This document shows positions 1 through 36,674 of a DNA stretch of 36,674 bases, piece after piece. The DNA lies in NCBI GenBank assembly GCA_020832655.1, contig JAFIEF010000030.1, positions 1-36,674 on the forward strand, in the 5' to 3' direction. Position numbers and translations under genes: made by a program. The notes under the pieces were generated by a model. That model was not told the origin of the DNA. It worked only from the letters and a program-made list of their open reading frames with translations, and ran no database searches. The stretch comes from Paracoccaceae bacterium (GTDB lineage Bacteria > Pseudomonadota > Alphaproteobacteria > Rhodobacterales > Rhodobacteraceae). Each line of letters starts with the position of its first letter. Position 1 is the stretch's first letter.

Positions 1-241
1 AGAGGCTTTCGCCGGACGGGTCGCGATTGGCGTCGATCAGATAGCGGTGGAAATTGGCGCGCACCACACTCGCGCCAGCCAACAGCCCGTCATAAAGCTG
101 ATCGATATGCCAATCGGTATCGGCCAGTTCCTGCCCGCGCTGGGTCAGACGGGCAGACACCGCATCAGGCAGCCATGTGCCGGTATGGGGCATGCCTAAA
201 ACCACGGGGCCATCGCCGCGGATCACGGCAACCGGGGTCAT
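1..241 (-). CDS. hutG: N-formylglutamate deformylase (N-terminal part, cut by window edge)
   Basis: Only the first 80 codons are present; the gene runs off the left edge. The enzyme hydrolyses N-formyl-L-glutamate to glutamate and formate, the last step of the five-step histidine degradation route. Reading leftward from ATG 241 the product starts [11 protein letters not shown] and shows family landmarks: MPHTGTWLP near residue 17, [12 protein letters not shown] near 48, and [12 protein letters not shown] near the cut end. Its ATG overlaps the hutH stop (ATGA), so it is translationally coupled as the third gene of hutI-hutH-hutG. It pairs functionally with HutF, encoded on the opposite strand, which makes its substrate. 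The C-terminal half cannot be judged. Confidence 0.9.
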
Positions 242-1776
242 GGCGCGCCCTCCAGCAGCGCGGCCACATTGCACGCCGCCGCGACATGGCCTTCGCTGAC
301 CAGCGCGCCCGCGCGGGCAAGGTCACCCGCCATATAGCGATCCGCGCCCAGGGCAGGCACGCAGTCGCGCGTGATCTGTAGCAGGTGGCGCAACGGGGCA
401 GAGGTCATCAGCGGGGCGCGGAATTCCACCCCTTGCGCGGCGCATAGCAACTCGACCCCCAGAATGACGCTTAGATTGGCGTTCATCCGCTCTAGCCGCC
501 GCGCGCCATGCGCGGCCATCGACACATGGTCTTCCTGATTGGCCGAGGTGGGGGTCGAATCGGTTGAACAGGGGTTGGCCAGATGCTTGTTCTCGCTCAT
601 CAGCGCGGCAGAGGTCACCTCGGCAATCATCAGCCCCGAATTCAGCCCCGGCTCTGGCGTCAGGAAAGGGGGCAGATCATGGCTCAGCGTCGGGTCTACC
701 ATCAGCGCCACGCGGCGCTGGGCAATCGCGCCGATCTCTGCCAGTGCCAGCGCGATCTGGTCGGCGGCAAAGGCCACCGGCTCGGCATGGAAATTCCCGC
801 CAGAGACGATCATCCCCTGATCCACCAGCACCAGCGGGTTGTCGGAAACGGCATTGGCCTCGATCTCCAGCGTCTGGCCAGCATGGCGCAGCAGATCCAG
901 CGCCGCGCCGGTGACTTGCGGCTGACAGCGGATGCAATAGGGGTCTTGCACGCGCGAATCGCTGTCGCGGTGGCTTTCGCGGATTTCCGAGCCGCCCATG
1001 ATCGCGCGCATCGCGCGCGCCACATCAATCTGCCCGCGATGGCCGCGCAACGCGTGCAGCGCCGGTTGCAGCGGCGCAGTCGATCCCATGATCGCATCGG
1101 TGGACAGGCAGGAAATGGCCACAGCACTTTGCGCATGGCGCATGGCGTCGAAATAGCCCGCCAGCGCGCAGGCGGTGGAAAACTGCGTGCCGTTGATCAG
1201 CCCCAGCCCTTCCTTTGGGCCAAGCACCACCGGCGACAGCCCCGCCCGCGCCAGTGCAGCGCCTGATGCCATGCGTTCGCCGCTGAAATAGGCCTCTCCC
1301 GCGCCGATCAGGCTGGCCGCCATATGCGCCAGCGGGGCCAGATCGCCCGACGCCCCGACCGAACCTTGCGCCGGCACCACCGGCGTCACCCCCCGCGCCA
1401 GAAGCTCTTGCAGCAGCGCCACACTCTGCCAGCGCAGCCCCGACGCCCCGCGCCCGACCGACAAGAGCTTCAGCACCATCATCAGCCGTGTGGTGGGAAT
1501 GTCGAGCGCCGCGCCCACACCGCAGCAATGCGACAGGATAAGATTGCGTTGCAATTGCGCTGTGTCTTTCGGGGCAATGCGCACCGAGGCCAGCTTGCCA
1601 AAGCCGGTATTGACCCCGTAAACCGCGACCTCCCCCGCTGCGGCCTGCGCCACGATATCGGCGGCGGCGTCAATCGCAGGGCGGGCATCATCGCTTAGCC
1701 GCGCCGGGCGGCCATTGCGCCAGATATCTTCCAACTGCGCCAGCGTGGCGGCGCCGGGGGTCAGGATAAGGGTCAT
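238..1776 (-). CDS. hutH: Histidine ammonia-lyase (histidase)
   Basis: Deaminates L-histidine to trans-urocanate and ammonia, the first step of histidine catabolism, in the cytoplasm. The ATG at 1776 gives a 512-residue protein starting [10 protein letters not shown]; it overlaps the hutI stop as ATGA, which favours it over a 9-codon upstream extension. The Ala142-Ser143-Gly144 triad, which cyclises to the MIO electrophile, sits in [16 protein letters not shown]. Tyr53 in [12 protein letters not shown] is the conserved catalytic tyrosine. Both positions match the Pseudomonas enzyme numbering as I recall it. Length is normal for the family and no lesion is visible. Urocanase (hutU), the next step, is not in this window and probably lies further left. 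Confidence 0.97.
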
Positions 1777-2960
1777 AGCGCACCTTCGTATATGCGTTTC
1801 CACAGCGGGTTGAACCCGATGCGATAGCTAAGTTCCGCGGGGTGCTCGACATCCCAGACCGCCAGATCAGCACGCTGGCCTGCCCGAATGACGCCCCGGT
1901 CTTCCAACCCCAGCGCGCGGGCCGCGTGGCGGGTGAGACCGGCCAGGCATTCCTCTGGCGTCATGCGAAACAGCGTGGCCCCCATATTCATCGTCAGCAG
2001 TGCAGAGGTGATGGGCGAGGAGCCGGGGTTGCAGTCGGTGGCCAGAGCCATTGCCACCCCATGCGCGCGAAAGGCGTCAATCGGGGGCAATCGGGTTTCG
2101 CGCAGCGTGTAGAAGGCGCCGGGCAGGATGACGGCGACGCTGCCCGCCTGCGCCAGCGCGGCGGCATCGGCATCATCGGCATATTCCAGATGATCGGCTG
2201 AAAGCGCGCCGAACTCTGCCGCCAGCCGCGTGCCGCCCTGATGCGAGAGCTGCTCGGCATGCAGCTTGACCGGCAGGCCCAGCGCGCGGGCGCGGCCAAA
2301 CACCCGGCGGATCTGCGCAGGCGTGAAGGCAATGCTTTCGCAAAACCCGTCCACCGCATCGACCAGCCCTTCGCCATGCGCGGCCTCAAGCGCGGGCAGG
2401 CAGACATTATTGATATAGCTGTCGGCATTCATGCCGTCCGGCACTGCATGGGCACCCAGAAAGCTGGTCCTTACGCTGATCGGGCGCAGTTTGGCGATCT
2501 CGCGGGCCACGCGCAGCATGCGCAATTCGGTGTCCTGGTCCAGCCCATAGCCGGATTTAACCTCCAGCGTGGTCACGCCCTCGGCGATCAGGGCATCGAC
2601 ACGCGGCAGGGCCGAGGCCAGAAGCGCGTCTTCCGATGACGCGCGGGTGGCCGCCACGGTCGACACGATCCCGCCCCCCGCGCGCGCGATCGCTTCATAG
2701 CTGGCCCCTTGCAGCCGCATCTCGAATTCGCGCGCGCGGTTGCCGCCATGCACGATATGGCTGTGGCAGTCGATCAGCCCCGGCGTGACCAGCCTGCCAC
2801 CCAGATCGGCGCGGGGCGCATCGCAAAATTGCGCGGGCAAGTCCTGCGCCGACCCGACCCATGCGATCTGGCGGCCATCTATCGCAATAATGCCATCTGC
2901 AAGCAGCCCGTAAGGGGCGGCGCTGTCCATCGTGGCAATATTGGCGTTGGTCAGAAGCAT
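1773..2960 (-). CDS. hutI: Imidazolonepropionase
   Basis: Third enzyme of histidine degradation: it opens the ring of 4-imidazolone-5-propionate to give N-formimidoyl-L-glutamate. The 395-residue product belongs to the metal-dependent amidohydrolase superfamily. The metal-binding H-x-H lies at residues 66-68 in [14 protein letters not shown], and later landmarks include [12 protein letters not shown] and [11 protein letters not shown]. It is the first gene of the leftward hut operon, overlapping hutH by ATGA. Its start codon lies about 30 bases from the palindrome shared with the divergent hutF. Length matches the family and no frameshift is seen. Confidence 0.96.
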
Positions 2961-2989
2961 GACTCACCTTGATTTATGCGTGCTTATAT

Positions 2990-3005
2990 TGTTTATGTAT
3001 AAACA
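2990..3005. promoter_or_regulatory. Probable HutC operator between divergent hutI and hutF
   Basis: TGTTTATGTATAAACA is an inverted repeat with perfect 7-bp arms (TGTTTAT / ATAAACA) around GT. It contains TGTATAAACA, close to the TGTATA-x-ACA type of site described for HutC of pseudomonads (from memory). It lies in the only AT-rich stretch of the hut region, 29 bases from the hutI start and 26 from the chosen hutF start, so one bound dimer could block both promoters. A second, overlapping repeat (TTATGT-ATAA-ACATAA, 2993-3008) is also visible. HutC is encoded nearby. Binding itself is inferred. Confidence 0.7.
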
Positions 3006-3031
3006 TAATGTCGAGTCAAGAGGGCATGAAG

Positions 3032-4393
3032 ATGGAGATCTGGGCAGAACAGGCGCTGCTGGCGACGGGCTGGGCGCGCGATGTGCGGGTCAGCCTTGGC
3101 CCGGATGGGCGCATTGCCGGGGTGCAGACCGATGCCGCGCGGGATGGTGCGCAGATCACGGGCATCCTGCTGCCTGCCCCCGCCAATGCCCATAGCCACG
3201 CCTTCCAGCGCGCAATGGCCGGGTTGAGCGAACGCCGCGGCCCCGACCCGCGCGACAGTTTCTGGACCTGGCGCAAGCTGATGTATCGCTTCCTTGACCA
3301 TCTGACGCCGGATCATGTGCAGGCCATCGCCGCGCTGGCGCAGATGGAGATGCTGGAAGCGGGCTATGCCTGCAATGTCGAGTTTCATTACCTGCACCAC
3401 CAGCCCGGTGGCGTCCCCTATGCCAATCTGGCCGAGATGTCAGAGCGCATCATCGCCGCCACGGCCCAGACCGGCATCGGGCTGACGCTGTTGCCGGTGC
3501 AGTATCAATATGGCGGGCTGGATCGCCGCCCGCTGGGCGCGGGCCAGATCCGCTTTGGCAATGACCTTGACCGTTTTGCACGGCTTTATCAGGGGGCGGC
3601 GGCGGCGCTGGCGCAACTGCCCGCCGATTGCCGCATGGGCGTGGCCCCGCACAGCCTGCGCGCGGTTGCGCCCGAAACGCTGGCGCAGATCGCCGCGCTT
3701 ACTGATGGGCCGGTGCATATGCATCTGGCCGAACAGCAGGCAGAGGTTGACGAGGTCAGGGCCGCGCTGGGTGCGCGCCCGGTGGAATGGGTGCTGGACA
3801 ATATCGCGCTGCATTCCGGTGTCACCCTGATCCATTGCACCCGGATGCTGCCGCATGAAACCACCGCATTGGCACAAAGCGGCGCGGTTGCCGGGCTGTG
3901 CCCGATCACCGAAGCCAGCCTTGGCGACGGCATTTTCGACGCTGCGCGCTGGTTCGGGGCGGGCGGCGCTGTCGCGATTGGATCGGATTCGAATATCCGC
4001 ATTGCGCTGACAGAGGAGTTGCGCCAGCTGGAATATTCCCAGCGCCTGCGTGACCATGCCCGCACGGTGCTGGCAAGCAGGGCGCATTCCACCGGGCGGC
4101 GGCTGTTTCAGGCGGCGGCACAGGGCGGCGCGCTGGCCGCAGGGCGTGCTTGCGGGGTAATCGCGCCGGGAATGCAGGCCGATCTTCTGGCGCTGGATGC
4201 CACCCATCTTGATCTGCTGGAACGGCAGGGCGACACGCTGCTGGACAGCTTCATCTTTGCTGGCGATGAGCGCATGGTGCTCGATGTCTGGTCTGCGGGG
4301 CGGCATGTGGTAAAAGCAGGCCAGCATATCAACCGGCAAGAGATCATCGCAGGCTATCGCAAGGCAATGCGCGATCTGGGGCAGACGCTGTGA
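3032..4393 (+). CDS. hutF: Formimidoylglutamate deiminase
   Basis: Converts N-formimidoyl-L-glutamate to N-formyl-L-glutamate and ammonia, the substrate for HutG; its presence marks the five-step rather than the formamide-releasing four-step route. The product is an amidohydrolase with H-x-H at residues 54-56 (NAHSHAFQRAM), HLAEQQAEVDE in mid-protein, HCTRM further on and IGSDSN near the C-terminus. In-frame ATGs lie at 2969, 3008, 3026 and 3032. I chose 3032 because AGAGG at 3019-3023 sits 8 bases upstream of it and the resulting 453 residues fit the family. It is divergent from hutI and overlaps hutC (GTGA), so enzyme and repressor are co-transcribed. Confidence 0.93.
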   Translation: MEIWAEQALLATGWARDVRVSLGPDGRIAGVQTDAARDGAQITGILLPAPANAHSHAFQRAMAGLSERRGPDPRDSFWTWRKLMYRFLDHLTPDHVQAIAALAQMEMLEAGYACNVEFHYLHHQPGGVPYANLAEMSERIIAATAQTGIGLTLLPVQYQYGGLDRRPLGAGQIRFGNDLDRFARLYQGAAAALAQLPADCRMGVAPHSLRAVAPETLAQIAALTDGPVHMHLAEQQAEVDEVRAALGARPVEWVLDNIALHSGVTLIHCTRMLPHETTALAQSGAVAGLCPITEASLGDGIFDAARWFGAGGAVAIGSDSNIRIALTEELRQLEYSQRLRDHARTVLASRAHSTGRRLFQAAAQGGALAAGRACGVIAPGMQADLLALDATHLDLLERQGDTLLDSFIFAGDERMVLDVWSAGRHVVKAGQHINRQEIIAGYRKAMRDLGQTL

Positions 4394-5091
4394 GCAGGGC
4401 AGAGCGCATCACATGGCAGGCGGTGCAGGATCAGGTGCGCCAGCGCATCAGCCAGCGCCAGTGGAAACCCGGCCAGCAAATCCCGCATGAGGCCGATCTG
4501 GCGCGCGAATTCGGCTGCGCGCGCGCGACAGTCAACCGCGCCCTGCGCGGGCTGGCCGATGCGGGGTTGCTGGAACGTCGCCGCAAGGCAGGAACCCGCG
4601 TGGCGCTGAACCCGGTGCGCCGTGCCGAATTCTCCATCCCCCTGATCCGCGAGGAGATCGAGGCCAAGGGCCAGCGTTTCGGCTTTCGCGTGCTGCGTCG
4701 CGAGATGCGCCTGCCTCCGCCCGAATTGCAGGCCCGGCTTCAGATCGACGGCGCGCAGCCGATCCTCTATCTGCAAACCCTTTATACGGCTGACAGCCAG
4801 CCCTATCTGTTCGAAACCCGCTGGATCAACACACTTGCGGTGCCGTCAGCCGCCGCGGCCGAATTCGCAACGCTCAGCCCGAATGAATGGCTGGTGCGCG
4901 AAGTGGCGTTTGATGGCGGGGATTTCACCTTTTCAGCGATTGCGGCAACTGCGCAAGAGGCCCGGATGCTGGGTTGCAAGATCGGCGAGGGCTTGCTGGT
5001 GCTGGATCGCACGACACGGCATGGCGCGGATATGATCACCTCTGTCCGGCTGGTGTTTCATCGCGGCTACCGGATGCACACCCGCATCTGA
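4390..5091 (+). CDS. hutC: Histidine utilisation repressor, GntR family
   Basis: A transcription factor expected to repress hut genes until urocanate binds. The 233-residue protein has an N-terminal GntR winged helix-turn-helix (about residues 6-72, including FGCARATVNRALRGLADAGL) and a C-terminal UTRA ligand-binding domain (about 90-230). The start is GTG at 4390, overlapping the hutF stop as GTGA. Being in the hutF transcript, which starts at the palindrome it probably binds, it should be autoregulated. The effector and operator are assigned by family and context, not shown directly. The gene ends 15 bases from the convergent flavoprotein gene. Confidence 0.93.
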   Translation: MSRAERITWQAVQDQVRQRISQRQWKPGQQIPHEADLAREFGCARATVNRALRGLADAGLLERRRKAGTRVALNPVRRAEFSIPLIREEIEAKGQRFGFRVLRREMRLPPPELQARLQIDGAQPILYLQTLYTADSQPYLFETRWINTLAVPSAAAAEFATLSPNEWLVREVAFDGGDFTFSAIAATAQEARMLGCKIGEGLLVLDRTTRHGADMITSVRLVFHRGYRMHTRI

Positions 5092-5106
5092 GCGCCCCTG
5101 CCGGGA

Positions 5107-6369
5107 TCAGGCAAAGGCAAAGCGGTCGGGGCGGTAAGGGGCCGGGTCAATGGCCGGGGTCTGACCTGTCAGCAGATCGGCCACCAGAACGCCCGTGCCA
5201 GCCGATTGCGTCAGCCCCAGATGCCCATGCCCGAACGCATGGATCACCCGCGCGCAGCGCGCAGAAAACCCGATCACCGGCAGGCTGTCGGGCATTGACG
5301 GGCGAAACCCCATCCATTCCTTGCCGCCCGCAGCGTTCAGCCCCGGCAGGAAGCCCTGCGCCTTTTGCAGCAATTGCCGCGCGCGGCGGTAATTCGGGGG
5401 CAGGCGCAGCCCGCCCAGTTCCACCGCGCCGCCCACGCGAATGCCCGCGCCGATGCGCGTGGCGACAAAGCCATGATCGGTGAATGTCAGATGCATCCTC
5501 AGATCGAAGCGCGGATCGGGCAGGGTGGTGTTATAGCCGCGCTCGGTTTCCAGCGGCAGGCGTTCGCCCAGGCTGCGCGCCAGCAGATGCGACCATGCGC
5601 CCGCCGCCAGCACCACATGCCCCGCGCGCAGTTCCGCCCCGTCACTGTCCAGCGTCACATGCTGCGCATCAGGGCGCAGCGCGCGGATTTCGCCCTGCAC
5701 CATTTGCCCGCCGCGGGCTTCGAAATTCTGGCGCAGATGGGCATGCCAAAGGGCCGGGTCGGTGACATTGATCCAGCCCGGCGTGAACCCGGCAAAGCGA
5801 AAGCGCGCATCCAGACCGGGCTGCAATTCGGCAATGCGGTCAGGCGCGTCCTCGATCAGCTCAAATTCGATGCCATGTGCGCGCCGCCGCTCCCATCCCG
5901 GCAGGCTGGCGCGGAAGCTGGCGGCGCTGTCATAAAGCTGCATCTGCCCTTCATGGCGCAGCAGATGCCCGGCATCGATATCGGCCACCAGCGCGTTCAG
6001 CGCAGCGCTGGAATGTACCATCAGCGCGGCCTGGGCGCGCAGCGCCGCTGCGTGCCGGTCGCGCCAGCTTGCGCGCCAGAAGCGCAGCATCCAGGGCAGG
6101 ATCTTCAGCGCATAGGCAGGCGGGATCGAAAGCGGCCCCAGCGGGTCCAGCAGCCATTTCGGCGCGCGGCGCATGATGCCGGGGGTGGCCAGCGGTTCGA
6201 CCTCTGCAAAGGCGAATGCCCCGGCATTGCCTTTCGATGCGCTTATGCCGTCAGGGTCGCGTTCGATCACTGTGACAGCAAGCCCGCGGCGCTGCAATTC
6301 CAGCGCGGCGGACAGGCCGATGACCCCGCCACCAACTACCAGCACGTCAGGCGAAGGGGCGCGGCTCAT
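5107..6369 (-). CDS. FAD-dependent D-amino-acid dehydrogenase-like protein (DadA family)
   Basis: A flavoprotein of the DAO superfamily that probably oxidises a D-amino acid or other secondary or primary amine to the imino/keto acid, passing electrons to the respiratory chain. The ATG at 6369 gives 420 residues with the dinucleotide-binding GxGxxG at residues 13-18 (VVGGGVIGLSAALELQRRG) and acidic Glu36 ending the second strand. Further family landmarks are SKGNAGAFAFAEVEPLATPG, VVLAAGAWSH and, near the C-terminus, AFGHGHLGLTQSAGTG. An upstream in-frame start (6405) only adds a poorly conserved 12-residue extension. It converges on hutC with a 15-base gap and no obvious terminator. The exact substrate is not readable from sequence; a link to histidine is only positional. 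Confidence 0.85.
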   Translation of the reverse strand: MSRAPSPDVLVVGGGVIGLSAALELQRRGLAVTVIERDPDGISASKGNAGAFAFAEVEPLATPGIMRRAPKWLLDPLGPLSIPPAYALKILPWMLRFWRASWRDRHAAALRAQAALMVHSSAALNALVADIDAGHLLRHEGQMQLYDSAASFRASLPGWERRRAHGIEFELIEDAPDRIAELQPGLDARFRFAGFTPGWINVTDPALWHAHLRQNFEARGGQMVQGEIRALRPDAQHVTLDSDGAELRAGHVVLAAGAWSHLLARSLGERLPLETERGYNTTLPDPRFDLRMHLTFTDHGFVATRIGAGIRVGGAVELGGLRLPPNYRRARQLLQKAQGFLPGLNAAGGKEWMGFRPSMPDSLPVIGFSARCARVIHAFGHGHLGLTQSAGTGVLVADLLTGQTPAIDPAPYRPDRFAFA

Positions 6370-6556
6370 GTCAGGTTCGGGGTCACAGGCGGGCCGGGGC
6401 AGCAATTTGCGGGCATGGTCTCTCTCGATGGCGGGAACAGGTTTTCGGGCGGATTATGCATGCGCGGGCCGGGGGTGCAATCCCCTGCGCGGTTGTCGCG
6501 CCCTGCCGGTGCAATTGGGCTTTTCATGGCCCCCGGCAGGGTTTAGGCTGACGCCC

Positions 6557-6808
6557 ATGTTTACCATCGAGCATGATTTCGACGCCACCATCATCACGCT
6601 GGTCGATGAAGGGGCCGCGCGGCAGGAAGCGCTGCGCGAGGATGTGATCATCACCGCTTTTGAGGATTGCGTGACCATCCGCCAATTCGACCCGCGCGCG
6701 GATGATGATGCCGTCATCGCGCTATCGCTGGCGCAGTTGCGCGATCTGGCCGCCGCGCTGGACCTGCCCGAAGGCAGTTACCGGCTGACCCCGCCCAAGG
6801 CGCGCTAA
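6557..6808 (+). CDS. Small acidic protein of unknown function
   Basis: An 83-residue reading frame starting MFTIEHDFDATII and ending LTPPKAR. I do not recognise a named family. It is acidic, lacks signal peptide, membrane segment or cysteine pairs, and looks like a compact alpha/beta protein with hydrophobic strands alternating with charged turns (TIITLVDEG, DAVIALSLAQLRDLAAALDLP). A longer frame starting at 6173 is antisense to the flavoprotein gene and was not used. Codon use resembles neighbouring real genes. Its TAA stop is shared with the first bases of the dispersed repeat at 6807, so the repeat may have inserted exactly at the gene end and possibly altered it. Confidence 0.6.
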   Translation: MFTIEHDFDATIITLVDEGAARQEALREDVIITAFEDCVTIRQFDPRADDDAVIALSLAQLRDLAAALDLPEGSYRLTPPKAR

Positions 6809-6943
6809 AGCAATTTCAGAAAAAGTGGACAGAGTTTTTCGCTTGCGCGGACCTTCGGTTCGGTTCGCAATTGTGCCAAAATAAAAGTTTAAAAACAAGT
6901 GGTTAAAGAACTGAAGGCGATTCAACAAAAAGCCGAAACGCTT
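6807..6943 (+). repeat. MITE-like dispersed repeat, copy A
   Basis: A roughly 137-base AT-richer block that recurs in inverted orientation at 24446-24569. The two share long near-identical stretches, including the run around GCGGACCTTCGGTTCGG and the run GGCGATTCAAC. The ends are imperfect terminal inverted repeats (AAAGCAATTTCAG at the left; the right end reads AAGCGTTTCGG on the other strand). Copy A carries an internal hairpin GAAAAAGT-GGACAG-AGTTTTTC with one mismatched pair, and about a dozen more central bases than copy B. No coding capacity is visible. It begins within the stop codon of the preceding small gene. Confidence 0.8.
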
Positions 6944-7083
6944 CAGTGTTCGCCCTCTGACGAAAGCTTCCTGCGCCTGGGCGTTTTGTCCGCGACAGGC
7001 GGCAATGCGCTCATCGGTCCTGTGACGCGACCGGGGGCTGTGCCCGCCGCGCAGCGCCCGAGCGCGGGGTGCGCGCTCTCACG

Positions 7084-7166
7084 GTTTTGGCCTGGCGGTT
7101 CATGGCGCGGCATATCCCGACGGTTCAACGAGGCGTAACGCCGCGAAGCGCGCCTTGTTCCCGCGC
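7084..7166 (+). repeat. Diverged dispersed repeat, family 2, copy 1
   Basis: This block resembles 12845-12955 in the same orientation. Shared pieces in order are GTTTTGG / GCTTTGG, CATATCCCGACGGTT / CATATTCCGGCGGTT, CGAGGCG / CGGGGCG and a 12-base exact TTGTTCCCGCGC. Hand alignment of the first ~43 bases gives roughly 70% identity with one gap. It lies in the gene-free stretch 6944-7282 upstream of the ABC exporter. No ORF with sensible composition was found there, and function is unknown. Confidence 0.4.
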
Positions 7167-7282
7167 AGGGGCTATGGCGTTGGCGTCAGCAACCTGCTTC
7201 AAGCCGTCGCTGCGCAACCTGTATCATCCCACCACCATCGGCGCAGCACGCACCTTATTCGTGACGCCCGCCACCTCCGTCT

Positions 7283-9226
7283 ATGGCCTTCCCGGTGCTT
7301 GCGCCCTATCTTTGGTCCAGACAGGGGGCGCCTTTGCTGCAAAGACCCGTTACACCGGCGGATGACACGACAACAGGCCCGGCGCATCAGCTTGCCGGGC
7401 TTATCGACGCGTTCCAGCCCGCGCCCACTGACCCGCCGCGCAGCCTGTGGGCCTTCATGCTGTGGTCGGTGCGCGGGGCGTGGCCGGTGCTGGTGCTGGC
7501 GGCGCTGATCTCGGCGCTGGTGGGCACAACAGAGGTGGTCTCGGCCCTGCTGATGGGGCTGATCATCGATGCGGTGGTCGAGACCGGCCCTGCGGGTTTC
7601 TTCAGCCAGCATCTGGCGCTGGTTGTGTGGTTCGTGGCGTTTTTCGTGCTGCTGCGCCCGCTGGCCTTTGGCCTGTCATCGGCAGCCAATGCGATTGTGG
7701 TGCAGCCCAATGTCTATGTGCTGGTGCAATCGCGGCTCAATCGCTGGACTTTGGGCCAGCCGGTGACGTTTTTCGACAATGATTTCGCAGGCCGCATCGC
7801 GCAAAAGCAGGTCCAGACCGCGCGCGCGCTGACCGATGTGGCCAATGAGACCATCAACACAATGGCCTTCGCGCTGGCCTCTATCATCGGGTCGGTGGTG
7901 CTGCTGCTGACAATCGATGCGCGCATCGCGCTGGCGCTGGCGCTGTGGCTGGTGGGCTATCTGGCGCTGATCCGCCACTTCCTGCCGCAGGTGCGCACCA
8001 GATCAGGCGCGCGGGCCGGCGCACGCGCACAGGTCAGCGGGCAGGTGGTCGATACCATCACCAATATCAAGACCGTGAAGCTGTTCGCCCATTCCGAGTT
8101 CGAGGACCGCGCCGCGCTGAATGCAATGGGCGTGTTTCGTGACCGCGCGGTGGAATTCGGCGAGGTTCAGGCGCTGTTCCGCTTCTGGCTGATGGTGGTG
8201 GCGGGGGTGCTGCCGGTGCTGCTGATCGGGGGCACGATATGGCTGTGGTCGCTTGGGGCGGCGACACCGGGCGATATTGCCGCTGCGGGCGCGGTGGCCA
8301 TTCGCATCGCGCAGATGACCGGCTGGGTCAGCTTCGTGCTGATGGCGATCTATGGCAATCTGGGCGAGGTCGAGGATGGCATGAAAACCCTGACCCCGCG
8401 CCCCGCGCTGCAAGACGCGCGCGATGCGCGCGATCTGGGCCGCGTTGTGGGGGCGCTTGGCTTTGACGGGGTGGATTTTGCCTATGGGCGGCAAACCGGC
8501 GGGGTGCAGGGGCTGACGCTGGATATCCGCCCCGGCGAAAAGATCGGCATTGTCGGGGCTTCCGGCGCGGGTAAATCGACGCTGGTGGCGCTGCTGCTGC
8601 GGCTTTACGATGTCGAGGCCGGGCGCATCACCATTGACGGGCAGGATATCCGCAGCGTCACGCAGGAAAGCCTGCGGCGCAATATCGCGATGGTGACGCA
8701 GGAAACCGCGATGTTCAACCGCGCGGCCTATGAAAACATCCGCTATGGCCGCCCCGATGCGACCCGCGCAGAGGTCGAGGCCGCCGCCCGCGCCGCCGAG
8801 GCGCATGAGTTCATCCTTGGCCTGCAAGACCATGCCGGACGGCGCGGCTATGACGCGCATCTGGGCGAGCGCGGCGTGCGGCTGTCGGGCGGGCAGCGCC
8901 AGCGCATCGCGCTGGCCCGCGCCTTTCTGAAGGACGCGCCGATCCTGGTGCTGGATGAAGCCACATCGGCGCTGGATTCAGAGGTCGAGGCCGCGGTGCA
9001 ATCGGCGCTGGAACCGCTGATGGACGGCAAGACCGTGCTGGCCATTGCGCACAGACTGTCGACCATCGCGCGGCTGGACCGGATCATCGTGCTGGATGAC
9101 GGGCGCATTATCGAACAAGGCAGCCATGAGGACTTGCTGGCCAAGGGCGGCACCTATGCCCGCTTCTGGGCGCGGCAATCGGGCGGGTTTCTGGGCTGCG
9201 ATGAGGATCAGGAAGGGGGCGCATGA
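7283..9226 (+). CDS. ABC exporter, fused permease and ATPase
   Basis: A type I (MsbA/multidrug-like) half-transporter that should work as an inner-membrane homodimer, exporting an unknown lipid, peptide or drug. Of 647 residues, the first ~50 are a non-conserved extension. A transmembrane domain with about six helices spans roughly 50-365 (first helix near WPVLVLAALISALVG). The nucleotide-binding domain follows with Walker A GASGAGKST near 425, the signature LSGGQRQRIALARAF near 533, Walker B ILVLDEATSALDS near 553 and the switch histidine in AIAHRLSTI. The ATG at 7283 is the first good start; an internal start closer to the membrane domain is possible. It overlaps the VOC gene by ATGA. Confidence 0.88.
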   Translation: MAFPVLAPYLWSRQGAPLLQRPVTPADDTTTGPAHQLAGLIDAFQPAPTDPPRSLWAFMLWSVRGAWPVLVLAALISALVGTTEVVSALLMGLIIDAVVETGPAGFFSQHLALVVWFVAFFVLLRPLAFGLSSAANAIVVQPNVYVLVQSRLNRWTLGQPVTFFDNDFAGRIAQKQVQTARALTDVANETINTMAFALASIIGSVVLLLTIDARIALALALWLVGYLALIRHFLPQVRTRSGARAGARAQVSGQVVDTITNIKTVKLFAHSEFEDRAALNAMGVFRDRAVEFGEVQALFRFWLMVVAGVLPVLLIGGTIWLWSLGAATPGDIAAAGAVAIRIAQMTGWVSFVLMAIYGNLGEVEDGMKTLTPRPALQDARDARDLGRVVGALGFDGVDFAYGRQTGGVQGLTLDIRPGEKIGIVGASGAGKSTLVALLLRLYDVEAGRITIDGQDIRSVTQESLRRNIAMVTQETAMFNRAAYENIRYGRPDATRAEVEAAARAAEAHEFILGLQDHAGRRGYDAHLGERGVRLSGGQRQRIALARAFLKDAPILVLDEATSALDSEVEAAVQSALEPLMDGKTVLAIAHRLSTIARLDRIIVLDDGRIIEQGSHEDLLAKGGTYARFWARQSGGFLGCDEDQEGGA

Positions 9227-9639
9227 TGGATTATGAAACCATCCCGGCAGATGAATTCGGGCGCGCGCTGCACGGCATTGGCGTGAACCTTGTGTGCCGC
9301 GATGTGGTGGCGATGGCGGCGTTCTTGCGCGATGTGCTTGGCCTGGCGGTACATCGCCTCGGGGCCGATTTCGCGATTGTCACGCATGGGCAGATGGTGA
9401 TGCAGCTTCATTCCGACGCCACCTATGGCGCGCATCCGCTGCTGGGGCTTTTGCCCGAAAACCCGCCGCGCGGGGCGGGGGCGCAGATCTACCTGTTCGG
9501 GCTGGACCCCGACGCCGCTGTCGCGCGTGCCGCGCCTGACATGGTGCTGGAAGCCCCCGCCGACAAACCCCACGGGCTGCGCGAAGCCACGATCCTCGCG
9601 CCCGATGGCTATGCCTTCAGCCCCGCGCGGGCGGTTTAA
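9223..9639 (+). CDS. VOC superfamily (glyoxalase/bleomycin-resistance fold) protein
   Basis: A 138-residue single-domain protein with the paired beta-alpha-beta-beta-beta layout of the vicinal oxygen chelate fold: GIGVNLVCRDVVAMAAFLRDVLGL at the N-terminus, FAIVTHGQMVMQLHSD in the middle and GLREATILAPDGYAFSPA at the end. Members act as lyases, dioxygenases or drug-binding proteins, usually with metal; the substrate here is unknown. It begins at ATG 9223 (overlapping the exporter stop) or the adjacent ATG 9226, so it is translationally coupled to the ABC exporter and may modify or bind what that pump exports. That link is inference. Confidence 0.75.
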   Translation: MMDYETIPADEFGRALHGIGVNLVCRDVVAMAAFLRDVLGLAVHRLGADFAIVTHGQMVMQLHSDATYGAHPLLGLLPENPPRGAGAQIYLFGLDPDAAVARAAPDMVLEAPADKPHGLREATILAPDGYAFSPARAV

Positions 9640-9691
9640 GGGTACGTCAAGGCCAGGAACCGTTGAACTGGACCTGCCTGGCAATGAGGGC

Positions 9692-9735
9692 CGACACCAC
9701 GCGCCCGCCAGGGGGCGGTCGGACGCGGGGTGTCG
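9692..9735. repeat. Strong GC-rich stem-loop downstream of the VOC gene
   Basis: CGACACC (9692-9698) pairs with GGTGTCG (9729-9735). Inner pairs CGCG/CGCG and CCGCC/GGCGG leave a four-base loop and small internal bulges. It lies 52 bases after the VOC stop and could slow or stop transcription, although no T-run follows. The rest of the 310-base gap before the methyltransferase gene (9640-9949) shows no credible gene. Confidence 0.5.
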
Positions 9736-9949
9736 CCTGCGGCGAGTGCGTGATTTGCCGCTGGTTCAATCGGAACTGGTCGAACCATCGAATACAGGAT
9801 GTCCCATCACGGACCCCGATACACTCTGCATCCCCTACCTTGTGCGCAACTTCGCCCGCGCCCCGCCCCGGATCCCCGCAAGCCGTCTTTATCTGTCGCC
9901 CGAGCGCATGATATGCCCCGAAAAACCCCTGCGACAGGATAAGGCCATC

Positions 9950-11158
9950 ATGATCACCATCACCCGCCTTGGCCATCATGGCGATGGCATTGCCGACGGG
10001 CCGGTCTATGCCCCCCGCACCCTGCCCGGCGAGGTGGTCGAAGGCACCATCACCGGCACCCGCATGGATGCGCCGCGCATCCTGACCCCATCGGCAGAGC
10101 GGATCAAACCGCCATGCCCGCATTACAAATCCTGCGGCGGTTGCGCGCTGCAACATGCGCGCGAGGATTTCGTCACCGACTGGAAACAGGGCGTGATCCG
10201 GCAGGCACTGGCAGCCCAAGGGCTGCTGGCCACGTTTCGCCTGCCCCATATCTCGCCCACCCACAGCCGCCGCCGCGCCACCTTCACCGGTCGGCGGCTG
10301 AAGAAAGGCGCGCTGGTGGGGTTTCATGCGCGCGCATCGGATGTGGTGACAGCGGTGCCGCATTGCCTGATCCTGCACCCCGATCTGACCGCCGCCCTGC
10401 CGCTGCTGGAAGATCTGACCGCGCGCTTCGGGTCACGCAAGACCCCGCTTTCACTGGCGCTGACCCGCGCCGATACCGGGCTTGATCTGGCGGTGACAGG
10501 CGGCAAAGCGCTGGATGGTCCCTTGCGTGCGGCATTGGGGCAATGGGCCGGTCAGGCGGGGCTGGCGCGGCTGGCCTGGGGGGATGAGGTCGTCGCACAG
10601 GCCCAGCCGCCCTTTCACCAGATCGGGCGCGCGCAGGTCACGCCGCCCCCCGGTGCCTTTCTGCAAGCCACCGCAGAGGCCCAGGCCGCGCTGCAAGCGG
10701 CTGTGGCCGAAACCATCGGCGATGCCACGCGCGTGGTCGATCTGTTCGCAGGCTGCGGCACTTTCGCGCTGCCCCTGGCCGAAACCGCAAGCGTTCACGC
10801 CGTGGAAGGCAGCGGGCCGATGCTGGCCGCGCTTGATGCAGGCTGGCGGCAGGCGCAGGGGCTGAAGCGCGTCACAACCGAGGCGCGCGATCTGTTCCGC
10901 AACCCGCTGCTGGCGGGTGAACTGGCGGGGTTTGACGCCGCCGTGATCGACCCGCCGCGCGCCGGGGCCGAGGCGCAGACCGCCGCACTGGCCGCCAGCG
11001 CCGTGCCGCGCATCGCCGCGATATCGTGCAACCCGGTGACTTTTGCCCGCGATGCGAAAGCGCTGTGCGATGCGGGCTATCGCCTGGATTGGGTGCAGAT
11101 GGTCGATCAATTCCGCTTCAGCCCGCATGTGGAGCTTGCAGCCCGGTTCACAAGATAG
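9950..11158 (+). CDS. RNA (uracil-5-)-methyltransferase, TrmA/RlmD family
   Basis: A SAM-dependent enzyme that makes 5-methyluridine in structured RNA, most likely 23S rRNA. The 402-residue product starts with a short TRAM-like segment (ITRLGHHGDGIADGPVYAP). It then has a CX5CX2C iron-sulfur motif (Cys56, Cys62, Cys65, with a fourth candidate Cys139), a SAM-binding VVDLFAGCGTFALPLA, the DPPRAG motif and the nucleophile Cys360 in ISCNPVTFARD. The ATG at 9950 is preceded by AAGG with about 5 bases spacing; the frame stays open upstream to 9425 but that part is antisense-like filler. Whether it modifies U747, U1939 or another site cannot be read from sequence, so no symbol is given. Confidence 0.9.
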   Translation: MITITRLGHHGDGIADGPVYAPRTLPGEVVEGTITGTRMDAPRILTPSAERIKPPCPHYKSCGGCALQHAREDFVTDWKQGVIRQALAAQGLLATFRLPHISPTHSRRRATFTGRRLKKGALVGFHARASDVVTAVPHCLILHPDLTAALPLLEDLTARFGSRKTPLSLALTRADTGLDLAVTGGKALDGPLRAALGQWAGQAGLARLAWGDEVVAQAQPPFHQIGRAQVTPPPGAFLQATAEAQAALQAAVAETIGDATRVVDLFAGCGTFALPLAETASVHAVEGSGPMLAALDAGWRQAQGLKRVTTEARDLFRNPLLAGELAGFDAAVIDPPRAGAEAQTAALAASAVPRIAAISCNPVTFARDAKALCDAGYRLDWVQMVDQFRFSPHVELAARFTR

Positions 11159-11204
11159 CATATCCGCCCCTGACCTGACCGACTGGCACAATTGGGGGAT
11201 GACC

Positions 11205-12005
11205 ATGCTCAGCCGCGAGAGAACCGCCGCGTTTCTGGACCTGCCCTGGGTGCGCAACGGGATCATCGGCGTGATCCTGTTCAACGCCGTGCTATTGGGG
11301 ATGGAGACCTCGGGCACCATCATGGGGGTGGCGGGGCCGCTGGTCATCACGCTGGACACGGCATGCCTGACCATCTTCGTGATCGAGCTGACACTGAAAT
11401 TCCACGCCCAGCGCGGGAGGTTCTGGCGCTCTGGCTGGAACATCTTCGATTTCCTGATCGTGGGCATTTCGCTGATGCCCGGCGCGCAAACCTTCAGCGT
11501 GCTGCGCGCGCTGCGCATCCTGCGGCTGTTGCGGGTGGTGTCGGTCAGCCCCAATCTGCGCCGCGTGGTCGAAGGCTTCATCAAGGCGCTGCCGGGAATG
11601 GGGTCGGTGTTTCTGCTGATGGGGATGCTGTTCTATATCGGCGCGGTCATGGCCACCAAGCTGTTTTCCGAAACCTTCCCCGACTGGTTCGGGGATTTGG
11701 GCAATTCGGCCTATACGCTGTTTCAGATCATGACGCTGGAAAGCTGGTCAATGGGGATCGTGCGGCCGGTGATGGAAGCCTATCCCTATGCCTGGGCCTT
11801 CTTCGTGCCCTTCATCATGGTCACGACATTTGCCGTGGTGAACCTGCTGGTGGGTCTGATCGTGAATTCGATGCAGGACGCGCATGCCGCCGAAAGCAAT
11901 CAGGCGACCGATGATTACCGCCATGAGGTGCTCAAACGTCTGGCCGCGATCGAGGCGCGGCTGCAAGAGCAGGAAAAGCAGGTAGACCACGCGCGCAAGG
12001 AATGA
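11205..12005 (+). CDS. Voltage-gated sodium channel (BacNaV family)
   Basis: A six-helix ion channel subunit that would assemble as a homotetramer in the inner membrane. The 266 residues show S1 near 15-33, S2 near 48-65, S3 near 79-92 and an S4 voltage sensor with four arginines at three-residue spacing (SVLRALRILRLLR, about 98-110). The S4-S5 linker and S5 follow. The selectivity filter TLESWSM at 177-183 is identical to the NavAb type, with Glu179 as the high-field-strength site. S6 ends VNLLVGLIVNSMQ, and a C-terminal coiled coil spans about 241-262. GGGGGA just upstream fits ATG 11205 better than ATG 11199. Proteins of this type are common in marine and haloalkaliphilic bacteria, with roles in pH homeostasis, motility and chemotaxis. 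Confidence 0.93.
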   Translation: MLSRERTAAFLDLPWVRNGIIGVILFNAVLLGMETSGTIMGVAGPLVITLDTACLTIFVIELTLKFHAQRGRFWRSGWNIFDFLIVGISLMPGAQTFSVLRALRILRLLRVVSVSPNLRRVVEGFIKALPGMGSVFLLMGMLFYIGAVMATKLFSETFPDWFGDLGNSAYTLFQIMTLESWSMGIVRPVMEAYPYAWAFFVPFIMVTTFAVVNLLVGLIVNSMQDAHAAESNQATDDYRHEVLKRLAAIEARLQEQEKQVDHARKE

Positions 12006-12110
12006 CCGGCGCCGCCCTGTGGGAATGCACGCTTTCGTGATAGGCTTTCAAGGCACTTGGCAGAATCACAGCCTTCGGGCAAAGCATGAAAGAAAAACCC
12101 CGAGGCCCGA

Positions 12111-12692
12111 ATGCAGTTCTTTCGCCTGATCGCCACTGTGACCGTGCTGGCCGTGCTGGCCGCCTGCGCGCAGAAACCCAGCAAGTTCCGCAGCTATCAC
12201 GGGCCAGAGGTGACGCAGGTCATCGTCTACAAGGCCAGCCGCCGGATGGAACTGTGGCATCATGACCAGATGCTGCGCGCCTTCAATGTCGATCTGGGCG
12301 ACCCTGTCGGCCACAAGCAGCGCGAAGGCGACCGGCGCACGCCCGAAGGCGAGTACATCATTGACCGGCGCAACCCCAACAGCCGCTTTCACTTGTCGCT
12401 GGGGATCGACTACCCCAACAAGGATGACAAGGCATTTGCCCGCGAAAACGGCTGGAAGCCGGGGGGCGATATCTTCATCCACGGGCGCGGGCCGCGCTTT
12501 CAGAATGCGGTGGGCGACTGGACCGATGGCTGCATCGCCGTGAGCGACCGCGAGATGGAAGACATCTATGCGATGGTGCGCGATGGTACGCCAATCAGCA
12601 TCCGCCCCGGCTATGCGCCCGATGACATTGCCCCGCCCAGCAAGCCATCGCGGCTGGCGGGCACCTTCTGGTCGCGGCTGAGTTTGCGGTAG
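12111..12692 (+). CDS. L,D-transpeptidase (YkuD) family lipoprotein
   Basis: A periplasmic, probably lipid-anchored enzyme of peptidoglycan or lipoprotein cross-linking. The 193 residues begin with a lipoprotein signal peptide ending in lipobox LAAC (Cys19). The YkuD domain covers about 35-175, with DRRTPEGEYIID typical of the family. The catalytic region has His124 in IFIHGRG and Cys141 in DWTDGCIAVSD. The usual S/T-H-G-C tetrad reads T-D-G-C; an aspartate variant occurs in the YafK/ErfK-like branch, so activity is still plausible. It stands alone downstream of the sodium channel with a 105-base gap. Confidence 0.85.
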   Translation: MQFFRLIATVTVLAVLAACAQKPSKFRSYHGPEVTQVIVYKASRRMELWHHDQMLRAFNVDLGDPVGHKQREGDRRTPEGEYIIDRRNPNSRFHLSLGIDYPNKDDKAFARENGWKPGGDIFIHGRGPRFQNAVGDWTDGCIAVSDREMEDIYAMVRDGTPISIRPGYAPDDIAPPSKPSRLAGTFWSRLSLR

Positions 12693-12844
12693 CCCCGTCA
12701 CCCTGCCATCGGCGGGCGCGCGCCATTCAAGGGGGCTTGCGCCGCCCCGCTGGACCGGCTGTTCCCCTTCATCCCCGTGGTCAACAACTGACACACGGTA
12801 CCTCATGCCCGGCCGACTGTTACCGTTACGCGACCATGCGCAGC

Positions 12845-12955
12845 GCTTTGGGCAGGGCAGTTTATGCTGCGTCATATTCCGGCGGTTGGGCGGGGCGCGA
12901 CGGTTGGGCGGGGCGCGACGGTGAATAGCGGCGGCCTGCGGGTTTGTTCCCGCGC
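12845..12955 (+). repeat. Diverged dispersed repeat, family 2, copy 2, with an 18-bp tandem duplication
   Basis: Matches 7084-7166 in order and orientation, ending in the same 12-base TTGTTCCCGCGC. Inside it an 18-bp unit (CGGTTGGGCGGGGCGCGA) is repeated exactly twice at 12883-12900 and 12901-12918, accounting for most of its extra length. It fills much of the gap between the L,D-transpeptidase gene and the convergent permease gene. No gene is seen in that gap. Confidence 0.5.
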
Positions 12956-12969
12956 GACATGATATCCGC

Positions 12970-13770
12970 CTACAGCCCCTTCGACATCTGCTTGCGCATC
13001 AGCCAGCCCGCAATCGCCACGGCAACCAGCACGAAGCCGATGATGATCGTGGCCAGCGCATTGACATCCGGGCTGACCCCCAGCCGCACCTTGGAAAAGA
13101 TCACCATCGGCAAGGTGCTGGCGCCGGGGCCGGACACAAAGCTGGCGATCACCAGATCATCCAGCGACAGGGTGAAGGCCAGCAGCCAGCCCGACACCAG
13201 CGCGGGCGTGATCACCGGCAGGGTAATATCGAAAAACACGCGCACCGGCCCTGCGCCAAGATCGCGCGCGGCCTCTTCCAGGCTCTCATCCATGCTGCGC
13301 AGCCGTGACTGCGCAATCACCGCGACAAAGGCCGCACAAAAGGTCGTATGCGCGATGATGATGGTGGTCAGCCCGCGCCCCGCAGGCCAGCCCAGCGTCA
13401 GTTCCATGGAGATGAACAGCAACAAAAGCGACAGCCCGGTTATGACCTCTGGCATCACCAGCGGCGCGGTGATCATGCCTGTCAGCAGCAAGCGCCCCGC
13501 AAACCGCCCCATCCGCACCAGCACGAACGCGCCCAGCGTGCCGATCACCGTGGCGATGGTCGCGCTGGCAAAGGCCACTTGCAGGCTGATCCAGGCAGAG
13601 CCGAGGATCTGCCGGTCGCGCAGCAACTCGCCATACCATCTGGTCGAGAACCCGCCCCAGACCGTGACAAGGCGGCTTTCATTGAAGGAAAACACCACCA
13701 GCGAAACAATCGGCGCATAAAGGAACACAAAGCCCAGCACCACCGCCATTGGCAGGAACCAGCCGCGCAT
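12970..13770 (-). CDS. potI: Polyamine ABC transporter permease (PotI/PotC type)
   Basis: Inner-membrane subunit of a spermidine/putrescine importer. The ATG at 13770 gives 266 residues starting MRGWFLPMAVVLGF and overlaps the upstream permease stop as TGATG. About six membrane helices are visible. The EAA-type loop that docks the ATPase reads DESLEEAARDLGAGPVRVFFDITLP, and VVFSFNES near the N-terminus is characteristic of this subunit. It is the last gene of potF-potG-potH-potI. The exact polyamine cannot be assigned from the permease. Confidence 0.9.
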   Translation of the reverse strand: MRGWFLPMAVVLGFVFLYAPIVSLVVFSFNESRLVTVWGGFSTRWYGELLRDRQILGSAWISLQVAFASATIATVIGTLGAFVLVRMGRFAGRLLLTGMITAPLVMPEVITGLSLLLLFISMELTLGWPAGRGLTTIIIAHTTFCAAFVAVIAQSRLRSMDESLEEAARDLGAGPVRVFFDITLPVITPALVSGWLLAFTLSLDDLVIASFVSGPGASTLPMVIFSKVRLGVSPDVNALATIIIGFVLVAVAIAGWLMRKQMSKGL

Positions 13771-14720
13771 CAGCCATCCCCCCTGCGGTTCTGGACCGAT
13801 TGTAGCCACATGATCGGGGCCACCACCAAGACCAGCATCACAATCGCCACTGCCGCCGCCACCGGCCAGTCGCGGCTGGAAAAGAATTCATCCCACAAAA
13901 CCCGCCCGATCATCAGCGTGTTCGGCCCGCCCAGCAGGGCGGGGATGACATATTCGCCAATCGCCGGGATGAAGACCAGCATGCAGCCCGCCACGATCCC
14001 CGGCAGCGACAAGGGCAGCGTGACCGTGAAGAATGTCACCACGGGCGACGCACCCAGATCGCCGGCCGCTTCCAGCAGCGCACCATCAAGCTTGGTCAGA
14101 TTGGCGTAAAGCGGCAGGATCATGAAGGGCAGATAGGTATAGACAATGCCGATATAGACCGCGAAATCGGTCTGCATCATCTGGATCGGGCTGTCGATGA
14201 TCCCCAGCGATATCAGCGTGTTGTTGATCACCCCGTTATTGCGCAAAAACCCCATCCAGGCATAGACGCGCAGCAAAAAGCTGGTCCAGAAGGGCAGGAT
14301 CACCATCAACAGCAGGATCGAGCGCTTGGGTTCAGGCGCGCGCGCGATGTAATAGGCAATCGGATAGCCGATCAGCAGCGCGAAGATGGTAGAGACCAGC
14401 GCGATGCGGATCGAGGACAGATAGGCATTGCGGTAAAGCGCATCGGTCAGCAGGAAGCGATAATTCTCAAGGCTGGCGATGATGGTCAGCGTGCCATCAG
14501 GGCCACGTTCGAACAGGGGCGTATAGGGCGGGCGGGCGATGATTGCCTCGGCCAGCGAAATCCGCCCCAGCACGAAAAACGGCGCCAGAAAGAACACCAG
14601 CAGCCACAGCATGGGGATGGCGATGACCAGCATGCGCCCCGAAATCCCCAGCTTGCCCATCGCCCAGGCCGTGCCCCGCCACGGGGCAGAGCGCGTCAGC
14701 GCGTTGCCCCCCGCGCTCAT
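13770..14720 (-). CDS. potH: Polyamine ABC transporter permease (PotH/PotB type)
   Basis: First membrane subunit of the importer, 316 residues. A cytoplasmic N-terminus of about 30 residues is followed by helices starting at MLVIAIPMLWLLVFFLAPFF. The coupling-helix region reads LLEAAGDLGASPVVTFFTVT, and family landmarks YYIARAPEPKR and MGFLRNNGVINN are present. It overlaps the ATPase gene by ATGA and the second permease gene by TGATG, so the three are tightly coupled. The likely partner is the PotI-type permease in a PotG2HI complex. Confidence 0.92.
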   Translation of the reverse strand: MSAGGNALTRSAPWRGTAWAMGKLGISGRMLVIAIPMLWLLVFFLAPFFVLGRISLAEAIIARPPYTPLFERGPDGTLTIIASLENYRFLLTDALYRNAYLSSIRIALVSTIFALLIGYPIAYYIARAPEPKRSILLLMVILPFWTSFLLRVYAWMGFLRNNGVINNTLISLGIIDSPIQMMQTDFAVYIGIVYTYLPFMILPLYANLTKLDGALLEAAGDLGASPVVTFFTVTLPLSLPGIVAGCMLVFIPAIGEYVIPALLGGPNTLMIGRVLWDEFFSSRDWPVAAAVAIVMLVLVVAPIMWLQSVQNRRGDG

Positions 14721-15850
14721 TCGTCCAGCACCCGGATGGCCTGCGGGCTGACGCTGATCCAGACATGGTCGTCCCAGGAAATCGGGTCTTCATCGCGCAG
14801 CCGGTTCGATTGGCTGGCGCGGATCAGCCGGCCGTTTTCCAGCCTTATGCGATACTGGGTCATATGGCCGATATAGCCCATCTCCTCGACCACGCCCTGC
14901 CAGGCATTCTGCGCGCCCTGCGGTTTCTGGCGCGACAGCGCAAAGCGTTCGGGCCGCACCGCCGCCCAGACCTGCTGGCCACGCGCCAGCCCTTGCTGAA
15001 CCGGCACCAGCACCGCGCCCAGTTCCGGCGTCTGGATGCGGATGAAATCGGGCGCGGCGGCATCGACCTTGCCTTCGAACAGATTCACCGAGCCGATGAA
15101 ATCCGCCACAAAGCGCGAATTGGGGCGTTCATAAATCTCCTGCGGTTCGCCGATCTGGCTGATGCCCCCATCCTTCATCACCCCGATGCGGGTGGCCAGC
15201 GTCATCGCCTCATCCTGATCATGCGTCACCACGATGAAGGTAATGCCCAGACTTTCCTGAATGCGGATCAGTTCGAACTGGGTTTCCTCGCGCAGCTTCT
15301 TGTCCAGCGCGCCCAGCGGTTCATCCAGCAGCAAAAGCTTGGGCTGCTTGACCAGCGCGCGCGCCAGCGCCACGCGCTGGCGCTGGCCGCCTGACAACTG
15401 ATCGGGCTTGCGGCTGGCCAGCTTTTCCAGCTTGACCATTTTCAGCATCTCGCCCGCGCGCGCATAGGCTTGCGCCTTCTTCATTCCTTCGCGCAACAGC
15501 CCGTAAGCCACATTCTTTTCCACACTCATATGCGGAAACAGCGCATAGGACTGGAACATCATATTGGTCGGGCGGCGATCAGGGGGGACCGCGCTCATAT
15601 CCGCATCATCGATCAGGATGCGCCCTTCGGTGGGTTGCTCGAACCCGGCCAGCATCCGCAGCAGGGTCGATTTCCCGCAGCCCGATTCGCCCAGCAGGCA
15701 GAACAGCTCGCCGCGAAAAATCTCCAGATCGACCGAAGATACGGCGGTGAAATCACCAAAGCGCTTGGTGATCCCCTGCACAGAGATGAAAGGCTGCGCG
15801 CGCGGGTCGCGCCACGGCCTGGTTTCTGCGGCCACTGCGGCTTTTGCCAT
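14717..15850 (-). CDS. potG: Polyamine ABC transporter ATP-binding protein
   Basis: Cytoplasmic ATPase driving polyamine uptake, 377 residues from ATG 15850. Visible motifs are Walker A LGESGCGKST, Q-loop NMMFQSYALFPHM, signature LSGGQRQRVALARAL, Walker B LLLLDEPLGALD and the H-loop VVTHDQDEA. A C-terminal TOBE-type domain follows (about 265-377). An in-frame extension to 15970 runs into the potF 3' end and hairpin and is unlikely to be used. It lies downstream of potF, separated by 58 bases that hold a strong stem-loop. Confidence 0.93.
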   Translation of the reverse strand: MAKAAVAAETRPWRDPRAQPFISVQGITKRFGDFTAVSSVDLEIFRGELFCLLGESGCGKSTLLRMLAGFEQPTEGRILIDDADMSAVPPDRRPTNMMFQSYALFPHMSVEKNVAYGLLREGMKKAQAYARAGEMLKMVKLEKLASRKPDQLSGGQRQRVALARALVKQPKLLLLDEPLGALDKKLREETQFELIRIQESLGITFIVVTHDQDEAMTLATRIGVMKDGGISQIGEPQEIYERPNSRFVADFIGSVNLFEGKVDAAAPDFIRIQTPELGAVLVPVQQGLARGQQVWAAVRPERFALSRQKPQGAQNAWQGVVEEMGYIGHMTQYRIRLENGRLIRASQSNRLRDEDPISWDDHVWISVSPQAIRVLDE

Positions 15851-15873
15851 GCTGTCCCCCGTCAGACCCGACT

Positions 15874-15901
15874 GCCCCTGCCCGAAGAACCGGGCAGGGG
15901 C
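15874..15901 (-). terminator. Intra-operon hairpin between potF and potG
   Basis: GCCCCTGCCCG (15874-15884) and CGGGCAGGGGC (15891-15901) form a perfect 11-bp stem with a 6-base loop, starting 7 bases after the potF stop on the minus strand. There is no T-run, so it is more likely a partial terminator or 3' mRNA-protecting hairpin. Either would give more binding protein than membrane and ATPase subunits. Confidence 0.7.
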
Positions 15902-15908
15902 CAAGGCA

Positions 15909-17000
15909 TTATTGACCCGTGCGCACGCTGGTCCAAAGCCGGGTGACTGTCCGGTCGGTGCGGCTGTCATAGGTCACACCGGTAAACAGCGTCTCTGTCA
16001 CCTCTGGGGTGGGGTAGATCGCAGGGTCGGTGCGGATATCCTCATCCACCAGTTCGAACGCCGCCGCATTGGCATTGGGGAACCAGACATAATTGGTGAT
16101 CGCCGCGGCCACTTCGGGCTTCATGATGAAGTTGATGAAGGCATGGGCGGCTTCGGGGTTGGGTGCATCTGCGGGAATGCCCAGCATGTCGAACCACTGC
16201 ATCGCCCCTTCGCGCGGGATCGCATACCAGACATTGATGCCCTGCCCGGCCTCTTCGGCGCGGTCAGCCGCTTGCAGCACATCGCCTGACCAGCCGACAG
16301 CCACACAGGTTTCGCCATTGGCCAGATCAGAGATATATTGCGAGGAATGGAAATAGCGCACGGTGTCGCGCACGCCCTTCATCATCTCTGCCGCGGCCTC
16401 GAAATCCGCCGCATCGGTGGATTGCGGGTCTAGCCCCATCCAGGCAAAGGCCGCCGGGAACATGTCAGTGGGCGAATCAAGCCAGGAAATCCCGCAATCG
16501 GCCAGCTGGCCCGCGATTTCGGGGTCAAAGATCATGTCCCAGGTATCGACCTCGAAATCCTCGCCCAGCCTTTCGGCCACCGCGTCGATATTATAGCCGA
16601 TGCCGGTCGTGCCCCACATATAGATCACGGCATGTTCGTTGCCGGGGTCATGATTGGCCGCCGCCGCCATCAGGGCGGGGTCCATATTGTCCAGATTGGG
16701 CAGCAGATCACGGTTGAGCGGCTGATACACCCCTGCCGCGATCTGGCGTTGCAGGAAGGTTGCCGTAGGCACCACCACGTCAAAGCCCGACGAGCCGGCC
16801 AGAAGCCGCGCCTCCAGCGTGTCATTGCTGTCATAAACATCGTAATTCACCGCGATGCCGGTTTCGGCAGTGAACTGCTCCAGCACCTCGTCAGTGATAT
16901 AGTCCGACCAGTTGAACACATTGACCGTGTCCGCCGCCGCGGCCCCGGCCTGCATGGCAATCGCGGCCCCGGCCGCCACCAAGATACGATTCGGTGTCAT
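15909..17000 (-). CDS. potF: Polyamine ABC transporter substrate-binding protein
   Basis: Periplasmic receptor delivering putrescine or spermidine to PotGHI. The 363 residues start with a Sec signal peptide (MTPNRILVAAGAAIAMQAG, cleavage probably after AAAA near residue 23). The mature start DTVNVFNWSDYITDEVL is diagnostic of the PotF/PotD family. Other landmarks are GFDVVVPTATFLQRQ, YMWGTTGIGYN and AVGWSGDVLQA. It is the promoter-proximal gene of the operon; the 171-base region upstream holds two palindromes that could be operators. Choosing putrescine over spermidine would need pocket-residue comparison. Confidence 0.93.
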   Translation of the reverse strand: MTPNRILVAAGAAIAMQAGAAAADTVNVFNWSDYITDEVLEQFTAETGIAVNYDVYDSNDTLEARLLAGSSGFDVVVPTATFLQRQIAAGVYQPLNRDLLPNLDNMDPALMAAAANHDPGNEHAVIYMWGTTGIGYNIDAVAERLGEDFEVDTWDMIFDPEIAGQLADCGISWLDSPTDMFPAAFAWMGLDPQSTDAADFEAAAEMMKGVRDTVRYFHSSQYISDLANGETCVAVGWSGDVLQAADRAEEAGQGINVWYAIPREGAMQWFDMLGIPADAPNPEAAHAFINFIMKPEVAAAITNYVWFPNANAAAFELVDEDIRTDPAIYPTPEVTETLFTGVTYDSRTDRTVTRLWTSVRTGQ

Positions 17001-17083
17001 CCTCTTCTCCCTGTTGCGGGACAGCGCATATTATCATTGTCGCGCCATCTTCCATTTTCGTGGTGCCATTCCACTAGAAAAGG

Positions 17084-17103
17084 ACAGGCTTTGACAAGCC
17101 TGT
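17084..17103. promoter_or_regulatory. Inverted repeat upstream of potF (candidate operator)
   Basis: ACAGGCTT-TGAC-AAGCCTGT, perfect 8-bp arms around four bases, about 84 bases upstream of the potF start. On the minus strand it includes TTGTCA, a reasonable -35 element, but I could not find a well-spaced -10. No regulator is encoded nearby, so the ligand is unknown. Confidence 0.4.
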
Positions 17104-17123
17104 TTCTGGCCAAGAGGCAAAAA

Positions 17124-17135
17124 ATTTGATCAAAT
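17124..17135. promoter_or_regulatory. ATTTGATCAAAT palindrome upstream of potF
   Basis: A perfect 12-bp palindrome 124 bases upstream of potF and about 36 bases beyond the end of the oxidoreductase gene. Its halves resemble FNR/CRP-family half-sites (TTGAT/ATCAA), but without the four-base spacer it is not a normal FNR box. It could be an operator for another dimeric regulator. Confidence 0.25.
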
Positions 17136-17171
17136 CGCCCGCGCAGCGCTCAAACGCGACCCGAACCGGCG

Positions 17172-18161
17172 CTACTGTGCCACCCGCAACACGATCTTGC
17201 CGATATGGGCCGAACTTTCCATCCGGGCATGCGCGGCTGCGGCATCCGCCAGGGCAAATTCGCTATCCATCACCGGGGCCACGCGGCCTGCGGCCAGCAA
17301 GGGCCAGACCTCGCGCTCCAGCTCTGCGGCCATCGCGGCCTTGGCGGCATCCGATTGCGGGCGCAGGGTAGAGCCGGTGATGGTCAGCCGCCGCACCATC
17401 AGGGGCGCGAAATTCACCGCAACCTTCGGTCCCTGCAGAAAAGCGATCTGCACCAGCCGGCCATCCTCGGCCAGCGCTTTCAGATTGCGCGGAATATAAT
17501 CGCCCCCCACCATATCCAGGATCAGATTGGCGCCGCCTTCGCCGCGCAGCACCGCCACGAAATCCTCGTCACGATAATTGATCGCGCGCGCGCCCAAATC
17601 TTCGCAGGCCGCGCATTTTTCAGCCGATCCGGCAGTGGCAAAGACCCGCGCACCAAAGGCTGCGGCAAGCTGGATTGCCGTGGTGCCGATCCCCGATGAA
17701 CCGCCATGCACCAAAAACCGCTCCCCCGCCTGCAAACGCCCGCGCATGAACACATTCGACCAGACCGTGAAAAACGTCTCGGGCAGGCAGGCGGCCTCGC
17801 GCAGCCCCATGCCCGCCGGAATGGGCAGCACCTGCCCGGCATCAGTGCGCGCATGTTCGGCATAGGCGCCGCCGGGAAACAACGCGCAGACCTTGTCGCC
17901 GACCTTCCAGCGCGTCACCCCCGCCCCCACTGCGGCAATGGTTCCGGCCCCTTCCAGCCCCGGCAGATCGCTGGCGCCGGGGGGCGGATCATAGGCACCG
18001 GCGCGCTGCAACGCATCGGGGCGGTTGACACCCGCATAGGCCAGCCGCACCACCACCTGCCCCGCCCCCGGCACCGGCACCGGGCGTTCACCCAGGCGCA
18101 GCACCTCCGGCCCGCCGGGCTCCGAAATCTCGATTGCGCGCATCGTGCTGGGCAGGTCCAT
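17172..18161 (-). CDS. NAD(P)H:quinone oxidoreductase, zinc-independent MDR family
   Basis: A 329-residue medium-chain reductase of the zeta-crystallin/PIG3 type, expected to reduce quinones or enals with NADPH. The N-terminal GroES-like domain carries VVRLAYAGVNRPDALQRAG. The Rossmann domain carries FLVHGGSSGIGTTAIQLAAAFG, and YRDEDFVAVLR lies near the NADPH pocket. Catalytic-zinc ligands are absent, as expected for this subgroup. The start at 18161 is fixed by a strong AAGGAGG 6 bases upstream. It lies downstream of the aminotransferase gene on the same strand, separated by two hairpins and a conserved GAGTATTTTT element, so co-transcription is uncertain. Confidence 0.88.
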   Translation of the reverse strand: MDLPSTMRAIEISEPGGPEVLRLGERPVPVPGAGQVVVRLAYAGVNRPDALQRAGAYDPPPGASDLPGLEGAGTIAAVGAGVTRWKVGDKVCALFPGGAYAEHARTDAGQVLPIPAGMGLREAACLPETFFTVWSNVFMRGRLQAGERFLVHGGSSGIGTTAIQLAAAFGARVFATAGSAEKCAACEDLGARAINYRDEDFVAVLRGEGGANLILDMVGGDYIPRNLKALAEDGRLVQIAFLQGPKVAVNFAPLMVRRLTITGSTLRPQSDAAKAAMAAELEREVWPLLAAGRVAPVMDSEFALADAAAAHARMESSAHIGKIVLRVAQ

Positions 18162-18172
18162 CCCATTCCTCC

Positions 18173-18238
18173 TTCATCTTGCGAAAAATACTCCGGGGTG
18201 AATTGCGCGCAACGCGCGCAAGAGGGGCAGCGCCCCTC
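18173..18238 (-). promoter_or_regulatory. Composite intergenic element: two hairpins, then GGAGTATTTTTCGCAAGATGAA
   Basis: Reading the minus strand after the aminotransferase stop: GAGGGGC-GCT-GCCCCTC (18238-18222), TTGCGCGC-GTT-GCGCGCAA (18221-18203), 8 bases, then GGAGTATTTTTCGC and AAGATGAA, which merges into the Shine-Dalgarno sequence of the oxidoreductase gene. The hairpins plus T-run could form an intrinsic terminator or mRNA-processing site. A very similar arrangement occurs at 25223-25273 with no gene behind it, so the element is not simply a ribosome-binding site. Confidence 0.55.
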
Positions 18239-19100
18239 AGACCCGGCCCGACAGGGCGTAATCCCAGTAAAGCGCGCGCGCGCGGGTGCCCATGACCGGG
18301 CGGCCCAGATCGCGGGTCTCATAGCGCGCAACCGGCATCACCTTGGCGATATTTCCGGTGACGAAGATCTCTTCGGCGCCCTCGAAATCCTGCAAGCCCA
18401 GGCTGGTCTCGATCACCTCGACCCCATCCGCGCGCAACAGCCCGATCACCCGCTGACGCGTGATCCCGTTCAGGAACATGCCATTGGGAACCGGCGTGAA
18501 CACCACCCCGTCGCGCACCATGAACACATTGGTTGACGCGGTTTCGGCGACATGCCCGTTCACATCCAGCGACAGCGCATTGGAAAAGCCGCGCGCGCGG
18601 GCATCGGCCATGATGCGCGCATTATTGGCGTAAAGCGAACCGGCCTTGGCCTCGGTCAGCGCCATATCGGGGCGCGGGCGGCAATAGGGCGACACTGTCA
18701 GCGAAAAGCTGCCCGGTTCGGGCATGTCCAGCGCCTCTATGCAGATCGCGAAGCCGGTGCTGTCGGGCGTGGCCTCGATGATGCCGGGGCCGGACTCGCG
18801 CGACCACATCATCGGGCGCAGATAAAGCGCGGCGCCGGGGGCAAACATCTTGCAGCCTTCCTCCAGCAGCCCCTGCACTGTGGCGCCATCCACCAGCGGG
18901 GTCATCCCCATCACCTCGGCCGAGCGGATGATGCGCGCTGAATGCAGATCCAGATCCGGGCACGCGCCCTCGAATTGCCGCGCACCGTCAAAGACCTGGC
19001 TGCCAAGCCAGGCGGCGTGATCCGCCGCAGTGATGATCGGCGCGCTGCCCCTGTGCCACGCGCCATCCACCCAGGTGACGATCTCCTTGCCAACTGCCAT
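18237..19100 (-). CDS. Class IV aminotransferase, branched-chain amino acid type
   Basis: A PLP enzyme interconverting branched-chain amino acids and 2-oxo acids, by family. The ATG at 19100 gives 287 residues, with GGGAGG upstream supporting it over the 23-codon extension. The PLP lysine is Lys152 in TEAKAGSLYANN, and the cofactor phosphate region reads NGHVAETASTNVFMV. HVAETASTN differs from the SEGAGEN form of E. coli IlvE, so this is a diverged IlvE-like subgroup and could accept other substrates (for example D-amino acids or aminodeoxychorismate). Flavoprotein, COQ9 and ribosomal neighbours give no pathway hint. Symbol withheld for that reason. Confidence 0.85.
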   Translation of the reverse strand: MAVGKEIVTWVDGAWHRGSAPIITAADHAAWLGSQVFDGARQFEGACPDLDLHSARIIRSAEVMGMTPLVDGATVQGLLEEGCKMFAPGAALYLRPMMWSRESGPGIIEATPDSTGFAICIEALDMPEPGSFSLTVSPYCRPRPDMALTEAKAGSLYANNARIMADARARGFSNALSLDVNGHVAETASTNVFMVRDGVVFTPVPNGMFLNGITRQRVIGLLRADGVEVIETSLGLQDFEGAEEIFVTGNIAKVMPVARYETRDLGRPVMGTRARALYWDYALSGRV

Positions 19101-19165
19101 GACTGCCAATCCTCCCGAAGCGCCAGTGTGATTGCGGCGCAGCCTGCGTCGCAACCCCGCCCGCG

Positions 19166-19864
19166 TCAACCCTGTTGCGGGGTTTGCGGCGGGGCGGTAT
19201 ATCCCGGCATCCGCGCCTTGACATCCGGGTCGGGTGCGGCGATGCAGGACAGCACTGCGCGCGGCCCGGCGGTGATGGCGCGCAAGAGCGGGTTCTTGCG
19301 CGCGGCCGCCTTGACGCGCTCGAACTGCATCACCTCGTCAATCCGGCGGTCAAGGAACTGCCATGTCGCCTGCGCCTCCGGGCTGCCATCGCCAAGCCAG
19401 AACAGCACCGTTGCCGAATATACCCCCGACAGGGTCAGACGTTTGGTATACCAGTTATAGTCGCGCGCGCTGTCGCCCAGCCCGGTCCAGATCAGATCGG
19501 CGGTGCCCCAGATCGCGCGCGCGCCATCACCGGCATAGGGGGGCAGCGCGAATAATGTGGTGCCGCGCCGCACCAGCTCGCGATCCTGCGCCGCCTCGAT
19601 GCGCCAGCGCACCGCCTGCGTCACACGGTCGCGAAAGCGCAGGCCCGAGAGGTCTTCAGAGGCCAGCCTTGCGGCCAGAACCGCATCGCCGCGCCGGTGA
19701 AAACCCAGCGCCAGATCCACCCCGCCGCGCGGAAACGCCGCCCGCGCCGCAGCGGGATCGACGCCGATATCGACCGCAGCGGCGCGCAAGGCAGCCTCGC
19801 TCCAGCCGTCAAAGGGCACATGGATCAGCGCGGCATCAAGCAGCCGGTCGGCAAGTTCGGTCAT
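19166..19864 (-). CDS. COQ9 family protein
   Basis: A 232-residue homologue of the ubiquinone-biosynthesis lipid-binding protein COQ9, which in mitochondria presents intermediates to the COQ7 hydroxylase. A TetR-like helical N-terminal part ([27 protein letters not shown]) is followed by the conserved C-terminal domain with [35 protein letters not shown]. The GTG at 19873 directly follows AAGGGG, whereas ATG 19864 is 8 bases from it, so 19864 is preferred. Divergence from rpsU across a 116-base gap is an arrangement I associate with Rhodobacteraceae. Confidence 0.9.
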
Positions 19865-19980
19865 CGGCGGCACCCCTTTTCTTTGTCCCGGCTATGGCTG
19901 GACATAGCGTGCAGGCTTTGCTATGCGACCACTTCCTGCAGTTTATTGCAACTCTAACTTGGAAAGGTGGTGACAACCAC

Positions 19981-20187
19981 ATGCAGGTATCGGTTCGTGA
20001 CAACAATGTCGATCAGGCGCTTCGTGCGCTGAAGAAAAAACTTCAGCGTGAAGGTGTGTTTCGGGAAATGAAGCTCAAGGAGCATTACGAGAAACCCTCT
20101 GAGAAGAAGGCCCGCGAGAAGGCAGAAGCGATCCGCCGTGCGCGCAAACTGGCGCGCAAGAAGGCGCAGCGCGAAGGTCTTTTGTGA
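19981..20187 (+). CDS. rpsU: 30S ribosomal protein S21
   Basis: A 68-residue very basic protein of the small ribosomal subunit, starting [20 protein letters not shown] and ending in an Arg/Lys-rich helix ([17 protein letters not shown]). It acts near the anti-Shine-Dalgarno end of 16S rRNA during initiation. ATG 19981 follows a purine-rich GGAAAGGTGG, and a weak promoter (TTGCTA 19918-19923, TTTATT 19942-19947, 18-base spacer) lies upstream. The transcript ends in two hairpins: a perfect 9-bp stem TCGGGCGCG/CGCGCCCGA (20201-20225), then the intrinsic terminator at 20237, which is duplicated at 22560. Full length and intact. Confidence 0.97.
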
Positions 20188-20236
20188 TCTGACAGGTCAT
20201 TCGGGCGCGGCCCATGCGCGCCCGAGAACAAGCCGA

Positions 20237-20273
20237 CCCCCACAGGCCAGCCCTGCGGGGGTTTTTTCTTGGG
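20237..20273 (+). terminator. rpsU intrinsic terminator = left direct repeat of the R-M cassette
   Basis: CCCCCACAGG pairs with CCTGCGGGGG (one A·C mismatch) around a CCAGC loop, followed by TTTTTTC: a clear intrinsic terminator, 49 bases after the rpsU stop. All 37 bases recur exactly at 22560-22596. The upstream companion hairpin at 20201-20225 is present only here, so this is probably the copy tied to rpsU originally. Confidence 0.9.
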
Positions 20274-20426
20274 TTTTGGGCGGTGCCTGAAAGGGGGGGA
20301 CAGGGTGGAGCTCATCAGCGACATTCATGCGCTTGAAGTTACCCCGCAGCTTTGTGCGCGGTCGCTCATCTTCACCCTTTTGAAACCTTACCGCATGATA
20401 TAGTGTCTTACACAGTTGTATAACTC

Positions 20427-20450
20427 CGCTGACGCCTGCAGAGGTCAGCG
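20427..20450. promoter_or_regulatory. Inverted repeat in the methyltransferase leader
   Basis: CGCTGAC (20427-20433) and GTCAGCG (20444-20450) are perfect 7-bp arms around ten bases that include CTGCAG. The repeat lies between a candidate -10 (TATAAC at 20419-20424, or TATAGT at 20399-20404) and the GGAGG at 20468-20472. It could be an RNA hairpin or an operator for autoregulation by the methyltransferase. No controller (C) protein gene is present. Confidence 0.4.
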
Positions 20451-20478
20451 CAAAAAGGAGCCACAACGGAGGCAGTCT

Positions 20479-21324
20479 GTGCTGGATACCGAAGGCAAAA
20501 TTTTGGAGATTGACGCCAAACCGAAGTTGCGGCGTCAGGAAGTCGCGCACGGCCAAATCTACGAGGGCGACTGCCTGAAGGTCATGTGCCATATTCCAGA
20601 CCAATCCGTCGACATGATCCTTTGTGATCTACCGTATGGAACAACTCAGAATAAATGGGACTCTGTTATCGACCTTGGAAAGCTATGGGTGGAATACCGC
20701 CGGGTAGCAAAGCCCAACGCGGCCATTGTCTTAACGTCCCAAGGCGTATTCACTGCGAAGCTCATACTATCCAACGAGGCGCAGTTCAAATACAAGATTG
20801 TGTGGGAGAAATCGAAGTCCACCAATTTTCTGAACGCGAAAAAACAACCGCTCCGGAAGCACGAGGACATCTGCGTATTTTACGGGAAGCCGCCGACCTA
20901 CAATCCGCAAATGGCGCCGGGTGACCCCTACAACAAAGGAATCCGAAAGGATCAGCTGTCGGGCTCCTACGGGGATTTTTCGCCGTGCCACGTTCAGAGT
21001 GATGGCGAGCGCTACCCGGCCGACATTGTTTACTTCAAGACTGCCGAAAGCGAACCAGAGCGTCAGGTGTGGCATCCGACGCAGAAGCCAGTGGGTTTGG
21101 GCAGATACCTTGTCCGAACCTTCTCGAACCCAGGTGATGTGGTTCTGGACAACGCCTTTGGCTCCGGCAGCTTTCTTCTCGCCGCTTACCTAGAAGGGCG
21201 CAGGTTCATCGGAATCGAGAAGAACGCCGAAAGTTTCCGGTTCAAGAACAACAGCGTGGATTATATCGACGTGGCCGTCAGCAGACTAGAGGCTCACAAG
21301 GCCAAGGTTGATGTAACGCGGTGA
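20479..21324 (+). CDS. Beta-class site-specific DNA methyltransferase (N6-adenine or N4-cytosine)
   Basis: Modification enzyme of a presumed type II system. From GTG 20479 the product has 281 residues. Catalytic motif IV (DLPYG, 50-54) precedes the SAM-binding motif I (NAFGSGSFLLAA, 225-236), with HPTQKP at 199-204 and FIGIEKN at 243-249: the beta-class order, so it methylates an exocyclic amino group. Residues about 100-195 probably contain the recognition region. The start is decided by GGAGG at 20468-20472, six bases upstream; the longer frame from TTG 20416 lacks one. The stop abuts the nuclease stop on the other strand. Base composition differs from neighbours. Target sequence unknown. 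Confidence 0.9.
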   Translation: MLDTEGKILEIDAKPKLRRQEVAHGQIYEGDCLKVMCHIPDQSVDMILCDLPYGTTQNKWDSVIDLGKLWVEYRRVAKPNAAIVLTSQGVFTAKLILSNEAQFKYKIVWEKSKSTNFLNAKKQPLRKHEDICVFYGKPPTYNPQMAPGDPYNKGIRKDQLSGSYGDFSPCHVQSDGERYPADIVYFKTAESEPERQVWHPTQKPVGLGRYLVRTFSNPGDVVLDNAFGSGSFLLAAYLEGRRFIGIEKNAESFRFKNNSVDYIDVAVSRLEAHKAKVDVTR

Positions 21325-22398
21325 TCAGTAATATCCGAACTTGCGCCCACCGGGTCCACGCGTCGTTTTCAGCTCACCCCTGTGGCGCGTCTGCTTAATC
21401 AGACCATCATACTCTGGCGAATTGATAACGACGAACCCTATGTCGAAGTCGGCGCCAGCATCCGATGATCGTTTGAAGACGATCGCGAGGTCGGACCGCT
21501 TACCGCCCGCCACCGGACGGAGGTTTGGTCGACCGGTGGCAGAGTTGATGGCGTCGCCGCTCAATAAAACGCGCCACATTCCGTTATCTTGGCGCCTCGT
21601 GTAAGTTAGGTTGAAGACTGCTCCTGCTGGCGTGCGGAGATTTCGTTCAACCCGTTCTCCCTCAAGCCGGAAATAGGGAACGATGGGCGCAGGGAACTCA
21701 AGGTCGCGACCACCTGCACTTGCTGTTCCGCATTCGAGCCAAGCAACGGTTGCCGACTGCGGTGTGCCGTCGAAGGTAAGTTTAGCTGTGACGTCAAGGA
21801 TGTTCGAAACGGTATCTTCATCTAATACCTCATCTTTAACCTTCTTGTCCGATGCAGCTCTCGCCGTGCGTGCGGCGTTGTAGGCGGCCTTGTACAAGTC
21901 CAGGCCGGTTTGGGTCAGTGGATGAGCAATGTCCCAGAAGGATTGCCATTGTCCTCGCAGACTGGTCGCCTCTTGGACGTTCTCGGAGCTCAATACTACA
22001 CCCGCTTCGGCATTTCGAAGAAGGCCATTGGAAGTGAAGTTTCCGGAGCCCACGTAAGATACGCAAAGATGAGGCTTCGTTGATGACCAAAGCTGATATA
22101 TCTTTGGGTGAAATCGGCAGTGGGGGGATCCAGACGCGAGTCGGACCTCGGAGCCGGGCATGCCGCGAATTTGTTCGATTGCGGCTGGCTGGCTGACAGC
22201 GTCATCTATGCCGACCGCCCAACGGCTGACAGGGATTTCCCGATCAATCGCATCCATGAGTTGAGGAATGCCGGTTACAGTGGCATACGCGACTGCCACG
22301 TCCAAGCGATCAAGATCACCGCAATTTACAGCCTTACCAAAAACACACGCAAACACGGGATCGTCATTGCCCATCTGTGTGACCAATTCATATTTCAT
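21325..22398 (-). CDS. PLD/HKD-family nuclease, probable BfiI-like restriction endonuclease
   Basis: Likely the restriction partner of the convergent methyltransferase. ATG 22398 is chosen because GAGG lies 6 bases upstream; it gives 357 residues. The N-terminal half has a single phospholipase-D-type active site: His97 and Lys99 in FHPKIYQLW, Asn120 in GSGNFTSNGLLR and Glu131 in RNAEAGV. H-x-K and the N-to-E distance of 11 match R.BfiI as I recall it (H105, K107, N125, E136; 358 residues). One HKD motif implies a dimer sharing one active site, and no metal requirement by family. The C-terminal ~165 residues may be the DNA-recognition domain. NgoFVII-like PLD enzymes are an alternative relation. 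Confidence 0.75.
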   Translation of the reverse strand: MKYELVTQMGNDDPVFACVFGKAVNCGDLDRLDVAVAYATVTGIPQLMDAIDREIPVSRWAVGIDDAVSQPAAIEQIRGMPGSEVRLASGSPHCRFHPKIYQLWSSTKPHLCVSYVGSGNFTSNGLLRNAEAGVVLSSENVQEATSLRGQWQSFWDIAHPLTQTGLDLYKAAYNAARTARAASDKKVKDEVLDEDTVSNILDVTAKLTFDGTPQSATVAWLECGTASAGGRDLEFPAPIVPYFRLEGERVERNLRTPAGAVFNLTYTRRQDNGMWRVLLSGDAINSATGRPNLRPVAGGKRSDLAIVFKRSSDAGADFDIGFVVINSPEYDGLIKQTRHRGELKTTRGPGGRKFGYY

Positions 22399-22559
22399 AT
22401 ACATCCTCGCTTCAATTTCAGACCGCAGTCCGATGATTCCATTTATACATTGTGAGCATCAAGCCCCAGACATCTATCATTTTGTCGATGCCAGACGGAT
22501 GAAGCTCATTTAACCGAAATGCAGACATTTGTGCTTCAGGCAACGAACGGCAGCCGCCC

Positions 22560-22596
22560 CCCCCACAGGCCAGCCCTGCGGGGGTTTTTTCTTGGG
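22560..22596 (+). terminator. Orphan copy of the rpsU terminator = right direct repeat
   Basis: Identical over 37 bases to 20237-20273, including stem, loop and T-run, in the same orientation. No plus-strand gene ends just upstream: the nearest gene to the left is the nuclease, transcribed the other way from 22398. The terminator therefore makes sense as a duplication scar. It would insulate rmuC from read-through. The rest of the gap 22399-22819 shows no gene; AGCCG just before the repeat and GGGGGAC about 22 bases after it also recur around the left copy. Confidence 0.85.
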
Positions 22597-22819
22597 GTTG
22601 GGGCTTTTGGCGAGCTTTGGGGGACGGCTTCGAGGCCGCGTCGAATACTGCAGACGCAACGGGTGGCGCCATCCCTGACACGCACAGTTATTGCAAGCCC
22701 CCCACACACACCGCCCCAAGAGCGTGATCGCGCGCGAAGCCGGGCCGCGGCCGGGTGCGAAAAGCGCTTGATCTCACAGCCTCTTCGTCCGACCTTCAGA
22801 TCAAAGTCAGGAGGGCGCG

Positions 22820-24256
22820 ATGACATTCGACAATATCGATACTGGGCTGCTCAACCTGCTGGGATTGCTGCTGGTGGGCCTGGTGGTTCTTATCCTGTTG
22901 ATACGCAAGCCAAACCATGGCGATCCGGAACTGAAGTCGGAAATCGCCGAACTGCGGCAAACCGTGTTGTCCAAAGACAGTGAACTACGAGAGGCCTGGA
23001 AGAACGCTGACAAATTCGAAGCACTTGCTGGCGAGCGAAAAGAGGAAATCGAAAGACTGAATGGCGATCTGTCCAAACTGCGCATGAAGCTGGAAGGTGA
23101 AGCGGAGGAACAGAAAAATCTGTCCAGCAAGATTTCGCGCCTTGAAGCCGAAATGAAAGCCGAGCGGAACGCCGCTGGAGAAAAAATTGACATGCTGTCC
23201 AAGCTGCGAGCCGACATGGAGGCCAAGTTCAAAGAACTCGCGGCAGAAGCGCTTAAACTGCAAGGCGAACAATTTTCTAAAGCAAACATTGAAAGGTTGC
23301 AGGCCACGCTGACCCCCTTGAAGGAACATGTTGGTCATTTTGAACGGGAATTGAAGGCGGTTCACAAAGCCACGCTAGAGGATCGGGCCGCCTTGAAAGC
23401 AGAAATAAACCAGTTGAGCCAGCGTTCGGAGGCCATCTCTCAAGAAGCTGTGGCGCTGACTCGCGCGCTCAGATCAGACCAGCAAAAGCAAGGGGCTTGG
23501 GGGGAGATGATCCTTGAAAGCATCCTCAAGCGTTCAGGCCTTCGCGAGGGAATCGAATACCATACGCAAGCACATCGGACAGGTGACGGTGGTGAACGCC
23601 TGCGCCCGGATGTTATTGTGAACATCCCCGGCGGCAAAACCCTGGTTGTCGACAGCAAAGTATCGTTGGTGGCCTATACAGACGCCGTGAACGCTGAGAC
23701 GGATGAGCAGGCTCTGTCAGCGCGCAAACGCCATGTTGCGTCGCTTCGTGGTCACATCAATGGGCTGTCGGCCAAGGGCTACCAGAATGCAGAGAATTCC
23801 ACAGTCGACTATGTGATCCTGTTTGTGCCCATCGAAGGCGCATTGTCGGAGGCATTGCGCGAAGATGGTCAGATCACCGAATTCGCTCTGGACAAGAACG
23901 TCACTATTGCAACACCTACTACGCTCATGATGGCGCTGAAGACAGTGGCGAATGTCTGGGCTGTCGAGCGGCGGAACCAGAATGCCGAAGCCATCGCAAC
24001 CCGTGCAGGCCGTCTTTATGACAAAGTGGTGGGATTCGTAGATAATATGGAGAATGTCGGCAAACGATTGGATCAAGCACAAGATGCTTATCAGGATGCC
24101 TTTGGTCAATTGTCGCGCGGACGTGGCAACCTGCTGTCGCAGGTGGAAAGCCTCAAAGCGCTCGGGGCAAAAACCAGCAAAGTGCTATCAGTCGACTTCG
24201 AGGACATCGACGGAGAAGTGGCGCAGATAGAAGCGCGCGGTGAAAATGGCGACTGA
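22820..24256 (+). CDS. rmuC: DNA recombination protein RmuC
   Basis: A 478-residue protein of a family that limits recombination at inverted repeats and is thought to be a nuclease. One N-terminal membrane segment (about 8-28, LLNLLGLLLVGLVVLILLI) is followed by a long coiled coil (about 35-210, rich in heptads of Glu/Lys/Leu). The conserved domain starts with GAWGEMILESILKRSGL and holds a PD-(D/E)xK-like core, RPDVIVNIPGGK followed by VVDSKVSL. AGGAGG precedes the ATG. Base composition is somewhat lower in GC than neighbours (row 23161-23220 counts 34 of 60), so it may have been acquired with the adjacent R-M cassette or simply reflect its Lys/Glu-rich coiled coil. Confidence 0.93.
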   Translation: MTFDNIDTGLLNLLGLLLVGLVVLILLIRKPNHGDPELKSEIAELRQTVLSKDSELREAWKNADKFEALAGERKEEIERLNGDLSKLRMKLEGEAEEQKNLSSKISRLEAEMKAERNAAGEKIDMLSKLRADMEAKFKELAAEALKLQGEQFSKANIERLQATLTPLKEHVGHFERELKAVHKATLEDRAALKAEINQLSQRSEAISQEAVALTRALRSDQQKQGAWGEMILESILKRSGLREGIEYHTQAHRTGDGGERLRPDVIVNIPGGKTLVVDSKVSLVAYTDAVNAETDEQALSARKRHVASLRGHINGLSAKGYQNAENSTVDYVILFVPIEGALSEALREDGQITEFALDKNVTIATPTTLMMALKTVANVWAVERRNQNAEAIATRAGRLYDKVVGFVDNMENVGKRLDQAQDAYQDAFGQLSRGRGNLLSQVESLKALGAKTSKVLSVDFEDIDGEVAQIEARGENGD

Positions 24257-24445
24257 AACAGACCACATTGTTTGTTTCCAGCGTCTACTGAACATGCTTA
24301 CATCCTGTCACTGCCCCCTGTAGCGCTCGGGTTAATTGACATGGGATTTGGGTCAGAGATGTGATCACAGGCATGATGACGGCGCCAACATCGTTGGATA
24401 TTGGCGAGTAGCACGCTTATGTAGCATTGATCAGCTTACGCTGTT

Positions 24446-24569
24446 AAAGCGTTTCGGCTTTTCGTTGAATCGCCTTCAATGCTTTAACCTTATATTTTTT
24501 CGCAATTTCGAACCGAACCGAAGGTCCGCGCAAGCGAAAAAGTCTGTCAACTTTTTCTGAAATTGCTTT
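24446..24569 (-). repeat. MITE-like dispersed repeat, copy B
   Basis: Inverted relative to copy A at 6807-6943 and about a dozen bases shorter. Reading the minus strand it starts AAAGCAATTTCAG, contains a perfect hairpin GAAAAAGT-TGACAG-ACTTTTTC, and ends GCCGAAACGCTTT. The ends are imperfect terminal inverted repeats (AAAGCAATTTC versus AAAGCGTTTC). It lies in the gap between rmuC and the RHH gene; the other 190 bases of that gap (24257-24445) show no gene. No target-site duplication could be identified with confidence. Confidence 0.8.
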
Positions 24570-24647
24570 GACGCAGCGAATGTCCCCTCCGCCCCGCATA
24601 GCTGCCGGTCGGGTGGCAATTGGCGCATTGCTGCGCAAAGGGGGACG

Positions 24648-24872
24648 CTAGCGCCCGGCCTGCGCCAGCGCCTCTTGCAGCACGAAGACCCGTATCGCAG
24701 AGGCCAGCCCGACATCGCCGCGCGCGGCGTCAATCTCGGCGGCGAGCGCATTCAGCGGCTGGCCCCGCGCGGCGGCGATGCGGCGAAACTCGCGCCAGAA
24801 TTCGGCCTCCAGCGACACCGATGTGCGGTGCCCGCGCAAACTCAGCGAATGCTTGACCGGGCGCGCGCTCAT
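24648..24872 (-). CDS. Ribbon-helix-helix domain protein
   Basis: A 74-residue protein whose centre fits the RHH_4 type of DNA-binding fold: a strand HRTSVSLEAEFW followed by two helices (FRRIAAARGQPLNALAAEIDAARG and LASAIRVFVLQEALAQ). It would bind DNA as a dimer; its target is unknown. It overlaps the DUF4169 gene by ATGA and is the second gene of that pair. In many Rhodobacteraceae the pair follows fumC, from memory; no fumarase gene is present here. Confidence 0.75.
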   Translation of the reverse strand: MSARPVKHSLSLRGHRTSVSLEAEFWREFRRIAAARGQPLNALAAEIDAARGDVGLASAIRVFVLQEALAQAGR

Positions 24873-25060
24873 CTGCCTGTATCCGTATCATCGCGGCGGT
24901 GCCCGTCCAGATAGCGGCTGGCCCGCGCGGCCTGCGCCTGCTCTGCCGCAGTCTGCGCCTTGCTGCGCCCATGCAGCGCGGCGTTCTGGTCAGCCGCCGC
25001 ACGGGCCTTGGCGCGCTTGGCCTGTTTGCGGTGGGTGCGAAGACTGATCAGCTTGGACAT
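24869..25060 (-). CDS. DUF4169 family small protein
   Basis: A 63-residue, strongly basic protein starting MSKLISLRTHRKQAKRAKAR and ending with charged residues (YLDGHRRDDTDTGR). The core NLR/SLRTHRKQ-x-KR and Ala-rich helix are typical of DUF4169, a family of unknown function found in alphaproteobacteria. An in-frame extension to 25153 is composition-poor and not supported. There is no strong Shine-Dalgarno before ATG 25060. Translationally coupled to the RHH gene. It might bind nucleic acid given its charge, but that is a guess. Confidence 0.7.
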   Translation of the reverse strand: MSKLISLRTHRKQAKRAKARAAADQNAALHGRSKAQTAAEQAQAARASRYLDGHRRDDTDTGR

Positions 25061-25222
25061 GGCGCAAAGGATAGCCGCCTTTGGCGCGCGGGGCAATTCC
25101 GGCATTCTGTTCAGAAACAGGCGCGCATGCGCGGGGACAAACCCGCAGGCCACCGCGCAGCGCCCGTCCGCCCCGCCGGTCGGGCGCTGGTTGGATCGCT
25201 CTGGCCCTGTTTGTGCAGGGAA

Positions 25223-25273
25223 GCGGGCGGTCCGGCCCGCTGGTCTCAGTGAGAGTATTTTGGAGCAAGATGA
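25223..25273 (+). promoter_or_regulatory. Second hairpin + GAGTATTTT + GCAAGATGAA element
   Basis: GCGGGC-GGTCCG-GCCCGC (25223-25240) is followed by a small TCTCA-G-TGAGA stem (25244-25254), then GAGTATTTT (25253-25261) and GCAAGATGAAA (25265-25275). The order and sequence match the element at 18173-18238. Nothing recognisable is encoded downstream on this strand before 26797. The surrounding gap 25061-25324 holds no credible gene. Confidence 0.5.
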
Positions 25274-25324
25274 AAGCGAGGCGCGGATGAAAGCTTTGCC
25301 TGGCGCAAGCTGATCGGGAACGCG

Positions 25325-26647
25325 CTAACCATACCACAGCCCGCAAGCCGCAAGCGCCACATCCACCCCCTGCACCCGCGCGCCGCTGGGATCCCATGCA
25401 TCAAAACCGCAGCCTGTGGGCGTGGGCGCGCTGGTGGTGGCGCTGGTCGCGGTTTCGGCCTGCGCCGCAGCGCTGGTCTGGTGCAGCGCGCTGAACGGCA
25501 CAGGGAAGGCCCATGCGCTGGCGGCAATGTCGCTATCGGTTGTGCGCAGCGCCCAGACATGCTGCACCCCGGTGGCGCAGCGCCAATAGCGCCCGTCAGC
25601 GTTGCTGCCATATTCCGGCGCGCGGTCCAGCACCCAGACGCCGCCTTCCATAACCGCCTGCGTATCGCAATCCGTGCGTATATAACCGGCGGGCAGGGCC
25701 GCGCCGGTGAGCGTGCGGCACTCAACCGCCGCGCCGCCATCCAGCGCGATGGTTGCCGCGCCGCTATTGGGCGCGGTTGCGCGAAAGCGCAGGCGCATGC
25801 CATCAGGCGGGGGGGCCGACAGCCCCGCCCCGGTCGTCAGCGCCAGCGCATCGGCACTGCCCCCCAGCGCCACCCGCATCAGGGGCGAGGCCGCCAGCAG
25901 CCCCGCGCTGTCGCCCACTTTCAGCACGCGCCCCGCTGTGGCATCATCGGCGGCCTGCGTCACCGCGCTGCCGGTGATCAGCCCTGTGACCTGAAGCCCG
26001 TGATCAAGCTGCACCTGCCCGCTACCCGCCGCAATCCGCACCCCGTCGCGCCACAGTGTCCCGTCATCGCTGACCCTGATCGCGAAATCATCGCTGCCCG
26101 CCAGCCCCATCTCGGCCCGCCCCGACCAGCCCGACTGAAACACCAGGCTTGCCGTGTCGGGGGGCGCGGCCTTGTTGATCTTCATCTGATGGTCATTGCC
26201 CGCATGGGTGAACAGACTGGCAGGCGCGGCCACCGCAAGACGGTTGGTCGCATCGGCGCTGGTCTGGATGCCAAGCTGATCAATCATGCCGGGAACCATA
26301 TCGGGCAGGCGCCAGTCGCTGCCATCGAAGAACAGCAAACGGTCCTCATCCAGCACCAGCGCCAGCCAGCCCGCGACAGGCGCAAGGAACTGCCACGCGC
26401 CCTGTTCGCGCAGCGCGATGCGCCCCCCCTGCCCCAGCCATGCGCCGCTGCCCGAAGGCGGCACCAGATAGCGCGCGCCCTCGGGCGCGCCGGATGGCGG
26501 GTCGGCGATGCTGCGGCTGGCCACGGCAAGCTGCACCACCACATCCAGAATGCGCAACGCTTCATTATGGGTGACATGCTTTTGCGCCTGCGCGGGCTGG
26601 ATATAGGGCAATTCAAGCAAAAGCGAGGTTTCAGCGGGGATCGGCAT
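25325..26647 (-). CDS. DUF2793 domain-containing protein (phage/GTA appendage-like)
   Basis: A 440-residue protein whose N-terminus (ELPYIQPAQAQKHVTHNEAL, then RILDVVVQL) is diagnostic of DUF2793. GARYLVPPSG and the run GWLALVLDEDRLLFFDGS continue the domain to about residue 125. The remainder is repetitive, rich in Gly/Ala/Asp and probably beta-structured, ending in a short Cys-containing tail (GVDVALAACGLWYG). Such proteins are found with tail or head fibres of phages and, as I recall, with the head-spike genes of the Rhodobacter gene transfer agent. ATG 26647 is preferred to GTG 26653 from the spacing of AGGAAGAG. No phage structural genes flank it. Confidence 0.8.
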   Translation of the reverse strand: MPIPAETSLLLELPYIQPAQAQKHVTHNEALRILDVVVQLAVASRSIADPPSGAPEGARYLVPPSGSGAWLGQGGRIALREQGAWQFLAPVAGWLALVLDEDRLLFFDGSDWRLPDMVPGMIDQLGIQTSADATNRLAVAAPASLFTHAGNDHQMKINKAAPPDTASLVFQSGWSGRAEMGLAGSDDFAIRVSDDGTLWRDGVRIAAGSGQVQLDHGLQVTGLITGSAVTQAADDATAGRVLKVGDSAGLLAASPLMRVALGGSADALALTTGAGLSAPPPDGMRLRFRATAPNSGAATIALDGGAAVECRTLTGAALPAGYIRTDCDTQAVMEGGVWVLDRAPEYGSNADGRYWRCATGVQHVWALRTTDSDIAASAWAFPVPFSALHQTSAAAQAETATSATTSAPTPTGCGFDAWDPSGARVQGVDVALAACGLWYG

Positions 26648-26796
26648 GGGCACGGCTCTTCCTGATCTGGGTATCTGCGCGCAACCTAGCGCAGGGGGCT
26701 TAACATGGCTTGATCACAGCGCACGCAGGATGATTGCCAACGCTTCACAAGTTCACTAGGCAGGGACAAGGCATTCCCAATACCGGCGCAGGCATC

Positions 26797-27975
26797 ATGA
26801 AACTCGGGCTGTTCTTTCTGGTCATCGGCTATCTGCTCAGCCAGTTCTACCGCGCCTTCATGGCGGTGCTGGCCGGGCCGTTGCAGGCCGAACTTGGCGT
26901 CAGCGCGGATGATCTGGCGCTGTCGTCGGGCTTGTGGTTTCTGGCCTTCGCGGCGATGCAGTTGCCGCTGGGCTGGGCGCTGGACAGCATCGGACCACGG
27001 CGCACCACCGCGCTGATGCTGGGCCTGGGCGGCACTGCGGGCGCGGTGGTGTTCGCCTTCGCGCAAAATGCGCTGCATCTGCATCTGGCGATGGCACTAT
27101 TGGGGATCGGCTGCGCACCAGTGCTGATGGCGTCCTATTACATCTTCGCGCGCTGCTACCCGCCTGCGGTGTTTGCCACAATGGCGGGCGCGGTGCTGGG
27201 GTTTGGGTCACTTGGCAATATCCTGTCGGCGCTGCCGCTGACCTGGGCGGCAGAGGCGATGGGCTGGCGCGTGGCAATTCTGCTGGTGGCGGGCATCACC
27301 GCGCTGGTGGGGGGCGTGCTGTGGCGCGTCATCCCCGACCCGCCCCGCGCCCACGCGCCGGATGGGCAGAAAGGCGGGCTGCTGGATCTGCTGAAAATCC
27401 CCGCAATCTGGCTGATCCTGCCCTTGCTGGCGGTGAATTACGCGCCCGCCGCCGGGTTGCGCGGGTTGTGGGTTGGGCCGTATTACAGCGATCTCCATGC
27501 CGCCAGCGCCAGCCAGATCGGGCAGGTCACGCTGCTGATGGCCGTGGCGATGATTGCGGGCAGCTTTGCCTATGGCCCGCTGGACAGGCTGCTGGGCACG
27601 CGCAAATGGGTGATCCTTGGCGGCAATCTGGCTGGCGCGCTGTGCCTGTTGGTGCTATGGGCAGTGCCGGTTCCGGGGTTCTGGGCAGCGGCGCTTCTGC
27701 TGGCGGCCGTGGGGCTGTTCGGGGCGTCCTTCCCGATGATGGTCGCGCATGGGCGCAGCTTCTTTCCGCCGCATCTGATGGGGCGCGGGGTGACGCTGCT
27801 TAATCTGTGCTCGATCGGGGGGGTGGGGTTGTTGCAGACCGCCAGCGGGCGGGTGCATGCGCTTGCCCCCGCCACCCCGCCAGAGGCCGCCTATCAGGCG
27901 CTGTTCTTGTTCTTCGGGCTGTTGTTGCTGGCGGGCTGCCTGTTCTATCTGTTCGCGCCTGACCGGACGGATTGA
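26797..27975 (+). CDS. Major facilitator superfamily transporter
   Basis: A 392-residue, twelve-helix carrier starting MKLGLFFLVIGYLLSQFYRAF. The loop between helices 2 and 3 carries GWALDSIGPRRTT, the MFS motif A form, and the second half repeats a related PLDRLLGTRKW. The central cytoplasmic loop is near residues 180-200 (DPPRAHAPDGQKGG). It resembles uptake carriers of the NNP/CynX-like or organic-anion branches, but substrate cannot be called. The frame is open upstream to 26734 (TTG), without support. It is convergent with msrA, the stops being 6 bases apart. Confidence 0.85.
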   Translation: MKLGLFFLVIGYLLSQFYRAFMAVLAGPLQAELGVSADDLALSSGLWFLAFAAMQLPLGWALDSIGPRRTTALMLGLGGTAGAVVFAFAQNALHLHLAMALLGIGCAPVLMASYYIFARCYPPAVFATMAGAVLGFGSLGNILSALPLTWAAEAMGWRVAILLVAGITALVGGVLWRVIPDPPRAHAPDGQKGGLLDLLKIPAIWLILPLLAVNYAPAAGLRGLWVGPYYSDLHAASASQIGQVTLLMAVAMIAGSFAYGPLDRLLGTRKWVILGGNLAGALCLLVLWAVPVPGFWAAALLLAAVGLFGASFPMMVAHGRSFFPPHLMGRGVTLLNLCSIGGVGLLQTASGRVHALAPATPPEAAYQALFLFFGLLLLAGCLFYLFAPDRTD

Positions 27976-27981
27976 GTCAGA

Positions 27982-28614
27982 TCAGTTCGCGAAGGGCGCG
28001 GCATCGCCCCAGACCTCGCGCACCCGGCGGTCGCGCCCGCAAGCGTCGCGGTAGCGCTTATAGGCGTCGCGCCGTTCCACCCAGCCAAAGCGCGTAAGTG
28101 TCCGTTCGGACGAATTGGCATAGTTCTGATGAAAATCCTCGGCTTCGTAGAATGGTCCGGCATCGCGCAGCGCAGTCACGAGATCGCGGCCCAGATCGGC
28201 CTCGGCCTGACTGATCGCATCGCGCGCCTGCGGCATCTGATCGGGCGTGGCAAAGATCGCCGTGGTGTAATGCGCGCCACGGTCGCAGAACTGCCCGCCC
28301 GCATCCAGCGGATCGATCGAGCGCAAAAACAGATGCAGGATCTGGCCGTAGCTGATCTGGGCGGGGTCGAAGGTGATCAGCGCCGCTTCCAGATGATCGG
28401 TGCGCCCGCGCACCACATCATCATAGCTGGGGTTTTCAACCCTGCCGCCGGAAAACCCCACCCGCACATCCACCACGCCCTGCACGCGGCGGAAATCGGA
28501 TTCCACGCACCAGAAGCAACCACCCGCGACAAGCGCGGTTTCAGTGGCCAGCGCGGTCACGGGCAAAGGCAGGGCCAGCCAAAGGCCGAGCAGGGCAAGC
28601 TTCAGGCGTTGCAT
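27982..28614 (-). CDS. msrA: Peptide-methionine (S)-S-oxide reductase, exported
   Basis: Repairs oxidised methionine (S-epimer) in proteins. The ATG at 28614, with GGGAG six bases upstream, gives 210 residues. The first ~23 form a signal peptide (MQRLKLALLGLWLALPLPVT), so the enzyme should act in the periplasm. The catalytic motif GCFWC places the nucleophile at Cys33, followed by VESDFRRVQGVVDVRVGFSGG and, later, the YYxxxDFHQNY-like AEDFHQNYA. The resolving cysteine may be Cys36 or the distal Cys in DACGRD. An extension to 28656 would spoil the signal peptide. Confidence 0.93.
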   Translation of the reverse strand: MQRLKLALLGLWLALPLPVTALATETALVAGGCFWCVESDFRRVQGVVDVRVGFSGGRVENPSYDDVVRGRTDHLEAALITFDPAQISYGQILHLFLRSIDPLDAGGQFCDRGAHYTTAIFATPDQMPQARDAISQAEADLGRDLVTALRDAGPFYEAEDFHQNYANSSERTLTRFGWVERRDAYKRYRDACGRDRRVREVWGDAAPFAN

Positions 28615-28805
28615 CGGGAACTCCCATTCGTTTTCTGACCTGTAGTCTACGCGCAATCAGGGCATGTGGGACAACCGCCATGTTCACTTTCCGGTGACGC
28701 AACCACGCATGGCGCGGGGCTGGCGATGCGATAGACCTGCGGCTTCAGCTTATCTTCATCCATCCATGCGATACTGTCACAGACAGTCTTGGCATGGGGG
28801 CGGAA

Positions 28806-29630
28806 ATGCCGCTGACAAAAACGCGCATCAGCTGCCAGATCATGGCCGTCTCTCTGGCGGCCCTGCTGACCGGATCAGCCGCTGTCGCGACGCAAGCGGA
28901 TGATCGATGTGCGCCCCTGGCCACGCTTGTGGCATGGACTGACTACCCGCCGGCGCTCGACATGCGCGAACGCGACTGGCTTGCCCGCCGGATCGAGGCC
29001 GACAGCCTGTTTCTCGGGCTTTCCGACTCGCTTGTCGGGCGGTTGCAGCAAGGCTTGCGCGACCCGGCCACATCTGCTGACCCGCTCTCGATGACCGATA
29101 AGGACCGGCTGCGCTATCTGCTGCATCTGTGCAAGGCCAGCGCATGGGGTGTTTCAACCACACCTGACCGGCCATCGCAAATCGGCTTTGACCTTCCAAG
29201 GAACTGGCCGAAACTTCTGGCGCTGGTGCTGCTGGGATCGGCGGGAATCGCGCTGCTGCTGCGCAGAGAAAGACAGGCGCGGCGTCAGAAGCGGCGCGAG
29301 GCGCGGGTCGTGTGCCGAATAGCCAGCCGGTATTCCTGTCCCGACGGGACGGAATTTCCGACCATGATCGGCGATATCAGCCGCAGCGGGTGCCGCATGC
29401 GCAACGCTGGCGGCGCGCTGCATGAGGGCGCGAATGTGACCGTGACACTGGGCGACAGGGCCATTGCCGCGCGCGTGCAGTGGTGCAACACCCATTATGC
29501 CGGGCTGCGCTTCGATCCTCCCTTGTCGCGGGGCGACGTCGCACGCATCATTGCCATATCGCGGCAGTCAGGCGCTGGCCACCCCACGCCGGAAGCGCGC
29601 GCCGGACAGCCGGGCACTGTTGCGGACTGA
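28806..29630 (+). CDS. Membrane-anchored PilZ domain protein
   Basis: Probable c-di-GMP receptor with a periplasmic sensor part. From ATG 28806 the 274 residues run as follows: signal-like segment 10-28; a periplasmic helical region of about 100 residues with two Cys (35, 109); a membrane helix 137-152 (LLALVLLGSAGIALLL); a basic linker; and a PilZ domain from about 160. The linker-PilZ junction carries RREAR (163-167, the RxxxR motif) and DISRSG (190-195, the D/NxSxxG motif), both needed to bind c-di-GMP. I do not recognise the periplasmic domain. The start at 28794 is an alternative. It stands alone, divergent from msrA, so the partner process is unknown. Confidence 0.82.
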   Translation: MPLTKTRISCQIMAVSLAALLTGSAAVATQADDRCAPLATLVAWTDYPPALDMRERDWLARRIEADSLFLGLSDSLVGRLQQGLRDPATSADPLSMTDKDRLRYLLHLCKASAWGVSTTPDRPSQIGFDLPRNWPKLLALVLLGSAGIALLLRRERQARRQKRREARVVCRIASRYSCPDGTEFPTMIGDISRSGCRMRNAGGALHEGANVTVTLGDRAIAARVQWCNTHYAGLRFDPPLSRGDVARIIAISRQSGAGHPTPEARAGQPGTVAD

Positions 29631-29763
29631 CTGTCGCGCCCTGCCCCGGCCCGGTGACACGGCGACCGGCGGTTCAGGGGTCGCAGCCAACCGATTCCAC
29701 ATTGCTCAGACGACCCGAATGCGTGCTGCGCGCAGACACCGGCCCCTGCCGCAGCCACGGCAT

Positions 29764-29796
29764 GAAAAAAGGCAGGCCGCAATGCTGGCCTGCCTT
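29764..29796 (-). terminator. Intrinsic terminator of the cta operon
   Basis: On the minus strand GGCAGGCC-AGCATTGC-GGCCTGCC is a perfect 8-bp stem followed by TTTTTT, about 95 bases after the ctaE stop. The A-run on the other side (AAAGG) makes it nearly bidirectional, so it could also end the PilZ transcript. The rest of 29631-29891 shows no gene. Confidence 0.88.
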
Positions 29797-29891
29797 TGCG
29801 CCCGCCCCGCCTCCCGTCAGGGCGGGCGCGATTGTTGCGCCGGGCCGCAGGTCATGCCAGACCGCGCCGCCCCGCACAGGATCAGTGTTGT

Positions 29892-30698
29892 CTACGCCCC
29901 CCAGACATAGATCGAAGCAAACAGGAACAGCCACACCACATCGACGAAATGCCAGTACCAGGCGGCGGCTTCGAAGCCGACATGGCGTTCGGCGGTGAAA
30001 TGCCCCGCATAGACCCGCATCAGACAGATCGCCAGAAACACCGTGCCGATGAAGACATGGACACCATGAAAGCCGGTGGCCATGAAGAAATTCGCGCCAT
30101 AGATGTTGCCCGCAAAGCTGAAACCCGCATGGGTGTATTCATAGGCTTGCAGGAACATGAAGATCACCCCCAGCACCACGGCGATCCACAGCCCCATCTT
30201 CATCTCGTCGCGGCGATTGCCATGCACCAGCGCATGGTGCGCCCAGGTCGCGGCGCAGCCCGACAGCAGCAGGATCAGCGTGTTGATCAGCGGCAGATGC
30301 CAGGGGTCGAAGGTTTCCACCCCCATCGGCGGCCAGGGGCCATCGATTGCGGGGCTAAGCCCTTCGGGGTGCATCGGATACATGGCATGCTTGAAGAAGC
30401 TCCAGAACCAGGCGGCAAAGAACATCACCTCGGACAGGATGAACAGGATGAAGCCATAGCGCAGCCCGATCACCACCACCGGCGTATGATCGCCGGCATG
30501 GCTTTCCGCGACCACATCGCGCCACCATTCGAACATGACGTAAAGCACCGCAACCAGCCCCATCAGGAACAGCCACGGGCCTTGGTCATGCATCCACAGA
30601 ACCGCCCCGAACAGCATGACGAAGGCGCCGACCCCGCCTACAAATGGCCAGATCGACGGGGGCAATACGTGATAATCGTGGTTCTTTTCATGCGCCAT
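29892..30698 (-). CDS. ctaE: Cytochrome c oxidase subunit III
   Basis: Membrane subunit III of aa3-type cytochrome oxidase, 268 residues with seven helices. Typical stretches are [13 protein letters not shown] at the N-terminus, [26 protein letters not shown] and [18 protein letters not shown], and the C-terminal [13 protein letters not shown]. It supports the stability of the catalytic subunit and proton uptake. It is the last gene of ctaC-ctaB-small ORF-ctaG-ctaE and is followed by a strong terminator. Subunit I (ctaD) is not in the window; it is often unlinked in Rhodobacter and Paracoccus. Confidence 0.97.
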
Positions 30699-30745
30699 GG
30701 TGACAGTTCCCTCGGAGATTGTTCTTGGTCTTTTCGCGTTGCGCG

Positions 30746-31327
30746 TCAGTTGGTCATCGCCGCATCTGCCAGCTCGTAATCATCGGGCAGCTTGGTGGCG
30801 TGGAAGGTATAGGACAGGGTGATGGTATGCGTGCCCTCTGCATCGCGGTCATCGACAATGTCGGGATCGACGAAATAGGTCACCGGCATCAGCACGCGCT
30901 CGCCCGGTTCCAGCACCTGCAATTCGAAGCAGAAGCAGTCGATCTTGGTGAAGAAGCGCCCGGCCTCATAGGGGCTGACATTGTAGCTGGCAGTGCCCGC
31001 AATGGGTTCGTCGGTGGGGTTATAGGCTTCATAGAAGGCCAGCCCGACCTCGCCGATCTGGATCTCATGGGTGCGATCCACCGGCTTGAACTCCCAGGGG
31101 AAATCGCGCGCGACCGAGGCGTCAAACCGGATGCGCATGGTTTCTTCCAGCACCACCCCGCGCGATTCAGCCGCCGTGTTGGTGGTGCCACCATAGCCTG
31201 TCACCCGGCAGAACAGGTCATAAAGCGGCACGGCCGCCCAGCCCATGCCGAACATGAAGGTCATGACCGCCACCGCCTGGATGGTGGTCTTCTGAATTCC
31301 GTCAAGGCGCTTCCATGTTGCGATCAT
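30746..31327 (-). CDS. ctaG: Cytochrome c oxidase assembly protein CtaG (Cox11)
   Basis: Copper chaperone that delivers Cu to the CuB site of subunit I. The 193 residues have one N-terminal membrane helix (about 15-37, [27 protein letters not shown] split across the boundary) and a periplasmic beta-rich domain. The copper-binding pair lies in [19 protein letters not shown] and [10 protein letters not shown] are further Cox11 landmarks. Overlaps the upstream small gene by ATGA; 47 bases separate it from ctaE. Confidence 0.96.
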
Positions 31328-31524
31328 CTTTGCTGAAACCTCGGATGGTCAGGGTCTAGCGCGGGGCGATAGCTGTGATCATAGGCCTGCAAGGTGGCCC
31401 CGCTTTGCACCTTGGCGATGGTCAGCCCGAAAACCAGCGCGATGAACCCCACCAGCACCACGGCCAGCCCGATATTGCGGCCAGAGCGGCGCTTGTGCAG
31501 CTCATGTTCGCGGGCGATTGCCAT
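31324..31524 (-). CDS. Small single-helix membrane protein of the cta operon
   Basis: A 66-residue protein ([17 protein letters not shown] at the start, [13 protein letters not shown] at the end) with one membrane helix around residues 18-37 ([20 protein letters not shown]) and a basic N-terminus that should stay in the cytoplasm. Start and stop overlap ctaB (TGATG) and ctaG (ATGA). A small ORF occurs in the same place in Paracoccus and Rhodobacter cta clusters, where it is sometimes called a cytochrome oxidase assembly or CoxF-like protein. Function unproven; it could aid assembly. Confidence 0.85.
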
Positions 31525-32498
31525 CACGCACCCCCCAGCAGGCTGAAGGATGCGGCAAATTCGGCATAGGCGGGCAGGCGCGCCAGCGCGGCTTCCAGCA
31601 GGAAGGCCATGAAATGGGCAAACAGATAGATCAGCGAGAAGCGGAAAAAGCGCTTTTCCGCGCGGTAGCCATCTTCCTGCGCCGCCGCTTCGCTGCGCCG
31701 CCAGATCGATACGGCACCCATAAGGAACAGCAGGTTCAGCCCCACCGCCAGCGCCAGATAGACCGGCCCGCCGATCGAGGTCACGCCCGCCAGCAGCGCA
31801 AAGGGCACCAGCGCGACCGTATAGACCAGAATATGCGCGCGGGTGGCCTTGCGGCCATGCGTGACGGTCAGCATCGGCACGCGCGCCTTGTGATAGTCGG
31901 ACTTCATGAACAGCGCGAGCGCCCAGAAATGCGGCGGCGTCCACATGAAGATCAGCATGAACATCAGCGCGGCTTCAATGCTGACCGAACCGGTCACCGC
32001 CACCCAGCCGATCATCGGCGGAAATGCCCCGGCAGCCCCGCCGATCACAATGTTCTGCGGCGTGGCGCGTTTCAGCCACATCGTATAGATCACAGCATAG
32101 AAGAATATGGTGAAGGCCAGCAGCGCACCGGCCAGCGCATTGGTCGCCAGCCACAGCATGATCACGGCAAAGCCCGACAACGCCACCCCCAGCGCCATCG
32201 CTTCATCCGGGGCGACGCGGCCCGCGGGGATGGGGCGGTTCGCAGTGCGCTTCATCACCCGGTCGATATCGGCATCCCACCACATGTTCAGCGCGCCCGA
32301 CGCCCCCCCGCCCAGCGCGATGAAGATGATCGCGGCCAGCGCTTCAATCGGGTGCAGGCTGCCCGGTGCCACCAGCAACCCCACCAGCGCGGTGAACACC
32401 ACCAGCGACATCACGCGCGGCTTGAGAAGGGCGATGTAATCGCCAAAGCCCGCCTCTGCGACCGAAGGGCCGGAAAAATCTGCGCGAATATCGCTCAT
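31524..32498 (-). CDS. ctaB: Protoheme IX farnesyltransferase (heme O synthase)
   Basis: Adds a farnesyl group to heme B to make heme O, the precursor of heme A for aa3 oxidase. The 324-residue protein has about nine membrane helices. The prenyl-diphosphate/magnesium motif is [15 protein letters not shown], preceded by [21 protein letters not shown]; a second acidic site region reads [13 protein letters not shown]. The cytoplasmic N-terminal ~25 residues are poorly conserved. Downstream of ctaC by 48 bases and coupled to the small ORF. Confidence 0.96.
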
Positions 32499-32546
32499 CT
32501 GGGTGCCTTGTCGCTATGGGTCTTGCAGGCCAGCATCCTTTGCGGT

Positions 32547-33422
32547 TCAGTCAGCCGCCGCCAGTTGCACGGCCTGTTCCATCCATGCCGGCGCAGTGGC
32601 CAGATCCGCACCCTGACGTTCCAGCCATGCGACATAATCGGCTTCGCTGACAACTTTCACGGTGATCGGCATATAGGCGTGGTTGATCCCGCACAACTCG
32701 GAACACTGGCCGAAATAGATGCCCTCTTCCTCTGCATTGAACCACAGCTCTGCCAGACGACCGGGAATGCCATCCTGCTTGACGCCAAAGGCGGGGATGG
32801 CCCAGGCGTGGATCACATCAGCCGCCGTGACCTGCAGCACGATATTGCGCCCCACCGGCACCACCATCGCCGTATCGGTGGCCAGCAGATACAGATCATC
32901 GCTATAGCCGTAATCCGCCAGTTCCTCGCGCTCCAGCATGAATTGCGAGAACTGCACGCCATGATCGACATATTCGTAATCCCAGTACCATTGCAGCCCG
33001 GTCACCTTGATGGTGACATCGGCCTCGGGCATGATCTGCTGATGGCGCAGCGCGGGGAAGGTGAAGATCGCGATGAACACCAGAATCAGCGCCGGAACCA
33101 CGGTCCACGCCACTTCCAGCGGGGTGTTGTGGGTGAAACGCGCGGGTTCGGGGTTGGCGCGGCGGTTGTGAAACACGATCACCCAGACCAGCAACGCCGT
33201 GACAAAGATTGTGATCGGAACAATGATCCACAACAACAGGTTATCAAGGAACACCACCTCGCGCGCCAGCGCCGTATAAGGGGTCTGCAAGGCGATTCCA
33301 TCGGCCACAGGTGCCCCCAGCACCGGCAATTCCGGCAACAATGCCTCTGCCCCGGCCCGAGCGGCCACCAAAACAGATGAAAAAGCCGCAACTACTGGCA
33401 GAAAAGTGTTCCAAACGCGCAT
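32547..33422 (-). CDS. ctaC: Cytochrome c oxidase subunit II
   Basis: Accepts electrons from cytochrome c through its binuclear CuA centre. 291 residues: a cleavable signal peptide (to about residue 25, VLVAARAGA), two membrane hairpin helices (about 55-125) and a periplasmic cupredoxin domain. CuA ligands are visible as HAWAIPAFG and CSELCGINHAYMPI (C-x3-C-x3-H-x2-M, with the intervening Glu). LQWYWDYEY is the aromatic electron-entry region. First gene of the operon. A possible promoter (AAGCAA 33546-33551 and ATCATA 33524-33529 on the plus strand, read as TTGCTT and TATGAT, 16-base spacer) gives a leader of about 95 bases. Confidence 0.96.
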   Translation of the reverse strand: MRVWNTFLPVVAAFSSVLVAARAGAEALLPELPVLGAPVADGIALQTPYTALAREVVFLDNLLLWIIVPITIFVTALLVWVIVFHNRRANPEPARFTHNTPLEVAWTVVPALILVFIAIFTFPALRHQQIMPEADVTIKVTGLQWYWDYEYVDHGVQFSQFMLEREELADYGYSDDLYLLATDTAMVVPVGRNIVLQVTAADVIHAWAIPAFGVKQDGIPGRLAELWFNAEEEGIYFGQCSELCGINHAYMPITVKVVSEADYVAWLERQGADLATAPAWMEQAVQLAAAD

Positions 33423-33573
33423 ATTTCGTGTTCCCGTTCCTGGCTGCGACTTTACATCGCATTCTACGCTGGCAAACTGTAGTGGATTGCCCTTGCGTCT
33501 CTAGGCTTGTTTGTCTTCGTAAAATCATATTCTTGCAGGCTGAACAAGCAAAACATGCGACATCTTGCCCATT

Positions 33574-33587
33574 TTGATCCAGATCAA
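33574..33587. promoter_or_regulatory. FNR-type box (FnrL) between ctaC and tldD
   Basis: TTGATCCAGATCAA matches the FNR consensus TTGAT-N4-ATCAA at every fixed position. It lies 54 bases before the tldD start and 152 bases before the ctaC start, centred near -64 of the ctaC promoter proposed at 33524-33551. Oxygen control of the aa3 oxidase operon (repression or class I activation) or of tldD are both possible; the site itself is direct observation. Confidence 0.75.
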
Positions 33588-33640
33588 AGACAGCCTCGCA
33601 AGCGCAGAAAGACCGCCGCCCGCCCCAGTCAGGAGAACAC

Positions 33641-35062
33641 ATGACACATACCGATTTCCGCCCGTTTCAGACCGATCTGGACGCCGATGAAGCACTGGCC
33701 CTGTTGCAGGCCACGACAAACGGCGCCGATGATGGCGAGCTGTTTGTCGAGCGGCGCGTCTCTGAATCCCTGCTGCTGGACGATCAGCGCATCAAATCGG
33801 CCAGCTACAACGCCGCCGAAGGCTTCGGCCTGCGCGCCGTGCGCGGCGAGGTGGCGGGCTATGCGCATTCCACCCATATGACGATGGACGCGCTGCGCCG
33901 CGCTGCGGAAACCGCGCGGCTGGCGGTGGGCGATGGCGGCGGGGTGCTGGCCGATCCGCCCCCTGCGACAAATCGTCGCCTCTATGGTGATGCCGACCCG
34001 ATTGCCGGGGTGGCATTTGCCCCCAAGCTGGATGTCCTGCGCGCAATAGATGACTTCCTGCGCGGGCTGGACAGCCGGGTGGTGCAGGTGTCGGCCTCGC
34101 TGGCCGCGTCGCTTCAGCAGGTCGAGATCCTGCGCCCCGAAGGCATGCATCTGCGCGACACAAGGCCGATGTGCCGCATCAACATCTCGGTCATTGTCGA
34201 ACAGGACGGGCGGCGCGAATCGGGCAGCGCAGGCGGCGGCGGGCGCACCGGGCTGGAAGGCTGGGTCACGCCTGAAAGCTGGCAGCCCCTGGCGCGCGAG
34301 GCGTTGCGCATCGCGCTGGTCAATCTGCGCGCCGAGCCCGCGCCTGCGGGGGTGATGGATGTTGTGCTTGGCCCCGGCTGGCCGGGCATCTTGCTGCATG
34401 AAGCCATCGGCCACGGGCTGGAAGGCGATTTCAACCGCAAGGGCAGTTCCGCCTTTGCCGGGCTGATGGGCCAGCAAATCGCCGCGCGCGGGGTGACGGT
34501 TCTGGATGATGGCACCATCCCCGACCGGCGCGGTTCCTTGACCATTGACGATGAGGGCACGCCCTCGGGGCGCAATGTGCTGATCGAGGATGGCGTGCTG
34601 GTGGGCTACATGCAGGACCGCCAGAATGCGCGGCTGATGGGGGTCAGGCCCACAGGCAACGGGCGGCGCGAATCCTATGCCCATGCCCCGATGCCGCGCA
34701 TGACCAACACCTATATGCAGGCAGGCGACACCGACCCGGCGGCGATTCTGGCCGATCTGAAGGATGGCATCTATGCGGTGGGCTTTGGCGGCGGACAGGT
34801 GGACATCACCAATGGCAAATTCGTCTTTTCCTGCACCGAAGCCTACCGCGTGCAGAACGGCCGGGTTGGCGCGCCGGTCAAAGGGGCCACACTGATCGGC
34901 GACGGCGCGACCGCGCTGACGAAGATCCGCGCGGTGGGCAATGACATGACGCTTGATCCCGGCATGGGCACTTGCGGCAAGGCAGGCCAATGGGTGCCGG
35001 TGGGGGTGGGCCAGCCCACGCTGATGATCGGCGGGCTGACCGTGGGCGGGTCGGCAGCCTGA
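33641..35062 (+). CDS. tldD: Metalloprotease TldD
   Basis: A 473-residue member of the TldD/PmbA family, which with TldE forms a zinc protease that degrades unfolded peptides and trims leader peptides of some modified peptides (microcin B17 type). The zinc motif HEAIGH is at 253-258 (LLHEAIGHGLEGD), and the C-terminal domain carries GMGTCGKAGQWVPVGVGQPT, characteristic of TldD rather than TldE. ATG 33641 is preceded by AGGAG. No pmbA/tldE is in the window. An FNR-type box lies upstream. Confidence 0.95.
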   Translation: MTHTDFRPFQTDLDADEALALLQATTNGADDGELFVERRVSESLLLDDQRIKSASYNAAEGFGLRAVRGEVAGYAHSTHMTMDALRRAAETARLAVGDGGGVLADPPPATNRRLYGDADPIAGVAFAPKLDVLRAIDDFLRGLDSRVVQVSASLAASLQQVEILRPEGMHLRDTRPMCRINISVIVEQDGRRESGSAGGGGRTGLEGWVTPESWQPLAREALRIALVNLRAEPAPAGVMDVVLGPGWPGILLHEAIGHGLEGDFNRKGSSAFAGLMGQQIAARGVTVLDDGTIPDRRGSLTIDDEGTPSGRNVLIEDGVLVGYMQDRQNARLMGVRPTGNGRRESYAHAPMPRMTNTYMQAGDTDPAAILADLKDGIYAVGFGGGQVDITNGKFVFSCTEAYRVQNGRVGAPVKGATLIGDGATALTKIRAVGNDMTLDPGMGTCGKAGQWVPVGVGQPTLMIGGLTVGGSAA

Positions 35063-35155
35063 AGCCGCGCTTTTTTCGCAATGCCGGGGCAGGCGTTTAC
35101 GCCGCCTTAACCAATATGGCGCAGATTGGGATGCGAATGAGGCGAGGCGGTTGGA

Positions 35156-36301
35156 ATGGCGCAAGATTTGTTTTCTTCTCACCCACCCTTCACCCCACCC
35201 ACCACGGAAGAGGACAGGCTGTCCTGGCTTCGCCTCATTCGCTCTTCCCGTGTCGGTCCGACAACCTTTTTCCGGCTGATGTCGGAACATGGCACGGCCC
35301 AGGCCGCGCTGGACGCGCTGCCTGCGCTTGCCCGTGCTGCGGGTGTCGCCGATTACGCCCCCTTCCCTGCCGACAAGGCACTGGCAGAGATTGACCTGGC
35401 CCGCGCCAAGGGCGCGCGGATGCTATGTTTCGCAACGGATGCCTATCCCGCAACGCTGGCCGCCATCCCCGACCCGCCCCCGGTGCTGTGGTGCATGGGC
35501 CAGCGCGGGCCAATCCTGCGCCCGATGGTGGCGCTGGTGGGCGCGCGCAATGCCTCCAGCCTGGGGACACGCATGGCGCGCCAACTGGCCGAAGGGCTGG
35601 GGCATGAAGGTTACAGTATCGTTTCAGGGCTGGCGCGCGGGATCGATACCGCCGCGCATCACGCCAGCCTGAAAACCGGCACCATCGCGGTAATGGGCGG
35701 GGGGGTCGATGTGATCTACCCGGCCGAAAATGCCGTGCTGGCCGCGGCCATCGCCGATCAGGGCTTGCGGCTGTCGGAACAGCCGATGGGCACCTATCCG
35801 CAGGCGCGCCATTTCCCGCCGCGCAACCGCATCATTTCGGGGCTGGCGCTGGCGGTGGTGGTGGTCGAGGCGGCGGAAAAATCCGGCACGCTGATCACCG
35901 CGCGCGATGCGCTGGATCAGGGGCGCGAGATCATGGCCGTGCCCGGCCATCCGGTCGATGGGCGCGCGGGCGGCTGCAACCGGCTGATCCGCGAGGGCGC
36001 GACGCTGGTGCGCCATGTCGATGACATTCTGGGCGTGCTGCACCGCCTGCAAGACCCCCCGGCGTGCAAGGCGGAGGTGGCCGCACCCGACCCGACACCC
36101 CCGGATGAACCCCGCGCCGATCAGGGCGGCGGGGCGCTGACAGCGCGGATACTGACGCAGCTTGGCCCCAGCCCGGTGGCAGAGGATCAGCTGATCCGCG
36201 ATTTGCAAACTTCGGCGGCGCTGATCTCTCCCACTCTGGTCACGATGGAACTGCAAGGCCGCATCCAGCGCCACCCCGGCGGGCTGGTCAGCCGGGTGTG
36301 A
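35156..36301 (+). CDS. dprA: DNA-processing protein DprA (Smf)
   Basis: Loads RecA on incoming single-stranded DNA during natural transformation; many non-competent bacteria also keep it. The 381 residues have an N-terminal SAM-like region (WLRLIRSSRVGPTTFF), a Rossmann-type core with VALVGARNASSLG, SGLARGIDTAAHHASL, PPRNRIISGLA and EKSGTLITARDALDQGRE, and a C-terminal winged helix (about 320-381, DQLIRDLQTSAALISPTLV). In alphaproteobacteria dprA also supports gene-transfer-agent DNA uptake, which is relevant to the DUF2793 gene nearby. Normal length, no lesion. Confidence 0.95.
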   Translation: MAQDLFSSHPPFTPPTTEEDRLSWLRLIRSSRVGPTTFFRLMSEHGTAQAALDALPALARAAGVADYAPFPADKALAEIDLARAKGARMLCFATDAYPATLAAIPDPPPVLWCMGQRGPILRPMVALVGARNASSLGTRMARQLAEGLGHEGYSIVSGLARGIDTAAHHASLKTGTIAVMGGGVDVIYPAENAVLAAAIADQGLRLSEQPMGTYPQARHFPPRNRIISGLALAVVVVEAAEKSGTLITARDALDQGREIMAVPGHPVDGRAGGCNRLIREGATLVRHVDDILGVLHRLQDPPACKAEVAAPDPTPPDEPRADQGGGALTARILTQLGPSPVAEDQLIRDLQTSAALISPTLVTMELQGRIQRHPGGLVSRV

Positions 36302-36342
36302 TTGGGGGGAAGCTGGCCGTGGCGGCCCCAAAGGGGGGGCGA

Positions 36343-36358
36343 TGTTTCACGTGAAACA
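36343..36358. promoter_or_regulatory. parS centromere site (ParB-binding)
   Basis: TGTTTCACGTGAAACA is a perfect 16-bp palindrome identical to the conserved chromosomal parS consensus. ParB spreads from such sites and, with ParA, moves the origin region to the pole; ParB also loads SMC there. It lies 42 bases downstream of dprA. In most bacteria parS sites cluster near the replication origin. Confidence 0.92.
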
Positions 36359-36369
36359 TAAGTCATTGA

Positions 36370-36375
36370 TATAAT
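36370..36375 (+). promoter_or_regulatory. Candidate -10 element beside parS
   Basis: A consensus TATAAT sits in an AT-rich stretch (36360-36390) right after parS. No good -35 is present at 16-18 bases upstream; that position falls inside parS. A promoter for a gene to the right would therefore be exposed to ParB occupancy. Weak evidence. Confidence 0.3.
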
Positions 36376-36504
36376 TGTTAATTTTTTACTGCGCGGGCGT
36401 GCGGTGGGGGCATTTCGCGCAACGGGCAGAGCGCCCCCTGCCCCGCGCATGGGGGCGCGACGCAAAACCGGGCCGGGGAACAATTCAGACCGACCGGCCG
36501 GGCG

Positions 36505-36557
36505 ATGACAGCAGACAACCCGCGTCCGCCCGAGCTGGGCGCGGAACCCGCGCCCCC
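36505..36557 (+). CDS. Possible start of a further gene, truncated by unreliable sequence
   Basis: An ATG at 36505 opens a frame reading MTADNPRPPELGAEPAPP before it enters the poly-G tract. I do not recognise the product, there is no clear Shine-Dalgarno and the sequence beyond is not trustworthy. It may equally be non-coding. Confidence 0.15.
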
Positions 36558-36558
36558 C

Positions 36559-36660
36559 GGGGGGGGGGGGGGGGGGGGGTGGGGGGGGGGGGGGGGGGGG
36601 GGGGGTGGGGGGGGTGGGGGGGGGGGGGGGGGGGGCGGCCCCGGGGGGGGGGGGGGGGGG
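36559..36660. other. Poly-G low-complexity tract, probable sequencing or assembly artefact
   Basis: About 100 bases that are almost all G, broken only by single T residues and one CGGCCCC. Nothing like it occurs elsewhere in the window. Such tracts at contig ends are typical of two-colour short-read chemistry where no signal is called as G. Bases after 36558 should not be used for annotation. Confidence 0.8.
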
Positions 36661-36674
36661 CGAGGCGCTGTGGG

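Follow-up and report, generated by a model that had tools for sequence, protein, structure and literature searches.

A putative restriction-modification cassette between two copies of the rpsU terminator: a probable recombinase-free insertion in a Paracoccaceae bacterium

How small restriction-modification (R-M) and other defence cassettes that lack a recombinase enter chromosomes is, to our knowledge, poorly understood. Insertion of R-M genes with long target duplication has reportedly been described by Nobusato et al. in 2000 and by Furuta et al. in 2010. The window analysed here, a stretch of 36,674 nucleotides from a Paracoccaceae bacterium (contig JAFIEF010000030.1), raises the question at a single locus: how did a methyltransferase gene and a nuclease gene come to lie just behind the ribosomal-protein gene rpsU, between two copies of its terminator (Table 1)?

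Table 1. Features of the rpsU locus, with positions in the window.
Feature	Position	Strand	Remarks
rpsU (ribosomal protein bS21)	19981..20187	+	conserved gene; its 3′ side is the target
Left copy of 37-bp repeat	20237..20273	+	intrinsic terminator of rpsU
Beta-class DNA methyltransferase (N6_N4_Mtase)	20416..21324	+	PF01555, 1.1e-25, above cut-off
PLD-superfamily nuclease, putative BfiI-like restriction endonuclease	21325..22404	-	convergent with and abutting the methyltransferase
Right copy of 37-bp repeat	22560..22596	+	putatively a displaced or duplicated terminator
rmuC-type gene	22820..24256	+	PF02646, 3.2e-100; GC 0.535
Dispersed genomic repeat, ~125 bp	24441..24572	.	right end of low-GC block

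The preliminary description of this DNA had reported that the rpsU terminator is duplicated exactly and in the same orientation 2.3 kb apart, and we recovered this 37-bp direct repeat with a start-to-start spacing of 2323. Extended without gaps the repeat reaches 45 nt, with 43/45 positions matching; the right-hand similarity past the 37 bp is marginal (anchored score 4, a value that 5.3% of 5000 random pairs also reach), and on the left-hand side there is none. The window contains no other exact direct repeat of at least 30 bp whose copies are 200-10,000 bp apart, and the comparison loci, 667,058 bases in all, contain none at 0.2-10 kb spacing; this set left out one Erythrobacter locus (L184, discussed below) which does have one. 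The possibility that the terminator is simply a common genomic repeat is rejected, as the bacterium's own 3.24-Mb genome contains only two copies at up to 3 mismatches.

The presumed target is the 3′ side of a conserved gene. We matched rpsU in 53/60 genomes searched, own genome included, and COQ9 (PF08511) lies upstream of it here and in 17 of the 22 rpsU loci fetched from the genus. The left copy starts 49 nt past the rpsU stop codon, and its predicted fold is that of an intrinsic terminator (-19.7 kcal/mol, with 0/200 shuffles as good). Inspection of 31 relatives, G034 by eye, showed a hairpin resembling it 3′ of rpsU in each. No second copy was found in the 29 relatives tested, over downstream distances that differ between them (at least 9.5 kb in 16, 3-4.6 kb in 5 and 0.1-1.4 kb in 8; outside this count are G008, which offered just 73 nt, and the unparsed G034 and L099, the latter the second rpsU locus of G033), so that relatives without the two genes but with two terminators, which would contradict an insertion, were not seen in this set. 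The hairpin sequence is identical in none of the 30 parsed relatives, the nearest (G012 and G021) having 2 mismatches over 25 positions, and terminator loops differ from relative to relative. Since no parsed relative has the identical hairpin, the two copies are siblings and not independent imports.

Between the copies lie, as had been described, only a methyltransferase and a nuclease, with no other convincing gene in the list of open reading frames. The longest methyltransferase frame starts at a TTG codon, but to judge from the sequence the likelier start is a GTG at 20479, behind GGAGG; besides its Pfam match the protein scores 5.6e-61 as PADLOC MTase_II and 5.6e-16 against the RsrI methylase structure. 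Its stop codon abuts that of the convergent nuclease gene in TGATCA (21322-21327), with no terminator between them. The nuclease matches PF13091 (9.2e-5) and RE_NgoFVII (3.3e-4), both under the curated cut-offs, and its motif H99xK101...GSxN122...E133 is invariant in a two-sequence alignment with an Erythrobacter copy. BfiI-like PLD restriction enzymes have a catalytic HxK...N...E and a C-terminal B3-like DNA-binding domain, and BfiI itself is accompanied by two methyltransferases. Here H99, K101, N122 and E133 align to the BfiI structure (PDB 2c1l) in a marginal sequence match that is not significant (E 0.081 and 0.12); like BfiI and other PLD-type restriction nucleases the protein has an adjacent methyltransferase and it is similar to BfiI in length (359 versus 358 aa), whereas a single methyltransferase gene is present.

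The pair recurs in Erythrobacter sp. EC-HK427 (L184), where a matching methyltransferase (75% over 255 aa) and nuclease (34% identity over 365 aligned positions) are again convergent and abutting, which bears out the earlier view of the two genes as R-M-like. With a methyltransferase above cut-off, a PLD motif in its neighbour and the pairing in two genomes, the cassette is putatively an R-M system of the Type II kind, although a PLD partner accompanies related methyltransferases at only 1/11 genome loci and 0/3 viral loci. Nuclease relatives are sparse: none in viral contigs or in genome contigs, one record covered to 37% in the phage collection, and ten plasmid records, of which eight are weak and the other two, from Roseomonas (30% identity, 91% covered), have an SNF2-related gene on one side and a methyltransferase on the other. 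Among 394 genomes of the family, in which the genus was represented for this search by one other genome (G029), ten besides its own gave a match (best 32% over 158 aa), and within the loci of these nuclease matches (L069-L079) a methyltransferase match, over a 53-aa stretch, occurs in L075 only. Comparison of window positions 20400-22450 with plasmids at the DNA level returned 6 records, with a methyltransferase gene under every match. An orthologue of the methyltransferase is found in 0 of 36 other genomes of the genus, and given this distribution the cassette was probably gained in this lineage.

The explanation we favour, at a probability of about 0.68, is a recombinase-free insertion. A two-gene R-M cassette would have been acquired horizontally and inserted in this lineage just past the rpsU coding region, leaving one terminator copy on either side. 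Because the left copy can presumably still terminate rpsU, the host gene would be unharmed, and the right copy would be the displaced (or duplicated) terminator, which could now block methyltransferase read-through toward rmuC. The DNA may have arrived either by insertion with long target duplication or by one-sided homologous recombination in rpsU and its terminator with a near-identical donor, coupled on the other side with illegitimate joining just upstream of the resident terminator. Restriction activity, foreign origin, the order of events and the joining mechanism are the parts of this account that we infer.

Our scan for tyrosine- and serine-recombinase motifs, a narrow one using two patterns, found none in either the window or the 22 rpsU loci fetched; with no recognisable recombinase in the cassette, a recombinase-free route is the likeliest. 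The same result weighs against the alternative of site-specific integration, with the 37-bp repeats as attL and attR, the rpsU terminator as attB and the integrase lost or acting in trans. In a genome with just these two copies, direct repeats by which a conserved transcription unit regains its end are indeed att-like, and they recall the integrase-defined islands at gene 3′ ends and tRNA genes. Here, however, neither the two motifs nor the list of open reading frames points to a site-specific recombinase, the window has no tRNA gene, and the cassette measures merely 2.3 kb. Different cargo between rpsU-terminator repeats, which the preliminary description had named as possible support, was found in none of the relatives tested, nor did we obtain any support for the terminator as a repeatedly used att-like site, and we consider this alternative unlikely.

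Gene order around rpsU bears on a further alternative. Relatives carry genes other than rmuC downstream of rpsU, the right flank seen here was found beside rpsU in no relative fetched, and the ABC-transporter gene that adjoins rpsU in G012, G018 and G021 sits on another contig in our genome; synteny is thus broken at rpsU. The flank belongs to a block of low GC (0.53-0.55, against 0.64-0.65 in the flanks of the block), which counts in favour of the insertion but by itself does not prove foreign origin, as rpsU has a GC of 0.546. In those relatives having an rmuC-like gene it is at a different locus, and the rmuC-type gene is probably a separate acquisition. At the end of the block, a query of 24260-24640 gave at least 41 matches in the genome, this one included (a lower bound, with 40/59 candidates scored), nearly all of them within query positions 182-313, and this dispersed repeat is a possible rearrangement point. 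The right copy could accordingly be a scar of deletion or rearrangement, in which a second rpsU-terminator unit or a larger duplication decayed to the terminator and the R-M pair arrived independently; broken synteny, the nearby dispersed repeat and a relative with two rpsU matches (G033) all speak for it. Against it, our genome has one rpsU match, nothing resembling rpsU lies on the left-hand side of the right copy, and the sequences around the two copies are no more alike than chance would make them, evidence against a large segmental duplication. We regard such a scar as improbable. Because rmuC is of low GC and not the usual neighbour of rpsU in relatives, the comparison of the rpsU-rmuC interval that had been proposed as a check yielded no orthologous empty site; from the other side, the DNA between the right repeat and rmuC has short matches only (25-32 nt, in 4/36 other genomes), likewise with no empty site. 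The earlier reading of the right copy as an insertion scar keeps its backing from the probable gain in this lineage, from the unique repeat and from 29 relatives in which no second terminator was seen over the distances covered, but not from an empty site.

The right copy had also been said to end no visible gene. It indeed serves no single gene as a dedicated terminator, yet it points the right way to halt read-through from the methyltransferase gene, and its fold is less distinctive against a C-rich context (-17.1 kcal/mol, 13/200 shuffles as good). A consensus scan of 19900-22900 by itself says little: it reports 5 terminator-like sites, both copies among them, where chance predicts 3.5, and 1 promoter-like site against a chance expectation of 1.3. 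Could a second hairpin simply have been copied, for example by template switching, and retained as insulation from the methyltransferase transcript? The correct orientation agrees with this, as does a methyltransferase without room for a terminator of its own before the convergent nuclease gene. Selection would, however, preserve the hairpin with its T-tract and give no reason for 37 bases to stay identical, among them those beyond the T-tract and a loop of the kind that varies between relatives, and the proposal is silent on how the genes arrived; we think it very unlikely. An assembly artefact, conceivable in a draft genome of 121 contigs, is hardly credible, as the repeat lies mid-contig, the extensions of its copies differ, the enclosed genes are a real pair found elsewhere too, and normal sequencing reads are far longer than 37 bp.

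The Erythrobacter counterpart of the cassette also speaks for a recombinase-free insertion. There the nuclease frame begins 12 bp past an additional, displaced thiC 3′ end that is 131/134 identical to the in-gene copy (best other species 84.8% over 92 nt). Second, diverged thiC 3′ ends also occur in G458 and G461, making 3 of the 38 genomes in which thiC was matched. G482 carries a comparable segment of small genes behind thiC, but its thiC end is not repeated. The thiC repeat brackets a segment containing DUF4160, and the R-M pair lies beside and not between its copies. The Erythrobacter case is therefore a neighbouring parallel with another structure than the rpsU repeat, hinting at recombinase-free insertion behind conserved genes.

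We regard the cassette as a further member of the known class of insertion with long target duplication, in agreement with the parallel to work of the Kobayashi group drawn earlier. Published accounts describe R-M insertion with long, variable target duplications (PMC3031569, PMC3874152, PMC1643837), on the order of 100 bp (PMC3874152), and note that certain other R-M units, whose duplications are short, have imperfect inverted repeats (PMC3874152). As in that class, R-M genes (the restriction role of the nuclease being our reading) lie here without a recombinase between direct repeats of the target sequence, and our motif scan, inverted-repeat test and list of open reading frames disclosed no IS, no integrase and no terminal inverted repeats above chance. 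The locus differs in that the duplication is 37 bp exact (43/45 ungapped) and not of the published order, that the target is the intrinsic terminator of a ribosomal-protein gene, and that the comparison includes no empty-site strain. Homology-facilitated illegitimate recombination, known from transformable bacteria (PMC2884548), offers a likeness of another kind: homology on one side, combined with illegitimate joining, could leave the resident end shifted in the way seen for thiC in Erythrobacter-group genomes, and is here a candidate route that would require a near-identical donor terminator. Within the open-licence literature, titles and abstracts held nothing on point about rpsU or terminators as integration sites.

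More broadly, terminators and 3′ ends of conserved genes might serve small defence cassettes in general as landing sites that need no recombinase: homologous recombination of the incoming DNA with the conserved gene or its terminator would shift the resident end downstream, where it survives as a revealing copy. The rpsU repeat and the displaced thiC ends in three genomes of the Erythrobacter group would then both exemplify one process, though we hold this generalisation to be rather unlikely. The clean, unique and lineage-specific duplication of the terminator provides a testable junction, and with the gene pair beside a displaced gene end at a second locus, the hypothesis can be pursued by searching for displaced terminators or 3′ ends that flank defence genes. 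A cassette that lands just past a terminator would leave the host gene intact and would itself be insulated.

The cassette, a 2.3-kb interval holding a methyltransferase gene and a PLD-type nuclease gene, is bracketed by a 37-base exact direct repeat in the same orientation at a spacing of 2323 bp. This duplication, on which the preliminary description had built its proposal, is real and confined to the one pair: with up to 3 mismatches allowed, no third copy occurs in the source genome (a draft of 3.24 Mb in 121 contigs). The ungapped match between the copies extends to 43 of 45 positions, beyond which similarity is marginal rightward and nil leftward; aligned locally, the 100-bp flanks of the two copies score no better than chance. 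It is the only exact direct repeat of at least 30 bp at 200-10,000 bp spacing in the window, and 667,058 bases of comparison loci (stretches from the source genome and its relatives, Erythrobacter loci left out) contain none.

The left copy is the rpsU terminator, beginning 49 nt past the stop codon (folding energy -19.7 kcal/mol, shuffle mean -12.6). rpsU is present in 53 of 60 genomes searched, the source genome counted, and its 3' side was inspected in 31 other genus genomes (29 from loci L002-L030, plus G015 and G019). All 31 carry a C-rich/G-rich hairpin followed by a T-rich tail (30 parsed by script; G034, locus L024, by eye); the source genome's hairpin sequence recurs in none of the 30 parsed relatives, the closest, in G012 and G021, showing 2 differences in 25. 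Hairpin loops thus vary between species, and the two identical copies in the source genome imply either a duplication in this lineage or import from a near-identical donor. A second copy of the relative's own rpsU terminator was found in none of 29 relatives (unparsed G034 and G008, with 73 nt downstream, left out); the stretch covered downstream is at least 9.5 kb for 16 of them, 3-4.6 kb for 5 and 0.1-1.4 kb for 8. The runner-up match in these relatives differs at 10 or more positions over 32-35 nt, where the window has 0 mismatches. The reading of the structure as an insertion scar is well supported.

Coordinates of the features discussed
Feature	Sequence	Coordinates	Strand	Remark
rpsU	window	19981-20187	+	
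Direct repeat, left copy	window	20237-20273		
Methyltransferase gene	window	20416-21324	+	
PLD-type nuclease gene	window	21325-22404	-	
Direct repeat, right copy	window	22560-22596		
rmuC-type gene	window	22820-24256	+	low-GC type, patchy in the genus
Dispersed repeat, ~125 bp	window	24441-24572; 6807-6943		at least 41 matches in the source genome, itself counted
Similar rmuC copy	G019 (L107)	9191-10477		ORF bearing a tyrosine-recombinase motif lies ~6 kb away
Displaced thiC 3' ends with intervening sequence	Erythrobacter sp. EC-HK427 (L184)	7842-8615		
Displaced thiC 3' ends with intervening sequence	L229, L230			
Unannotated ORF, PLD nuclease of the same family	Roseomonas plasmids (L195, L196)	about 5001-5972		

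The cassette was probably gained in this lineage. No methyltransferase orthologue occurs in the 36 other genus genomes, 31 of which give short weak matches only; the best-scoring of these spans 56 residues (E 6e-10), the longest 137 residues at 35%. A nuclease search of 394 family genomes, whose only genus members are the source genome and G029, returned 10 weak matches besides the source genome. The two cassette genes have a GC of 0.535 and 0.548, against 0.640 in the 10 kb leftward and 0.651 rightward, with GC3 contrasting in the same direction; the GC of rpsU itself, 0.546, counts against reading low GC as a sign of gain.

The right flank assumed in the preliminary description did not hold up, as the window's right-hand genes lie beside rpsU in none of 22 loci fetched from the genus. 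There, gene order left of rpsU is largely conserved and COQ9 adjoins rpsU in 17 of the 22 (some of the other five are cut short). Three genomes (G012, G018, G021) have an ABC transporter operon behind rpsU, whose source-genome orthologue (91%) follows a different gene on contig C47, as judged by eye; the RHH_4 and DUF4169 genes beyond the dispersed repeat are not beside rpsU in relatives. The region right of rpsU was thus rebuilt, and a clean empty site for the cassette can be named in none of the genomes compared. The rmuC gene (PF02646; GC 0.535) may be another newcomer: six other genus genomes hold a copy at 70-72%, G026 has a 59% fragment and three genomes have a match at 36-37%, the rest being distant or without match, and no similar copy in the loci fetched has rpsU or its neighbours nearby. 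Several dispersed-repeat matches sit at contig ends, and this repeat may be a marker of sites where the assembly breaks and where rearrangements occur.

The plus-strand gene encodes a beta-class methyltransferase (PF01555, 1.1e-25; PADLOC MTase_II, 5.6e-61; RsrI methylase match), and the minus-strand gene weakly matches the PLD families PF13091 and PF09565, under curated cut-offs. The two are convergent and abutting, with adjacent stop codons. A methyltransferase scan of genome contigs gave 11 loci, and because one of them, from Erythrobacter sp. EC-HK427, carries the same convergent abutting pair (methyltransferase 75% identical over 255 aa, nuclease 34% over 365 aligned positions), the pairing is probably not accidental; no PLD partner was found at the other 10 genome loci or at 3 viral loci. 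H99, K101, N122 and E133, the catalytic residues, are invariant between these two nucleases. Likeness to BfiI (2c1l) consists in the alignment of these residues, in a match below significance (E 0.12; single sequence 0.081). Among solved structures the top match is 7clg, a putative helicase chain, in which 80-90 residues containing this motif align (E 0.002 and 0.00032). The pair is read as a small R-M system whose putative nuclease would be BfiI-like. In five loci (L185-L188, L082; from Paracoccus, Brevundimonas, two Planctomycetota and one viral contig) a same-strand gene of 906-925 aa stands beside the related methyltransferase in place of the PLD nuclease, which suggests partner swapping around one methyltransferase type. 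On the Roseomonas plasmids the PLD ORF is flanked by an SNF2-related gene on one side and by genes for a methyltransferase and a DEAD/DEAH helicase on the other, with a site-specific integrase and VapBC upstream, perhaps a multi-gene defence system.

The Erythrobacter locus is a neighbouring parallel to the rpsU structure, not a copy of it. Its nuclease ORF begins 12 bp past a displaced copy of the last 134 bp of thiC (PF01964, 1.5e-185), which differs from the in-gene end at 3 of 134 positions; 6 of 29 other thiC loci align with that end over at least 90 nt (best 84.8% over 92 nt). Between the two ends lie a DUF4160 gene and a second small ORF, presumably DUF2442, and the R-M pair sits outside the repeat: the displaced end is on one side of it, and on the other is a gene that recurs downstream of thiC in 4 of the 8 other regions read (in some as a partial match). 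A thiC match occurs in 38 of the 40 Erythrobacter-group genomes, and three of these 38 have a second 3' end downstream: this strain (G453), G461 (84% over 300 bp, 251/300) and G458 (66% over 47 aa). The diverged second copies fit an incoming foreign 3' end displacing the resident one, and the near-identical pair in G453 a target duplication or conspecific donor. A fourth genome, G482, carries both small genes 0.74 kb past its thiC yet has no second end, which speaks against a strict link; the thiC 3' end is a possible insertion hot spot in this group.

For the window, the best-supported history is a single insertion behind rpsU, leaving one terminator on each side. Two recombinase-free routes account for it equally well: insertion with long target duplication, and homology-facilitated illegitimate recombination; they predict different rpsU in carriers and non-carriers. 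The first is published for R-M genes; PMC3874152 gives its duplications as "in the order of 100 bp", and PMC3031569 and PMC1643837 also describe it. The second is described, with references, in PMC2884548. Integrase-based att sites, with the enzyme acting in trans, are a possible alternative; a scan with two motif patterns, not a profile search, detected no recombinase motif in either the window or the 22 rpsU loci from relatives, and inverted repeats at the ends of the cassette do not exceed chance level. Against an insertion count the lack of an empty site among the genomes compared, the single strain, the short repeat and the position of the cassette outside the repeat in its only sister locus. 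The first proposal, of a mobile unit that uses this terminator as its att-like landing site, is unproven. R-M insertion with long target duplication is of a known kind; among the open-licence papers searched, no title or abstract opening describes a terminator as its target. Landing behind the terminator would leave rpsU intact, and the right copy could stop read-through from the methyltransferase gene.
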